From: an uncultured Methylophaga sp.
Lineage (GTDB): Bacteria > Pseudomonadota > Gammaproteobacteria > Nitrosococcales > Methylophagaceae
Direction of reading: 5' to 3'
Assembly: GCF_947259025.1 (NCBI RefSeq)
Contig: NZ_CAMYKO010000005.1
Span: 1 to 64,000, forward strand
Length of the DNA stretch: 64,000 nucleotides
The translations under genes were made by a program, and so were the position numbers. Under the pieces are notes generated by a model. It was not told the DNA's origin. It worked only from the letters and a program-made list of their open reading frames with translations, and searched no databases. This document shows positions 1-64,000 of this stretch, piece after piece; the first letter of the stretch is position 1; each line of letters opens with the position of its first letter.

Positions 1-6
1 CAGTTA

Positions 7-124
7 TGCCTGGCGGCCATAGCGAGTTGGCACCACCTGATCCCATCCCGAACTCAGCAGTGAAACAGCTCAGCGCCGATGATAGTGTGGGAGTTCCCAT
101 GTGAAAGTAGGTCACTGCCAGGCT
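7..124 (+). rRNA. rrf: 5S ribosomal RNA
   Basis: The sequence opens TGCCTGGCGGCC and closes ACTGCCAGGC, the pairing ends of a gammaproteobacterial 5S rRNA. Internal conserved blocks CCCGAACTCAG, GTGAAAC and CGCCGATG-TAGTGTGG are all present, and the length of about 118 nt is normal. The rest of the rRNA operon (23S, 16S) lies to the left, outside the window. Its 3' segment AAAGTAGGTCAC recurs in both intergenic repeats just downstream. The ends are judged by eye and may be off by one or two bases. Confidence 0.95.
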
Positions 125-136
125 TTAATACAACAG

Positions 137-170
137 AAAAGGCCATCCTCAACGAGGGTGGCCTTTTTTG
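137..170 (+). terminator. Rho-independent terminator of the rRNA operon
   Basis: A GC-rich stem GGCCATCCTC / GAGGGTGGCC with an AACG loop is preceded by AAAA and followed by TTTTTT. It stands 12 nt after the 5S rRNA, where the end of the rRNA transcript is expected. Confidence 0.9.
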
Positions 171-188
171 TTGTCTAGAGTTTAGACC

Positions 189-291
189 GTGACCTACTTG
201 AACGAAGTGACATTTTTGCCGGGAGCAAAAATGGACTGCGAAGCTGCCCGAAGGGTGAGATGCAGGAAGCATCTCATCAAAGTAGGTCACC
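189..291. repeat. Structured intergenic repeat, copy A
   Basis: The element is bounded by a perfect 11-bp inverted repeat, GTGACCTACTT at 189-199 and AAGTAGGTCAC at 280-290. Inside are a 9-bp hairpin (211-219 with 225-233, loop CGGGA), the motif CCCGAAGGGTG, and an 8-bp hairpin (256-263 with 269-276, loop AGGAA). Copy B at 380-477 has the same hairpins, with stem sequences changed on both sides and loops kept. It therefore looks like a dispersed structured element rather than a gene. The minus-strand reading frame through it is probably fortuitous. Confidence 0.75.
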
Positions 292-379
292 TTAGTTAAG
301 AAGCGCTTATCTTGATTACTTAAGGATGGGCTTTTTTTATATCTGATAGTTTTGTAGTGCCCTTACTCGAACATGTGAA

Positions 380-477
380 CACCCCATGTGACAAAAACGC
401 CGGGAGCGTTTTTGGACGACCGAAGGGTGGTCGCGCAGCGATTTGCCCCAAGGATGGGGCAAACAAAGTAGGTCACC
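380..477. repeat. Structured intergenic repeat, copy B
   Basis: It shares with copy A the hairpin loop CGGGA (stem 392-400 with 406-414), the block CGAAGGGTG, a second hairpin (442-449 with 456-463, loop around AGGA) and the right end AAAGTAGGTCACC. Stem sequences differ from copy A but pairing is complete. It lacks the left GTGACCTACTT arm, having instead CCCCATGTGAC. Together with copy A it fills most of the otherwise gene-free stretch between the 5S terminator and 581; nothing else was recognised there. Confidence 0.75.
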
Positions 478-581
478 TTTAACGTTGAACCAAGACTTAC
501 CTGGTTCACATTGAGGCCCGATATAACTACCAGCCAAAAACAATCCATAACCCATTAAAAAACCCTCAAACCCAACTATCT

Positions 582-980
582 TCAACCCTCATCGATCAAA
601 AACCGCTGCAAAAACCCATCCACCACATAGGGCTTTCTGCGTTCATCACAAAATGTGACTGACAGGGTATTATCAGAGACATAATAGATGACCTCCTGTT
701 GACAATAGCGTCCGATGGCACAGGCTTCACTCCAGCCAGCATTCACTGCAAAACAGGGCAATCTTCGCTGATTATCAGTATTAATTTCTGTTAAAGCTTT
801 GACCCAGAAAAAATGTTTCATCAGGTATGTTTCCAAATCCTGAGGGGCTGCGACTGGGTCGGTCGAGACTGAATTGGCAGGGGTGTCAGCAATAATGGCA
901 AAGTGAATTGGCCAGTGGCTTATCTCACGTTCGCTGACAAATTGAGTATGGAAATAATAATCGGGTATTGAAGCTGACAT
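582..980 (-). CDS. DUF3293-like protein
   Basis: A 132-residue soluble protein with no signal peptide or membrane segment. It resembles the small DUF3293 family. An early strand of the type FAIIADTPAN corresponds to the family's 'ITAWNP' segment. A C-terminal stretch, AVNAGWSEACAIGRYCQQEVIYYV, broken here as AVNAGWSEACAIGR and then QQEVIYYV, corresponds to the family's 'G.s..eA..lg..f.Q.aI..' pattern. The family has no established function. The gene stands alone between the repeats and the rho promoter region, and reads away from rho. The family match is from memory of the pattern. Confidence 0.6.
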   Translation of the reverse strand: MSASIPDYYFHTQFVSEREISHWPIHFAIIADTPANSVSTDPVAAPQDLETYLMKHFFWVKALTEINTDNQRRLPCFAVNAGWSEACAIGRYCQQEVIYYVSDNTLSVTFCDERRKPYVVDGFLQRFLIDEG

Positions 981-1052
981 GATGAGTTCCCGTGCGGATT
1001 CTAACCCTGTTTATAAAGCTGCTGATTTCTATCTGATGAACCTTGTTGTTGC

Positions 1053-1082
1053 TTGTTAAGCTAAGCACGACGGTGGTATAGA
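1053..1082 (+). promoter_or_regulatory. Candidate sigma-70 promoter for rho
   Basis: TTGTTA at 1053-1058 and TATAGA at 1077-1082 are separated by 18 bp within the 267-bp gap before rho. This would leave a leader of about 160 nt; long leaders are usual for rho, which is autoregulated in E. coli. No other gene or strong hairpin was recognised between 981 and 1247. Confidence 0.3.
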
Positions 1083-1247
1083 GTCAAAAAGAAACTATTT
1101 GTATCAAAATACTAGACGCCCCTATCCCTAGCTGCTATGCTTGCTCACAGTTTTTTCGAAAACCCCTCCCCGAAAGTACAGATCAGCGCCCATTACTGTG
1201 GCGTTTTCAAGGTTTTTCTATATCAAAAATCCCAATCCAGGTAATAC

Positions 1248-2507
1248 ATGAATCTGACAGAACTGAAAAAGCAGTCCGCTGCTGAATTGATGGATCTCGC
1301 CCTCTCCATGAACCTCGAGGGTCTGGCCAGAAACCGAAAACAAGAACTGATATTTGCCATCGTTAAAGCTCACTCTAAGCAGGGTGAAGACGTCGTTACC
1401 ACCGGGGTGCTGGAGTTATTACCGGATGGGTTTGGTTTCCTGCGTTCACCTGAAGACTCTTATATCGCTGGCCCAGACGATGTCTATGTATCACCCAGCC
1501 AGATCCGTCGTTTTCATCTGCGTACCGGTGATACGATTAAAGGTAAAATCAGACCGCCCAAAGACAGTGAACGTTATTTCGCCCTGGTCAAAGTTGAAGA
1601 GATCAACTACGAAAAACCCGATAAGTCCCGCAACAAAGTCCCATTCGAAAACCTGACCCCACTGTTCCCCAACGAACGCTATTCACTGGAGCGCGGCAAC
1701 GGCAGTACTGAAGATATCACCCCACGCCTGATAGATTTGGCCGCACCGATAGGTAAAGGTCAGCGTGGTCTGATCGTGGCTCCGCCAAAGTCGGGTAAAA
1801 CTATGATTCTGCAATCACTGGCGCAGTCGATTGCAGCCAATTATCCGGATAGTGATCTGATCGTACTATTGATTGACGAACGTCCAGAAGAAGTTACCGA
1901 AATGGCGCGCTCGGTCAAAGGTGAAGTGGTTTCCAGTACTTTTGATGAACCCGCATCACGTCACGTCCAGGTAGCAGAAATGGTGATTGAGAAAGCCAAG
2001 CGTCTGGTCGAACACAAGCATGACGTCGTGATTCTGCTTGACTCCATCACCCGTTTGGCTCGTGCCTACAATACGGTGGCGCCATCATCAGGCAAGGTGC
2101 TGACTGGTGGTGTGGATGCCAATGCGCTGCAGCGGCCTAAACGTTTTTTTGGTGCGGCACGTAACATTGAAGAAGGCGGCAGTCTGACCATTATCGCGAC
2201 CGCGCTGATCGAGACCGGTTCACGTATGGACGAAGTCATCTTCGAGGAGTTCAAGGGCACCGGTAATATGGAAGTCCTGCTTGAACGTAAACTGGCTGAT
2301 CGCCGTATTTATCCTGCTATTAACGTGACCCGTTCCGGTACCCGTCGTGAAGAGCAATTGACCTCTGAAGATGATCTGCAGAAACTGTGGATCCTGAGAA
2401 AACTGATTTCTCAGATGGAACCGGTCGAGGCCATGGAATTCATGATGGATCGTCTCAAGTCTACCAAGACTAACGCCGAGTTCTTCGACATGATGAAACA
2501 GGGCTAA
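1248..2507 (+). CDS. rho: Transcription termination factor Rho
   Basis: Hexameric RNA-dependent ATPase that releases RNA polymerase at factor-dependent terminators. The 419 residues equal the E. coli length. The N-terminal helical domain is followed by the cold-shock-like primary RNA site (GFGFLRS near 61-67). The ATPase core has Walker A APPKSGKT near 178-185 (the usual alanine before GKT is serine) and Walker [17 protein letters not shown] near 260-275. The C-terminal secondary RNA site is intact. The start has AGGTAAT upstream of ATG. It is probably a single-gene unit; miaA follows after 13 nt but with a weak ribosome site. Confidence 0.98.
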
Positions 2508-2520
2508 GATTGCACTGATT

Positions 2521-3474
2521 ATGCAAGACACAATGCCGCCGGCCATCTTTATTATGGGGCCTACGGCAGCAGGTAAAACCGATCTGGCTCTGGCGGTTGC
2601 CAGGGCATTTCCTGTCGAAATCATCAGCGTCGATTCCGCACTGGTTTATCGTGGTATGGATATCGGGACAGCTAAACCCAGTGCCGATGTTCTGCAGCAA
2701 TATCCTCATCACCTTGTTGATATTCTGGATCCCACAGAAGCCTACTCAGCTGGACGTTTCCGCGATGATGCCCGGGCATTAATGGCCGATATTACCGCCC
2801 GCGGCAAGGTGCCTTTATTAGTTGGTGGCACCATGCTTTATTTCAAAGCATTGCAGCAGGGACTGTCTGCTTTGCCGCCGGCTGATGCCGAAGTCAGAGC
2901 CAGACTGGATGCCATGGCCAGTGAGCACGGGCTGAATTATTTGCATCAACGTCTCAGTGAAGTCGATCCGGTCGCTGCGGCCCGCATTCATGTCAATGAT
3001 CCCCAGCGCTTACAGCGGGCTCTGGAAGTTTATGAAATTAGCGGAAAGAGCCTCACTGAACTCACTGCACAAGGTGATGATGCATTGCCTTACCAGGTGA
3101 CTAAAATCATTATCGCCCCGTTTGAGCGTGCTGTTTTGCATCAGAGAATTGCCCGGCGTTATCAGCAGATGGTGGCCGACGGGTTTATTGATGAGGTCAA
3201 AACCTTGTACCAGCGTGGTGACTGCCACCCGCAACTGCCGTCAATCCGTGCAGTTGGTTACCGTCAGGCCTGGTCGTACCTTGCCGGGGAGTATGACCAC
3301 GAGACTTTCGTAGAAAAAGCCATTATCGCCACACGCCAGATGGCAAAAAGGCAGATCACCTGGCTTCGCGCTCAGGATGACGGTATCTGGTTTGATAGTG
3401 GAGCGGAGCTGCCGGAGACGGCGGTCAAGCAATATCTCACCGAACAGGTCCCAGAATTGCGTAATAATACTTGA
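2521..3474 (+). CDS. miaA: tRNA dimethylallyltransferase MiaA
   Basis: Transfers a dimethylallyl group to N6 of A37 in tRNAs reading UNN codons, the first step to ms2i6A. The 317 residues match the family. The P-loop GPTAAGKT lies near 13-20 and the substrate motif [18 protein letters not shown] follows near 38-55. The anticodon-binding insertion and the C-terminal RQ/QR-rich helix ([13 protein letters not shown]) are present. MiaA next to hfq is the standard gammaproteobacterial order. An in-frame ATG four codons in (2533) is an alternative start, since neither has a clear ribosome site. Confidence 0.97.
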
Positions 3475-3498
3475 CGATTCCGCTGGGGCTTTTAGAAT
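3471..3498 (+). promoter_or_regulatory. Candidate hfq promoter overlapping the end of miaA
   Basis: TTGACG (3471-3476) and TAGAAT (3493-3498) are separated by 16 bp, each one base from consensus. The -35 element lies over the miaA stop codon. It would give hfq its own transcription start about 45 nt before its ATG. Confidence 0.55.
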
Positions 3499-3549
3499 GA
3501 ATGGTTGGCAGGCTTTTTTTAACAATAATAACAATGTGTGGAGCGAATG

Positions 3550-3774
3550 ATGGCCAAAGCGCAGACTCTTCAAGACCCTTTCTTAAACGCATTACGTCGT
3601 GAAAATATTCCGGTTTCCATCTACCTGGTTAACGGCATCAAGCTGCAGGGACAAATCGACTCTTTTGACCAGTTTGTCATCCTGCTGAAAAACTCAGTCA
3701 ACCAGATGGTTTATAAACATGCTATTTCCACTATCGTCCCTGCGCGCAACGTTAATTACAACCAGGAAGAATAG
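3550..3774 (+). CDS. hfq: RNA chaperone Hfq
   Basis: Hexameric Sm-like protein that pairs small RNAs with mRNAs. The start at 3550 ([13 protein letters not shown]) is preferred because it aligns with E. coli Hfq and has GGAG six bases upstream; an earlier GTG in the same frame is less likely. The resulting 74 residues include the Sm1 region ([23 protein letters not shown]) and the Sm2 signature YKHAIST. The C-terminal tail is very short (NYNQEE), unlike the long tail of the 102-residue E. coli protein. hflX follows after 11 nt, so co-transcription is likely. Confidence 0.97.
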
Positions 3775-3785
3775 GAGCCTATTGA

Positions 3786-4928
3786 TTGTTTGATCGTCCT
3801 GATAGTAAAGCGGCTTTTGACGATTCCTCGAATAAAGAAGCAGTTGTACTCGTTTATCTCAATTTCAATGACCCCAACTATGATGAATCTCTACAGGAGT
3901 TTCAGGAGCTGGTTGGGGGCACCGGTGCTAATATCGCAGCCATCATCCAGGGTAAAAGACACCGTCCTGATCCCAAGTTCTTTGCCGGTAGCGGCAAGGT
4001 TGATGAAGTCGCCGAGCAGGTGGCGGCAGCCCATGCGTCACTGGTGATTTTCAATCATGAACTGTCACCCAGCCAGGAACGTAACCTCGAGCAGCGGCTC
4101 AAGTGCCGTGTATTGGGCCGTACCGGTCTGATTCTGGATATTTTTGCCCGCCGCGCCCGCTCGCATGAAGGTAAACTTCAGGTGGAACTGGCCCAGCTCA
4201 AGCATATGTCCACCCGCCTGGTTCGGGGCTGGACTCACCTGGAAAGGCAAAAGGGCGGTATCGGTTTGCGTGGTCCTGGTGAAACCCAGCTCGAGACCGA
4301 CCGGCGCTTATTGGGGCAGCGCATTAAAACGCTGAAGAAAAAGCTCGATAAAGTACGGTCACAACGTGATCAGGGCAGACGCTCCCGTCACCGTGGTGGC
4401 GTGCCGGTGGTATCGCTGGTCGGCTACACCAACGTGGGCAAATCCACCTTATTCAATAGAGTGACTTCGGCCGAAGTTTATGCCGATGACCGTTTGTTTG
4501 CGACACTGGATCCAACACTGCGCCGGATGAAGCTGCATGATACCGAAATGCTGATCATGGCTGACACGGTCGGATTTATCCGTCAGTTGCCCCATGATCT
4601 GGTGGAATCATTCAGCTCCACGCTGGAAGAAACCCGTGATGCCGCTTTGCTGGTGCATGTGGTGGATTGTGCCGCCAGTGATCGTGATGATCTGATGCAT
4701 CACGTCAATGATGTGTTGCAGCAGATAGAAGCACACGAAGTGCCGCAACTCATCGTTTATAACAAAATCGATAAAGTCGAGCAGATGGCGCCGCGCATCG
4801 AGCGCAATGCCGATGGTGAAATCAGCCGGATATGGCTGTCAGCACAAACCGGTGAAGGTCTGGAACTGCTGCGTCAGGCGCTGCATGAATATTTTCCGCA
4901 ACCTGAGCAGTCAGAGTATCTGAACTAG
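3786..4928 (+). CDS. hflX: Ribosome-associated GTPase HflX
   Basis: GTPase that splits stalled or heat-damaged 70S ribosomes. Translation begins at TTG (3786) with AGGAG eight bases upstream, giving MFDRP, the same opening as E. coli HflX. The N-terminal glycine-rich domain contains GIGLRGPGETQLETDRR. The G domain has G1 GYTNVGKS (near 214-221), G3 DTVG, and G4 NKID. At 380 residues it is shorter than E. coli HflX (426) and lacks most of the C-terminal extension, as in many other bacteria. It sits in the hfq-hflX-hflK-hflC cluster. Confidence 0.97.
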   Translation: MFDRPDSKAAFDDSSNKEAVVLVYLNFNDPNYDESLQEFQELVGGTGANIAAIIQGKRHRPDPKFFAGSGKVDEVAEQVAAAHASLVIFNHELSPSQERNLEQRLKCRVLGRTGLILDIFARRARSHEGKLQVELAQLKHMSTRLVRGWTHLERQKGGIGLRGPGETQLETDRRLLGQRIKTLKKKLDKVRSQRDQGRRSRHRGGVPVVSLVGYTNVGKSTLFNRVTSAEVYADDRLFATLDPTLRRMKLHDTEMLIMADTVGFIRQLPHDLVESFSSTLEETRDAALLVHVVDCAASDRDDLMHHVNDVLQQIEAHEVPQLIVYNKIDKVEQMAPRIERNADGEISRIWLSAQTGEGLELLRQALHEYFPQPEQSEYLN

Positions 4929-4942
4929 ACAACGTGTTTTGG

Positions 4943-4970
4943 TTGCTAATAACAACCATCTCCGTAAAAT
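4943..4970 (+). promoter_or_regulatory. Candidate promoter before hflK
   Basis: TTGCTA (4943-4948) and TAAAAT (4965-4970) with a 16-bp spacer in the 89-bp gap between hflX and hflK. An overlapping GGTTGctaataaCAACC dyad lacks a T tract and is not a clear terminator. Weak evidence. Confidence 0.3.
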
Positions 4971-5017
4971 AGTCGTTTTTAAATAATTATCTCTGTTTTC
5001 TCATCTTGGAGAGCTAC

Positions 5018-6214
5018 ATGGCTTGGAATGAACCCGGCAACGGTGGTAAAGACCCGTGGGGTAATCGTGGCAATGACGGGCCACCGGATTTGGACGAAGT
5101 TGTCCGTAATATGCAACAAAAACTGGGCGGCCTTTTCGGCGGCGGTAAAGGCGGCTCCGGCGGTAGCAACCGTTCCGGCCAGGGTAAATTTGGTCTGGGC
5201 CTGATTGCCGTTATCGCAGCCATTGTCTGGATGCTTTCCGGCATCTATATCGTCGAGGCGCCCGAACGCGGCGTGGTGCTGCGCTTTGGTCAGTATGCGA
5301 CCACGACCATGCCTGGTCCACACTGGCACCTGCCTTATCCGATTGAAAAAGTCGAAGTCATCAACGTTGAAGAAATCCGTACAGTTGAAATTGGCTATCG
5401 CTCTACCGGTGTTGCCAACACTAACTCGATTCCTTCCGAGTCGCTGATGCTGACCAAAGACGAAAACATCATCGATCTGAAAATTGCAGCGCAATACCGG
5501 ATTCAGGACGCAGCAGATTACCTATTCAACGTGCGTAATCCGGATATTATTCTGCGTCAGATGATGGAAAGCGCGGTGCGTGAAACTGTCGGCCGTTCCA
5601 ACATGGACTTTGTGCTGACTGAAGGGCGTAGTGCGATCGCCAACAGCACCGAGCAACTGTTGCAAACCATGCTTGATGCACACGAAGCTGGTTTGCTGGT
5701 GACCAGTGTCAACATGCAGGACGTGCAGCCGCCGGAACAGGTGCAGGCAGCGTTTGCTGACGTGGTCAAAGCCCGTGAGGACGAAGTCCGTCAAATCAAT
5801 CAGGCTGAAGCCTATTCTAACGACATTCTGCCCAAGGCCCGTGGTCGTGCGTTCCGTATTGTTCAGGAAGCCGAAGCCTACAAGAGCCAGGTGGTTGCCA
5901 AGGCCGAGGGTGACGCCAGCCGTTTTACTCAGGTCATGAGCGAGTACAATAAAGCCCCGGCGATCACCACTGAGCGTCTGTATCTGGATGCCATGGAATC
6001 AGTCTATTCGCGTAGTCAGAAAGTGATGGTGGATGTCGAAAACGGCGGCAGCAATGTTCTGTATCTGCCTCTCGATCGCCTGCGCAGTTCCGCCGGCAGT
6101 TCACCTTCCCGACTGGATCTCAATGAATTTAATTTCCCGTCTTCCAGTGGAAGCAGTAATTCATCATCAGGCAGCGCATCACAAAATGATGCCCGCAGCA
6201 GAGGAGGACGCTAA
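5018..6214 (+). CDS. hflK: FtsH modulator HflK (SPFH protein)
   Basis: With HflC it forms the periplasm-exposed cage that holds FtsH protease and modulates its attack on membrane proteins. The ATG at 5018 is chosen over an upstream in-frame TTG because GGAG lies six bases before it and MAWNEPGNGGKDPWG is the family opening. The Gly-rich N-terminus is followed by one membrane segment (about 57-77) and the SPFH/band 7 domain. A helical region with repeated Ala/Glu (KARGRAFRIVQEAEAYKSQ) precedes a Ser/Gly-rich tail. About 398 residues. The stop codon abuts the hflC start. Confidence 0.97.
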   Translation: MAWNEPGNGGKDPWGNRGNDGPPDLDEVVRNMQQKLGGLFGGGKGGSGGSNRSGQGKFGLGLIAVIAAIVWMLSGIYIVEAPERGVVLRFGQYATTTMPGPHWHLPYPIEKVEVINVEEIRTVEIGYRSTGVANTNSIPSESLMLTKDENIIDLKIAAQYRIQDAADYLFNVRNPDIILRQMMESAVRETVGRSNMDFVLTEGRSAIANSTEQLLQTMLDAHEAGLLVTSVNMQDVQPPEQVQAAFADVVKAREDEVRQINQAEAYSNDILPKARGRAFRIVQEAEAYKSQVVAKAEGDASRFTQVMSEYNKAPAITTERLYLDAMESVYSRSQKVMVDVENGGSNVLYLPLDRLRSSAGSSPSRLDLNEFNFPSSSGSSNSSSGSASQNDARSRGGR

Positions 6215-7090
6215 ATGAGTTCACGTATGACGCTGATTCTGGTGCTGGTTGTGCTGGCACTGGTGACCTTAAGTTCTTCGCTTTTTGTGGTAGATGAACG
6301 GCAAAAAGTGGTCCTCTTGGCACTGGGTGAAATTGAACGTACAGATTTTGAACCCGGTCTGCATTTCAAAATGCCGTTTGTCAATAATGTGCGCAAGTTC
6401 GAAGCCCGTGAAATGGCACTCGATGCTCAGCCAGCACGTTACCTGACCGGTGAAAAGAAAAACGTGATTGTGGATTCTTTCATCGTCTGGCGCATTGAAG
6501 ATGTGGGCACCTATTTCACCTCCATGGGGGGTGACGAAGAACGTGCCGCATTGCGTTTGTCGCAAATTATCAAAGATGGCCTGCGTGCCGAGTTTGGCCG
6601 CCGCACCATCCAGGAAGTCGTTTCCGGCGACCGGGTGACCATGGTCGAGGATATCCTCAAGCAGGCCAACCGCATTGCCGAAGGCTTTGGTATCGCCATT
6701 TCCAATGTGCGTATCAAGCGTATCGATCTGCCCTCCGAAGTCAGCTCCTCGGTCTATACCCGTATGGAAGCTGAGCGTGAGCGTGTGGCCAAAGAGCTGC
6801 GCTCACAGGGTGCCGAGGAAGCAGAAAAAATCCGTTCCGATGCCGATCGTCAACGCACGGTTATCCTTGCTGAAGCACAACGTGATGCCGAGGAAATTCG
6901 TGGTAATGGCGACGCCACCGCCACCGAAATCTACGCTGATGCTTTTGGTCAGAACGAAGACTTCTATTCACTCTACCGCCGCTTGAGCGCATATCAAAAT
7001 GTCTTCCGTGGTGACGACATGCTGGTAATTGAGCCCACCGGGGACTTCTTCGACCGCTTCAGTGACTCGACCCTGTCTCCATTGCAGTGA
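6215..7090 (+). CDS. hflC: FtsH modulator HflC (SPFH protein)
   Basis: Partner of HflK in the HflKC-FtsH membrane complex. It has an N-terminal signal-anchor (about 5-24), a band 7 domain (VVDERQKVVLLALGEIERT) and a long helix rich in Glu, Ala and Arg (EAEKIRSDADRQRTVILAEAQRDAEEIRG). The 291 residues fit the family. GAGGAGG stands before the ATG, which directly follows the hflK stop. The C-terminus overlaps the next gene by four bases, suggesting translational coupling. Confidence 0.97.
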   Translation: MSSRMTLILVLVVLALVTLSSSLFVVDERQKVVLLALGEIERTDFEPGLHFKMPFVNNVRKFEAREMALDAQPARYLTGEKKNVIVDSFIVWRIEDVGTYFTSMGGDEERAALRLSQIIKDGLRAEFGRRTIQEVVSGDRVTMVEDILKQANRIAEGFGIAISNVRIKRIDLPSEVSSSVYTRMEAERERVAKELRSQGAEEAEKIRSDADRQRTVILAEAQRDAEEIRGNGDATATEIYADAFGQNEDFYSLYRRLSAYQNVFRGDDMLVIEPTGDFFDRFSDSTLSPLQ

Positions 7091-7284
7091 GTCCGGAGCT
7101 GTTCCACAGTCTCTGGATAGCAACGGCTTTGATGCTCGTCATCGAGGGCATCATGCCGTTTTTGAGTCCGCAAACGTTTAAACGGGCTTTACTGCAAATG
7201 GCCGCGATGCCCGACAGGCAGGTTCGCCTGATCGGGCTTATCAGCATGATCGCAGGCCTGATTTTTTTGTACTGGATTAATTAA
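7087..7284 (+). CDS. DUF2065 family small membrane protein
   Basis: A 65-residue protein with two hydrophobic segments (about 7-26 and 46-63) joined by a short basic loop (TFKRALLQMAAMPDRQVR). The GTG start overlaps the hflC stop in the arrangement GTGA. The DUF2065 family is regularly found between hflC and hisZ/purA, as here. No function has been established; position suggests a link with the HflKC membrane complex, but that is inference. Confidence 0.85.
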   Translation: MSPELFHSLWIATALMLVIEGIMPFLSPQTFKRALLQMAAMPDRQVRLIGLISMIAGLIFLYWIN

Positions 7285-7290
7285 CGCGAC

Positions 7291-9772
<2,482 letters not shown>

Positions 9773-9775
9773 ATC

Positions 9776-9800
9776 AAAGCCCTCGCAAGAGGGCTTTTTT
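9776..9800 (+). terminator. Terminator after purA
   Basis: Stem AAAGCCCTC / GAGGGCTTT with loop GCAA followed by a run of T. The run of A before the stem lets it also act on the minus strand, serving the converging oxidoreductase gene whose stop codon lies in the T tract. Confidence 0.9.
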
Positions 9801-10666
9801 TATGTCTTTGTATCGGGGGAGACAGCTGCCATAATCGCCGAATAATCGGTATCATCCAGCCCCATCGCTAGGGTTTTATCCAGTAGTTTTTCAATGCCTT
9901 CGAGGGCACTGGTATCCAGCCCCAAGCCCTCGGCAACCGACAGGAACAGGCGGGTATCTTTGGCCAGATGCTTGGTGGGGAAGTTAGGGTTGCCAAAATC
10001 ACGATCCAGCATACGGCTTAATTTTTTGTCGAAGGTGGGGGCATAGAGGGCACTGTCGCGAACAATTTTCATAAACTGTTCGGTTTCAATGCCTTCTTTT
10101 TCCACCAGGGCCAGGCTCAGTGAGAAGCTGGCTGTGAGCCCGGCAATCAACTGGTTCATCGCCAGTTTGACCGTGGCACCCTGACCGACCTCGCCGATAT
10201 GTTGTGGTTCGCTGCCGATGATTTCCAGCAGCGGCAATGCTGTCTTGTAATCAGTTTCTCTGCCGCCCGCCATCAGGATAAGCTTGCCGCTGCGGGCCTC
10301 GGGCAGGCTGCCCAATACCGGACATTCCAGGTAACGGCCTTTCATGCTGTTCACCCGGCTGGCCAGTTCGCGTGATTCATCGGGGGCAATGGTGCCCATC
10401 TGCATGATCAGTGTGTCCTGGAAGGCAGCCGGAGCAATGCCATCAAATACCGTATGAATGGCCTCGGCATCACTGAGAAATAACAGGCAGAGGTTGCTTT
10501 GCTCCAGCACCTGCTGCGCAGACATGGCTACTTCAGCGCCCAGCGTGGCCAGTTCCCGGGTTTTTTCGGCGCTGCGGTTATAGATGATTAGCGACTGGTT
10601 TTCGGCCAGCAGATGCTGTGCCAGAGCCTGTCCCATCAGGCCTGTGCCGATTAATCCGATTTTCAT
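9800..10666 (-). CDS. NAD(P)-dependent oxidoreductase, beta-hydroxyacid dehydrogenase family
   Basis: A 288-residue member of the 3-hydroxyisobutyrate/tartronate semialdehyde reductase family. Residues 4-12 form the Rossmann motif GLIGTGLMG, and IIYNRSAEKT with Arg31 suggests a preference for NADP. The substrate motif near 118-124 and the catalytic lysine in GQGATVKLAMN (Lys167, Asn171) are present. The exact substrate cannot be read from sequence; a glyoxylate or succinic semialdehyde reductase is possible. It diverges from glyA across about 110 bp and converges on purA. Confidence 0.85.
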   Translation of the reverse strand: MKIGLIGTGLMGQALAQHLLAENQSLIIYNRSAEKTRELATLGAEVAMSAQQVLEQSNLCLLFLSDAEAIHTVFDGIAPAAFQDTLIMQMGTIAPDESRELASRVNSMKGRYLECPVLGSLPEARSGKLILMAGGRETDYKTALPLLEIIGSEPQHIGEVGQGATVKLAMNQLIAGLTASFSLSLALVEKEGIETEQFMKIVRDSALYAPTFDKKLSRMLDRDFGNPNFPTKHLAKDTRLFLSVAEGLGLDTSALEGIEKLLDKTLAMGLDDTDYSAIMAAVSPDTKT

Positions 10667-10774
10667 GATTTATTAATCGATCCTCAAGCAGATAAAACAG
10701 TCACTATGCCATAGATAGCGGCGCCGTTGTGAGATAGAATAATGCCCATTTTACAGCAGACACAGGGGAAAACG

Positions 10775-12028
10775 GTGTACAAGAAAAACATGAGCATCGC
10801 AGGCTTCGACGAAGAAGTGTTCAATGCCATTGCAGCTGAAGATACGCGCCAGGAAGATCACATCGAACTGATTGCCTCGGAAAACTATACCAGTCCGCGG
10901 GTAATGGAAGCGCAGGGCTCATCTTTAACCAATAAGTACGCTGAAGGCTATCCGGGCAAACGCTATTATGGCGGCTGTGAGCATGTTGATACCGTTGAAG
11001 ACATTGCCATTGCCCGTGCCAAACAACTGTTCGGTGCGGATTATGCCAATGTGCAACCGCACTCGGGCTCACAGGCTAACGCTGCTGTCTACCTGGCTTT
11101 GCTGCAGCCCGGCGACACTATCCTGGGCATGAGCCTGGCCCACGGTGGTCACCTGACACACGGTGCCAAGGTTAGCGCATCCGGCAAAATCTATAACTCC
11201 GTGTCCTACGGCATCAACACCGAATCTGGTGAGATTGATTATGAGGAAGTCGCGGCGCTGGCTAAAGAGCATCAGCCTAAAATGGTGGTGGCCGGTTTCT
11301 CTGCTTATTCGCGTGTGATTGACTGGCAGAAATTCCGTGAGATCGCCGATTCTGTCGGTGCCTATCTGCTGGTCGATATGGCGCATATCGCCGGTCTGGT
11401 GGCTTCTGGTCAGTATCCTAACCCGGTACAGATTGCCGATGTCACCACTACAACCACCCACAAAACCCTGCGCGGTCCGCGCGGTGGCCTGATTCTGGCG
11501 AAATCCAACCCGGACATCGAGAAGAAACTCAACTCTGCCGTATTCCCCGGCTTCCAGGGCGGCCCGCTGATGCATGTGATTGCCGCCAAAGCGGTGGCGT
11601 TCAAAGAAGCCATGCTGCCAGAGTTCAAAACCTATCAAGAGCAGGTCGTTAAGAACGCCCGTGTCATGGCCGAAGTGTTTATGAGCCGCGGTTATGATGT
11701 GGTTTCCAAAGGCACCGATGACCACCTGTTTCTGGTCAGCTTTATCGAAGCCGGCCTCACCGGTAAGGAAGTCGATGCCTGGTTGGGCGCTGCCAACATC
11801 ACCGTCAACAAGAACGCGGTGCCCAATGATCCGCAGTCGCCGTTTGTGACTTCAGGTATTCGCGTCGGTACGCCGGCCGTGACCACACGTGGTTTCAAAG
11901 AAAATGAATGCCGCGACCTGGCCAACTGGATGTGTGATGTCATTGATGCCAAAGGCAGCGAAGATGTCATTAAGGAAGTGAAAGCCAAGGCCATTGCGGT
12001 TTGCCAACGTCTGCCGGTCTATTCCTGA
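10775..12028 (+). CDS. glyA: Serine hydroxymethyltransferase
   Basis: PLP enzyme interconverting serine and glycine with tetrahydrofolate; the main source of one-carbon units and, in serine-cycle methylotrophs, a carbon-assimilation enzyme. The GTG at 10775 is preferred: it has AGGGG six bases upstream and gives [12 protein letters not shown], aligning with E. coli MLKREMNIADYD and its 417 residues. An upstream in-frame ATG (10742) would add 11 unaligned residues. The PLP lysine lies in [14 protein letters not shown] (near 229). It probably leads an operon running to rnhB. Confidence 0.97.
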
Positions 12029-12042
12029 GTTAAGGGCTGACG

Positions 12043-12519
12043 ATGCGTTGTCCGTTTTGTGGTGCTGATGACTCCAAGGTGGTTGACTCACGGCTGACAG
12101 CGGAAGGCGATGCCATCCGCCGTCGGCGCATGTGCGTTGAGTGCAGTGAGCGTTTTACCACTTATGAAACGGCCGAACTCAGCCTGCCACGGCTGGTCAA
12201 ACGCGATCGTTCACGTGAGCTGTTTGATGAAAACAAACTGCGTGCCGGTATTATGCGGGCGCTGGAAAAACGCCCGGTTAGTATTGATGATGTTGATACG
12301 GCGGTCAAAGCGATCACACGTCGTCTATGGGCCAGCGGTGATCGTGAAATCGACAGCCGCCTAGTGGGTGACTGGGTCATGGATGCCCTGCGTGAGCTGG
12401 ATGAAGTGGCCTATGTGCGCTTTGCCTCGGTATACCGCAGCTTTCAGGATATTGATGCCTTCCGTGAAGAAATCGAGCGTATGAAAAGCCAGTCAGATAA
12501 CGGGGATAACGAAGGCTGA
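12043..12519 (+). CDS. nrdR: Transcriptional repressor NrdR
   Basis: ATP/dATP-sensing repressor of ribonucleotide reductase genes. The N-terminal zinc ribbon has [13 protein letters not shown] and [12 protein letters not shown] (four cysteines), followed by the ATP-cone domain ([19 protein letters not shown]). The 158 residues are typical. It lies 14 nt after glyA and before ribD, the usual place. AAGGG precedes the ATG. Confidence 0.97.
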
Positions 12520-12582
12520 CAGGCTGAAAGGCCTGATTATCAGGCATAATAAGATTTGCCCCGGGTTCAGCAAGAGATGGTC

Positions 12583-13689
12583 ATGTCGACACCTGAACAA
12601 TATATGGCGCGAGCCATTCAACTGGCCGAACGTGGCCTTTACACCACCGACCCCAATCCGCGGGTGGGCTGTGTACTGGTCAAAAATGATCAAATCATCG
12701 CAGAAGGCTGGCATATGCGAGCCGGTGAAGGCCATGCCGAGGTCAATGCGCTGCATCAGGCAGGCCGCGAAGCGGCCGGCGCCGACTGTTATGTCACGCT
12801 TGAACCCTGCAGCCATTTCGGCCGAACACCGCCCTGTGTCGATGCCCTCATCAATGCCCGGGTTAAACGGGTTTTTATCGCCATGAGCGACCCCAATCCG
12901 ATTGTTTCCGGTGCTGGTATCAAACGCCTGCAGGATGCCGGCATTGAGGTGCACAGCGATATCCTGGCCTCGCAATCGGAGAAACTGAACCCCGGTTTCT
13001 GCCAGCTTATGCGCATAGGCAGGCCCTATGTCCGCAGTAAGCTGGCGATGAGTCTGGATGGCCGTACCGCCATGGCATCGGGTGAAAGTAAATGGATCAC
13101 CGGCCCCGAGGCCCGCACCGATGTACAGAAATTGCGGGCCCGCAGTAGTGCGATCCTGACCGGTATCGGCACGGTGTTGGCAGATGACCCGATGCTGAAT
13201 GTCAGGCCCGGGCAGGGCGATAAAGGCTGGTATCCGTCACAGCAAAAAGTGCGTCAGCCTTTACGCGTCATCGTTGATGGCCAGATGCGAATTCCTGAAG
13301 ATGCCAGATTGTTGCAGCAGGACAGGGTTTTGCTGGCGACAGCGGTCGATAAAGCTGCGCCGGGTGGCATAGACAGCGTGGTCCTGCCGGGAGAAGGGGA
13401 CATCATCGACTTGAATGCATTAATGGCGGTGCTGGCTCAGCGAGAAGTCAACGAAGTCATGGTCGAAGCCGGCGGTGTACTCAACGGTGCGCTGTTGCAG
13501 GCCCGGTTGATTGATGAGCTGGTCATCTACATGGCACCCAAGCTGATGGGCGATATGGCGCGCGGCGTGTTTCATTTGCCGGGCATGGACACCATGGCGC
13601 AGAACATTTCTCTCAACATCACTGATATGCGTGCCATTGGCCGCGACTGGCGTATTACTGCCAAACCCGAATATAACGAAGCCTTTTAA
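12583..13689 (+). CDS. ribD: Riboflavin biosynthesis deaminase/reductase RibD
   Basis: Catalyses the second and third steps of riboflavin synthesis: pyrimidine deamination, then NADPH reduction of the ribosyl chain. The N-terminal cytidine-deaminase-like domain has the zinc motif HAE (51-53) and PCSHFGRTPPC (Cys76, Cys85). The C-terminal reductase domain follows from about residue 148 (RSKLAMSLDGRTA). The start at 12583 (MSTPEQYMARA) gives 368 residues, as in E. coli, with AAGAG six bases before it; the longer frame from TTG 12556 is less likely. Confidence 0.97.
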   Translation: MSTPEQYMARAIQLAERGLYTTDPNPRVGCVLVKNDQIIAEGWHMRAGEGHAEVNALHQAGREAAGADCYVTLEPCSHFGRTPPCVDALINARVKRVFIAMSDPNPIVSGAGIKRLQDAGIEVHSDILASQSEKLNPGFCQLMRIGRPYVRSKLAMSLDGRTAMASGESKWITGPEARTDVQKLRARSSAILTGIGTVLADDPMLNVRPGQGDKGWYPSQQKVRQPLRVIVDGQMRIPEDARLLQQDRVLLATAVDKAAPGGIDSVVLPGEGDIIDLNALMAVLAQREVNEVMVEAGGVLNGALLQARLIDELVIYMAPKLMGDMARGVFHLPGMDTMAQNISLNITDMRAIGRDWRITAKPEYNEAF

Positions 13690-13706
13690 ATGAAGGATAG
13701 CTAAGC

Positions 13707-14348
13707 ATGTTTACCGGAATTATTGCCGCTGTAGGCAAAGTGAATGCGGTTGAGCCCAGTGGCGGCGATTTACGACTTAAAGTCGATGCCGGGTCGCTGG
13801 ACCTGTCTGATGTGAAACTGGGGGACAGTATTGCCACCAACGGGGTTTGTCTGACCGTGGTAGAGATTCATGGTAGCCAACTGAGCTTTGATGTATCCCG
13901 GGAGAGCCTGGATCGCACCAGCCTGGGACAGGCCAAGCCGGGCTCCAGTGTCAACCTGGAAAAAGCCATGGCAGTGGGTGACCGGCTGGGAGGCCACATT
14001 GTCAGCGGCCACGTGGATGGCCTGGGCAAGGTGACATTGCTTGAGCCTTCAGCACGCTCGGTCAAGTTTCGTTTTGAAGTGCCGGCTGAACTTGAACGTT
14101 ATATTGCTGAAAAAGGCTCGATTTGCATTGATGGCACCAGTCTAACCGTGAACCAGGTCGGTCCCGGCTGGTTTGAGGTGAATATCATTCCGCACACGAT
14201 GGAGTGGACGATCATCAGCGATTATCAGACCGGCACCGTGGTCAACCTTGAAGTGGACCTGATAGCCCGCTACCTGGAGCGCTTGTTGCCGGGCCAGACC
14301 GACCACGGTATTAGTCGTGACACTCTCGCCAAACACGGATTTATCTGA
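13707..14348 (+). CDS. ribE: Riboflavin synthase alpha chain
   Basis: Dismutates two 6,7-dimethyl-8-ribityllumazine molecules into riboflavin and the pyrimidine substrate. Two lumazine-binding repeats are visible: MFTGIIAAVGKV with GVCLTV (about 1-95) and GHIVSGHVDG with DGTSLTVN (about 96-200). The 213 residues match the family. It lies 17 nt after ribD with a GGATAG ribosome site, and its stop is two bases from the next start. Confidence 0.96.
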   Translation: MFTGIIAAVGKVNAVEPSGGDLRLKVDAGSLDLSDVKLGDSIATNGVCLTVVEIHGSQLSFDVSRESLDRTSLGQAKPGSSVNLEKAMAVGDRLGGHIVSGHVDGLGKVTLLEPSARSVKFRFEVPAELERYIAEKGSICIDGTSLTVNQVGPGWFEVNIIPHTMEWTIISDYQTGTVVNLEVDLIARYLERLLPGQTDHGISRDTLAKHGFI

Positions 14349-14350
14349 TT

Positions 14351-15469
14351 ATGCAGTTGAACACGACCGCTCAAATTATCGACGATCTCAAACAGGGCAA
14401 GATGGTCATCATCATGGATGACGAGGATCGTGAAAACGAAGGTGATCTGATCATGGCGGCGGAGAAGGTGACGCCGGAAGCCATCAACTTTATGGCCCGC
14501 TTCGGCCGTGGCCTGATTTGCCTGACACTGACAGAAGAGCGTTGCCGCGAATTGCGTCTGCCTTTGATGGTGTCGGATAACCAGACGCCATACTCCACCA
14601 ACTTCACCGTGTCGATTGAAGCTGCCAAGGGCGTGACCACGGGCATTTCCGCAGCTGACCGCGCGCTGACCGTTCAGGTCGCCGTTGATCCTCAGTCCAG
14701 GCCTGATGACCTGGTTCAACCCGGTCATGTATTTCCGCTCAAGGCCCAGCCGGGTGGCGTGCTGACTCGGGCAGGGCATACTGAGGCCGGTTGTGACTTG
14801 GCGCAAATGGCCGGTTTCTCAGCCAGTGGCGTGATTGTCGAAATCCTGAATGACGACGGCAGTATGGCCAGAAGGCCGGACCTGGAAAAATTCGCCCAGA
14901 CGCATGATCTGAAGATCGGCACCATTGCTGATCTCATCAGCTACCGGCTGGAAAACGAAATGACAGTCAAGCAACTGTCGCAATGTGATTTCCCTACCGA
15001 TTATGGTGATTTCCGCCTGCACAGTTACCAGGATACCGTGAACAGTCAGGTGCATCTGGCACTGGTTTACGGTGATGTTGAGCCGGATCAGGAAACCCTG
15101 GTGCGGGTGCATATGGCCGATCCCCTGGGTGACTTGCTGGGTTCGGTTCGTGATCCCAGTCACTGGCCGATTCCGGAAGTGATGCAGAAAATCCAGCAGG
15201 CCGGCAAGGGCGTGTTGGTCGTACTGCGACAGCCGGAGCAGAACAAACAACTGGCGGCCAAGATCGCCCGCTACCAGCAGGAAGATGAAGCGGAAACGCC
15301 GCCACCGGGCACCGGGGGCTGGGATTTACGCACCTTCGGTGTCGGCGCCCAGATCCTGGCTGATCTCGGCGTTAAAAAAATGCGGGTGATCGGTACTCCT
15401 ACCAAGCTGACCGGTGTGTCTGGCTTTGGACTGGAACTCACCGGTTACCTGGAGGCCGACCAGTTTTGA
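14351..15469 (+). CDS. ribB: 3,4-Dihydroxy-2-butanone 4-phosphate synthase with degenerate RibA-like domain (RibBX)
   Basis: The N-terminal half (about 1-205) is an intact DHBP synthase, with [11 protein letters not shown] near 23-33 and [11 protein letters not shown] near 139, making the four-carbon unit of riboflavin from ribulose 5-phosphate. The C-terminal half has the GTP cyclohydrolase II fold signature in places ([19 protein letters not shown]). However, the zinc-binding stretch that should hold three cysteines reads [18 protein letters not shown], with no cysteine. It is therefore the RibBX type known from proteobacteria, not a bifunctional RibBA. A true ribA must be elsewhere. Normally ribH follows; here lpxB does. 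Confidence 0.93.
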
Positions 15470-16617
15470 GCGACGCTCGACGTATCGTGATTGTGGCCGG
15501 CGAAGCCTCGGGCGATGCCCATGCCGGCAGGATGATTGCGGCGCTCAAATCAAAGCGGCCTGAGATTGCCGTATCAGGCATCGGCGGTGATGCTTTGCGC
15601 CAGGCCGGCGCAGAGATTTTTACCGATTTTCGCGAGCTGGCGGTGATGGGCCTGGTGGAAGTGCTCAAACGCTACCGCGCGATCAAAGCCATATTCAATG
15701 ATCTGGTCGAACGCCTAAGCAGGGATAAACCGGACTTACTGATCCTGGTAGACTATCCCGGCTTTAACCTCAAGCTGGCCAAACAGGCCCATAAACTGGG
15801 TATACCGGTGTTGTATTACATCAGCCCCAAGGTCTGGGCCTGGCGTCCCGGTCGCATAAAGACAATTCGGCGCTACGTGGATCATATGGCGGCCCTGTTC
15901 CCGTTCGAGCAAAGCCTGTATCAGGATGCCGCTGTGCCAGTCACTTGTGTCGGTCACCCGCTGGTCGATGCGGTTAAATCTGACCTGACGCCAGAGCAAG
16001 CAAAAACGCAGTTTGGTTTGGATCCGCAGCATCGCGTTTTGGGTTTGTTTCCGGGCAGCCGTCGCAGTGAGGTGGAAAACCTGTTGCCGATCATGTTGCA
16101 GGCGGCAGAAAAAATTCAGCAGCGCCATTTCGACCTGGAAGTGGTGTTACCCTTGGCACCGGGTCTTGATACTGATTTGATTGAGCCATTACTGAAACAA
16201 TCCAGCGCGAGGGTGCAGGTAATCTCGGCTGACTTTTATGATGTCGTGCGCAGTTGCGATGCGATTGTCGCGGCCTCGGGCACAGTCACATTGGAAATTG
16301 CTTTGATGGGCGTGCCGCACCTGATTACCTACCGGGTGGCCCCCATGAGTTACCGCATTCTCAAGCGTCTGGTCAAAATTCCCTATGTCGGGCTGTGCAA
16401 TATCGTCACTGGTGACAATATCGTGACCGAACTGCTGCAGGATGAAGTTACGGTAGAGAACCTTGACCGCGAGCTAACCCTGTTGCTAACACAGCCCGAG
16501 GCACAAAGCCGGGCACAAATGATCCGCCAGCAGGTGCTGGCCGCTCTGGGACCATCCGGTGGTGCTGATAATGCGGCTGATGTGGTGTTGACCATGCTGG
16601 ATAACGCTGATGACTGA
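15466..16617 (+). CDS. lpxB: Lipid-A-disaccharide synthase
   Basis: Family 19 glycosyltransferase joining UDP-2,3-diacylglucosamine to lipid X to give the lipid A disaccharide at the inner membrane. It opens with [15 protein letters not shown], the family signature, and contains [14 protein letters not shown] and [14 protein letters not shown]. The 383 residues match E. coli (382). The TTG start overlaps the ribB stop by four bases and has GGAGG ten bases upstream. The usual lpxD-fabZ-lpxA neighbours are absent, so this copy has been moved next to the riboflavin genes. rnhB follows with an eight-base overlap, as in the standard lpx cluster. Confidence 0.96.
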
Positions 16618-17182
16618 CAGTCTGCTGGTCGCCGGAGTCGATGAAGTCGGGCGCGGTCCACTGGCGGGGCCGGTGGTGACTGCGGCGGTCATTTTGGATC
16701 CGGATAAACCTATTGAAGGCCTGGCTGACTCAAAAAAGCTCACTGAAAAGCGTCGTGAAAAACTGGTGCCTTTGATTATGGAAAAAGCGCTGGCTTTTGC
16801 TATCGGCCGCGCCGAGCCGCTTGAAATCGATCAGCTTAATATTCTGCAGGCGACCTTGCTGGCGATGAAACGGGCAGTGGAAGGGCTGAGCCAGGCACCG
16901 GGACATGTGCTGGTGGATGGTATCCATGCGCCAGCCTTGAACTGCACAGTCACCACCGTTATCAAGGGCGATCAGTCTGAGCCCGCGATTGCGGCGGCTT
17001 CAATACTGGCCAAGGTCACGCGTGACCGGGAAATGCTGGAAATGGATGCGCTTTATCCCGGCTATGGGTTTGCTCAACATAAAGGCTATCCCACCAAGCA
17101 GCATCAGCAGGCTTTAATTGAACTCGGGCCGACAGACATTCACCGGCGCTCTTTCAGCCCGGTGCAGATGAGTCTGCTTTAG
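16610..17182 (+). CDS. rnhB: Ribonuclease HII
   Basis: Nicks RNA in RNA:DNA hybrids, removing misincorporated ribonucleotides. The catalytic Asp-Glu pair stands in [15 protein letters not shown] (Asp11, Glu12); the later acidic residues are in VLVDGIHAP and [12 protein letters not shown]-terminal [11 protein letters not shown] is the family signature. The 190 residues are normal. It overlaps the end of lpxB by eight bases. Confidence 0.97.
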
Positions 17183-17212
17183 GCTGAAATCTCATGGTAT
17201 TATTCACAGCTT

Positions 17213-18592
17213 ATGCTGTCTCTTAATAAACTCATCAACAAACTGGTCAAAGGCAAGAAAGCCCAGCCTGACGTTCAGTCCGGCGAGCCGGTCATCGTGC
17301 CACGCAGTGAACACACCATCTCACGCAAGCAAATCAGTCAAAATGCCCTGAATGTCCTATACACGCTCAAGGATGCTGGCTATGAAGCCTACCTGGTGGG
17401 CGGCTGTGTGCGTGACCTGTTACTGGGCCATGAGCCCAAGGATTTTGATGTCGCAACAAATGCGCTGCCCGAGCAGGTCGACAAGCTGTTTCGCCGCAGC
17501 CGCCTGATTGGCCGCCGTTTCAAACTGGTTCATGTGCGTTTTGGTCGGGATGTGATTGAAGTCGCGACTTTCCGCGCGCCGCCCGAGGCCAGCAACCATG
17601 TTGATGATCAGGGCCGCATCATGCAGGACAATGTTTACGGCACGCTGGAGCAGGATGCCTGGCGCCGTGACTTCACTGTTAACGCGCTTTATTACAATAT
17701 TCGTGACTTTTCCATTGTCGACTACACCAGCGGTATTGATGATCTCAACGCGGGGCTTATCCGGCTGATCGGTGATGTGGAGACCCGCTACCGCGAAGAC
17801 CCGGTACGCATGCTGCGCGCTTTACGTTTTGTCGCCAAGCTGGGCCTGAAGTTGGATGACGACACTGAAGCCGGCATTTTCAACCATGCCGGCCTGCTGG
17901 CAGATATTCCGCCAGCGCGTTTGTTTGACGAGACGCTCAAGCTTTATCTCACCGGTAATGCGGCTGTTACCCATGAACTGTTATGTCATTACCACCTGTT
18001 TGATGAAATGTATCCGCAGACAGCGGCTTTGTTGCATCAGGAACAGGACGGTTATCCGCGCACCTTGCTGATGAAAGCGCTGGAAAATACCGATCGGCGC
18101 ATTGATGCCAATAAACCGGTGACCCCGGCCTTTTTGTTTGCAGCGCTATTGTGGGAACCGGTCAGGCAGCGGGCGCAACTGCTGATGGAAAACGGCATGC
18201 CCGAGATTCCAGCGATGCAGCGTGCGTCTTCAGAGGTGATAGGCGATCAGATCCAGCGTGTGTCTTTGCCCAAACGTTTCAGTCTGGTCACCCGCGATAT
18301 CTGGAATATGCAGCCGCGTCTGACTAAACGTCAGGGCAAGCGCGCATTCAAGTCTTTGCTACACCCCAAATTCCGTGCTGCTTATGACTTTCTGGCTTTA
18401 CGCAGCGAAGCGGGTGAGCCGCTGGAAGAACTGGTCGACTGGTGGACCCGCTTCCAGGATGTGTCGGCGACAGAACAACAGACCATGGTGAACAGCCTCG
18501 GTGATGGCGGGGGCGGTGGGGGTAACCGCAAACCGCGCCGGCGCCGGCGCCGCAGGAAACCGGCGGCCCGGCAACAGAATAAGGGTGAGTAA
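17213..18592 (+). CDS. pcnB: Poly(A) polymerase I
   Basis: Adds 3' poly(A) tails that mark RNA for decay. The nucleotidyltransferase core has LVGGCVRDLL (Gly63-Gly64) and the metal-binding DFDV (Asp77, Asp79), followed by RRDFTVNALYYN and RMLRALRFVAKLGL. The C-terminus is a strongly basic tail of arginine and lysine after a Gly-rich linker, as in PcnB proteins that bind RNA; this distinguishes it from CCA-adding enzymes. 459 residues. The stop overlaps the folK start by one base. Confidence 0.96.
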   Translation: MLSLNKLINKLVKGKKAQPDVQSGEPVIVPRSEHTISRKQISQNALNVLYTLKDAGYEAYLVGGCVRDLLLGHEPKDFDVATNALPEQVDKLFRRSRLIGRRFKLVHVRFGRDVIEVATFRAPPEASNHVDDQGRIMQDNVYGTLEQDAWRRDFTVNALYYNIRDFSIVDYTSGIDDLNAGLIRLIGDVETRYREDPVRMLRALRFVAKLGLKLDDDTEAGIFNHAGLLADIPPARLFDETLKLYLTGNAAVTHELLCHYHLFDEMYPQTAALLHQEQDGYPRTLLMKALENTDRRIDANKPVTPAFLFAALLWEPVRQRAQLLMENGMPEIPAMQRASSEVIGDQIQRVSLPKRFSLVTRDIWNMQPRLTKRQGKRAFKSLLHPKFRAAYDFLALRSEAGEPLEELVDWWTRFQDVSATEQQTMVNSLGDGGGGGGNRKPRRRRRRRKPAARQQNKGE

Positions 18593-19074
18593 TGCAGGTC
18601 TATATCGGTCTGGGTAGTAATCTGGCTGATCCAGAGCAGCAAATCCTGTCAGCAATTGAAGACATTGCCGCAATAAAAGAGACCACGCTGTTGCAACAGT
18701 CGTCTCTGTATTCCAGCCCGCCCATGGGCCCGCAGGATCAGCCTGACTATATCAATGCCGTCGTCTGTATCGATACGACCTTGTCTGCCCACAAACTGCT
18801 GGATGCCCTGCAAAAGATTGAACAACAGCATGGCCGCATCCGTAAACGTCACTGGGGCGAACGTACACTGGATCTGGACATCCTGCTGTTTGCTGATAAG
18901 GTCATTGAAGACGAACGGCTGAGCGTACCGCATCCAGGCATGGCAAGCAGGGCCTTTGTGCTGTTTCCGCTGGCCGAAATTGCACCCGAAATAAGCATTC
19001 CCGGCATGGGCGAACTGAGTGTCTTGCTTGAGCAATGCCCGCGGGAAGGTCTGAAACAACTGGATAAGCAATAA
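18592..19074 (+). CDS. folK: 6-Hydroxymethyl-7,8-dihydropterin pyrophosphokinase
   Basis: Transfers pyrophosphate from ATP to the pterin in folate synthesis. It opens with YIGLGSNLADPE. The signature RKRHWGERTLDLDILLF (near 83-99) holds the two metal-binding aspartates. 160 residues, as in E. coli. It is coupled to pcnB (TAATG) and leads into the kinase and pantothenate genes. Confidence 0.96.
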   Translation: MQVYIGLGSNLADPEQQILSAIEDIAAIKETTLLQQSSLYSSPPMGPQDQPDYINAVVCIDTTLSAHKLLDALQKIEQQHGRIRKRHWGERTLDLDILLFADKVIEDERLSVPHPGMASRAFVLFPLAEIAPEISIPGMGELSVLLEQCPREGLKQLDKQ

Positions 19075-19076
19075 AC

Positions 19077-19736
19077 ATGAAGCAATCGCTGCCACATCAA
19101 TACATTGTTGTCGAAGGCCCAATCGGTGTCGGCAAGACCCATTTGGTTAAGCGCCTGGCCGAAAGTTTTGGCGGAACCGAACTGATGGAGCAGCCGGAAC
19201 ACAATCCGTTTCTGGAAAAGTTTTATCTCTATCCCAAACAGTCGGCCCTGCCCACCCAGCTCAGCTTTCTTATGCAACGGGTCAAACTCAGCAAAACCCT
19301 GAACCAGGATGACCTGTTCAATGACTTGCACATCGCCGACTTCATGGTGGAAAAAGACAAATTGTTTGCCCAGATTTCGCTGGATGACGATGAGTTGGCT
19401 TTGTACAACATGGTCTATGACAACCTGACCCTGCATCATCGCAGCCCTGATCTGGTGATCTACCTGCAAGCGTCGCTGCCGGTACTGAAGTCCCGCATTG
19501 CCCAGCGTGGTATTGGCTATGAACAGCATATCGAGGAAGGCTATCTGAAGCGTCTGGCAGATACCTATGCCGACTTTTTTCATTACTATGATGCATCACC
19601 GCTGTTAATCGTGAATGCCGAGCAGATTGATCTGGTCAACAGCGAGCAGGATTATCAGCAGTTATTAGAGCAAATCTGCACCATCCAGAGCGGACGTCAT
19701 TACTACAATCCGCTGCCGGTAAAAGAGAAGAAATAA
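19077..19736 (+). CDS. Deoxynucleoside kinase family protein
   Basis: A 219-residue P-loop kinase of the dNK (deoxyadenosine/deoxyguanosine kinase) family. Residues 13-21 read EGPIGVGKT; the Glu-Arg type region is [37 protein letters not shown] is the LID and base-recognition region. A gene of this kind between folK and panB is common in proteobacteria. It would phosphorylate salvaged deoxynucleosides; substrate preference cannot be read from sequence. It starts two bases after folK and panB begins one base after it. Confidence 0.85.
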
Positions 19737-19737
19737 T

Positions 19738-20532
19738 ATGATCCGTCTTAGCCTGACTGCCCTGCGAAAAATGAAAAAAGCGCAGGAGAAAATTGCCGTT
19801 TTAACCGCCTATGACGCCAGTTTCAGCCATGCGCTGGAGCAGGCTGGGGTGGAAGTCATCCTGGTGGGAGATTCCCTGGGTATGGTAATTCAGGGCCAGG
19901 AAAGCACTTTGCCGGTGACCGTGGATGACATGATTTATCACACAGCTAACGTCGTGCGCGGTAGTGATAAACCATTTGTTATTGCTGATATGCCGTTTAT
20001 GAGCTTTGCCAATTCCGATCAGGCAATTGCCAACGCAGCGCGGCTGATGGCTGAGGGCGGCGCGCAAATGGTTAAGCTGGAAGGCGGTGCGGTGATCGCC
20101 GATACTGTCGAGCAGCTTACCGCACGGGGTATTCCAGTCTGCGCCCATCTGGGCCTGCTGCCACAGTCTGTGCACCGGTTGGGCGGCTATATTGTTCAGG
20201 GGCGTGAACAACAGGCTGCCGAAGAACTGCTGGTCGATGCGCGCAAGCTGGAACAGGCCGGGGCCGATATGCTGGTGCTGGAATGTGTGCCTGCCACGCT
20301 GGCAGCCAAAGTCACTGACGATTTGTCGATCCCGGTGATTGGCATCGGTGCCGGTCAGGACTGCGACGGTCAGGTTCTGGTGCTTTACGATATGCTGGGT
20401 TTGACGCCGGGTAAACGGCCACGTTTCAGCCATGACTTCCTGGCTGATACCGGTTCGATTCAGGCAGCGCTGAGCCAGTATGTAGAGGATGTCAAAAGCG
20501 GCCGTTTTCCCACTGTCGATCAGCAATTCTAA
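19738..20532 (+). CDS. panB: 3-Methyl-2-oxobutanoate hydroxymethyltransferase
   Basis: First committed step to pantothenate: adds a hydroxymethyl group from methylenetetrahydrofolate to ketoisovalerate. Conserved segments include [22 protein letters not shown] and the catalytic region [16 protein letters not shown]. 264 residues as in E. coli. It is coupled to panC through TAATG, and panD follows, so all three genes lie in one unit. Confidence 0.97.
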
Positions 20533-21386
20533 TGCAGGTCGTAGATAACCTCGTGGCCCTGCGTACGCGGATTAAAAATTGGCGGGCCGACAATGAAGTG
20601 ATTGCTTTTGTGCCTACCATGGGCAATCTGCACCAGGGGCATCTCTCATTGGTCAAAAAAGCAGCCGAGCTGGCTGACCGCGTGGTTGTCAGTATTTTCG
20701 TCAACCCACTGCAGTTTAACGATAAGCAGGATCTGGACAATTATCCGCGGACTTTAAACGATGATATCAAGCAGCTCAGTGAACTGCGCTGTGATCTGGT
20801 GTTTACCCCGGATGACAGCATTATGTACCCGCGGGGTATGAGCAATCAGACCAGCGTGCATGTACCTGGCATGGATGACAAACTCTGTGGGCTGGGGCGG
20901 CCGGGCCATTTCGATGGTGTGGCCACGGTCGTGACCAAATTACTGAATATGGTTCAGACCGATATCGCCGTATTCGGTGAAAAGGATTACCAGCAACTGC
21001 TGTTGATCCGGCAACTGGTTCAGGATCTGAACCTGCCGATGGATATTATCGGCGCACCAACCTGCCGTGAGCAGGATGGTCTGGCCATGAGTTCACGTAA
21101 TCAGCGCTTGACTGAGAGCGAGCGAGAAAAGGCACCGTTGCTGTATCAGCAACTGCAGGCAGTGAAAACAGCATTGCTTGAAAACCGGCAGGGGCTTGAC
21201 GCCGCGCTGGCAGATGCGCAGAGTCAACTTAGCGAGGCGGGATTTGAGACCGAATATCTTGAAGTCCGCCGCGCTGATAATCTGCAACCGCTGCAAAGCG
21301 GTGAGACAACCACAGCCCGTATTCTGGTCGCGGCCAGGCTTGGGTCAGTCAGACTGATAGATAATATTCTGTGTGACCTTGCCTGA
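20532..21386 (+). CDS. panC: Pantothenate synthetase
   Basis: ATP-dependent joining of pantoate and beta-alanine. The class I nucleotidyltransferase HxGH motif reads HQGH (34-37) in VPTMGNLHQGHLSLV. VFGEKDYQQLLLIRQLV and AMSSRNQRL are the other active-site stretches. 284 residues. It begins on the A of the panB stop codon. Confidence 0.97.
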   Translation: MQVVDNLVALRTRIKNWRADNEVIAFVPTMGNLHQGHLSLVKKAAELADRVVVSIFVNPLQFNDKQDLDNYPRTLNDDIKQLSELRCDLVFTPDDSIMYPRGMSNQTSVHVPGMDDKLCGLGRPGHFDGVATVVTKLLNMVQTDIAVFGEKDYQQLLLIRQLVQDLNLPMDIIGAPTCREQDGLAMSSRNQRLTESEREKAPLLYQQLQAVKTALLENRQGLDAALADAQSQLSEAGFETEYLEVRRADNLQPLQSGETTTARILVAARLGSVRLIDNILCDLA

Positions 21387-21436
21387 GCTTCCCTAACAAG
21401 GGATAATATTGGGCTAACTTACAAGATTTGTCCGCT

Positions 21437-21817
21437 ATGCAACTGACACTGTTAAAAGCAAAATTACATCGTGCCTGTGTGACCCATTCCGAGCTGGAAT
21501 ACGAGGGTTCCTGCGCGATTGACGGTAAATTGCTGGAAGCTGCAGGTATTCACGAATACGAGCAAATCCAGATTTACAACGTCGCCAATGGCGAGCGTTT
21601 TACCACTTACGCTATCCGCGCTGAAGATGGCTCCAATATCATCTCAGTCAACGGCGCCGCCGCACACAAAGCCTCACCGGGTGATCGCATTATTATCTGT
21701 GCTTATGTCAGCATGGATGCCAAGGAAGTCGAGCAGCATAAACCGACTTTGGTTTATCTCGACGAGAACAACGACATCACTCATATGCGTCACTCAATTC
21801 CGGTACAGGCTGCCTGA
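21437..21817 (+). CDS. panD: Aspartate 1-decarboxylase, pyruvoyl-dependent
   Basis: Makes beta-alanine for pantothenate. The proenzyme cleaves itself between Gly24 and Ser25, and Ser25 becomes the pyruvoyl group. With the start at 21437 ([12 protein letters not shown]) the motif YEGSCAID places the serine at 25 and gives 126 residues, exactly as in E. coli. The upstream TTG in the same frame is therefore not used. About 50 nt separate it from panC. A strong terminator follows. Confidence 0.96.
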
Positions 21818-21855
21818 TTGAGCTAACTGAGTTTGTTCACCGAACTTGTGATGAT

Positions 21856-21884
21856 AAAAGCGACTGTATTTCAGTCGCTTTTTT
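21856..21884 (+). terminator. Terminator after panD
   Basis: Perfect 11-bp stem AAAAGCGACTG / CAGTCGCTTTT with a TATTT loop and T tail, 38 bases after the panD stop codon. Confidence 0.93.
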
Positions 21885-21984
21885 CGTTTTAATATCGTCA
21901 CACTGGCGATAGCTTCACATCAATGTGGCAGTTCAGTGACTGGCAGGAGAAGCCTGCGTGATTGTCAGCGATGAAAGTCACGCC

Positions 21985-22038
21985 GTCATCAAACCGTCAT
22001 CAAATCCTCATCAAGCTGTCACAGCATCACTCTATGCT
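21985..22038 (+). promoter_or_regulatory. Four-repeat Pho box and -10 element
   Basis: GTCAT-type cores begin at 21985, 21996, 22007 and 22018, an exact 11-bp period (CCGTCATCAAA, CCGTCATCAAA, TCCTCATCAAG, CTGTCACAGCA). This matches PhoB binding to CTGTCAT repeats with 4-bp AT-rich spacers. Ten bases after the last core lies TATGCT (22033-22038), the distance at which the Pho box replaces the -35 element in PhoB-activated promoters. It would drive the acyltransferase gene starting at 22070. Confidence 0.8.
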
Positions 22039-22069
22039 TGCCGAAGTCAGGCAAGTTTAGAGATAAAAG

Positions 22070-23785
22070 ATGCTCAATATTGAACAGGCAGTTCAGCAGA
22101 AATTTCCCCGTTTCCAACATACCCGTCCCTGGATTAAAAAGCCGACGTTAGGCTTTCTCCGCAGAATCACCCATGAGCAGGAAGTCAATCTGTTTCTGGA
22201 ACAGCATCAGGACTTGCACGGCTTTGATTTTATCGACCAGGTGCTGGATTATTTCAATTTCAGCTACAGCATCAGCCATCGTGATCGCAGTAATATCCCG
22301 GCCACGGGCCGCGTGGTGATTGTCGCCAATCATCCACTGGGTGCACTTGATGGTCTGTCATTACTCAAGCTGGTGGGCGAAGTCCGTCGTGATGTCAGAA
22401 TTGTCGCCAACGATATGCTGATGAACTGCCAGGCGCTGGAGTCACTGTTTCTGCCGGTGGATAACTTGTCCAAATCCACCCGAAAAAGCAGTATCTCGCG
22501 CATCGTCGACAGCTTGAATAATGATGAAGCCGTGATTGTATTCCCGGCCGGTGAAGTCTCGCGCTTTCGGCCTAATGGCATTCGTGACGGTAAATGGAAC
22601 AGCGGTTTTCTGAACTTTGCCAAAAAGTCCAATGCGCCAATCCTGCCGATTTATGTCGGCGCCCGAAATTCGTCCTTATTTTACAGCGCTTCCATGGTTT
22701 ACAAGCCGCTGTCGGGCATGATGCTGGCCCATGAAATGTTCAACAAGACCTCTAAGAACATCACCATGCGCGTGGGCGAGGCGATACCCTATCAGCAGAT
22801 TAATGATCTGCCGCTGGTCAAGGCGGAAAAAGCCAAGCTGCTGCGTCGCCATCTCTACCGTATGGCCAAGGGTAAAAAGCCCTTGTTCAAGACTGAACAG
22901 ACCATTGCGCACCCGCAGGAACGCCGCATTATCAAACGTGAGTTGCAGCAGGCGGAACTGCTGGGTGAAACCGCGGATAATAAAAAAATCTACCTGTTTG
23001 ATTACCAGCCGGACTCCGCAGTCATGCACGAAATTGGCCGCCTGCGTGAACTCACCTTTCGTCAGGTGGGCGAGGGGACTGGCAAGAAACGCGATCTGGA
23101 TCGCTATGATCGTGATTACCGCCACCTGATTTTATGGGATGAGCAGGAACTGGAAATTGCCGGTGCCTACCGTCTGGGCGAAGTCTCCCGCATCCAGGCA
23201 CAACTGGGTAGTCGTGGAATTTATAGTGAAGAGCTGTTTGATTATGACCGGATCAAGATGCAGCGCTATTTTGATCAGGGCATTGAACTGGGACGAAGTT
23301 TTGTCAGCCCCAGGTACTGGGGGCGGCGCAGCCTGGATTATCTCTGGTATGGCATTGGTGCCTATCTCAAACGCTATCCTGAAATACGCTATCTGTTCGG
23401 CCCGGTCAGTCTGACCAACAGTTATCCGGACTTTGCCAAGGGGCTGATTGTCAGCTACTACCGCCATTATTTCGGCGACCAGGACAGGCTGGCCAATGCC
23501 CGCGTACCATACTTACTGGATGACAGCATGCAGGATCGGGTCTGGCAGACTTTAAGCGGTGAAGATGCTGATGAAGACTTTACCCTGATGCGTGAGCAAC
23601 TGATGCATATGAATGTCACTGTACCTACGCTCTATAAGCAGTACGCCGATATCTGCGAAAGAGGCGGAGCCCGTTTCCTCGACTTTAATGTTGATGCAGA
23701 CTTCGGTCATTGTATAGACGGACTGGTGATGATCGACTTACAACAACTCAAAGCAGCTAAGCGTAAACGCTATCTCGGTGATTAA
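22070..23785 (+). CDS. olsF: Bifunctional acyltransferase of the OlsF type (ornithine lipid synthesis)
   Basis: A two-domain protein of 571 residues. The N-terminal part (about 70-270) is a PlsC/OlsA-like O-acyltransferase, with the His-Asp motif in ANHPLGALDG (His88, Asp94) and FPAGEVSRF. The C-terminal part (about 305-560) is an OlsB/GNAT-like N-acyltransferase (IGRLRELTFRQVGEGTGKKRDLDRYD, ELGRSFVSPRYW). That order matches OlsF, in which the OlsB half acylates ornithine and the OlsA half adds the second acyl chain to give ornithine lipid, a phosphorus-free membrane lipid. The Pho box upstream fits induction by phosphate starvation. Substrate is inferred, not shown. Confidence 0.85.
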   Translation: MLNIEQAVQQKFPRFQHTRPWIKKPTLGFLRRITHEQEVNLFLEQHQDLHGFDFIDQVLDYFNFSYSISHRDRSNIPATGRVVIVANHPLGALDGLSLLKLVGEVRRDVRIVANDMLMNCQALESLFLPVDNLSKSTRKSSISRIVDSLNNDEAVIVFPAGEVSRFRPNGIRDGKWNSGFLNFAKKSNAPILPIYVGARNSSLFYSASMVYKPLSGMMLAHEMFNKTSKNITMRVGEAIPYQQINDLPLVKAEKAKLLRRHLYRMAKGKKPLFKTEQTIAHPQERRIIKRELQQAELLGETADNKKIYLFDYQPDSAVMHEIGRLRELTFRQVGEGTGKKRDLDRYDRDYRHLILWDEQELEIAGAYRLGEVSRIQAQLGSRGIYSEELFDYDRIKMQRYFDQGIELGRSFVSPRYWGRRSLDYLWYGIGAYLKRYPEIRYLFGPVSLTNSYPDFAKGLIVSYYRHYFGDQDRLANARVPYLLDDSMQDRVWQTLSGEDADEDFTLMREQLMHMNVTVPTLYKQYADICERGGARFLDFNVDADFGHCIDGLVMIDLQQLKAAKRKRYLGD

Positions 23786-23794
23786 GAGCTGACG

Positions 23795-24265
23795 CTATCT
23801 GTCGCGGCCATGGCAGTTTTTGTATTTTTTACCACTGCCGCAGAAGCAGGGATCATTGCGCCCCAGCTTAACCGGCGGCAGAAACAGCCCGTCATGATAG
23901 AACCAGCGTCCGGCTTCGCGTGTAAAGCGGGAACGTTCATGTAACTGACCCACCGGGTCATCCTGGTAAAACGCCACAAACTCAACCTCGGCCAGATTAT
24001 TGGCCTGCTTGTGATCGATAATTTTGAGTCCCAGCCACTGCGTACTGGATACTGACTCCTGCAGTGCCTCACGCTCACCATGATGACGCTTGGAAGGGTG
24101 GAGCGTGTCCAGCAGATAATCGACCAGCCCCAGTTTGAAAGCGCTGAAACGCGAACGCATCAGGTTTTCGGCATTGTCTGCATGACGCTTTTGTTGGTGC
24201 AGCGGCTGACAGCATTCGGTATAAAGCAGCTCGCTATTGCACGGACATAGAGATGATTCACTCAT
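23795..24265 (-). CDS. ychJ: YchJ family protein with two SEC-C motifs
   Basis: A 156-residue protein with cysteine-rich zinc motifs at both ends: [17 protein letters not shown] near 7-23 and [15 protein letters not shown] near 138-153, around a central NTF2-like YchJ domain ([30 protein letters not shown]). Function is not established; SEC-C motifs resemble the zinc tail of SecA. The start overlaps the end of the upstream epimerase-like gene by eight bases, so the two are probably co-expressed. It converges on olsF with a nine-base gap. Confidence 0.93.
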
Positions 24266-25046
24266 AGTGCTCCTGAGCCAGTTGCATCAGATCGGGATGC
24301 TGAAACTGATATCCCAACCGTTGTTTTACTTTTTTGTTAGTGACGATCTTATACGCAGGCGGGGCAGGATCGGCAAGCGCCGGGAAATCTGTGCCCGCCA
24401 GTTCGCTGGCATAGCGATAAAATTCGCGTTTGGGGGGATGGCTGTCGCTGCAGCCGTTGAACACCTCACCCCAGCAATCCTGCTCGATGATGGCCATGAT
24501 AATGCCGATACAGTCATCAAAGTGGATCAGATTAATCGGGGCATCAACTTGTTTAATGGTTTTACCACCACGGAAAAAACGGCCCGGATGACGCCCTGGT
24601 CCTACCAGGCCACTGAAGCGCACCACCGTTGTCTGAAACGCAGGGCACTGGCGAAATAACTGCTCAATCTCAAACAGGGGACTGTCGGGGTTTTCTGCGC
24701 CTTCATCCTCGCTGACTTCACGGTTAAGGTTCTGGTAGACGGAGCTGGAACTGACAAATAACACTTGCTGCAAAGAGCTGTTTTCGATGTCCCGAATCAG
24801 TCTGGCAAAGCCTTCCTTATTCTTACTGGTGATATTGATAATAAGGGTATCGGCGTCAAGGAATGCGCCATCGATGGGCTGATGTTTATCAATATCAACA
24901 AGGTAGCTGTCAAAACCCGACTCTCGCAGCAGCGCCAGTTTATCCGGGCTGCGGGTCGACAGTTTCAGCTGATTGCCTGCTTGTGTCAGGGTGGAAGCCA
25001 GCGCTTTGCCCAGCCAGCCACTGCCTAAAATACTGATCCTCTTGAT
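24258..25046 (-). CDS. NAD(P)-binding epimerase-like protein (YeeZ family), unusual start codon
   Basis: About 262 residues of the extended short-chain dehydrogenase fold, similar to YeeZ. The N-terminal Rossmann motif [15 protein letters not shown] is followed by a central [10 protein letters not shown] and [15 protein letters not shown]. No ATG, GTG or TTG occurs in frame before the Rossmann motif; the first is a TTG at 24773, after which about 90 residues including the nucleotide-binding site would be lost. An in-frame TGA closes the frame upstream. The best start is ATC at 25044-25046, six bases after AAGGAAGG. Substrate unknown. Confidence 0.7.
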
Positions 25047-25165
25047 AACACACCTTCCTTTTCAAACGGCGCCATTCTAACGCATACAGTCTAAATAGAT
25101 AGCCCCTGAGTCATCGCGTGTTTAATGCTGTCTTAAAGCGCAATTGACGATAGAATAAAACCATT

Positions 25166-25690
25166 ATGAGTGCCCCCGAATTACCCAAGATTTTTTCAGG
25201 AAAATGCATAACGATTTTATTCTGGCTGCTGCTGATGGGATCGCTGACATTATTTTTCAACGGCTTTATCCAGCAACGCGATAACCCCAACCATGCCCTG
25301 TTATCGAGCGACAGCGCCCGCGGCGAAGTGGTGCTGGAACGTAACCGTGCCGGCCATTATCTGGCGCCGGGCCTGATTAACGGTCATCCGGTTAATTTCC
25401 TGCTGGATACCGGTGCCACTCATGTGAGTGTGCCAGAGAGCATCGCCAGCGCCGCCGGACTGAAAAAGGGCCGGCAAAGCATGGTGTCAACGGCGAACGG
25501 TGTAATTCCGGTTTATCAGACTGAGCTGGCCTCAGTGCAACTGGGCGGCATTACCCTCAACAACATTACTGCCAGTATTAATCCGCATATGCCTGATGAA
25601 ATGGTATTGCTGGGCATGAGCTTTATGAAACACCTGGATATGAACCAGCGTGATGGCACCCTGACTCTGCGGGTGCCGGGATCAGGATAG
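25166..25690 (+). CDS. Membrane-anchored retropepsin-like aspartic protease
   Basis: A 174-residue protein with one N-terminal membrane segment (about 14-34) and a clan AA retropepsin domain. The active-site motif is LLDTGATHVSVP with Asp81, and the later GMSFMKHLD is the family's second conserved block. As a half-size unit it should act as a dimer. Similar proteins (TIGR02281 type) are widespread in proteobacteria without a firmly known substrate. Its 3' end overlaps the converging gene by nine bases, stop codon to stop codon. Confidence 0.8.
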   Translation: MSAPELPKIFSGKCITILFWLLLMGSLTLFFNGFIQQRDNPNHALLSSDSARGEVVLERNRAGHYLAPGLINGHPVNFLLDTGATHVSVPESIASAAGLKKGRQSMVSTANGVIPVYQTELASVQLGGITLNNITASINPHMPDEMVLLGMSFMKHLDMNQRDGTLTLRVPGSG

Positions 25691-25960
25691 GGCGATCTTG
25701 ATCACCTTCATATAGGGAAAATCCATGCGGGCAATCACTTCCTTGTCCGGATAATAAACCATATCCACACGCGCGCCCTTGAGCGACTTGTACTTACGAC
25801 GGCGCTTGTATTTAAAGGGCACTTCCTGACCCTCAATCATGACCGTGTTCAGAATCCAGTCGCCATCCTGGCGTTGCACATGAGAGCTGACTTTCTGCAT
25901 GGTGGAATGAGTCAGTTGCTCATGTTCTGCTAACAGTTTTTTGGTGGTTTTAACTTTCAT
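25682..25960 (-). CDS. Small conserved protein of unknown function
   Basis: With the ATG at 25960 the product is 92 residues, basic, with no membrane segment: MKVKTTKKLLAEHEQL, then KYKRRRKYKSLKGARVD and YYPDKEVIARMDFPYMKV. I do not recognise a named domain; the alternating strand pattern in the C-terminal half suggests a small beta fold. The start overlaps the end of the transglycosylase gene by 11 bases. A longer frame from 26032 would run inside that gene and is less likely. Confidence 0.65.
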   Translation of the reverse strand: MKVKTTKKLLAEHEQLTHSTMQKVSSHVQRQDGDWILNTVMIEGQEVPFKYKRRRKYKSLKGARVDMVYYPDKEVIARMDFPYMKVIKIALS

Positions 25961-26621
25961 GGCGATACCGCTGGTGGAGGATGCCGACCCGCTCAACATA
26001 GACTTCAGTTTCGGCGTAGGGCGGTATGCCATTATATTTTTTCACTGCACCCGGCCCGGCATTATAAGCCGCTGTGGCCAGTTTGATATCACCCTCAAAC
26101 TGTTTGAGTAGCGCAGCCAGGTATTTCACACCGCCTTCAATGTTCTGTTTAACATCATAAGCGTTTTTCACGCCCAGATCACTGGCAGTGCCCGGCATTA
26201 ACTGCATCAGTCCCTGGGCGCCAACGCGGGATGTCGCTTTGGCATTGAAAGCGGATTCGGCATGAATCACCGCTCTCACCAGTGCAGGATCGACCTGATA
26301 TTGACTGGCAAAGCGTTTCACCTCACTGGCGTAGGAGGCGGTATTGAGACTGATGGTATGCCAGTTGATCCTGGAGTCGGGGTTACAGGCAAAGCAACTG
26401 TATTCGAGGGTTTCAAAGCTGCCGTGCCGGGGTTTTTTATCGGAAAACACAAAGCCTTCACCGGTCTGGGATTTATAAATGACCGTGACCTTACCCGGTG
26501 AAGTGGTGTTATTGCTGAACTCGATGCTGCCGTCGGCTTTCTCGATACGCTTGATAGCGTCAGCCTGAGCCGCCGGGGCTAAACATAAAAACAGGAGAAA
26601 GCGCGTCAGCGATTGCCTCAT
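25950..26621 (-). CDS. Lytic transglycosylase with SLT domain
   Basis: A 223-residue exported murein transglycosylase. It has a signal peptide (about 1-20, ending AQA), then a DUF4124-like N-terminal strand region. The SLT domain runs from about 105 (QYQVDPALVRAVIHAESAFNAKATS), with catalytic Glu122, GAQGLMQLMPGTA and TAAYNAGPGAV. It cleaves glycan strands between N-acetylmuramic acid and N-acetylglucosamine in the periplasm. It overlaps the upstream copD-like gene by four bases (ATGA). Confidence 0.93.
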   Translation of the reverse strand: MRQSLTRFLLFLCLAPAAQADAIKRIEKADGSIEFSNNTTSPGKVTVIYKSQTGEGFVFSDKKPRHGSFETLEYSCFACNPDSRINWHTISLNTASYASEVKRFASQYQVDPALVRAVIHAESAFNAKATSRVGAQGLMQLMPGTASDLGVKNAYDVKQNIEGGVKYLAALLKQFEGDIKLATAAYNAGPGAVKKYNGIPPYAETEVYVERVGILHQRYRHES

Positions 26622-27088
26622 GCCACCGGCCAGTATCGTCCTGATGCGCCGATGATAATGGTCAGCAGGCCCAGAATCAGGTTCAGTAACACCAGCTTGC
26701 GGATCTGGGTCAGATTATTACGGCCGGTGATCCAGTCATGCTCCGCGACCGCCCATTTGAGCTTTTTGAACGGGTTGAAAAACACATGCATGAAAATCAG
26801 CATCATGAAAATGCCGGTCAGCAGCATGATGTGCACATGCACGCCGACCCCATCAACACCGCCCATGCCGCCCAGCAGGTGAATCATCCAGAAGCCGGTG
26901 ACCAGCAGAGTAATGATAGCGCACCAGATCCAGACAAAAAACAGCCTGAAAACCTCACTCCACAGTGGCAGACGCTGCTCCGGCGGCAACAGACTGGCGG
27001 CAGTGGGCCTCAGTACCATATAGGCGAAAAACATGCCGCCGACCCAGATCACAGCGGCCAGCAGGTGCAGCGGAATCAGAATGCCCAT
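26618..27088 (-). CDS. CopD-like integral membrane protein
   Basis: A 156-residue protein with four hydrophobic segments and the opening IPLHLLAAVIWVGGMFFAYMVLRP, the pattern of CopD-like/DUF2269 membrane proteins. Conserved histidines occur in HLLAAVIW, HVHIMLLTG and MHVFFNPF, which could bind haem or copper. No copper genes are nearby, so a role in copper transport is not supported by context. AAGGAGA lies seven bases before the ATG. It follows the fumarase gene by 18 bases in a minus-strand run. Confidence 0.75.
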   Translation of the reverse strand: MGILIPLHLLAAVIWVGGMFFAYMVLRPTAASLLPPEQRLPLWSEVFRLFFVWIWCAIITLLVTGFWMIHLLGGMGGVDGVGVHVHIMLLTGIFMMLIFMHVFFNPFKKLKWAVAEHDWITGRNNLTQIRKLVLLNLILGLLTIIIGASGRYWPVA

Positions 27089-27106
27089 CGCTTGTCTCCT
27101 TACAAT

Positions 27107-28627
27107 TTAAGAGTCGATTGTAAGCCCTTCCAGCTTGATACGCCATTCGCGGGGGCCGGATTCATGGACCGAGTCACCCTGGCTATCGACGGCCACGGTG
27201 ACGGGCATGTTTTCAACATAGAATTCGCGTACCGCCTCCATACCCAGTTCTTCAAAGGCCACCATGCGTGATGACTTGATCGCTTTGGACACCAGGTAAG
27301 CGGCACCGCCAATGGCTATAAGATAGATCGAGCGGTGGTTTTTAATGCTCTCTACGGTCGCTTTACCGCGTTCTGCCTTGCCGATCATGCCCAGCAGACC
27401 GGTCTGGCTCAGCATCATGTCGGTGAATTTATCCATGCGTGTGGCGGTAGTAGGACCGGCCGGGCCCACCACTTCATCTTTGACCGGATCCACTGGGCCC
27501 ACGTAGTAGATAAAGCGGTTATGGAAATCCAGTCCGTCAGGCAATGGTTGCCCACTGGCCAGCAGATCGGCAATCTTCTTGTGCGCGGCATCACGACCGG
27601 TCAACAGATGGCCGGACAGCAGCAGAGTTTCCCCTGGCTGCCACTGTTCGATATCGGCCTGGGTCACCGTATCCAGATTCACATGACGGGTATTTTCTGC
27701 TGCTTCCCAGGTAATGTCGGGCCAGTCGTCAGCGGCGGGTGGCTCGAACTGGGCCGGGCCGCTGCCATCCAGTGTGAAGTTAATATGACGGGTGGCAGCA
27801 CAGTTGGGGATCATCGCCACTGGCAGGGAAGCGGCGTGGGTGGGAAAGTCACTGACTTTGACATCCAGCACTGTGGTCAGACCGCCCAGTCCCTGAGCAC
27901 CAATTCCCAGCTTGTTGACCTTGTTGTAGAGTTCGACCCGCAATTTTTCGGCTGCGGTTTCAGGGCCGCGGTCAATCAAGTCTTGAATATCAATAGGATG
28001 CATCAGCGATTCTTTGGCCATCAGCATGGCTTTTTCAGCCGTGCCGCCAACACCAATACCCAACATGCCTGGTGGACACCAACCCGCGCCCATTTTAGGC
28101 ACGGTCTCCAGCACCCAATCCACCAGGCTGTCACTGGGGTTGAGTATGGTGAACTTGGCCTTGTTCTCGCTGCCACCACCCTTGGCAGCAAGCAGCACTT
28201 CCACCTTGTCACCGGGCACGATTTCGGTGTGAATCACCGCCGGGGTATTGTCTTTGGTGTTCTGACGGCTGCCCAGCGGATCGGAGACCACGGATGCCCG
28301 CAGCACATTATCCGGGTGCAGGTAAGCGCGGCGTACGCCTTCATTGACCATCTCTTCCAGACCCAGCTCGGCATCCCACTGCACCTGCATGCCGACCTTG
28401 ATAAAGATATTGACGATGCCGGTATCCTGACAGATGGGACGGTTGTTTTCAGCGCACATGCGCGAGTTGACCAAGATCTGGGCGATGGCATCACGCGCTG
28501 ACGGTGACTGCTCACGCTCATAGGCCTGGCTCATAGCCTGGATAAAATCGCGGGGGTGATAACAGGCGATGAACTGCAATGCGTCAGCGACGCTGTCAAT
28601 CAGATCCTGTTGTTTGATGCGAGTCAT
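27107..28627 (-). CDS. Class I fumarate hydratase (iron-sulfur)
   Basis: Hydrates fumarate to malate in the citric acid cycle using an oxygen-sensitive [4Fe-4S] cluster. The start at 28627 (MTRIKQQDLIDSVADALQF) has AAAGGTG upstream and gives 506 residues, as for FumA/FumB. The alpha part contains NRPICQDTGIVNIFIKVG and the cysteines of the cluster (MCAENNRPIC, PNCAATRH); the beta part begins near 340 (GQPLPDGLDFHNRFIYYVGP). A frame reaching to 28750 runs into proS and is not used. It follows proS by ten bases. Confidence 0.95.
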   Translation of the reverse strand: MTRIKQQDLIDSVADALQFIACYHPRDFIQAMSQAYEREQSPSARDAIAQILVNSRMCAENNRPICQDTGIVNIFIKVGMQVQWDAELGLEEMVNEGVRRAYLHPDNVLRASVVSDPLGSRQNTKDNTPAVIHTEIVPGDKVEVLLAAKGGGSENKAKFTILNPSDSLVDWVLETVPKMGAGWCPPGMLGIGVGGTAEKAMLMAKESLMHPIDIQDLIDRGPETAAEKLRVELYNKVNKLGIGAQGLGGLTTVLDVKVSDFPTHAASLPVAMIPNCAATRHINFTLDGSGPAQFEPPAADDWPDITWEAAENTRHVNLDTVTQADIEQWQPGETLLLSGHLLTGRDAAHKKIADLLASGQPLPDGLDFHNRFIYYVGPVDPVKDEVVGPAGPTTATRMDKFTDMMLSQTGLLGMIGKAERGKATVESIKNHRSIYLIAIGGAAYLVSKAIKSSRMVAFEELGMEAVREFYVENMPVTVAVDSQGDSVHESGPREWRIKLEGLTIDS

Positions 28628-28637
28628 TAAAGCACCT

Positions 28638-30347
28638 TTATCCCAGCTTGGCCTGCAAAGCGCTGATAACCTCATCCAGAGGCAGATCGTCGCCATCGCC
28701 AGTGCGACGGTTCTTGTATTCCACCACGCCATTATCCAGGCCGCGTTCACCCAGAATCAGGCGGTGGGGAATACCCACCAGTTCCATATCGGCGAAGGCG
28801 ACACCGGGACGCAATCCGCGATCATCAAGCAGCACATCAACGCCTGCAGCCAGCAATTGCTGATAAATTTCTTCTGCTTTTTCTTTGACTCGTGCTGACT
28901 TGTGGGCGTTCACCGGTACCAGCGCGACCTGGAACGGCGCAATCGCTTCCGGCCAGATAATGCCGCGATCATCATGGTTTTGTTCAATGGCAGCAGCGAC
29001 AACGCGCGATACCCCGATGCCATAACAGCCCATGGTCATCACCTGTGATTTGCCTGACTCGGTCAGTACCACGGCGTTCATCTTGCTGGAGTAATTTTCA
29101 CCCAGCTGGAAGATATGACCGACCTCGATACCACGGGCGATATCCAAGGTGCCCTTACCATCCGGGCTGGGGTCGCCGGCCACCACATTACGCAAATCGG
29201 CCGTTTCCGGTTCCGGCAGATCGCGGCCCCAGTTGACGCCGGTCAGGTGTTTTTCATCTTCATTGGCACCGCAGACAAAATCAGCAGTTCTGGCGGCAGC
29301 GTGATCTACCAGCACCGGAATATCCAGCCCCACCGGGCCGACAGAGCCGATATTGGCGCCACAGTTTTCCTTGACCTGCTCTGGCGTGGCAAAGGTCAGC
29401 GGTGAGGCCACCAGGGGATGTTTTTCCACCTTGATTTCGTTCAGGTCATGATCGCCACGTAATACCAGCGCCACGATGCTACCTTCATCACTGCCTTCAA
29501 CCAGCAGGGTTTTCAGACATTGTGCAGCGGGCTTGTTCAGAAAAGCGCTGACTTCATCAATCGTGTGTTGTTTTGGCGTATCAACGGTTGCCATTGATTC
29601 GCTGGCTTGTGGTCGCTCACTAGGGGGAGCGACGGCTTCAGCCAGTTCGACATTGGCGGCATAGTCGCTATCACTGCTGAAGGCAATGGCATCTTCACCG
29701 GAGCTGGCCAAGACATGGAATTCATGCGAGGCATTACCGCCGATGCTGCCGGTGTCAGCCTGCACCGCGCGAAAATCGAGGCCGATTCGGCTGAAGATCC
29801 GTGAGTAGGCGGCATACATGTCGTCATAGGTCTGCTGCAGCGAGGCGTGATCCAAATGGAAAGAATAGGCATCTTTCATCAGGAACTCGCGGGCACGCAT
29901 CAGGCCGAAACGGGGACGGATTTCATCACGGAATTTGGTCTGGATCTGGTAGAAATTAACCGGCAGTTGCTTGTAACTGCGGATTTCCTGGCGGACCAGA
30001 TCGGTAATGACTTCTTCATGCGTCGGGCCATAGCAGAAATCGCGCTCGTGGCGGTCGGTCATCCGCAGCAGTTCCGGGCCATATTTGTCCCAGCGTTCAC
30101 TTTCCTGCCACAGTTCAGCGGGTTGCACTGCCGGCATTAACACTTCCTGTGCGCCACTGTTGTTCATTTCCTCACGGATAATCGCTTCGGTTTTCCTGAG
30201 AATTTTCAGCCCCATCGGCAGCCAGGTATAGAGGCCGGATGCCAGTCGACGGATAAGTCCGGCCCGCAGCATCAGTTGATGACTGATGATTTCCGCATCA
30301 GCCGGGGTTTCTTTGAGGGTGGAAATGAGCAGGTTTGAGGCGCGCAT
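28638..30347 (-). CDS. proS: Prolyl-tRNA synthetase
   Basis: Class II synthetase of the bacterial type, 569 residues. It opens [46 protein letters not shown], of which [12 protein letters not shown] is motif 1. Motif 2 lies near [21 protein letters not shown]. The YbaK-like editing insertion, which removes alanine from mischarged tRNA, spans about 225-400. Motif 3 and the anticodon domain end the protein. It leads the minus-strand run proS-fumarase-copD-slt. Confidence 0.97.
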
Positions 30348-30373
30348 GTGTGGTTATTGTTCCTGTGTTACAA

Positions 30374-30400
30374 AAGGACACCACCGGCAGGCCGGTAGTG
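30374..30400 (-). terminator. Probable terminator after the tautomerase gene
   Basis: On the minus strand CACTACCGGC and GCCGGTGGTG pair with one G-T wobble across a very short centre, followed by TCCTTTT. It lies about 25 bases after the tautomerase stop codon and before proS. Confidence 0.5.
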
Positions 30401-30425
30401 CCACGGATTGATTCTGTTAATTTTT

Positions 30426-30761
30426 CTAGAAAGTACTGTGGTCCCAGCCCCAGTTATGGCGTTCCGAGTCAGTCATACTGATATAAATACGACTCCCGTC
30501 GATGCCCAGCTGCTGGTTAATCATGGTGCATAAAGCGTCGGAAAAGGCTTTGCGGTCACTGGGCAGGCCCAGAGAGCGAATGTCCAGAATAGCGGTGGGC
30601 GCATCACTACCGCCGAACAGCATGCCGGCTTTCTGTTCCAGCGCCACCATCACATAAGTTTCAGGTTTGCCAGTCGCCTTGGCTACAGTTTCACTGGCGG
30701 CTTTAAGAAAAGCCGGTTCGTCTTTCACGTCCTGATTGGTTACTACATTAAGATAAGGCAT
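30426..30761 (-). CDS. MIF-like tautomerase family protein
   Basis: A 111-residue homologue of macrophage migration inhibitory factor/phenylpyruvate tautomerase. It begins MPYLNVVTN, leaving the catalytic N-terminal proline after Met removal. KPETYVMVALEQ and the C-terminal FSDALCTMINQQLGIDGSRIYISMTD match the trimeric tautomerase fold. The physiological substrate is not known for most bacterial members. It lies 14 bases after a DUF4124 gene on the same strand. Confidence 0.88.
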   Translation of the reverse strand: MPYLNVVTNQDVKDEPAFLKAASETVAKATGKPETYVMVALEQKAGMLFGGSDAPTAILDIRSLGLPSDRKAFSDALCTMINQQLGIDGSRIYISMTDSERHNWGWDHSTF

Positions 30762-30775
30762 TGTCTTCTCCTGAG

Positions 30776-31234
30776 TTACGGGCAGAATTCTTCAATCTGT
30801 TGCTGAGCCTCTTCGATTTTCTGCTGGCGTTCTTCTTCACTGAGACGGTAGGCATTGCCTTCTTCATCCAGAAAACGTCGTCCCGGGTTGTCCTGATAAA
30901 GCTGCAGGTTGCTCTGGGCGGTGGCACAGTTCTGCTCGATGGCAGCCTGTCTTTCGGCCTCACTTTGCTGTTCCTGCTGTGCTTCTTCGGCGGCCGTCTC
31001 ACTGGCTTGTTGCTGTTCGATCAGTTCATCCACTTCCTGTTGGGCCTGCTCCTGATCGATGGGTGGAGGCAACGGCACATCTATCGTTTCAGCTTCACCG
31101 GATGCTGGGGGCTGTTGGGAGTAATGCGTCTGACCATTTTCGTCGACCCAGGTGTAGATTTGGGCATGGACGCTGAAACTCAGGCTCATCGCCAGTATAG
31201 CCAGGCAAAGCTGTCTGTAATCCATTAAAACCAT
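30776..31234 (-). CDS. Exported DUF4124 protein with Gln/Glu-rich helix
   Basis: The start at 31234 (or 31225) places a signal peptide at the N-terminus (LCLAILAMSLSFSVHAQ). Next comes the DUF4124 domain (IYTWVDENGQTHYSQQPP), a short beta unit common in exported gammaproteobacterial proteins. The rest is a Gln/Glu-rich predicted coiled coil containing two cysteines (NCATAQ and the terminal FCP) that could form a disulfide. About 152 residues. Function unknown. The longer frame from 31312 lacks a signal-like start and runs up to the divergent gene. Confidence 0.75.
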   Translation of the reverse strand: MVLMDYRQLCLAILAMSLSFSVHAQIYTWVDENGQTHYSQQPPASGEAETIDVPLPPPIDQEQAQQEVDELIEQQQASETAAEEAQQEQQSEAERQAAIEQNCATAQSNLQLYQDNPGRRFLDEEGNAYRLSEEERQQKIEEAQQQIEEFCP

Positions 31235-31312
31235 ATTCCCCACCTGTTTGATAATTGGGCCTGCTATTATTGGCAGGCTTCTAAATTCTACGCCAAAGCG
31301 CTCAATCATCAA

Positions 31313-32179
31313 ATGTCTTATAGTTCAGCACGTTTTGAAACGCATCTTCCTGTGACTGAGAGCGGTCATACCGCCGTGGCGCTTCTGGCAGAGCAAACCG
31401 GTCTATCCCGGCAGCGTATTAAAGTTGTGATGCGACAGGGCGCGGTGTGGCTGACCACCGGTAAAAGAACGCAGCGTCTCCGCCGGGCCAGCCGTGAACT
31501 GGGGCCGGGCCAGACACTGCATATGTATTACGATGAAAAGGTGCTCAATCAGGTGCCGGCCGAGGTCGAGTTGGTAGCAGACAAAGGCCATTACAGTATC
31601 TGGAACAAACCCTGCGGCATGTTCTCACAAGGCTCGAAATGGGGCGACCACTGCACCGTGACCCGCTGGGCTGAGCAACACCTCAGGCCCGAGCGCAATG
31701 CTTTTGTGGTTCATCGGCTGGATAGGGCGGCTAATGGCCTGATTATTGTCGCTCATGAAAAGCAGGCGGCAGCTAAGCTCTCATCCTTGTTTCAGACCCG
31801 TCACATCGACAAACGCTACCGCATCTGGGTGGCGGGCGAATTCCCGGACCGGGCCACGGCTGAAAAGCCGATAAAAGTGGCGCAGACTCTGGACGGCAGA
31901 CACGCCTGCAGTTATTTCAGTCGATTGCGTTATGACGCTGTTAATAACCAGACTCTGCTTGATGTCAAAATCGACACTGGCCGTAAACATCAAATCCGGC
32001 GTCATGTCGCCGCACTGGGCTATCCGGTTATCGGAGATCGGCTCTACGGCGAGGTCAAGACCAAACAAGACTTACAGCTCACAGCTTATTACCTGGCTTT
32101 TACCTGTCCATTCAATGACCTGGAGCAGGCTTTTGATCTTCGCGGTGCTGAATTGACAAACCTGACACTGCGGGAGTAA
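31313..32179 (+). CDS. RluA-family pseudouridine synthase
   Basis: A 288-residue RNA pseudouridine synthase. An S4-like N-terminal region (GLSRQRIKVVMRQGAVWL) precedes the catalytic domain, whose signature HRLDRAANGLII contains the essential aspartate near residue 135. DTGRKHQIRRHVAALGYPVIGDRLYG is the second conserved block. The target (rRNA or tRNA site) cannot be assigned from sequence. It diverges from the DUF4124 gene with about 80 bp between starts. Confidence 0.88.
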   Translation: MSYSSARFETHLPVTESGHTAVALLAEQTGLSRQRIKVVMRQGAVWLTTGKRTQRLRRASRELGPGQTLHMYYDEKVLNQVPAEVELVADKGHYSIWNKPCGMFSQGSKWGDHCTVTRWAEQHLRPERNAFVVHRLDRAANGLIIVAHEKQAAAKLSSLFQTRHIDKRYRIWVAGEFPDRATAEKPIKVAQTLDGRHACSYFSRLRYDAVNNQTLLDVKIDTGRKHQIRRHVAALGYPVIGDRLYGEVKTKQDLQLTAYYLAFTCPFNDLEQAFDLRGAELTNLTLRE

Positions 32180-32211
32180 TTTGAAACTAGGTCAGCAGCG
32201 GAGCGTCGACG

Positions 32212-32403
32212 ATGACACGTGACTACGACTCTGAGCAAAACAGACAGGTATGGAATGGAAAGGAGCGGCGCAGGGAGCAGCGGCGTGAAGGTCATGACCG
32301 CCGGGACATGATTCGGTTTGAACCGGATAAAGATGACCGCCGATCTGGTGACGAACGCCGTAAAAATACAAAGTCCGGATGGGATTCCGGCAGGACCATC
32401 TGA
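32212..32403 (+). CDS. Small highly charged protein
   Basis: A 63-residue frame rich in arginine, aspartate and glutamate, with repeated ERRxxxxRR / DRR blocks (GKERRREQRREGHDRR, DDRRSGDERRK). There is no hydrophobic core, so it is probably disordered or acts by binding nucleic acid or another protein. GGAG lies 13 bases before the ATG, rather far. It sits 32 bases after the pseudouridine synthase gene on the same strand. It may be a real small gene, but low-complexity composition keeps confidence moderate. Confidence 0.45.
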   Translation: MTRDYDSEQNRQVWNGKERRREQRREGHDRRDMIRFEPDKDDRRSGDERRKNTKSGWDSGRTI

Positions 32404-32413
32404 GCGGTCTCGC

Positions 32414-33742
32414 TCACTGCAAGCGCCGGATAATACCTGGCAGATAAGTACTCTGGCTCAAGCCCCGAGCGGTCAGCAGTATCATCAGTGCGGCCCATAA
32501 ACCGTGATTTTCCCAACCTTGTAACAAATACCAGCCCGGCAGAAAGCAGATAAAGGTTGAAAACAGCATGGTATTGCGCATTTCCCGGCCCAGTGTTGCG
32601 CCTACAAATAAGCCGTCAAACAGATAAGACCAGACTGCCAGTACCGGAGCCAGCACCACCCAGTAGCGATAGCTTTCTGCCGTCGTGGCAACGCTCTCAA
32701 TGCTGGTCAGCAAAGCAATAATCTCAGAACCGAAAAGCCAGTAGACCAGGCTGAACAGGCAAGCTGCCAGCCATGACCAGATGCCGTTTAACTGCAGGCT
32801 GCGTTTGAGCATGGTCGCATCTCGCCGGCCAATTGCCCGGCCACTCATGACTTCGGTGGAATTGGCAAAGCCATCCAGCACATGGGCCATAAAAGTAATA
32901 AAGTTGAGCAGCACCATATTGGCCGCCAGTGTCACATCGCCGGCCTGAGCCCCCTGATTGGTGAAAAAAGCAAAGCTGAAAATCAGGCACAGAGTCCTGA
33001 TCATAAAGTTGCCATGCAGGTTAAGACTGTGCCGGTTTTCAATCATCAACCGCAGTTCATCCCGCAAGCGGATCTGAGTTAAATTGAGACGCCGCTGTTG
33101 CAGTAAAGCCAGCGCAAACACCAGGCCGCAATACTCTGCAATCACCGAAGCCAATGCGACGCCATCGGCTTTCATGCCAAAACCATTCACCAGCAACAGG
33201 TCAAAGCTGATATTGCAGAGGTTAATCACCAGCACTACGGCCAGCGCAGATCGCGAGGCCGCCATACCAATCAACCAGCCTAATATCGCGTAGTTAAGCA
33301 GGGTGGCCGGCGCGCTCCAGATGCGGATCTGATAATACATCCCGGCTTCGGCAAGCACTTCAGGGCTGCCGTCGATAATCCTGAAGGCCAGCCAGCCTAT
33401 CGGCGCCTGCAAGGCCAGTAATAGCACGGCGATGATGATAGCCAGCAGACCCGACTGCACCAGCACATCACGGGTTTGGCTGTCATCGTCACCACTGCTG
33501 GCCTGTGAGGTGAGCCCCGTCGTTACCATCCGCAAAAAGCCAAAGCCCCAGAACAGAAAGCTAAACAGCATGCTGCCCAGGGCGACGGCGCCCAGATAGA
33601 TTGGCGAGTCAAGATGGCCGACCACCGCCGTATCAACCATGCCCAGTAAGGGTGTAGAGAGATTAGCGAGAATCATCGGGCCGGCAATGGCCCAGATTTT
33701 TTGATGCGTAATGGTGTTTGTGCTGTGCAATGTTTTATCCAT
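32414..33742 (-). CDS. MATE family efflux transporter (DinF-like)
   Basis: A multidrug/organic cation antiporter of about 442 residues with twelve predicted membrane segments. Family features are [29 protein letters not shown] at the N-terminus and [21 protein letters not shown] at the start of the second half. DinF is the closest subfamily by pattern. The ATG at 33742 is preferred; a GTG five codons earlier lies in the stem of the terminator of the upstream gene. Transported substrate unknown. Confidence 0.88.
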
Positions 33743-33750
33743 AAACAACA

Positions 33751-33770
33751 AGGCCACCCGCAGGTGGCCT
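33751..33770 (-). terminator. Terminator after hppA
   Basis: Stem AGGCCACC / GGTGGCCT with a 4-base loop, followed on the minus strand by TTGTTGTTT. It lies between the hppA stop and the MATE start codon. Confidence 0.7.
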
Positions 33771-33793
33771 CGTTCAGTAATGCGTTTTTATTT

Positions 33794-35806
33794 TCAGATC
33801 AACAGCGGGGCGATAACCAGGCTGACAATCGCCATGACATTGATCAGGATGTTCATCGACGGACCCGAGGTATCCTTGAGTGGATCACCCACGGTATCGC
33901 CGACAACAGCGGCTTTATGAATATCTGACCCCTTGCCGCCGTGATGGCCTTTTTCCACATGCTTTTTCGCATTATCCCAGGCACCGCCGGCATTGGCCAT
34001 CATCAGTGCCATCATCACGCAGCAGATAAGCGCACCGCCGAGCATGCCGCCCAGTGCTTCCGGGCCCAGGCCGAAACCGACCACAATCGGTGCCAGCACA
34101 GCCAGCGTACCGGGTAGGATCATCTTCTGTAGAGCGGCTTTGGTCGCGATATCGACGCAGCGGGCAGTATCCGGTTTGGCTTTACCTTCCAGCAGGCCCG
34201 GAATCTCTTTGAACTGGCGACGGATTTCACGAATCATATCAAAAGCGGCATCACCGACTGCGGTCATGGTCAGCGCACTGACCAGGAACGGGAAAATACC
34301 GCCCAGGAACATGCCCATCAACACCAGCGGATTATTAATCAGCAGGGCAAAGCTGGGGTCGCCCTGGGTGATGGTTTCGATATAAGCGCTGATAATGGCT
34401 AATGCCGCTAGCGCAGCTGCGCCGATAGCAAAGCCTTTACCAATAGCAGCTGTGGTGTTGCCCAGTTCATCCAGCGAGTCGGTAATATTGCGGGTGTCTT
34501 CGCCCATTTCTGCCATCTCAGCGATACCCCCGGCATTATCCGCTACCGGACCATAGGCATCGATGGCCATGGTAATGCCGACTGTGGCCAGCATACCGAC
34601 AGCAGCGATACCGACTCCGTAGAGGCCGGCAAAGAAGCTTGAAGTGAAAATAATGGCGGCAATGGTCAGCACCGGAATAGCCACCGACTGCATGCCTAGT
34701 GCCAGGCCGCCAATCATGACGGTGGCTGGGCCGGTTTCACCGCTGCCAGCCAGTTTGCGAACCGGTGAACCGCCGGTGTAATACTCAGTGCTGAGACCGA
34801 TCACAATACCGCCAATGGCACCTGAGAGTACGGCAACCCACAGCGCTGTCAGACCGCCCAGACTGGTAATCAACAACCAGGAGACGATGATAAACAGCAG
34901 CGAGGCGCCCATGGTGCCGATACGTAATGCCACTTCCGCGCTTTTTGCAGAAAAGACCTTGACCGCAATAATACCGGCAACAGAGCAGAGCAGACCGACA
35001 GATGCCAGTGCCAGCGGCATGAACATCAATGTTGACTGACTGTCGGCCAGTTGACTGACCGCCACTGCGCTCATGGTTGAGGCGATGGCGATACTGGCAA
35101 TCATCGCCCCGCAGTAGGATTCAAAAATATCCGAGCCCATACCGGCAACATCGCCGACATTGTCACCCACGTTATCGGCAATCACGCCCGGGTTACGCGG
35201 GTCATCTTCGGGAATACCGGCTTCGACTTTGCCCACCAGATCAGCACCGACATCGGCCGATTTGGTAAAAATACCACCGCCGACACGGGAGAACAGAGCA
35301 ACAGATGAAGCACCCATACCAAAGCCGTGAATGGTGTGAGCGGTGTGTGGATCACTGCCGTAAAGAAGATAGAGCGTGCCCAGGCCTAAAAGGCCCATCG
35401 CGGCGACCGTCAGCCCCATGATTGAGCCGCCGAAGAAAGCTACGGTCAAAGCTTCGGGTGCACCACTGTCGCGTGCGGCAACGGCAGTGCGAACATTGGC
35501 CTGAGTGGCCGTATACATGCCGATAAAACCGGCCGAGGCAGAGCTAATCGCACCCACAAAAAAGGCCAGCGCGGTGTGCCAGCCCAAATCAGATAGCCCC
35601 AATCCGATAATGCAGATCAAGCAGAAAATACCGAGGCGGCTGTACTCAGCCCGCATAAAGACCATGGCGCCCAGATGTATTTGATCGCCGATATCCACGA
35701 CATTACCGGTCCCCGGTGAGTGAGACCTGACCTTTTTATAGACCAGAAAAGCGCAGAGAAGTCCGAAGAGTCCCAAAATCGCTGGGACGGTGCTGAGTGC
35801 CGTCAT
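33794..35806 (-). CDS. hppA: Membrane-bound ion-translocating pyrophosphatase, K+-dependent type
   Basis: Couples pyrophosphate hydrolysis to pumping H+ or Na+ across the inner membrane. The 670 residues carry about 16 membrane segments. The pyrophosphate-binding loop includes [35 protein letters not shown] near 195-225. The determinant [10 protein letters not shown] has alanine where K+-independent enzymes have lysine, so the K+-dependent subfamily is indicated. Whether the pumped ion is H+ or Na+ is not resolved here. A soluble pyrophosphatase gene (ppa) lies 1.4 kb away in the opposite orientation. Confidence 0.95.
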
Positions 35807-35942
35807 AAGTCCTACCTCGTTATTGTCGTTAGAAAAGTTTTGCGGGTGTTGCTCCTTGTCTTTTTTTGGTGCTTCGTTTCTTATACCTGTATCGTAATTC
35901 TAAGTAAAGTCGCGGTCTGAGGCGGTTTTTGTAACAGGAGAA

Positions 35943-36743
35943 ATGGATTTGATGCTGGAGTGGCTCAGTTTCGCCCTGGCCGGGATCGTGGCCGGATTGA
36001 CGGCCGGACTGTTTGGTATTGGCGGTGGTCTGATTATCGTGCCGATTCTGGTCACAGTGTTCAGCTGGCAGGGCATGTCAGCGGAGATTGCGATACATGT
36101 TGCCATCGGCACCTCGCTGATGACTATCTGCGTGACGTCACTGTCATCGATGCGTGCTCATCACCGTTACGGCACGACTCAGTGGCGGCTGGTGGCGAAG
36201 CTGGCACCCGGTCTGGTCCTGGGTAGCCTGATCGGCGCAGTGATTGCTGCCAACCTTTCCAGTCAGTGGTTACAGTCGATCTTTGCCGTGTTTGCCTTGC
36301 TGATGGCAGTGAGGATGTGGATGCCGCCCCCCAGCGCTCTGTCAGTCAGGTTGCTGGGCAAACCTTTGATGAGTTTTTATGGTCTGCTGACCGGTGTTGT
36401 TTCTGCCATGGTGGGCATTGGCGGCGGCACGCTGGTGGTGCCTTACCTGGTGATGGCTGGCCAAGAGATACAAAAAGCAGTGGGGACCGCCGCAGCCTGT
36501 GGCTTTCCCATTGCCGCCAGTGGCGTGATAGGCTTTATCTGGATGGGCAGCCAGGTTCACCAGGTTGAAGGTGACTGGCTGACCGGCTTTGTTCACTGGC
36601 AGGCCTTTCTTGGTGTGATTGCGACCAGTGTTTTTATGGCGCCGCTGGGTGCCAGACTGGCCCGGCAATTGTCGCATCGCAAACTAAGCCGGTTGTTTTC
36701 ACTGGTCCTGCTGCTAGTGGGGCTGACTCTGCTGAGCCGTTAA
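35943..36743 (+). CDS. TauE/SafE family membrane transporter
   Basis: A 266-residue protein with about eight hydrophobic segments in two repeats. Each starts with the family glycine-rich motif: [19 protein letters not shown] near 18-36 and [19 protein letters not shown] near 148-166. The family exports or imports sulfur-containing or organic anions such as sulfite or sulfoacetate; the substrate here is unknown. AGGAG is only two bases from the first ATG, so the real start may be TTG 35949 or ATG 35952. Rubredoxin follows 19 bases downstream. Confidence 0.88.
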
Positions 36744-36762
36744 TTTAACGCGAGGAGGCGGC

Positions 36763-36933
36763 ATGAAAAAGTGGATATGCACAGTATGTGGTTTTGTCTA
36801 TGACGAGGCCGAGGGCTTGCCGGAAGAGGGCATTGCACCGGGCACGGCCTGGGAGGATATTCCCGATGACTGGGAATGCCCCGACTGCGGCGCAGTTAAA
36901 GAAGACTTTGATATGATTCCGCTGGAAGAGTGA
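36763..36933 (+). CDS. Rubredoxin
   Basis: A 56-residue electron carrier with a single iron held by four cysteines. Two CxxC motifs are present: [15 protein letters not shown] (Cys6, Cys9) and [13 protein letters not shown] (Cys39, Cys42), with the family linker [15 protein letters not shown] between them. GAGGAGG lies before the ATG. No rubredoxin reductase or alkane hydroxylase gene is nearby, so its partner is unknown. It may be co-transcribed with the TauE gene. Confidence 0.95.
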
Positions 36934-36970
36934 ATGTCACCCTAACATTCAAGCTACTAAATAGCTGTCT

Positions 36971-37004
36971 CGTCATTGCGAGGCCATAGGCCGGGGCAAT
37001 CCAG
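36971..37004. repeat. CGTCATTGCGAG-type palindromic intergenic repeat
   Basis: The stretch CGTCATTGCGAGGCC and GGCCGGGGCAATCC can fold on itself (TTGC with GCAA, GGCC with GGCC). It belongs by pattern to the short palindromic 'CGTCATTGCGAG...GCAATCC' repeats seen in many bacterial genomes. It lies in the 272-bp gap between rubredoxin and ppa, which otherwise holds only the ppa promoter. Confidence 0.6.
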
Positions 37005-37136
37005 TTCAGTGCTGCCGAGCAGACTCGGATATTGTTACCCTCGCCAGTGCAGCTAGCAGAGACAATTTGAATTGACTTTCACTCAGTCAAATCAGCTTGA
37101 TCATGGCAAACAAGACGTGAGCACCGTGTTTGTGAG

Positions 37137-37165
37137 TTTAATCCGCCGGGCTTTTCTTTTATAAT
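37137..37165 (+). promoter_or_regulatory. Candidate ppa promoter
   Basis: A consensus -10 TATAAT (37160-37165) with a weak -35 TTTAAT (37137-37142) at 17-bp spacing, 40 bases before the ppa start codon. Confidence 0.55.
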
Positions 37166-37205
37166 TCGTGGATTTACTCATTCTTAAACTGGAGCTCAGA
37201 ACACT

Positions 37206-37745
37206 ATGAACCTCGACCGTGTTGGTTCGGGCAGTAATCTGCCACAAGACGTTAATGTCATCATCGAAATCCCTTCACATTCCGATCCGGTGAAGTACGA
37301 AGTCGATAAGGATACCGGTGCCCTGTTTGTGGATCGTTTTATGAACACGGCGATGTTCTATCCCACCAACTACGGCTACATCCCGCACACCCTCTCTGAT
37401 GACGGTGACCCGGTTGACGTGCTGGTGGTCAGTCCTTATGCACTTATCAGTGGTTCTGTAGTGGCCTGTCGCCCGGTGGGCATGCTGAAAATGACCGATG
37501 AATCGGGCGAAGATGCCAAAGTCATCGCCGTGCCACACGATAAAATGTACGACGATGTCAAAGATATTGAAGACGTCTCACCCATGTTGCTGGATCAACT
37601 GGCTCACTTTTTCGAGCACTACAAAGACCTGGAAAAGAACAAATGGGTCAAAATCGAAGGCTGGGTCAGCAAGGCAGATGCCGAACAAGAGATTGTTGCC
37701 AGTGTTGAGCGTTTCAAAGCAGCACCGGTCAAACCCCAGTTCTAA
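37206..37745 (+). CDS. ppa: Inorganic pyrophosphatase, soluble family I
   Basis: Cytoplasmic magnesium-dependent hydrolysis of pyrophosphate. The signature [10 protein letters not shown] (near 66-75) holds the metal-binding aspartates; upstream [15 protein letters not shown] and [12 protein letters not shown] are conserved active-site stretches. 179 residues, close to E. coli (176). It is monocistronic: own promoter with a perfect -10 and a strong terminator after it. Confidence 0.97.
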
Positions 37746-37763
37746 AGCAGAACTGCCAGCAAA

Positions 37764-37801
37764 TCATCGGCGAGCTGAGTGTTCAGTCTCGCCGATTTTT
37801 T
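37764..37801 (+). terminator. Terminator after ppa
   Basis: Outer stem ATCGGCGAG / CTCGCCGAT and an inner CTGA / TCAG, closed by a GTGT loop and followed by seven T. Confidence 0.92.
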
Positions 37802-37818
37802 TATAAAGCGACTTCAAC

Positions 37819-38661
37819 ATGACACAACTTATCCTGCAGGGCGTCACACTGGAACAAAAACAGGCTGAAACGCTTGCTAGGGACTTTGGCGGCGAGCTGG
37901 ACTGGCGTGGCAAGTTTGCCCTCATCGACCAGGCAGAGATTAACCGCGATGCGATGGATGCGCTGCGCCGCAAACATGACTTTGATATTAACTGTCTGCC
38001 GGATGGCTTTGACAGCAGCGCGGCAAAACTGCTGGTCACCGATATGGATTCGACCCTGATCAGCATCGAATGCATTGATGAAATCGCCGATTTTATGAAC
38101 ATCAAACCGCAGGTTGCCGAGATTACTGAAGCCGCAATGCAGGGCGAGATTGATTTCGAAACTTCACTCAGACAGCGCGTGTCATTGTTAAAAGGATTAG
38201 ATGTGACGGTGTTGGAGCGTGTTTATGAGGAACGTTTACAACTCAATCCCGGTGCTGAGATCATGGTGGAAACACTGAAAAAGCAGGGGATCAGCCTGGC
38301 GCTGGTATCGGGTGGTTTTACTTTCTTCACCGACAGACTTAAGCAAAGGCTGGGTCTGGATTTCACTCAGGCCAATGTGCTTGCTGAAAAAGACGGCAAA
38401 CTGACCGGCGAAGTAGACGGCGAAGTGTGCGGCGCAGAAGCCAAAGCAACATTTTTACACCGCTGTTGTGAGCAGCTTGATATCAGCCCGGCACAGACGC
38501 TGGCGCTTGGCGATGGCGCCAATGATTTACTGATGATGGAACCGGCCGGCCTGAGCGTGGCTTATCACGCCAAACCCAAGGTTCAGCAGCAGGCTGATAC
38601 AGCGATTAACCACAATGGTCTCGACGGCGTATTAGGCTTGTTGCAGCTCAATTATAACTAG
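37819..38661 (+). CDS. serB: Phosphoserine phosphatase
   Basis: Last step of serine synthesis. The HAD nucleophile motif is DMDSTLIS with Asp75 and Asp77; motif 2 is LVSGGFTFF and motif 3/4 LALGDGANDLLMM. The N-terminal 70 residues form the short regulatory extension seen in gammaproteobacterial SerB. The 280 residues are somewhat shorter than E. coli (322). Serine feeds the glyA product earlier in the window, but they are not linked in one operon. Confidence 0.96.
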   Translation: MTQLILQGVTLEQKQAETLARDFGGELDWRGKFALIDQAEINRDAMDALRRKHDFDINCLPDGFDSSAAKLLVTDMDSTLISIECIDEIADFMNIKPQVAEITEAAMQGEIDFETSLRQRVSLLKGLDVTVLERVYEERLQLNPGAEIMVETLKKQGISLALVSGGFTFFTDRLKQRLGLDFTQANVLAEKDGKLTGEVDGEVCGAEAKATFLHRCCEQLDISPAQTLALGDGANDLLMMEPAGLSVAYHAKPKVQQQADTAINHNGLDGVLGLLQLNYN

Positions 38662-38732
38662 CCTAAGCTTGAAATTGAGACCATCGTCCCCATTCTAGAT
38701 ACTGATTTTTTCCAAACTACGAGGATATTTTA

Positions 38733-39053
38733 ATGGACGTTATGGAGCGGATTTCGCAGGCGATTGAAAGCAATGCAGTCATCCTGTTTATGAAAGGCAG
38801 TCCGGAATTTCCACAATGTGGCTTTTCCAGCCGTGCTTCTCAGGCTGTTGCAGCCTGTGGTGCCGAGTTTGCCTATGTCAACGTTCTGGCAGAGCCGGAA
38901 GTGCGTGAAAATCTTTACCGTTACGCTGACTGGCCGACATTCCCTCAGCTTTACATCAACAAAGAGCTGGTCGGTGGCTGCGACATCATCATGGAGATGT
39001 ACGAAAACGGCGAATTGAAAAAAATGATTGATGAAGCCACAGCGAGTCAATAA
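38733..39053 (+). CDS. grxD: Monothiol glutaredoxin GrxD
   Basis: A 106-residue glutaredoxin with the single-cysteine active site CGFS (Cys29 in KGSPEFPQCGFSSRA). The glutathione-binding region is WPTFPQLYINKELVGGCDI. Such proteins carry [2Fe-2S] clusters between iron-sulfur assembly factors. GAGG lies eight bases before the ATG. clpS follows after five bases. Confidence 0.96.
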   Translation: MDVMERISQAIESNAVILFMKGSPEFPQCGFSSRASQAVAACGAEFAYVNVLAEPEVRENLYRYADWPTFPQLYINKELVGGCDIIMEMYENGELKKMIDEATASQ

Positions 39054-39058
39054 AACGC

Positions 39059-39385
39059 ATGAGTGACGATCACGATCACGACTGGCACGGCGATAACGAT
39101 TACGCAGTCGCACCGGCCAAGCCTGATTTGAAGCGACCACCCAAGTACCGGGTGATCATGCTCAATGACGACTATACGCCGATGGATTTTGTGGTTGAGG
39201 TTCTGGAAGCCTTATTCGGTATGGGGCGTGAACGTGCCACACGCACCATGCTGCAAGTTCACACCGAAGGCAGTGCCTTGTGTGGTATTTTTACTTATGA
39301 GATAGCTGAAGCGAAAGTCGAACAGGTCAACAGCTATTCTCAACGCCACGGCCATCCATTGCAGTGTACGATGGAAGAGGAATGA
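39059..39385 (+). CDS. clpS: ATP-dependent Clp protease adaptor ClpS
   Basis: Delivers N-end rule substrates to ClpAP. The flexible acidic/His-rich N-terminus (about 1-28) is followed by the folded core PPKYRVIMLNDDYTPMDFVVEVLEALF, which holds the N-degron pocket (Asn and Asp of NDDYTPM). 108 residues as in E. coli (106). It lies just upstream of clpA, the standard pairing. Confidence 0.97.
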   Translation: MSDDHDHDWHGDNDYAVAPAKPDLKRPPKYRVIMLNDDYTPMDFVVEVLEALFGMGRERATRTMLQVHTEGSALCGIFTYEIAEAKVEQVNSYSQRHGHPLQCTMEEE

Positions 39386-39415
39386 CCCGGTTCGATCCAA
39401 CAGGTGGAACGCAAG

Positions 39416-41677
39416 ATGTTAAGTAAAGAACTCGAACAGACCCTCAGTCAGGCATTCAACTACGCGCGCCAGCGCTCGCACGAGTTCCTGACCGTAGAAC
39501 ACCTGCTGCTGGCCTTGCTGGAAAACGGCCAGGCGCTGGCTGTACTTAAGGCCTGTAACGTCGATATATCGGTGCTGCGCCAGGAATTGAGTGACTTTCT
39601 TGCTGACAACCTGCCGACGTTGCCGGAAGACAGCGAGCGCGAAACCCAGCCTACACTGGCTTTTCAGCGCATTCTGCAACGTGCGGTGATGCATGTGCAG
39701 TCTTCGGGCGGCACCGAAGTGACCGGCGCCAACGTGCTGGTTTCTATTTTCTCTGAACAACAGTCTCAAGCCGTCTATCTGCTACAAAAGCAGGATGTGA
39801 CCCGGCTGGATGTGGTCAATGCCATCAGTCACGGCGAGATCGATGAAGTCGTGGAAGAGTCTGAAGACGAGCCGCGGGTGGATGCAGAAGAATCGGCTGA
39901 GGACAGTAAAAATCCTCTGACCCTCTATGCTGAGAACCTTAATGCTTCGGCCAAAAAAGGCCGCATTGATCCACTGATTGGCCGCAGCATGGAGCTGGAG
40001 CGCACGCTACAGGTGCTGTGCCGCCGCCGTAAGAATAACCCGCTGTTTGTGGGCGAGGCTGGTGTGGGTAAAACCGCATTGGCAGAAGGGCTGGCGCGCC
40101 GCATCGTACAAGGTGATGTGCCTGAGGTTTTGGAAGAAACCGTGATTTACTCCCTGGATATGGGCGCTTTAGTCGCCGGTACCAAGTATCGCGGTGACTT
40201 TGAAAAACGCCTCAAAGCCCTGTTACGAGAACTGAAAAAACAGCCGCAGGCGATTTTGTTTATCGACGAAATCCATACCATGATCGGTGCCGGTAGTGCC
40301 GGCAACTCGACCATGGATGCGGCCAATCTGCTCAAGCCATTGCTGGCCAGTGGTGAACTGAAATGTATCGGTTCTACGACCTACCAGGAATACCGCGGTA
40401 TTTTTGAACATGATCGCGCGCTGGCACGTCGTTTCCAGAAAATCGATGTGCCCGAACCTACTGTCAGCGAAACCGTAGAGATTCTTAAAGGCCTGAAACC
40501 CGGCCTGGAAGAACACCACAACGTGCGCTATTCACAGGCGGCGATTGAGCAGGCTGCAGAACTGGCCCATCGTCATATCAATGACCGTTATCTGCCCGAT
40601 AAGGCGATCGACGTGCTGGATGAGGTCGGCGCTGCCCAGCGGATTGCGCCCAAGTCCAAACGCAAAAAACTGATTGGTGTGAATGACGTGCAGGCGATAG
40701 TCGCCAAGATTGCCCGTATTCCGGCCAAGACTGTCAGCAATGCCGACAAGGACAACCTGCGCAAACTGGAACAGAACCTCAAACGGGTTATCTTCGGTCA
40801 GGATGAAGCGATTTCGGCATTGAGTTCGGCCATCAAGATGGGCCGTTCCGGTCTGGGGCATCCGGAAAAACCGATTGGTGCGTTCCTGTTTGCCGGTCCA
40901 ACCGGTGTCGGTAAAACTGAAGTGACCCGCCAACTGGCCCACAACATGGGTGTGGAGCTGATCCGCTTCGATATGTCGGAGTATATGGAAAGCCACACCG
41001 TATCGCGTCTGATTGGTGCACCGCCGGGCTATGTCGGTTTCGACCAGGGCGGGCTGTTGACCGATGCCATTATCAAACAGCCGCATGCCGTATTGCTGCT
41101 GGATGAGATCGAAAAAGCGCATCCGGATGTGTTCAATCTGTTGTTGCAGGTGATGGACCACGGTACCTTGACCGACAACAATGGTCGCAAAGCCGATTTC
41201 CGTCATGTGGTTCTGGTGATGACCAGTAATGCAGGTGCGGCCGAAATGAGCAAAACCTCCATCGGCTTTACCAAGCAGGAACATCAGACTGATGGCAGCG
41301 AAGCAGTCAAGCGCACGTTTACGCCGGAATTCCGTAACCGTCTGGACGGTATTATCCACTTCAAACCGCTGGATAAAGACGCCATTCTGCGGGTGGCCGA
41401 CAAAGCGGTGCTCGAACTGGAAATGCTGTTGCAGGATAAAAACGTCACCATCGAAATTGACAATGCTGCGCGTCAGTGGCTGGCCGATCACGGCTATGAC
41501 TTGTTGATGGGGGCAAGACCGATGTCGCGCCTGGTGCAGGAGAAAATCAAGCGACCTCTGGCTGATGAGCTGCTGTTTGGCAAACTCAGCCAGCGAGGCG
41601 GTCATGTCCGTGTCACCTTACAGGATGATGAACTGCATCTTGAGATGGAAAATGCCGCGGAGTCTGTCGATCCCTGA
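39416..41677 (+). CDS. clpA: Clp protease ATP-binding subunit ClpA
   Basis: AAA+ unfoldase that feeds ClpP. The start at 39416 (MLSKELEQTLSQAFNYAR) has AGGTGG upstream and matches E. coli; a GTG four codons earlier is less likely. An N-terminal Clp repeat domain is followed by D1 (Walker A GEAGVGKT) and D2 (GPTGVGKT), each with sensor and arginine-finger motifs. ClpP-binding loop IGF is present in TSIGFTKQE. About 753 residues (E. coli 758). A terminator follows. Confidence 0.98.
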   Translation: MLSKELEQTLSQAFNYARQRSHEFLTVEHLLLALLENGQALAVLKACNVDISVLRQELSDFLADNLPTLPEDSERETQPTLAFQRILQRAVMHVQSSGGTEVTGANVLVSIFSEQQSQAVYLLQKQDVTRLDVVNAISHGEIDEVVEESEDEPRVDAEESAEDSKNPLTLYAENLNASAKKGRIDPLIGRSMELERTLQVLCRRRKNNPLFVGEAGVGKTALAEGLARRIVQGDVPEVLEETVIYSLDMGALVAGTKYRGDFEKRLKALLRELKKQPQAILFIDEIHTMIGAGSAGNSTMDAANLLKPLLASGELKCIGSTTYQEYRGIFEHDRALARRFQKIDVPEPTVSETVEILKGLKPGLEEHHNVRYSQAAIEQAAELAHRHINDRYLPDKAIDVLDEVGAAQRIAPKSKRKKLIGVNDVQAIVAKIARIPAKTVSNADKDNLRKLEQNLKRVIFGQDEAISALSSAIKMGRSGLGHPEKPIGAFLFAGPTGVGKTEVTRQLAHNMGVELIRFDMSEYMESHTVSRLIGAPPGYVGFDQGGLLTDAIIKQPHAVLLLDEIEKAHPDVFNLLLQVMDHGTLTDNNGRKADFRHVVLVMTSNAGAAEMSKTSIGFTKQEHQTDGSEAVKRTFTPEFRNRLDGIIHFKPLDKDAILRVADKAVLELEMLLQDKNVTIEIDNAARQWLADHGYDLLMGARPMSRLVQEKIKRPLADELLFGKLSQRGGHVRVTLQDDELHLEMENAAESVDP

Positions 41678-41712
41678 GTAACGCATCAAGCGTATTTTGC
41701 TTAACAACAATG

Positions 41713-41743
41713 AGCCCGGTAGTGATCACTATCGGGCTTTTTT
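41713..41743 (+). terminator. Terminator after clpA
   Basis: AGCCCGgTAGTGATCACTAtCGGGCT forms a long hairpin around a TAGTGATCACTA centre and is followed by TTTTTT. Confidence 0.9.
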
Positions 41744-41785
41744 GTGTCTGGCTTAGCTTTTCTTTTTTTGCGGATACAGAAAAAG

Positions 41786-41981
41786 TTATTCACCTCGGGA
41801 ACTTCTTCCTGTCAGGGATTTTAACTAGGCGTCGCAAGTGATTGATTTTTCATATGACTAAGATAAGTTATTGAAAAATATAGCTATTATTTGATGGTTA
41901 ATTTTTAACCATTTAGAGGAGATATCAGACCTGACAGGCAGTTAGCGACAAACCACTGACTTAATCACAGACTTATCCACA
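41786..41981. other. AT-rich intergenic stretch with DnaA-box-like sites
   Basis: In the 487-bp gap between clpA and cobO there is an AT-rich stretch. It contains a perfect DnaA box TTATCCACA (41973-41981), TTAATCACA three bases before it (41961-41969) and TTATTCACC (41786-41794), both one base from TTATNCACA. A perfect 8-bp dyad ATGGTTAA / TTAACCAT lies at 41894-41912. No coding frame of interest was seen here. DnaA binding is inference. Confidence 0.45.
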
Positions 41982-42088
41982 GAAAATGTGAGTAACTTTA
42001 CAGTCATATGACAGAGCAAAATCCGGGCCACATAACTGAGATTTCAGCGTCTTTTGAGGCTCTCCGCTGATGACGCGGATTAGATATT

Positions 42089-42225
42089 AACCACAGAGGC
42101 ACAGAGAGCACAGAGCCTCATGTAGTGTTGATGAGGTTGAGCTATAAAACTTCATCATCAATGACAGTGATCAGAGTCAGTTTGATACATGCCAATAATC
42201 ATTGGTTCTCTGTGCCTCTGTGGTT
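42089..42225. repeat. Inverted-repeat element (137 bp)
   Basis: The ends are a perfect 19-bp inverted repeat: AACCACAGAGGCACAGAGA at 42089-42107 and its reverse complement at 42207-42225. The 99-bp interior has no coding frame but contains a further dyad (TGATGA ... TCATCA). The motif resembles the 'AACCACAGAGRCACAGAG' intergenic repeats of other bacteria. It ends six bases from the cobO stop codon and could act as its transcription end. Confidence 0.7.
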
Positions 42226-42230
42226 CGATG

Positions 42231-42839
42231 TTATAGCTCAATGCCTTTCTGCGCCTTGAATCCGGCACGGAAGGCATGCTTGACATCATCGACCCGGCTG
42301 ACGGTATCAGCGGCTTTAATCACCGCCTCAGGCGCATCACGGCCAGTGATTATGACATGCTGCATTGGCGGTCTGGCGGCGATATCGTTGAGCACTGTTT
42401 CGGTGTTGAGGTATTGCATGGCCAGCACGATATTAAGTTCATCCAGCAATACAATATCGAGTTCGGGGTTAGCCAGCATGACTTTACAGATAGCCCAGCC
42501 TTTTTCTGCCGAGGCGATATCCTGTTCCAGGTTCTGTGTTTCCCAGGTAAAACCGTCGCCGACCACATGATAGTCAACCTCATCGGGAAAGCGGCGGAAG
42601 AACTTTTCCTCGCCGGTACTGAAAGCGCCTTTGATGAATTGCACCACGCCGACCTTCATTTTATGACCCAATGCTCGGGCTACCATGCCAAAGCCGGACG
42701 AACTTTTGCCTTTGCCGTTGCCGGTTATAACTAGTAACAGGCCTTTTTTCTGATCGGCTTGTTTGATCTTTTCATCGACCAGGGTTTTCTGTTCTTGCAT
42801 GGCCTGTTTATGGTGATGTGAGTGTTCGGTCTCGCTCAT
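42231..42839 (-). CDS. cobO: Cob(I)yrinic acid a,c-diamide adenosyltransferase
   Basis: Adds the 5'-deoxyadenosyl ligand to cobalt in corrinoids (CobO/BtuR/CobA type). The P-loop is VITGNGKGKSSSGFGMVARA; the family segments VVQFIKGAFSTGEEKFF and IVLLDELNIVLAMQYL follow. The ATG at 42839 (MSETEHSHHHKQ) has GGAAGA upstream and gives 202 residues; a longer frame from 42866 lacks a ribosome site. No other cobalamin synthesis genes are present, so with btuB nearby a salvage role is likely. Confidence 0.94.
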   Translation of the reverse strand: MSETEHSHHHKQAMQEQKTLVDEKIKQADQKKGLLLVITGNGKGKSSSGFGMVARALGHKMKVGVVQFIKGAFSTGEEKFFRRFPDEVDYHVVGDGFTWETQNLEQDIASAEKGWAICKVMLANPELDIVLLDELNIVLAMQYLNTETVLNDIAARPPMQHVIITGRDAPEAVIKAADTVSRVDDVKHAFRAGFKAQKGIEL

Positions 42840-43086
42840 CGTTCTTCCACGTAAATTGTTAATCATCTCAGTTAATGAATTAACAAGCTAATTCATTGAA
42901 AAAGGCATCAGTCTATCAGCATCCTGGCACTATTCGGGCATACCTGCCTGCTGTCCATTATTCTCTACAGCACAAGACTGTGTTAAACAGACTTTTGCGA
43001 GAGTGGCGATGATGATGGGGGCTAGCCGAGTCTTCAGGCTTTTCAGCTAAAAATCTCTCACCGTATTCACGGTTATCGATGGATAG

Positions 43087-43111
43087 AAAAAAGGGCGGCA
43101 TGGCCGCCCTT
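43087..43111 (-). terminator. Terminator after btuB
   Basis: Stem AAGGGCGGC / GCCGCCCTT with a 3-base loop, followed on the minus strand by a run of T, directly after the btuB stop codon. The 250 bases between this and the cobO start show no gene. Confidence 0.88.
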
Positions 43112-43118
43112 GTCAGGG

Positions 43119-45059
43119 TTATTGATGTTGTAATTCAATGCCCAGAAGTCCGCTAATGCCCGTTCCCTGGTAACCCCACACAGGCTCGTAGTGACGGTCT
43201 GTGAGGTTTTCCACGCGAGCAAAAACACGTGCATTGTCATTGACTTTGTAGTCAGCGCTGACGTTGACTACTGCATAACTGCCCATGCGTACTCTGTCAC
43301 CTACAGCGTCGACATCCTTGCGGCTCCCGATATGATGCAGGCTACCGGTGAAACGCCAGTCCGTCGCCGGTTGATAAACCAGATCAAGGTTGGCCTGATG
43401 TACCGGACGACGCAGTAACTGCTGATCATCTTCGTTCTGGCTCCGAGTGTAGGTGTAGTTGATATGCACATCCAGTTGCTTGGTCAGTTCTACACTCATA
43501 TCAGCTTCAAGGCCGTGGATTTCGGCCTCGTCAACATTCACGCTGGTGCTGTCAAAACTGGGCAGGTACACAGTGGTAATAAGGTCATCAATATCGTTTT
43601 TGAACAACGTGGCACTTGTCTGTACCTTACCTTGCAACCAGCTTTGATCGAGACCCAACTCCCAGTTTTCACTGATTTCGGGATCCAGATCGGGATTACC
43701 GTAGTAGGCGCTCAGAAAACTGTTAGGGGTGAATCCATACATTTCGTAGAGTGAGGGTGCACGAAAGCCTTCGCTGTATGCAGCACGAATTTGTGTCGAT
43801 GACGTTAACTCATATCGTGTTGCCACACGGTAGGTGGTTTCAGAGTCAAAGTCATCAGTATTATCGTGACGAACACCCAAAGTCGCTGACAGTTTTTCTG
43901 TGAGGGTAATTTGATCCTGAATGTAAACAGCACGATTCTGGCGAGACTCATCTGTCATCTGGTTCTGAATGAAGCCTCCTCCAAAATCAGTAAAGCCATC
44001 CGCTTCAATCTCTTCCTCTTCAAATTCATAACCGACAGTGATGATGTTGTTTTCGATGAAGTAGAGATCGTTCTGAAGACTTAGCTTTTCTTTTTTTCCA
44101 TCATAATCAGTGCGGTTCAATGTCTGAAATGGCGTTTGCCTGTCATTACGGTTTTTGCGTTCAATGTCGGTGTGAGTGAACGTCAGCGTGGGTTGCCAGA
44201 GATCATCAAAAAACTGGCCTTTGAGTTCAGCCCCTATATAGGTCTGGCGACTAGTGTTATAGGCATCAAAGTCTTCCGAGAGGAATCCATCAATATCGGT
44301 TTCCGATTCTATATGCCGGCCGAAAATGGAAGTCTGCAGGTTTTCACCCTGCCAGCCAAGTCGAGTTGAGACCACTTTATTCTGATAACCATCGTCATCG
44401 CGGGCGATGCCTGATGGCATGCGATCCTTGTTGGGAGCACTGTCATTATCAGACTCATAAAGCCCGCCGGTGAGTGAGTAGTTGAAGCTATCCTTGGAAC
44501 CGGAAACAGAGAATGTTTCATGGTGCGTGGACTTGTTGCCGGCAGCGAGCTTGGCACGTGCTTTCAAAGGGCCTTCACCAGCTTTGGTGCGGATATGAAT
44601 GACAGCACCAATGGCATCTGCGCCGTAAAGCACGCTTTGTGCACCTCTGACGATTTCGATTGACTCTACGTCGTCCAGCAGGAAGTTGCCGAAATCAAAC
44701 GTGCCAGTGGGATTACTGGGGTCATTGATTTCGATGCCATCGACCATGACCAGTGTGTGATTGGAATTGCTGCCTCTGGCAAAAACCGAAGTTTGTGAGC
44801 CGCGGCCACCGGTTTCCGCAACGCGGATACCTGATACACCTTTTAATGCGTCTGCCAGACTGTGAAGTTGTTTGAGTTCGATTTCTTCACGGGTAATAAC
44901 AGAAACACTGCTGCCGGTATTTTTCACGGCTGTCGGAGTGCGCGTTGCCGTCACAACGATTTTGTCGAGGTCGGTACCGGCCGCGTGAGAGTTGATTGAC
45001 AACCCGGTCAATAAAGTAGCCCCGATAACCTGCGAGAGGAGAGTTTTCTTGGATAACAT
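43119..45059 (-). CDS. btuB: TonB-dependent vitamin B12 receptor BtuB
   Basis: Outer-membrane channel that takes up cobalamins with energy from TonB. The signal peptide ends near residue 26 (SHAAG). The TonB box region LDKIVVTATRTPT follows, then the plug domain (ALKGVSGIRVAETGGRGSQTSVFARG, VLYGADAIGAVIHI) and a 22-strand barrel to the C-terminus. 646 residues compared with 614 in E. coli. A cobalamin riboswitch precedes it, which fixes the substrate better than homology alone. Confidence 0.94.
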   Translation of the reverse strand: MLSKKTLLSQVIGATLLTGLSINSHAAGTDLDKIVVTATRTPTAVKNTGSSVSVITREEIELKQLHSLADALKGVSGIRVAETGGRGSQTSVFARGSNSNHTLVMVDGIEINDPSNPTGTFDFGNFLLDDVESIEIVRGAQSVLYGADAIGAVIHIRTKAGEGPLKARAKLAAGNKSTHHETFSVSGSKDSFNYSLTGGLYESDNDSAPNKDRMPSGIARDDDGYQNKVVSTRLGWQGENLQTSIFGRHIESETDIDGFLSEDFDAYNTSRQTYIGAELKGQFFDDLWQPTLTFTHTDIERKNRNDRQTPFQTLNRTDYDGKKEKLSLQNDLYFIENNIITVGYEFEEEEIEADGFTDFGGGFIQNQMTDESRQNRAVYIQDQITLTEKLSATLGVRHDNTDDFDSETTYRVATRYELTSSTQIRAAYSEGFRAPSLYEMYGFTPNSFLSAYYGNPDLDPEISENWELGLDQSWLQGKVQTSATLFKNDIDDLITTVYLPSFDSTSVNVDEAEIHGLEADMSVELTKQLDVHINYTYTRSQNEDDQQLLRRPVHQANLDLVYQPATDWRFTGSLHHIGSRKDVDAVGDRVRMGSYAVVNVSADYKVNDNARVFARVENLTDRHYEPVWGYQGTGISGLLGIELQHQ

Positions 45060-45199
45060 GATAAACGCCTGTGATTGGCAGCATCCACCCGATACTGCTG
45101 GTAAGTCCTATTCGCTGCAGGCGTGACGAGAGCTCGGCAGAGCCGATACTGATTCGCCGAGCCGCCCACCGCGACGCGAAAGCTGGGATAAGATCCCGC

Positions 45200-45385
45200 T
45201 GACACAGGCCGGTCTCCGGACTGATAAGCTAAGAATTCACAATCGCCTTCCCATGCAGGCACAGTGGCTGAATGATTGTGTGAAGCTTGATTACCGTTGC
45301 GGGGGCAGTATCGGACTTGCGTGAAGCGCACCGATTTCCCGATTATCCTGCAAATATTTGCAGGCACCCGTGTCAGAGTGCCGCA
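45200..45385 (-). promoter_or_regulatory. Cobalamin riboswitch upstream of btuB
   Basis: Read on the minus strand, the conserved elements occur in order: GCACTCTGACACGGGTGCC outer stem, TGCCCCCGCAACGGT, GCCACTG, CATGGGAAGGC, and the B12 box AGTCCGGAGACCGGCC near 45207-45222. These are the hallmarks of the adenosylcobalamin-binding aptamer. The 140 bases to the btuB start contain GCTCGGC / GCCGAGC, a candidate expression-platform stem. High cobalamin should lower btuB expression. Confidence 0.93.
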
Positions 45386-45498
45386 AACTCTAATGCCGCA
45401 GCCGGCTTATGTCAATTTTGTGTCAAGATGGGCAAAGCTGGTCATAGCGGGCTATAGCCTTTAAAATTAAGCAATTTAGCCGGATAAACCATTTCCCG

Positions 45499-46686
45499 AT
45501 GACAGAAGAATTCCAAGACAAGGGCTTTGCCACCCGCGCTGTTCGTGTTGGCCATCGCAGAACACCGGAAGGCGAGCAGTCCGAGCCGATTTTCCCGACG
45601 TCGAGCTTCACTTTTGAGAGTGCAGAGCAGGCGGCGGCGCGCTTTGCCGGTGATGAGCCCGGCAATATCTATTCGCGCTTCACCAACCCGACCGTTCGTA
45701 CCTTCCAGGAGCGGCTTGCCGCGCTGGAAGGCGGCGAATCCTGTGTCGCTACGTCATCAGGCATGTCGGCGATTCTCTCCACCATGATGGGTCTGCTGGA
45801 GGCAGGTGATCATGTGGTCTCGTCAATGAGTATATTCGGTACGACCCGGGTTCTGTTCGACAAGTACCTGAGCAAGTTCGGCATCAGCACCGATTACGTC
45901 AGACTCTCCGATCTGGAGGACTGGAAACAGGCGATCAAACCGGAAACCAAGATCCTGTTTCTGGAAACACCTTCCAATCCGCTGAACGAAATTGCCGATC
46001 TGGAAGCCTTATCAGCTCTGGCTAAAGCGAATGACTGTCTGCTGGTGGTGGATAACTGCTTTTGCACGCCTGCCTTACAGCAACCGATGAAATTCGGTGC
46101 CGATATCGTGGTGCATTCGGCCACTAAATATATTGATGGCCAGGGCCGTTGTATTGGCGGCGCTGTGGTCGGAGATGCTGAGCTTGTCGGTGAGCAGGTA
46201 TACGGCTTCTTGCGCACAGCCGGCCCCACCATGAGTCCATTTAATGCCTGGACTTTTATCAAGGGGCTGGAGACGTTGGACTTAAGGATGAAGGCCCACT
46301 CGGCTTCAGCGCTGGAACTGGCACAGTGGCTCGAGCAGCAGCCTGCCGTGAGTAAAGTGTTTTATGCCGGTCTGCCAAGTCACCCCCAGCATGAACTGGC
46401 GAAAAAACAGCAGTCTGCCTTCGGCGGCATTATTGCTTTTGAAATCAGAGGCGGTCAGGCTGATGCCTGGACCATGATTAACGCCCTGGAATGGCTGTCG
46501 ATCACAGCCAACCTGGGCGACAGCAAGACCACGATCACACATCCCGCCACTACGACCCATGGTCGTTTGAGTGATGAAGACAAGGCGCTGGCAGGCATCA
46601 GCGATGGCATGTTGCGCATTTCAGTCGGGCTGGAAAACGTCGACGATATCAAGGCCGATCTGGCCCGGGGCTTTGCTGCGCTCTGA
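45499..46686 (+). CDS. metZ: O-succinylhomoserine sulfhydrylase
   Basis: PLP enzyme making homocysteine directly from O-succinylhomoserine and sulfide, bypassing cystathionine. It belongs to the Cys/Met metabolism family: SYSRFTNPT-like IYSRFTNPTVRTFQERLAALEGGE, ATSSGMSAI, and the PLP lysine in HSATKYIDGQGR near residue 210. The GQGR and LRTAGPTMSPFNAW stretches point to MetZ rather than MetB. 395 residues. It stands alone downstream of the divergent btuB leader. Confidence 0.93.
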   Translation: MTEEFQDKGFATRAVRVGHRRTPEGEQSEPIFPTSSFTFESAEQAAARFAGDEPGNIYSRFTNPTVRTFQERLAALEGGESCVATSSGMSAILSTMMGLLEAGDHVVSSMSIFGTTRVLFDKYLSKFGISTDYVRLSDLEDWKQAIKPETKILFLETPSNPLNEIADLEALSALAKANDCLLVVDNCFCTPALQQPMKFGADIVVHSATKYIDGQGRCIGGAVVGDAELVGEQVYGFLRTAGPTMSPFNAWTFIKGLETLDLRMKAHSASALELAQWLEQQPAVSKVFYAGLPSHPQHELAKKQQSAFGGIIAFEIRGGQADAWTMINALEWLSITANLGDSKTTITHPATTTHGRLSDEDKALAGISDGMLRISVGLENVDDIKADLARGFAAL

Positions 46687-46781
46687 TTCAGCGGCATAAA
46701 ACCTGCATACATCACTTCAAACTGGTCTAACGTCAGATTTCTGTCTCGCCTGCACAGGCGGGGCAGACTGGCCTGAATCAA

Positions 46782-48584
46782 ATGAGTGGTTATGCTATGC
46801 CATTAGCTTATAAATTCGTTCTACCCATCTTGTTGATGCTATTGGCGTCAATGTCATCTTATGCCGCCGAGACCGAGCCGGTCAGTGATGTGCGTGTGTT
46901 AATCGATGTGTCCGGCAGTATGAAAGACAATGACCCGCAAAACCTGCGGGCGCCGGCGATGCGAATGCTGGTGGGACTGATGCCCGAGCAGGCCCGTGCT
47001 GGGGTCTGGACTTTCGCCAAGATGGTTAACATGTTGGTGCCTTGGCGCGATGTCAGTGATGACTGGCGGCAGAACGCCATCGAAAAGTCTGAGAAAATCC
47101 ATTCTTATGGCCTGTTCACCAATATCGAACAGGTCCTGCAAACAGCCACTGCCAATCAGAAAAAGCCCGATCCGAAATTCAAACGCAGCATGATTTTGCT
47201 GTCAGACGGCTTTGTTGACCTCAAGCCGGGAGACAGCGCCAGTCAGGCATCCCGCCAACGGATTCTGGATAACATCGTGCCGCGGCTGAAAAAACTCGAT
47301 ATCACCGTACACACCATCGCCCTGTCAGAGAATGCTGACCATGAACTGCTCAAAGCGTTGTCGATGGCAACCGATGGCTGGCACCGCCAGGCTGAATCAG
47401 CCGAGCAGCTACAGCGGATCTTTTTACACCTGTTCGAACAGGCGACCAGCCGTGACACAGTGCCGCTGGCCGATAACCAGTTCCGGATTGATGACAGTGT
47501 GGAGCAGATGACCGTGCTGGCTTTCCGTCGTCCCGGTTCAGCCGCTACCAAGCTGCAACTGCCTGATGGCCAGACTGTTGGCATGGGACAGCAATCTGAG
47601 CGGATCCGCTGGCAGCATGAGACTCACTTTGACCTCATCACCATCGACCAGCCAGAGACGGGCCAATGGCAGATTAATGCCGAACTGGATCCCGATAACC
47701 GGGTGATGGTGGTCACCGATATGCAACTGGAAACCAGTGAGTTACCCAGTAATGTGCTGGTTGGTGAGCAGTTTGACTTTGAAGCACGCCTGACCGAAAA
47801 GGGCGAAACCATTACCCGTCCGGGATTCCTGGAACTGGTTGACGGCAAGCTTGCCCGTCAGCAGGCTGATGCCAGTGACGATCTCGCGATGGCACGCGAG
47901 CCTGACCAGGCTATCTACCGGGCCGCGCTGGGTGCCGGGTTTGAAGCCGGCCGTAATGATGTGATCGTCACCATGAAAAGTGCTACCTTTGAACGCCAGC
48001 GTCGCCAGAGTATCAACGTGATTGCGGCACCGGTCGATATTCAGACCTCACAGCTTGAACAGCAGACACGTAGTCACCGGATCGAGGTTGAAGCTGATGT
48101 CGGACTCATTAATCCGGATTCGCTGACGATAACCGCCTTATTAAGAGAGGAAGATGGCAGTGAGTGGCCGTACCAGATGCTCAAGACCGATAGCAACCAT
48201 TGGCGACTGACATTAACAGACTTGACGCCGCAGCAGGATTACACGCTTTCGTTGCAGTTACGCGGAGATACACCAGCCGGACGACAGGTCTTTTTGCAGC
48301 CTGAAGAAATAACGCTGGAGGATAGTCTGGCGGCAACTGCGACTGAGACTCAAAGCCCGGTGGCCGATGGCTCAGGAAACAATCAGCAAAGCATGACAGA
48401 AAAACAAAGCGCACCAGATAAGGCAGAAAATGCTGCGCCCGAGTCCTCAGAACCGGAGTCAGCCATGTCAGATACAACAAAACTGCTGATTGGCAATGCT
48501 GTCATTCTGGTGCTGCTGCTGGGGGGTATTATCTGGTGGCGCAGACAAATGGCCACGCCACAGGTCGCAGGAGACTTTGTGTAA
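46782..48584 (+). CDS. Exported von Willebrand A domain protein with C-terminal membrane anchor
   Basis: A 600-residue protein. A signal peptide (about 6-29, ending SYAAE) is followed by a VWA domain with the MIDAS motif LIDVSGSM (Asp42, Ser44, Ser46), a threonine in LFTNIEQ and LSDGFVD. Beta-rich segments follow (about 220-515), then a Ser/Glu/Pro-rich linker and one membrane segment near 567-586 with a short cytoplasmic tail. Most of the protein should thus face the periplasm. It resembles the uncharacterised TIGR03503-like VWA proteins of gammaproteobacteria. Its stop codon abuts the start of the next gene, so the two products probably work together. Confidence 0.8.
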   Translation: MSGYAMPLAYKFVLPILLMLLASMSSYAAETEPVSDVRVLIDVSGSMKDNDPQNLRAPAMRMLVGLMPEQARAGVWTFAKMVNMLVPWRDVSDDWRQNAIEKSEKIHSYGLFTNIEQVLQTATANQKKPDPKFKRSMILLSDGFVDLKPGDSASQASRQRILDNIVPRLKKLDITVHTIALSENADHELLKALSMATDGWHRQAESAEQLQRIFLHLFEQATSRDTVPLADNQFRIDDSVEQMTVLAFRRPGSAATKLQLPDGQTVGMGQQSERIRWQHETHFDLITIDQPETGQWQINAELDPDNRVMVVTDMQLETSELPSNVLVGEQFDFEARLTEKGETITRPGFLELVDGKLARQQADASDDLAMAREPDQAIYRAALGAGFEAGRNDVIVTMKSATFERQRRQSINVIAAPVDIQTSQLEQQTRSHRIEVEADVGLINPDSLTITALLREEDGSEWPYQMLKTDSNHWRLTLTDLTPQQDYTLSLQLRGDTPAGRQVFLQPEEITLEDSLAATATETQSPVADGSGNNQQSMTEKQSAPDKAENAAPESSEPESAMSDTTKLLIGNAVILVLLLGGIIWWRRQMATPQVAGDFV

Positions 48585-51884
<3,300 letters not shown>

Positions 51885-51968
51885 CAGCTGAAAGCTCTGC
51901 GTTCAGCCTTCACTGCGAGTCAGCACTGATTCTGCTAAAATCTGCCGCAGTTTTTAGTAGGAAAACCA

Positions 51969-53300
51969 ATGACAGAACAAGTACATGATGTCGCCATTAT
52001 TGGTGGTGGCGTATGTGGTACCGCTTTGCTGTACCTGCTCAGTGAATACACCGATATCCAGAATATCGCTTTGGTTGAGAAGTACGGTCAGGTTGCCAGC
52101 GTAAACTCTCATGGCCGCAATAACAGCCAGACCCTGCATTGCGGTGATATTGAGACCAATTACACGTTGGAAAAAGCCGCCAAGGTCAAAGCCGCTGCCG
52201 AGATGGTGGTCAACTACACCGAAACCCTGGATCAGCGTGATGACATCATCTTCAAATACCCCAAGATGGTGCTGGGCGTGGGTGAGAAGGAATGTCAGCA
52301 ACTGAGAGAGCGTTTTGAGCAATTCAAAACCGTGTTCACCAGTATGCAGTTGCTGGAAAAAGAACAGATTGCCGAAATAGAGCCGAGTGTCATCATGGTC
52401 GGCGGCAAAATGCGTCCGGAACCCTGTGTCGCCCTCGCTGTGCTGGATGAGCACGCTGCGGTTGATTATAACCGTCTGGCGCAGAGCTTTGTGGAGCAGG
52501 CTGAAAAGCGTACTGACAAAGCTATTCAGCTTCACCTCAACAGTCATGTTGAAAACATTGTGGAGAAGGACGGTCTGTTTTCGATCGTCACACAGAACCA
52601 GGTGATCAAAGCCCGTTCCGTGGTGGTTTCCGCCGGTGGACACAGCCTGTTGCTGGCGCAACAGATGGGTTATGGCCTGGAGTATTCCTGTTTGCCTGTT
52701 GCAGGCAGCTTCTATTTCACACCGCCGATTCTTAACGGCAAGGTTTATACCGTACAAAATGACAAGCTGCCATTTGCTGCGGTGCATGGTGATCCCGATG
52801 TGCTGGTCGAGGGTAAAACGCGATTTGGCCCCACCGCACTGTTGCTACCCATGCTGGAGCGCTATAACAGTAAAACCTTCGTTGAATTCTTACGCGTGCT
52901 CAAACTCGATAGCCGGGTTTTCAGAGTCTTCTGGGATTTGTTCAAGGTCAGCGATATTCGCAACTATATTTTCAAGAACTTTCTGTTTGAAGTGCCGGGA
53001 CTGAGGCGCTGGCTGTTTATGCGTGATGCACGCAAGATCGTACCAGGCCTGAAACTGGACGATGTGTCTTTCGCCAAGGGCTTTGGTGGTGTCAGACCGC
53101 AACTGATTGATAAAAAAGCGGCCAAGCTGATGCTTGGTGAAGCCAAGATCAATCCGGGCACCGGCATCGTATTCAATATGACCCCGTCACCAGGGGCTAC
53201 CAGTTGCCTGGAAAATGCCGAGCTGGATATGCGCCTTGTCGCCGGCAGACTCGGTGCCAACATTGATGAAACACGGCTTAAACAAACCCTGCATAAATGA
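51969..53300 (+). CDS. FAD-dependent oxidoreductase (malate:quinone oxidoreductase/L-2-hydroxyglutarate oxidase-like)
   Basis: A 443-residue flavoprotein. The N-terminal dinucleotide-binding motif is VAIIGGGVCGTALLYLLSEY, followed by ALVEKYGQVASVNSHGRNNSQTLHCGDIET. A central RSVVVSAGGHSLLLAQ and the C-terminal GIVFNMTPSPGATSCLENA complete the FAD domain. The pattern resembles DAO-type 2-hydroxyacid oxidases such as Mqo and LhgO, but the Mqo landmarks are only partly present, so the substrate is open. AGGA lies before the ATG. It stands alone between the acidic protein and greB. Confidence 0.75.
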   Translation: MTEQVHDVAIIGGGVCGTALLYLLSEYTDIQNIALVEKYGQVASVNSHGRNNSQTLHCGDIETNYTLEKAAKVKAAAEMVVNYTETLDQRDDIIFKYPKMVLGVGEKECQQLRERFEQFKTVFTSMQLLEKEQIAEIEPSVIMVGGKMRPEPCVALAVLDEHAAVDYNRLAQSFVEQAEKRTDKAIQLHLNSHVENIVEKDGLFSIVTQNQVIKARSVVVSAGGHSLLLAQQMGYGLEYSCLPVAGSFYFTPPILNGKVYTVQNDKLPFAAVHGDPDVLVEGKTRFGPTALLLPMLERYNSKTFVEFLRVLKLDSRVFRVFWDLFKVSDIRNYIFKNFLFEVPGLRRWLFMRDARKIVPGLKLDDVSFAKGFGGVRPQLIDKKAAKLMLGEAKINPGTGIVFNMTPSPGATSCLENAELDMRLVAGRLGANIDETRLKQTLHK

Positions 53301-53390
53301 ACGGTTTTTCATGACTGATACACGGATAGGTTTAAATTGCTGGAAATTTTTCAAACCAGTCTTGCTGAACAGATTGTCTTTTGAATAACC

Positions 53391-53867
53391 ATGAAATCAT
53401 CTCCATATATTACCGCTGAGGGCATGTTTCGGCTTAACCAGGAACTCAGTGAACGCTGGCAACGCCGGCGTGAAGTGGTGGTGGCACTCGCTGCCGCTGC
53501 CGCTGAGGGTGATCGCAGCGAAAACGCTGAGTATATCTACCGCAAAAAAGAACTGCGGGAACTGGATCGCCGTATTCGCTATCTGCAAAAACGACTGCCT
53601 GATCTGCGCGTGGTGCATGATGTTCCCGAGGATCAGGACAAAATCTTTTTTGGTGCCTGGGTGACCCTGGAGACCGAAGCGGGTGAGGAAAAAACCTATC
53701 GCATTGTTGGCCCCGACGAAATCGATTTTGAAACCTGTAATATCAGCCTGGACTCGCCCATGGCGCGCGCCTTGCTGAGTAAACAGGTTGACGACGAGAT
53801 CACCATTCATGTGCAGGAGCAGGCCAGTCATTTCTTTGTGCTGGCCATTGATTATCAGCTTCCCTGA
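53391..53867 (+). CDS. greB: Transcription elongation factor GreB
   Basis: Stimulates RNA cleavage by backtracked RNA polymerase. An N-terminal coiled coil carries the acidic tip EGDRSENAEYIYRKK, with the catalytic Asp-Glu pair, and the C-terminal FKBP-like domain ends in VLAIDYQ. 158 residues, exactly the E. coli GreB length; GreB rather than GreA by KRLPDLRVV and KIFFGAWVTLE. Confidence 0.95.
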   Translation: MKSSPYITAEGMFRLNQELSERWQRRREVVVALAAAAAEGDRSENAEYIYRKKELRELDRRIRYLQKRLPDLRVVHDVPEDQDKIFFGAWVTLETEAGEEKTYRIVGPDEIDFETCNISLDSPMARALLSKQVDDEITIHVQEQASHFFVLAIDYQLP

Positions 53868-54085
53868 TAGTGTGACATCTTAGTGAATAGGGGAGCGCGC
53901 TTGATGCTATCAATGCAGCGCGCCAGCTGTGGCCCAACATACTGATACTGAACTCAACAGTTTCTGCGGCTGTTTTGCTATCAACACCAACCCCTCCAGC
54001 CCGCTTAAGCACGAAGCCATGGATCCATTGAGCGATAAGTCAGGATAAATGCCAGTTAGTGCTTGAAACAGTTGCTTACTGATAA
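53868..54085. other. Intergenic stretch between greB and the zinc island
   Basis: No gene recognised. There is a hairpin of TTGAT / ATCAA inside GCGCGC arms at 53895-53923 without a T tract. A minus-strand open frame (to 54012) has no family resemblance I can name. It may be the remnant of a lost gene. Confidence 0.3.
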
Positions 54086-54104
54086 TATGATATGATGTAT
54101 CATA
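54086..54104. promoter_or_regulatory. Candidate Zur operator
   Basis: A 19-bp dyad, TATGATA-tgatg-TATCATA, in an AT-rich stretch 15 bases before the merC-like start codon. Zur sites in gammaproteobacteria are AT-rich palindromes of similar size (GTTATnnnATAAC type), and this one is flanked by GATAA and ATAAC. The assignment rests mainly on the genes that follow, all typical of zinc-starvation regulons. Confidence 0.5.
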
Positions 54105-54119
54105 ACTGATGAGGCAATA

Positions 54120-54500
54120 ATGAAAGATAATCTAGCGGTGGCTTGTTCCGGACTATGTCTCCTGCACTGTCTGCTACTACCAATATTATTGGCAATGGGC
54201 CTGACAGGGGCGCTCACATCGATGATGGCATCGGAGCTGTTCCATATTCTCATTTTGGTACCGGTTGTTGGACTGGCGCTGTTCAGCCTGCCACGGTCTT
54301 TTTTCCAACATGGTTCTGCATTGCCCATGATTTATGCCGGGCTGGGCATCGGTGGCCTTATTTGCAGCCTGATGGTGTCGGAAGCTTATGAGCTTTGGGT
54401 GACTATCCCGTCAGCATTGCTGGTGATTTGGGCACATCTGTGGAATCGCTGGCTGTTGATTCGTCAGGACTTGCAATGGGCGGTACAGACCGATGGATGA
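54120..54500 (+). CDS. MerC domain membrane protein
   Basis: A 126-residue protein with four hydrophobic segments and the family motif CSGLCLLHCLLLPILL (cysteines at 9, 13 and 17). MerC proteins were first known from mercury operons, but members beside COG0523 and DksA paralogues belong to zinc-starvation regulons. A role in zinc uptake is therefore likely here; no other mercury genes are present. GAGG precedes the ATG. It overlaps the next gene by eight bases. Confidence 0.85.
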   Translation: MKDNLAVACSGLCLLHCLLLPILLAMGLTGALTSMMASELFHILILVPVVGLALFSLPRSFFQHGSALPMIYAGLGIGGLICSLMVSEAYELWVTIPSALLVIWAHLWNRWLLIRQDLQWAVQTDG

Positions 54501-54891
54501 AAAAAGCTTATTAAATGCGTCGGAAGACGACTACATGAATGATGAGCAGCTTGCCTTCTTTGATGCTCGCCTGGTCGAGTTGAGAAAACAGACTCTGGAA
54601 GAAATCGAGTCCATGCGTGCAGAAATCAACCAGGGGCGGGTCAGTGATATGAGTGACAGAGCCACACTGGAAGAAGAGGCGATTATTGCTATACGTATCG
54701 CTGATAGAAAACGTCAGTTGATTCCCAAAATCGATGCAGCACGCCATCGCATCAGACAGGGCGACTATGGTTACTGTCTGCAGACGGGTGAGCCCATCGG
54801 TATTGCCCGCCTGTTGATTCGCCCCACCGCAGAATATTGTGCCGATGTGAAAACCATTAATGAAAGAAAGGAAAGCCAGTATGACCACTGA
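54493..54891 (+). CDS. dksA2: DksA paralogue with reduced zinc finger (DksA2 type)
   Basis: A 132-residue member of the DksA/TraR family. DksA binds the secondary channel of RNA polymerase and works with ppGpp. The coiled-coil tip motif DMSDRA (Asp52, Asp55) is intact. The zinc finger that should be CxxC-x17-CxxC reads Cys95-Leu-Gln-Thr98 and Cys116-Ala-Asp-Val119, so two of four ligands are lost. That is the state of zinc-independent DksA2, which replaces DksA when zinc is scarce. It is coupled to genes on both sides. Confidence 0.9.
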
Positions 54892-56092
54892 TCAGGAAAA
54901 CCGCTTGCCCGTTACCGTTTTATCCGGTTTTCTGGGCGCCGGAAAAACCACCGTCCTGAATCACATTCTGAATAACCGTGAGGGCCGCAAGGTCGCCGTT
55001 ATCGTCAACGATATGAGCGAGATCAATATTGATGCTCAGCAAATCAATAATGACGTTGACTTCAACCGCGCCGAAGAAAAGCTGGTGGAAATGAGCAATG
55101 GCTGCATCTGCTGTACTTTGCGTGAGGATCTGTTGCTGGAAGTCCGACGGCTGGCTGATGAAGGACGTTTTGATTATCTGGTGATCGAATCAACCGGGAT
55201 TTCCGAGCCGTTACCGGTCGCCGAAACCTTCACCTTTGCTGATGAAGATGGTCAGAGCCTTTCCGAAGTGGCCCGTCTGGATACGCTGGTCACTGTCGTT
55301 GATGCGGCCAACTTTCTTAATGACTTCCAGCAGGCCGGTATGCTGCAGGAGACCGGTGAGTCTCTGGGTGAAGACGATAACCGCAGTGTGGCTGACCTGC
55401 TGGTGGACCAGATTGAATTCTGTGATGTGATTTTAATCAGTAAGACGGATCTGTGCAGTCCTGAACAACTCAAAGCCGTGACCGGTGTGATCAAAAGTCT
55501 GAACCCGGAAGCTGAGATTGTCCCTATCGAGCAAGGCCGTGTTGATCTGACTCATGTTTTGGCAACGGGTAAGTTTGACTTTGAAAAAGCCGAACAATCA
55601 GCGGGATGGTTGCAGGAAGCGCGCGGTGAGCATAAACCGGAAACGGAAGAGTATGGCATCAGCAGTTTTACCTACACTGCGCGTAAACCGTTTAACCCAC
55701 AGAAGTTTTATGAGTTTCTGCATCAGGAATGGCCCTGTGGCAAGTTGATTCGCTCTAAGGGTTATTTCTGGCTGGCCAGCCGGCCCCAGTTTGCGGGGCA
55801 GTGGAGTCAGGCAGGGGGCATTGCCCGTCATGGCTTTGCTGGTATGTTCTGGCGAGCAGTACCGGAGAGTCGCTGGCCTCAGGATGAAGAGTCACTGAAA
55901 ATCATCAAAGAGCACTGGGTGGAACCGTTCGGCGATATGCGCCAGGAACTGGTATTTATTGGCCAGAATATGGATGAGGCCCAGGTCAGAAACATGCTGG
56001 ATGAGTGCCTGATCAGTGAGGAAGAATTACTCGCCGGTAAGGCGCTGTGGGAAACCATGACTGATCCGTTTCCACGCTGGGAGCAGGCATAA
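54881..56092 (+). CDS. COG0523-family GTPase, putative zinc metallochaperone
   Basis: A CobW/ZigA-type P-loop GTPase of 403 residues from the ATG at 54881 ([10 protein letters not shown]), which has AAAGGAAAG upstream; an earlier in-frame ATG lies inside dksA2. The P-loop GFLGAGKTT covers 17-25. The metal-binding CxCC motif is [11 protein letters not shown] (Cys75, Cys77, Cys78). The CobW C-terminal domain starts near 265. Such proteins pass zinc to essential enzymes during starvation. Its 5' end overlaps dksA2 by 11 bases and its stop overlaps the DUF1826 start. Confidence 0.92.
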
Positions 56093-56724
56093 TGTCGGCC
56101 CTGGCAGATCGTGTTTATCCGTCACCGGTGACTGTCTCGGAGAGCCCGCTGGTGCTGAGTGAGATATACCAGCCGGACGTGGATTTTGCTATCTGGCAGC
56201 GTGAGTTCAGTGATGAGCTTGAACAGAATATTAACAGCTTACTGGCAAAGCAGACACGATTCAGTTTCAGGGTGATCCTGCGGCCTGAAGAGGTGTCAGA
56301 ATGGTTAAAAGCTAAGTGGCCGGCCAGTCACCTTGAAGCCTTTCAGGCGGATGTTCAGAAGCTGGTCACGATGTTCGCTGACTTGTTTGATCAGAGTCAT
56401 GTGGGAATGAGGCTGGAGCTTGTCGACAAGACCCTGTGTCCGCTGTTTCATGTGGACAAGGTCATGGCACGCATGGTGACAACCTATCACGGCCCGGCAA
56501 CCGAGTGGCTGACGGAAGACAATATCAACCGACAGGCGCTGCAACTTCGTGATCACGAGCATGTTATGCGAGACAAGGACAGATTAGAGGCGGCCAATGC
56601 TGGCGAGGTGCTGCTTTTTAAGGGGCAGGAATGGCCCGGAGAAGAAGTGCAGGGCATTGTTCACCGTTCTGCACAAGCCACAGCAGAAAATCGTCGCTTG
56701 TTGCTGACGCTGGACCTGGTCTGA
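56092..56724 (+). CDS. DUF1826 family protein
   Basis: A 210-residue soluble protein. The family signature is PLFHVDKVMARMVTTYHGPATEWL, containing a conserved His-x-Asp that may bind metal or a 2-oxoacid. DUF1826 genes occur almost always beside COG0523 GTPases in zinc regulons, as here (TAATG coupling). The biochemical role is unknown. Last gene of the plus-strand arm. Confidence 0.88.
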   Translation: MSALADRVYPSPVTVSESPLVLSEIYQPDVDFAIWQREFSDELEQNINSLLAKQTRFSFRVILRPEEVSEWLKAKWPASHLEAFQADVQKLVTMFADLFDQSHVGMRLELVDKTLCPLFHVDKVMARMVTTYHGPATEWLTEDNINRQALQLRDHEHVMRDKDRLEAANAGEVLLFKGQEWPGEEVQGIVHRSAQATAENRRLLLTLDLV

Positions 56725-56812
56725 GTCCTATCTGACAAGGACTGTCTTTTAGTATTTAGCAGGGCGATTGTGACACGCATCGGCCTGCTCACAATGTTGT
56801 CTCGTTCTGGTC

Positions 56813-56929
56813 ATGACTATTAAGCCCCTGAATTCAACATCCCCACTTTCTGCAATTTACCGGCAGTTTCTGCAATTTACCGGCAGTTTCTGCAAACGCT
56901 CGGCGAACAAGGGTTTACCGGTGAAATAG
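56813..56929 (+). pseudogene. Out-of-frame 5' end of the ydiJ-type gene
   Basis: From ATG 56813 the frame reads MTIKPLNSTSPLSAIYRQFLQ and then, because of the duplicated 20-bp unit, leaves the ydiJ frame and stops at TAG 56927-56929. With one repeat unit removed it would continue QTLGEQGFTGEIGQDYATRT and join the main frame, matching the family's N-terminus. It is therefore the displaced start of the following gene. Confidence 0.75.
56847..56895 (+). repeat. 20-bp tandem duplication in the ydiJ 5' end
   Basis: TTTCTGCAATTTACCGGCAG occurs twice without a break (56847-56866, 56867-56886), followed by a partial third copy TTTCTGCAA. Since 20 is not a multiple of three, each unit shifts the reading frame. 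Confidence 0.95.
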
Positions 56930-56952
56930 GGCAGGATTATGCGACGCGTACC

Positions 56953-59892
56953 GTGTTTGCGACGGATAATTCCATCTACCAGCGCCTGCCACAGGCCATT
57001 GTTTTCCCCGCTCATGTGGAAGATGTCCGTTTACTGGCCAGATTATTAGCCAGGCCCGAATTCACCGACATTAGCATTAGCGCCAGAGGAGGCGGCACCG
57101 GCACCAACGGCCAGTCCCTGACAAATGGGGTTGTGGTGGATTTATCCCGCCACCTGAATCAGGTTCTGGAAATCAACGTCGAGCAACAATGGGTCCGGGT
57201 GCAGGCCGGTGTGGTGAAAGATCAATTAAACGCCATGCTCAGGCCGCATGGCCTGTTTTTCTCGCCAGAGTTGTCGACCTCAAACAGGGCGACGATTGGT
57301 GGCATGATCAATACCGATGCCAGTGGACAGGGGAGTTGTGTCTACGGCAAAACCCGCGATCATGTTTTAGAACTGGATACCGTTGTCATCGGGGGGCAAC
57401 AACTACACACGCACACTATTGCTGAGACTGATCTGACGCAACATACTGCCGGGTTATCTGAACATGAAGCATCTTTGTATCATTCTCTGGATAAGCTCAG
57501 CAGTGATAATCAGGCACTGATAGCGTCAACCTTTCCAGCCTTGAATCGCTGCCTGACCGGTTATGACCTGGCTCATCTGAAAGAGGACGGACAGTTCAAT
57601 TTAAATAGTGTGCTGTGCGGCTCCGAGGGCACACTGGGCTTTGTCGTTGAAGCCAAACTGAATTTATTGCCTATTCCCAACTACAGCACGCTGGTGAACC
57701 TTCGCTATCCCAGCTTCATGGATGCATTACGTGATGCCAAAACTTTGATGCAGCACCAGCCGCTTTCTATCGAAACGGTTGATTCACACGTACTGCAACT
57801 GGCTCAAAAAGACAGTGTCTGGCAGAGCGTCTCCGAGTTTTTTCCCGCTGACAGCGGTGAGATCCTGGGCATTAATTTAATCGAGTTCAGCGGCGATAAA
57901 AAATCATCCGTGGATGCTCAGGTGAATGCCTTTTTGGCCTATCTGCAGCAGGATGAAGCCATGCCTCGGGCCGGATATACCCTGGCTGAGGGCGAAGATG
58001 CGGTTAAGCGGGTCTACGCGATGCGTAAACGTGCCGTCGGTTTGCTCGGTAATGCGCAGGGTGAAGCTCGTCCACAGCCATTTATTGAAGATATGGCTGT
58101 ACCGCCGGAAAACCTGGCAGACTTTATTTATGAACTGCGCTCTCTCCTGGACAGCTACCAGTTGCAATATGGCATGTTCGGACACGTTGATGCAGGGGTT
58201 TTGCATGTCAGGCCTGCATTGGATATGAAAGACCCGCAACAAGCTGCTTTAATACGTCCCATCACTGATCAAGCCGTCAAACTGATTGAAAAGTATGGCG
58301 GCCTGTTGTGGGGAGAGCACGGTAAAGGACTGCGCTCTGAGTATGTGCCGCAATTCTTCGGTGACTTGTATCCGGCTATCCAGCAAGTCAAAAGCCTGTT
58401 TGACCCGAATAACCAGTTAAATCCCGGCAAGATCGCCTCGCCCTTGGGGTCTGCCAAAGACGCCTTACTTAAGATCGATGGTGTTGCTTTACGCGGTGAG
58501 TATGACCGACAAATCGCACCCTCAAACTGGCAAAGCTTTGGTGCCAGCATGCACTGTAATGGCAATGGCGCCTGCTATAACTACGACGTCAACGATTCTA
58601 TGTGTCCATCATGGAAAGCCACACGGCAACGTATTCACTCACCCAAAGGGCGTGCTTCGCTGATGCGGGAGTGGTTGCGACTACAACAAGGCAGTGGTGT
58701 GGATGCCGCTGAGCAGGAACGCAGCGCATCCGAACGATCCCTCTGGCAGCAGCTGACACAGGCTGTCACGAAAAAAAGGCGAAAGGCTGAAGATAGCTTC
58801 AATCATGAGGTGTACGACGCTATGGCTGGCTGTCTGGCCTGCAAATCCTGCGTCGGGCAATGTCCTGTCAAAGTGAATATACCTGAGATCCGATCACGGT
58901 TTTTGTATCTCTATCACCAGCGCTACTTCCGACCATTGCGAGAATACCTGGTGGCTTCGCTGGAGTTTTTCATTCCCTATCTGTCACCTTTTTCATCGCT
59001 GTATAACGCGGTGATGGGACAGCCACGGGTGACACGGTTGTTGGCGAAAACCATTGGTATGGTGGACAGCCCCTTATTTGATGCTGAGCATTCAGGCTTT
59101 CAAGCCACGCTTAAGCAATGGGGTGTGAAAACAGCCAGCGTCAGTCAATTATCACAATTGAGTGAGGCAGAGAGAGCGCGCTGTGTTGTCCTGGTTCAGG
59201 ATACCTTCACCCGCTATTTTGATACCCGTGTTCTTGCGGCCCTGATCGAGCTGATGTCTGAATTAGGTTTTTCCGTGTGGTTGGCCAGGCACAGGCCTAA
59301 CGGTAAACCCCTGCATGTCCAGGGTTTCAGAAAAGCCTTTGCCGGGACGGCACAACGCAATATTCAGGCGCTGAACGCGCTGGCGGATCTGAATGTCACG
59401 CTGGTTGGGCTGGATCCGGCAATGACGCTGATTTACCGGCAGGAATATGCGGCGCTACCCAATATCGAATCTGTGCCTGAGGTGTTACTGCCACAGGAAT
59501 GGCTGATAAAGCATGTACCTGAAAGCAGCCCCTCGACAGCGTCAGTGTCATACAAGCTGTTTCTTCACTGTACCGAAAAAACCAATGCGCTGAGCAGTAG
59601 TGCAGATTGGCAGACTGTGTTCCAGCATCTTGGCCTGCCTTTGTCCGTAGTGCCCACAGGCTGTTGCGGCATGTCAGGCACCTATGGTCATGAACTGCGA
59701 AACCTGGACACCTCGACCACCATTTTTCAGCAGTCATGGGCACCTCAACTGGCACAGACTCAGCCGGATGAAGAAGTGTTGGCGACAGGCTACTCCTGCC
59801 GTTCGCAAGTGAAAAGGATGCAGGGTGTGAGGTTAAAGCACCCGGTAGAGGTGTTGCTCGAAGCGGTTAAATGCGGCCGGGCAACAGCTTAG
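56953..59892 (+). CDS. ydiJ: FAD-binding and 4Fe-4S oxidoreductase, YdiJ type (D-2-hydroxyglutarate dehydrogenase-like), N-terminus frameshifted
   Basis: 979 residues from a possible GTG restart. The FAD_binding_4 domain (about 10-230) has SARGGGTGTNGQSL and NRATIGGMINTDASGQGS, followed by the FAD-oxidase C domain (FGHVDAGVLHVRP, WGEHGKGLRSEY). A ferredoxin domain has CLACKSCVGQCPVKVN near 632-647, and a C-terminal CCG domain has PTGCCGMSGTYGHE. This order is that of YdiJ (about 1018 residues), reported to oxidise D-2-hydroxyglutarate. About 47 N-terminal residues are cut off by the repeat upstream. The FAD site itself is retained, so a shortened product could still work. No ribosome site is visible at 56953. 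Confidence 0.8.
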   Translation: MFATDNSIYQRLPQAIVFPAHVEDVRLLARLLARPEFTDISISARGGGTGTNGQSLTNGVVVDLSRHLNQVLEINVEQQWVRVQAGVVKDQLNAMLRPHGLFFSPELSTSNRATIGGMINTDASGQGSCVYGKTRDHVLELDTVVIGGQQLHTHTIAETDLTQHTAGLSEHEASLYHSLDKLSSDNQALIASTFPALNRCLTGYDLAHLKEDGQFNLNSVLCGSEGTLGFVVEAKLNLLPIPNYSTLVNLRYPSFMDALRDAKTLMQHQPLSIETVDSHVLQLAQKDSVWQSVSEFFPADSGEILGINLIEFSGDKKSSVDAQVNAFLAYLQQDEAMPRAGYTLAEGEDAVKRVYAMRKRAVGLLGNAQGEARPQPFIEDMAVPPENLADFIYELRSLLDSYQLQYGMFGHVDAGVLHVRPALDMKDPQQAALIRPITDQAVKLIEKYGGLLWGEHGKGLRSEYVPQFFGDLYPAIQQVKSLFDPNNQLNPGKIASPLGSAKDALLKIDGVALRGEYDRQIAPSNWQSFGASMHCNGNGACYNYDVNDSMCPSWKATRQRIHSPKGRASLMREWLRLQQGSGVDAAEQERSASERSLWQQLTQAVTKKRRKAEDSFNHEVYDAMAGCLACKSCVGQCPVKVNIPEIRSRFLYLYHQRYFRPLREYLVASLEFFIPYLSPFSSLYNAVMGQPRVTRLLAKTIGMVDSPLFDAEHSGFQATLKQWGVKTASVSQLSQLSEAERARCVVLVQDTFTRYFDTRVLAALIELMSELGFSVWLARHRPNGKPLHVQGFRKAFAGTAQRNIQALNALADLNVTLVGLDPAMTLIYRQEYAALPNIESVPEVLLPQEWLIKHVPESSPSTASVSYKLFLHCTEKTNALSSSADWQTVFQHLGLPLSVVPTGCCGMSGTYGHELRNLDTSTTIFQQSWAPQLAQTQPDEEVLATGYSCRSQVKRMQGVRLKHPVEVLLEAVKCGRATA

Positions 59893-59894
59893 AA

Positions 59895-60383
59895 TCAGAG
59901 GATTGTCGGGTTGGGGGCGTCACCGTAGACGTCTTCCGGCTCAAACTTTTTTGACTGCTCGGTAAAGATTAGGTCCGATTGTCGTTCACGGTCTTGCCCG
60001 ACCGGGACACGACGATAAAAGCAGGAGCGATAGCCAACATGGCAGCTTGCGCCTGATCCCAATACCTTCACTGCCAGCCAGATCGCATCCTGGTCGTCAT
60101 CAACACGCATTTCGATGACCTGCTGGACAAGGCCACTGGTCTTACCTTTATGCCACAGTGTTTGCCGTGAGCGGCTCCAATAATGCGCTTCGCCGGTTTC
60201 AATGGTTTTGCTGAGCGCTTCCTGATTCATATAGCCCAGCATCAATACCTCGCCTGAGGCATGGTCGGTGGTAATACAGCTAATCAAGCCTTGCTCATCA
60301 AATTTTGGCGCGAGTTCCTTGCCTTCTTCGACCTGCTCGATGGTTTTCCTCTCGTGAAACAGGGACGGTGATGTTTCGGTCAT
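59895..60383 (-). CDS. hisI: Phosphoribosyl-AMP cyclohydrolase paralogue (HisI2)
   Basis: A 162-residue homologue of HisI, which opens the adenine ring in histidine synthesis and normally needs zinc. [15 protein letters not shown] and the C-terminal [15 protein letters not shown] are conserved. The usual D-C-D-x-D metal motif reads Asp95-Asp96-Asp97-Gln98-Asp99, so one of three zinc cysteines is replaced; Cys114 and Cys121 remain. Together with an extended N-terminus this marks a zinc-regulon paralogue, not the histidine-operon enzyme. GAGGA precedes the ATG; it follows pyrC2 by 18 bases. Confidence 0.9.
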
Positions 60384-60401
60384 GGTAGTGTCCTCAAGTC
60401 G

Positions 60402-61754
60402 TTACTGGTGATAATCAAACTGGATAGGCTGAGCGTCCGGCCGGGTCGACAATGCCTCGTCCCGAACAACGATACTGCCCCGTACAATGGTATGAATCGG
60501 CCAGCCGGTGATGGCTTTGCCATCGTAAGGTGACCAGCCTGACTCACTCGCAACCCAGCTGTTTTCAATAGTGCGTTTAGCGGTGAGATCGACAATAGAA
60601 AAGTCGGCGTCATAGCCCACGGCAATACGTCCTTTACCTTGAATATTGAATAAACGAGCAGGACCCGCACTGGTTAAATCGACCAGACGTTGTAATGTCA
60701 GCCGACCGTGGTGCACATGGTCGAGCATTACCGGTAGCAGGGTTTGTACGCCAGTCATACCGCTGGGGGAGTTGGGATAAGGTTTGGCTTTTTCTTCCAG
60801 GGTGTGGGGCGCATGGTCACTGCCAATCACATCAACGATGCCATTGTTGATGGCACGCCATAAAGCGTCCTGGTGGCGTTTTTCCCTGACCGGCGGGTTC
60901 ATCTGAGCGAGACTGCCCAGACGTTCATAGCAGTCTGGTGCGCTCATGGTCAGATGATGCGGGGTGACCTCAACGCTGACATGGTGCTTATGTTCGGCCA
61001 GGAAGGCGATCTCTTCTTCAGTACTGATATGAAGCACATGTAAGCGCCGACCGGTTTTTTCAGACAAGGCGACGATACGTTTGGTCGCCAATAAGGCACT
61101 CTCCACATCACGCCAGAAGGGGTGCTGAAGTACATCTTTACCGGCCTCAACAAGCTGACGACGCTCACGCAGACGTTGTTCATCTTCAGCATGAATGGCC
61201 ACACGGCGCTGACCTGAGCTCAAAATTCGTTCCAGAATCGTTTGATCATCAGTTAATAAATCACCAAACGAGCTACCCATAAACACTTTCACGCCCGAGC
61301 AACCGGGCAGTAACTCCAACTCGGCCAATTGCTCGGCATTAACGACAGAGCCTCCGAGATAGAAAGCATAGTCACACCAGGCGCTGCGTTTCGCGATATC
61401 CAGCTTGGCACCAAGATCGGCTTTATGCATCGTTAAGGGATTGGTATTGGGCATCTCGAATATGCCGGTAATGCCGCCAAGCACCGCACCTCGTGTACCC
61501 GCTTCAATCGTCTCTTTGTGGGTTAACCCCGGTTCACGGAAGTGTACCTGTGTGTCCATCACGCCGGGCATCACATGCAGACCCTTCACCGATAAGGTGG
61601 TGTCTGCTGACCACTGCGCTTGCAAATCACCCAATGCCACAACACGGCCACCTCGGCAGGCGATATCGATTTTCAGTTCACCAGAGGGAGTGATGACGAT
61701 GCCGTCACTGATCAGTAAGTCAGCATGATGGGATGCTGCTTGCGTATCATTCAT
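60402..61754 (-). CDS. pyrC: Dihydroorotase paralogue (PyrC2 type)
   Basis: A 450-residue class I dihydroorotase, which closes the ring in pyrimidine synthesis. The first metal motif DxHxH reads Asp67-Thr-Gln69-Val-His71, so one histidine ligand is glutamine. Other active-site parts remain: REPGLTHKE, the lysine in [23 protein letters not shown] and [11 protein letters not shown]. Such paralogues occur in zinc regulons and may use another metal or bind zinc differently. Catalytic activity is not proven by sequence. It overlaps thrS2 by eight bases. Confidence 0.9.
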
Positions 61755-63762
61755 GGGTGTCAGCCTGTTGGGGTTGCAATGCTTCCAGCACAGCCTGAAG
61801 TTGCTCAGTCTGTGCCTTTTGATCCGGTGGTTGAATCACATCAGTCATGAGGCTGAGCATCTCAGTGATGGGCAAAGCGCCCAGGTTGTTGCCATTCAGC
61901 TGGCGCAATGAGAGGGTCTGATGTTCTGTCTCTTTATCACCAATAACAGCAATATAGGGAATACGTTGCAGCGTGTGTTGGCGGACCTTGTAGCCTATTT
62001 TTTCTGAGCGGTTATCGATATCGACGCGACATCCTGCGTGGCGAAGTAACTGGGCAACCTGCTCTGCGTAACCGCTGAGGCCCTCATGAATGGTGCAGAT
62101 AATCAGTTGAACAGGGGATAACCAGACGGGCAGCTTGCCTTCATACTGTTCGATAAGAATGCCGATAAAGCGCTCCAGCGAACCCAAAATGGCGCGGTGC
62201 AACAGCACCGGCGGCTGAGGCGCGCCATTATCACCGATGTAACTGAGCCCGAAACGTTCCGGCAGATTCATGTCGACCTGTAGTGTGCCGCACTGCCAGT
62301 CCCGTTTAATCGCATCCTGGAGGACAAACTCCAGTTTGGGCCCGTAAAATGCGCCTTCACCCTCATTGACCTGATATGGCAGCTGTAATTCATGCAGTGC
62401 ATTGATGAGGGCTTGTTCCAGGCGATCCCAGGTTTTATCGGATCCGATTCGGTTATCGGGTCGTGTAGACAGCTTGATTCGGATATCGTCAAAACCCAGC
62501 TGTTTGTAGATGTCCAGCAGCAGGGCAATGGCAGCAACACATTCCGGCTGCATCTGATCAGGCGTGCAGTAGATATGGGCGTCATCCTGGGTAAAATGTC
62601 TGACACGCAGTAAGCCATGCAAGGCACCGGATGGCTCATAGCGATGCACTTTACCAAACTCACTCATTCGAACCGGTAAGTCACGGTAGCTCTTGATGCC
62701 CTGCTTGTAGAGCAACACGCTGCCCGGGCAATTCATGGGCTTCATCGCCAATACCCGACCATCAGCTGTCTCAGTGGTAAACATATGCTCTCGGTAATTG
62801 TGCCAGTGCCCGGAGGTTTCCCAGAGACTTCTGTCCATCACGTCGGGAGAGTTGATTTCCTGGTAGCCTTCATATGACTGTCTGCGGCGCAGATAGGCAA
62901 TTAACTGCTGCAATACCTGCCAGCCCCTAGGCTGCCAGAATACAGAGCCGGGCGCTTCTTCCTGAAAATGAAAAAGATCAAGTTGGCGGCCCAGTTTGCG
63001 GTGATCACGTTTTTCCGCTTGTTCCAACTGATGCAAATGTGCTTTAAGCGCTTTTTTATCCGGCCATGCCGTGCCGTAGACCCGCTGCAGCATTTCATTA
63101 CTGGCATCACCGCGCCAGTAGGCGCCGGCAAGCTTGGTTAATTGAAAGGCCTTACAGAAGGACATATCCGGCACATGCGGACCACGGCACATATCAATAT
63201 ATTCTTCATGGTAATAGAGGCCGACTTCCTTCACGTCGTCAGCCATATCATCAATGATCCGCACTTTGTAAGTTTCGCCGCGGGCTGCAAATATCGCTCT
63301 CGCTTCCGATTTTGCGGTCAGTTTCTTGATAACGCTGTAGCCGGTTTTTGCCAGCGCTTCCATGCGCTGTTGAATGGTGATTAAGTCTTGCGGTGTAAAG
63401 CGATGGTCGCTGTCTATGTCATAGTAAAAACCGTTGTCGATGACTGGACCGATGACCATTCGCGTATCAGGAAACAGTTGTTTGACCGCATGACCGAACA
63501 AATGTGCTGTTGAATGACGGATGATGTCGATGCCCTGTTCACTGTTGGCAAAGATCGGGTCAATCACACAGTCGCTATGGATGACATCACTTAAATCGCG
63601 CGGTTGACCGTTTATCAGCGCCGCCACAACAAAAGGTGTCTTTTTGGGCAGCAGAAGCTGTAATGCTTCTTCAAGACGAACAGGCGTATTGAATGTTTCT
63701 GTCGCCCCTGATTTGAGGGTGACTGTCAGCACAAAGTTGGCCTTGGACGGGGGTAACAACAT
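61747..63762 (-). CDS. thrS: Threonyl-tRNA synthetase paralogue (ThrS2 type)
   Basis: Class II synthetase of up to 671 residues with TGS, editing ([17 protein letters not shown]), catalytic and anticodon domains. The zinc ligands are all kept: cysteine in MKPMNCPGS, histidine in KVHRYEPSG and histidine in [10 protein letters not shown]. So, unlike its neighbours, it has not lost zinc sites. Its place between a carbonic anhydrase and pyrC2 marks it as the zinc-regulon paralogue. A GTG at 63732 with AAGG eight bases upstream is a good alternative start, giving 661 residues and an N-terminus more like other ThrRS. Confidence 0.93.
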
Positions 63763-63767
63763 GGCGG

Positions 63768-64000
63768 CTAAAACTCGTTTTGTATGTTTTTGTAACCCTT
63801 CACCAAGGCATTGTTAGTCAGGGCGACATCTTCTGAAAATGAGCTGGCATCGGCGGAGACTTGCGGGAATTGAGCGAGGTCAGTATCGGCACCGATACGT
63901 TGCGTTGAGGGCACATAAAAGTTAGCTGGCAGTTCACAACCATCAACTACGGCGTTGTAGCGAACCACGCAGCCGCTATTGAGCTTGCAGTTAAACAAGA
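63768..64000 (-). CDS. Gamma-carbonic anhydrase-like protein, C-terminal part
   Basis: The frame runs off the right edge, so only about 77 C-terminal residues are seen. The segment [30 protein letters not shown] has the rhythm of a left-handed beta helix, and the C-terminal [23 protein letters not shown] matches the tail of the long gamma-carbonic anhydrase type. The catalytic histidines lie outside the window. It precedes thrS2 by five bases and is the known type of extra carbonic anhydrase found in zinc regulons. Confidence 0.75.

Follow-up and report, generated by a model that had tools for sequence, protein, structure and literature searches.

A probable Zur-controlled zinc-starvation island in Methylophaga with a second formylmethanofuran dehydrogenase A subunit

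Introduction

In Pseudomonas fluorescens, the Zur regulon includes paralogues of COG0523, DksA, HisI, PyrC, and gamma-carbonic anhydrase; the same paper (Haas et al. 2009, PMC2770081) names nine families (HisI, PyrC, Cam, HemB, CysRS, ThrRS, AmiA, QueD, and DksA), and its Figure 4 legend includes DUF1826. The Vibrio ZrgABCDE system brings ZrgA, an ABC ATPase, an ABC permease, and the DUF3299 protein ZrgE together under Zur (PMC9817125), and in Francisella novicida a DUF1826 gene and a COG0523 gene are reported to be direct Zur targets whose expression rises more than 30-fold upon zinc chelation (PMC5786701).

We analyzed a 64,000-nucleotide stretch of the genome of an uncultured Methylophaga sp. 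(the window), which is positions 1 to 64,000 of contig NZ_CAMYKO010000005.1, hereafter C5. A sequence-only reading had proposed that a two-armed zinc-economy island of eight genes lies here around a ydiJ gene. The island shares with the P. fluorescens set the COG0523, DksA, HisI, PyrC, and gamma-carbonic anhydrase paralogues, whereas formylmethanofuran, SufE, and ydiJ, all three represented in the island, do not appear in the main text of Haas et al. (PMC2770081). There, HisI paralogues are said to keep their ligands, whereas one Cys is lost in Methylophaga HisI2. Like the Vibrio zrg locus (PMC9817125), the island has ZrgA, ABC ATPase, ABC permease, and DUF3299 genes; in contrast to Vibrio, these genes are distributed between two operators and share the island with zur and zinc-sparing paralogues, and no ZrgD was identified among the scanned island genes. 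DUF1826 is related to succinylglutamate desuccinylases with a suggested zinc dependence in the F. novicida paper (PMC5786701), whereas our model points to an Fe/2-oxoglutarate-type oxygenase. Clusters of this kind are known; new here are FhcA2 near zur, the oxygenase prediction for DUF1826, and MerC as a candidate zinc importer in a genome in which no ZnuA was found.

Results and discussion

Profile matches and sequence confirmed all eight genes of the sequence-only reading (merC, dksA2, a COG0523 gene, DUF1826, gamma-carbonic anhydrase, thrS2, pyrC2, and hisI2) at their positions (Table 1). The right end that it gave, 64000, proved to be the window edge only: the cluster continues beyond it and extends from C5:54089 to about C5:74000 (~20 kb), with zur inside. 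To the right of the gamma-carbonic anhydrase gene lie genes for an SBF permease, an FAD oxidoreductase, SufE2, Zur, FhcA2, a second MerC, and ZrgA, followed further on by a second COG0523 gene and by DUF3299 (ZrgE), ABC ATPase, and permease genes. The FAD enzyme has a Cys-rich tail, and the SBF permease also gives a weak ACR3 match.

The ZrgABCE components occur together (PF10986 with 137.1 bits, PF11736, PF00005, and an FtsX/MacB-type permease), the matches of Zur, DksA2, ZrgA, and gamma-carbonic anhydrase (108 versus 380) being below their NCBIfam cut-offs. As had been proposed, the gene set is typical of Zur regulons (PMC2770081 and PMC9817125), and it resembles published COG0523-centered clusters (PMC2770081). 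With zur inside, operators at the arms, and Zrg-type genes adjoining, a Zur-controlled zinc-economy island remains the best reading of the sequence, and Methylophaga very probably carries such a zinc-starvation island of ~20 kb.

Table 1. Features of the island in the window and adjoining contig sequence (C5)
Feature	Position	Strand	Description
Predicted Zur operator GATATGATGTATC	54089..54101	+	before merC1-dksA2-zigA-DUF1826
merC1	54120..54500	+	MerC-family membrane protein, PF03203 73.1 bits; candidate zinc importer
dksA2	54493..54891	+	DksA paralogue, two of four Cys kept
zigA	54860..56092, probable start ATG 54881	+	COG0523 zinc metallochaperone GTPase with CxCC motif
DUF1826 gene	56092..56724	+	predicted Fe(II)/2-oxoglutarate-type oxygenase: H120-x-D122, H191, R202
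Terminator-like hairpin	56724..56743	+	directly after DUF1826
10.4-kb segment	C5:56726-67123 (56726..64000 in window)	.	ydiJ and minus-strand arm; probable acquired cassette
ydiJ	56953..59892	+	D-2-hydroxyglutarate dehydrogenase family; NF049975 1470.6 bits, model positions 41-1017
hisI2	59895..60383	-	phosphoribosyl-AMP cyclohydrolase paralogue
pyrC2	60402..61754	-	dihydroorotase paralogue, NF006559 716.6 bits
thrS2	61747..63762	-	second threonyl-tRNA synthetase; retains its ligands for catalysis and editing
Gamma-class carbonic anhydrase	63768..64000 in window; whole gene C5:63768-64328	-	three His ligands kept
zur	C5:67061-67570		PF01475 over cut-off; best NCBIfam match Zur, 104.7 bits, below its own cut-off

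The 13-bp palindrome GATAYRWTRYATC, a pattern initially derived from the sites of the island itself, has matches at six places across the 2.70-Mb genome. Five of these lie within the island and one precedes a TonB-receptor unit, whereas the reversed-pattern control has no match genome-wide. The palindromes thus stand before genes and are rare elsewhere, and since there are only six places, none is at the standard thrS, hisI, dksA, pyrC, or fhcA1. Among the region's best-scoring sigma70-like matches is one whose -10 hexamer is overlapped by the leftmost predicted operator. A second operator, anticipated to the right of the window before the carbonic anhydrase, is present at C5:66916, but it lies before sufE2, and three genes (sufE2 and those for the FAD enzyme and the permease) separate it from the carbonic anhydrase gene.

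An independent motif, learned de novo from 10 arms of other genomes and scored on C5:1-93000, ranked four of the five island operators at the top; the fifth (C5:69418) scored 11.8 bits, under three background sites (13.0, 12.0, and 12.0), and L071:1320, in the 20-kb stretch around fhcA1, scored 11.7. In relatives, operators again precede MerC, DksA2, FhcA2 or its operon, and DUF3299. One-mismatch matches to the pattern occur within genes there too, a perfect match lies near fhcA1 in G045 (L079:12153), and in G016 (L076) the 20 kb read around zur contain neither another island gene nor a perfect operator. Outside Methylophaga, the zur cluster of G043 includes a hisI gene.

Sequence comparison upheld the proposed ligand loss in DksA2, PyrC2, and HisI2, each of which is short of one or two of the zinc ligands found in a standard copy elsewhere in the genome. 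DksA2 has C95, T98, C116, and V119 at the positions of the four Cys of DksA1; HisI2 has D96 in place of a HisI1 Cys ligand, which the hisI product of the G043 cluster retains; and in PyrC2, Q69 turns the HxH motif into QxH. The QxH motif is also found in 2gwn, presumably a Porphyromonas protein, so loss of the first His is not special to zinc starvation and may be a subfamily trait. Standard thrS, hisI, dksA, and pyrC, whose absence had been named as an argument against the island, are all found elsewhere in the genome. ThrS2 and the gamma-carbonic anhydrase retain their ligands, so not every paralogue works through zinc-site loss; together with FhcA2, whose ligands are likewise kept, they may be extra or metal-flexible copies. 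A Pyr paralogue at C4:240101 was considered as a broken gene and rejected, since the sole stop in the match is the normal end of a 425-aa gene; it adjoins aspartate carbamoyltransferase, and most of its ligand residues are gone, as in PyrC'.

The COG0523 protein, proposed as a metal chaperone, is indeed of the ZigA type (NF038288, 698.9 bits versus a cut-off of 600). For MerC, residues C13, H16, C17, H42, H64, E88, E91, and H106 (MerC2 numbering) are invariant in all 11 aligned proteins, and the structure model of MerC2 is helical with a mean pLDDT of 77. No ZnuA-family protein, the sole zinc-importer family sought, was found in the genome, which makes MerC a candidate zinc importer. In DUF1826, the HxD...H and downstream Arg residues are invariant in 13 of 13 sequences and fold matches of the model (pLDDT 87.9) support a double-stranded beta-helix; from residues and fold, we predict an oxygenase of the Fe(II)/2-oxoglutarate type.

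FhcA2 is a second formylmethanofuran-dehydrogenase A subunit (TIGR03121, 647.6 versus a cut-off of 392.75), and a fhcB-fhcA1-fhcD-fhcC operon is located at C4. It aligns with the FhcA of PDB 6s6y over residues 8-533 of 553 (494 bits) and, like it, keeps the His, Asp, and Lys of the binuclear site; unlike in the 6s6y context, fhcA2 lies away from fhcBCD, adjoins zur, and follows a Zur-type operator. Among the 19 Methylophaga genomes carrying FhcA2, 16 have it within 7.7 kb of zur. A literature search on Zur or zinc with methylotrophy, methanol dehydrogenase, Methylophaga, MerC uptake, and FhcA gave nothing on the subject among the matches listed, judged by title and abstract opening, with RegPrecise and subscription papers outside its scope.

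From gene content and operators we infer the following course of regulation. When zinc is plentiful, zinc-loaded Zur would bind TGATAYRWTRTATCA-type palindromes at or near promoters and repress them; when zinc falls, Zur would release, and four kinds of genes would be switched on. Import would be served by ZrgA, ZrgE, ZrgC/B, the distant TonB receptor, and probably MerC, and metal delivery by the GTPases ZigA and the second COG0523 protein. Backup zinc enzymes would be expressed, either with some ligands lost (DksA2, HisI2, and PyrC2) or metal-flexible or extra (gamma-carbonic anhydrase, ThrS2, and FhcA2), as would DUF1826, the predicted iron/2-oxoglutarate-type oxygenase. In the least certain step, FhcA2 would replace FhcA1 in the C4-encoded FhcBCD complex, and zinc supply would then bear on formaldehyde oxidation. 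We offer only tentatively, as something that may well prove wrong, the full proposal that zinc directly gates a main step of formaldehyde oxidation, with Zur freeing fhcA2 and FhcA2, loaded by the COG0523 protein of the neighboring gene, replacing FhcA1, that MerC imports zinc across the inner membrane without ZnuABC, and that the DUF1826 oxygenase modifies some target. If true, a C1-metabolism enzyme subunit would join the zinc proteins with a Zur-linked spare, and zinc would be tied to methanol oxidation. The island also offers testable roles for DUF1826 (oxygenase) and MerC (zinc importer), both without a known job in or beside Zur regulons.

Several other explanations bear on these steps. 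The palindromes might be bound by another regulator, such as Fur, so that the signal would not be zinc: a Fur-family protein distinct from Zur is encoded at C7:171086, and the island motif differs from the Vibrio zrg site TGAGTGTTATATTATAACACCCG (PMC9817125). However, judged from the letters, both palindromes have the frame TG.TAT...ATA.CA in common, the gene content is that of Zur regulons, and zur itself lies inside the island, and we regard Fur control as highly improbable. It is also unlikely, though less so, that MerC acts on mercury, in transport or resistance, rather than on zinc. The Pfam name of the family refers to mercury resistance, the FAD enzyme encoded in the minus arm matches the mercury reductase model very weakly (18.8 bits versus a cut-off of 454), and no MerC turned up in the stretches around zur from G003 (L081), G016 (L076), and G043 (L073) or next to the zur that accompanies fhcA2 in G002 (L074), so zinc islands can do without it. 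Against this, no mercury-resistance genes besides merC were identified among the scanned island proteins of this genome, in which no ZnuA-family protein was detected, and MerC stands directly behind an operator in both copies here and in L022, L023, L075, L077, L082, L084, L085, and L086. The zur islands of G015 and G019 also have MerC, and no FhcA2, ZigA, or DksA2 was found in the stretches read there (19.8 and 5.6 kb).

The explanation that competes most seriously concerns FhcA2, which has a considerable chance, though clearly below even, of being an ordinary second isoenzyme or a paralogue of other function carried in beside zur, its location being uninformative on zinc sparing. All metal-ligand columns are intact in the 21 distinct FhcA2 sequences, which therefore give no sign of zinc independence, and FhcA2 is missing from three genomes with zur, G015, G016 (94% complete), and G019. 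FhcA2 clusters with FhcA of other Proteobacteria, as acquisition from outside would lead one to expect, in a tree whose four outside FhcA were found with an FhcA2 query, outside FhcA1 relatives not being sampled alike; the tree comprised 57 of 71 extracted rows after 14 identical rows were dropped, and L106 (the split FhcA of G050) and the partial FhcA1 of G001, G017, and G049 were left out. A role of FhcA2 in the zinc response is favored, however, by the link to zur, which is genus-wide in two layouts, adjoining (G000, G012, and G002) or 6.6-7.7 kb off (13 genomes), and by a perfect operator ~90-100 bp before fhcA2 in the island genome, L020, and G002. In G043, zigA, DUF1826, and then fhcA2 are encoded on the same strand, preceded by an operator with one mismatch.

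The arrangement around ydiJ described in the sequence-only reading is present, but the best explanation for it is that a 10.4-kb segment was inserted, and ydiJ is probably no member of the regulon: it is preceded by a terminator-like hairpin but by no operator within one mismatch. Overall, hairpin matches of this type barely exceed what chance would give (24 found against 17.2 expected, sd 4.8). A link of ydiJ to the regulon is still conceivable because in G045 a weak operator pair is followed by fhcA2 and then ydiJ. The first 40 model positions of YdiJ are absent, and the reading frame opens at a GTG behind 20-bp tandem repeats. The segment is missing at this locus in two relatives, and a third carries it at another locus, with raised identity over part of its length; it was probably transferred, which suggests that sets of zinc-sparing genes can pass from species to species as one unit.

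Content of the zinc island

All eight genes of the zinc-economy set that the sequence-only reading had recognized in the window were confirmed by coordinates and family matches, and the cluster continues beyond base 64000 of contig C5 (826,049 bases; genome 2.70 Mb, 99.88% complete). A zinc island is indeed present, and it belongs to a kind already described. Its extent and predicted operators in Methylophaga, the apparently acquired arm, the link of FhcA2 with zur and a predicted Zur operator, and two functional predictions are new, to judge by the literature searched.

Genes and predicted operators of the island (positions on C5) and standard gene copies elsewhere in the genome
Feature	Position	Strand	Remark
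operator	54089 (54088 in motif scan)		precedes merC1
merC1, dksA2, zigA, DUF1826	after operator 54089	+	
ydiJ	after DUF1826	+	
hisI2, pyrC2, thrS2, gamma-CA, SBF permease, FAD oxidoreductase, sufE2	after ydiJ in C5 order	-	
operator	66916 (66915 in motif scan)		between sufE2 (-) and zur (+)
zur	67118 (probable start)	+	
operator	67617 (67616 in motif scan)		between zur and fhcA2
fhcA2	after operator 67617	+	
operator	69419 (69418 in motif scan)		between fhcA2 and merC2
merC2, zrgA, COG0523b	after operator 69419	+	
DUF3299	between COG0523b and operator 72087	-	
operator	72087 (72086 in motif scan)		between DUF3299 (-) and ABC ATPase (+)
ABC ATPase, permease	across operator 72087 from DUF3299, to 74002	+	
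thrS1	C2:326799		58% identical to ThrS2
hisI1	C4:284560		
dksA1	C5:537051		
pyrC, class II	about C5:351733		TIGR00856, 472.8 bits
PyrC'-like gene	C4:240101		adjoins aspartate carbamoyltransferase

Curated cut-offs were exceeded by MerC, ZigA, DUF1826, YdiJ, HisI, PyrC2, ThrS, and FhcA. DksA (106.9 vs 115.5), Zur (104.7 vs 167), and ZrgA (102.4 vs 185) fell below their NCBIfam cut-offs, with Pfam matches above their own, and the carbonic anhydrase also fell below its NCBIfam cut-off (108 vs 380). The 5' end of ydiJ carries three 20-bp direct repeats (100, 95, and 70%; window 56844-56903), and the gene lacks the first 40 family-model positions, its open frame beginning with GTG at 56953; either a sequencing error or a genuine mutation may account for this. 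Two proteins, a SufE paralogue and an FAD oxidoreductase whose tail carries CCEDCEC, are encoded where the minus-strand arm begins (C5:65319-66911, L002:12319-13911). Window positions 48585-51884 encode a very acidic 1099-aa protein with a long Glu-Pro repeat run.

Standard copies of thrS, hisI, dksA, and pyrC were all found elsewhere in the genome, together with two further DksA/TraR zinc-finger genes. Comparison of ligand positions bore out the proposed loss of zinc ligands in each of DksA2, PyrC2, and HisI2. DksA2 has C-T-C-V at the four Cys positions of dksA1, and all four Cys occur in 0 of 15 DksA2 rows (this genome included; some genomes fetched twice). Asp replaces the HisI1 Cys in HisI2 of this genome and of a relative, G002, and the hisI of the zur cluster in G043 retains Cys. 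The ligands of ThrS2 and gamma-CA are retained. PyrC2 has QxH instead of HxH in this genome and G002, at ligand positions given in an excerpt of PMC2770081.

Predicted Zur operators

The pattern GATAYRWTRYATC, derived from the island's own five sites, occurred at six places in the whole genome (seven hits, one palindrome being counted on both strands), five of them in the island, and a reversed-pattern control gave 0 matches genome-wide. The sixth place, C5:524661, lies ahead of two minus-strand genes, the nearer encoding a 103-aa protein without a Pfam match (L080:4314-4625) and the farther a TonB receptor. Because a pattern taken from the island's own sites is circular, an independent motif was built from other genomes, by taking, at each of 10 loci, the top-scoring palindrome from a stretch of 177-300 bases 5' of the first MerC/DksA2-arm gene, and was used to scan C5:1-93000. 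The top four distinct sites were operators 72087 and 54089 (22.1 bits), 67617 (17.7), and 66916 (16.5), and the fifth operator, 69419, scored 11.8 bits, under three background sites (13.0, 12.0, and 12.0). By the same motif the TonB-receptor site scored 22.1 bits and the best site in 20 kb around fhcA1 11.7 bits. The 15-mer starts 31-37 bases 5' of the chosen start codon at the 8 of 10 training loci that begin with merC, and lies 102 and 164 bases away at the two beginning with dksA2. A sigma70-like match that ranks among the region's three best (10 of 12) shares bases of its -10 hexamer with site 54089, though such matches are overall not above chance (16 found vs 17.7 expected). In G045, a perfect operator-pattern match near fhcA1 (L079:12153), without a known zinc gene, may be due to chance.

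Origin of ydiJ and the minus-strand arm

Comparison with stretch L020, whose FhcA2 is 89% identical, showed colinear DNA on both flanks at 72-79%, except that L020 lacks merC1. The first aligned block ends at C5:56725 (L020:6931) and the next starts at C5:67124 (L020:7020); the intervening 10.4 kb, comprising ydiJ and the entire minus-strand arm, is absent from L020 at the colinear place and also from L077 (G023). G002 carries the segment at another place, next to a different zur and fhcA2, and gamma-CA was not seen in that copy. The ydiJ-to-thrS2 part (C5:57373-63684) showed 84.4% identity to G002 over 6.3 kb, the permease-to-sufE2 part (C5:64342-66818) only 67.5%, and the remaining aligned stretches 64.7-76.1%. 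A second island of G002 (zur, MerC, DUF1826, ZrgA, and DUF3299) has greB as left neighbour, as here. On the simplest reading, the arm came into this genome as one block, and the ydiJ-to-thrS2 part, to which the raised identity is confined, was exchanged between species fairly recently. In G045 (L072:9471-14166), fhcA2 has a weak operator pair 5' of it, and ydiJ comes after it in the same orientation; this genome, G002, and G045 thus all have ydiJ near zinc-island genes.

FhcA2 and its association with zur

FhcA2 matches the TIGR03121 model at 647.6 bits and solved chain 6s6y at 494 bits, which makes it a formylmethanofuran dehydrogenase subunit A. FhcA1, 51% identical to it, is encoded in an fhcB-fhcA-fhcD-fhcC operon, for which no operator within one mismatch was found across the 20 kb read. 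FhcA2 occurred in 19 of 24 genus genomes (72-100% identical), and in 16 of the 19 its gene shares a contig with zur at a distance of no more than 7.7 kb; the two genes are on separate contigs in G023 and G001, and no zur was found in G011 (68% complete). Among the five genus genomes without FhcA2, zur is absent from two (G017 and G018) and present in three. In an order-wide sample of 63 genomes, including these 24, FhcA2 occurred outside the genus in G043 (62% identical; gene behind zigA and DUF1826, close to zur) and G045 (73% identical; zur not found in the 20 kb read).

Phylogenetic analysis placed FhcA2 on a single branch (21 distinct rows, support 100/99) and FhcA1 of the order on a separate one (32 rows, 100/100); four FhcA from other Proteobacteria, all retrieved with FhcA2 as query, grouped on the FhcA2 side. 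The binuclear site is ligated by four His, one Asp, and a carboxylated Lys (PMC11656701, excerpt), and the columns that are candidates for these His, Lys, and Asp, neighbouring His included, do not vary in 21/21 FhcA2. The position aligned to gatekeeper Lys64 of M. wolfei, mapped via the 6s6y alignment, is Asn in 21/21 FhcA2 and Lys in 28/36 other FhcA rows. In G050 (C1:520892-522488) and G049, family relatives with small assemblies, FhcA1 is in two separate pieces.

At 17 of 20 fhcA2 loci (some genomes fetched twice), no more than 1.2 kb separates COG0523b from fhcA2, and in L073 the distance is 3.5 kb; in L024, a short contig, a piece was seen at a looser threshold only, and none was found at the fhcA2 locus of L072. 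COG0523b was not found in five zur loci without fhcA2 (L075, L076, L077, L085, and L086), although L021, a further locus of the L077 genome, has it next to fhcA2. This pattern suggests that COG0523b may serve FhcA2.

Zinc import and zur variants in relatives

No ZnuA-family member was found in the genome by a search that was positive in 11 of 14 control genomes. The island permease is of the FtsX/MacB type, which is not known for metal import. ZrgA, DUF3299 (ZrgE), the ATPase, and the permease are counterparts of the Vibrio zrg operon, as listed in an excerpt of PMC9817125 (Table 1). MerC is small and helical in the predicted model, it has Cys, His, and Glu residues that do not vary in 11/11, and its gene is first behind an operator in this genome and at eight other loci. 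Among these eight are the islands of G015 and G019, whose stretches yielded no FhcA2, ZigA, or DksA2. That MerC may provide the inner-membrane zinc import step is a fair hypothesis, against which counts that searches of the zur stretches in G003, G016, and G043 found no MerC.

The G002 zur adjoining fhcA2 (L074:10359-10817) lacks H109, C112, H114, and H116, which are kept in the other 11 aligned Zur rows; a second zur elsewhere in G002 has all four, and zinc sensing by the fhcA2-linked one is possibly altered. In M. aminisulfidivorans, the stretch between zur and COG0523b-fhcA2 (L022:3480-8988) holds, behind a perfect operator, genes for an ABC ATPase and a TonB receptor as well as two more open frames that resemble membrane proteins; its zur-fhcA2 spacing of about 6.6 kb recurs in many other Methylophaga.
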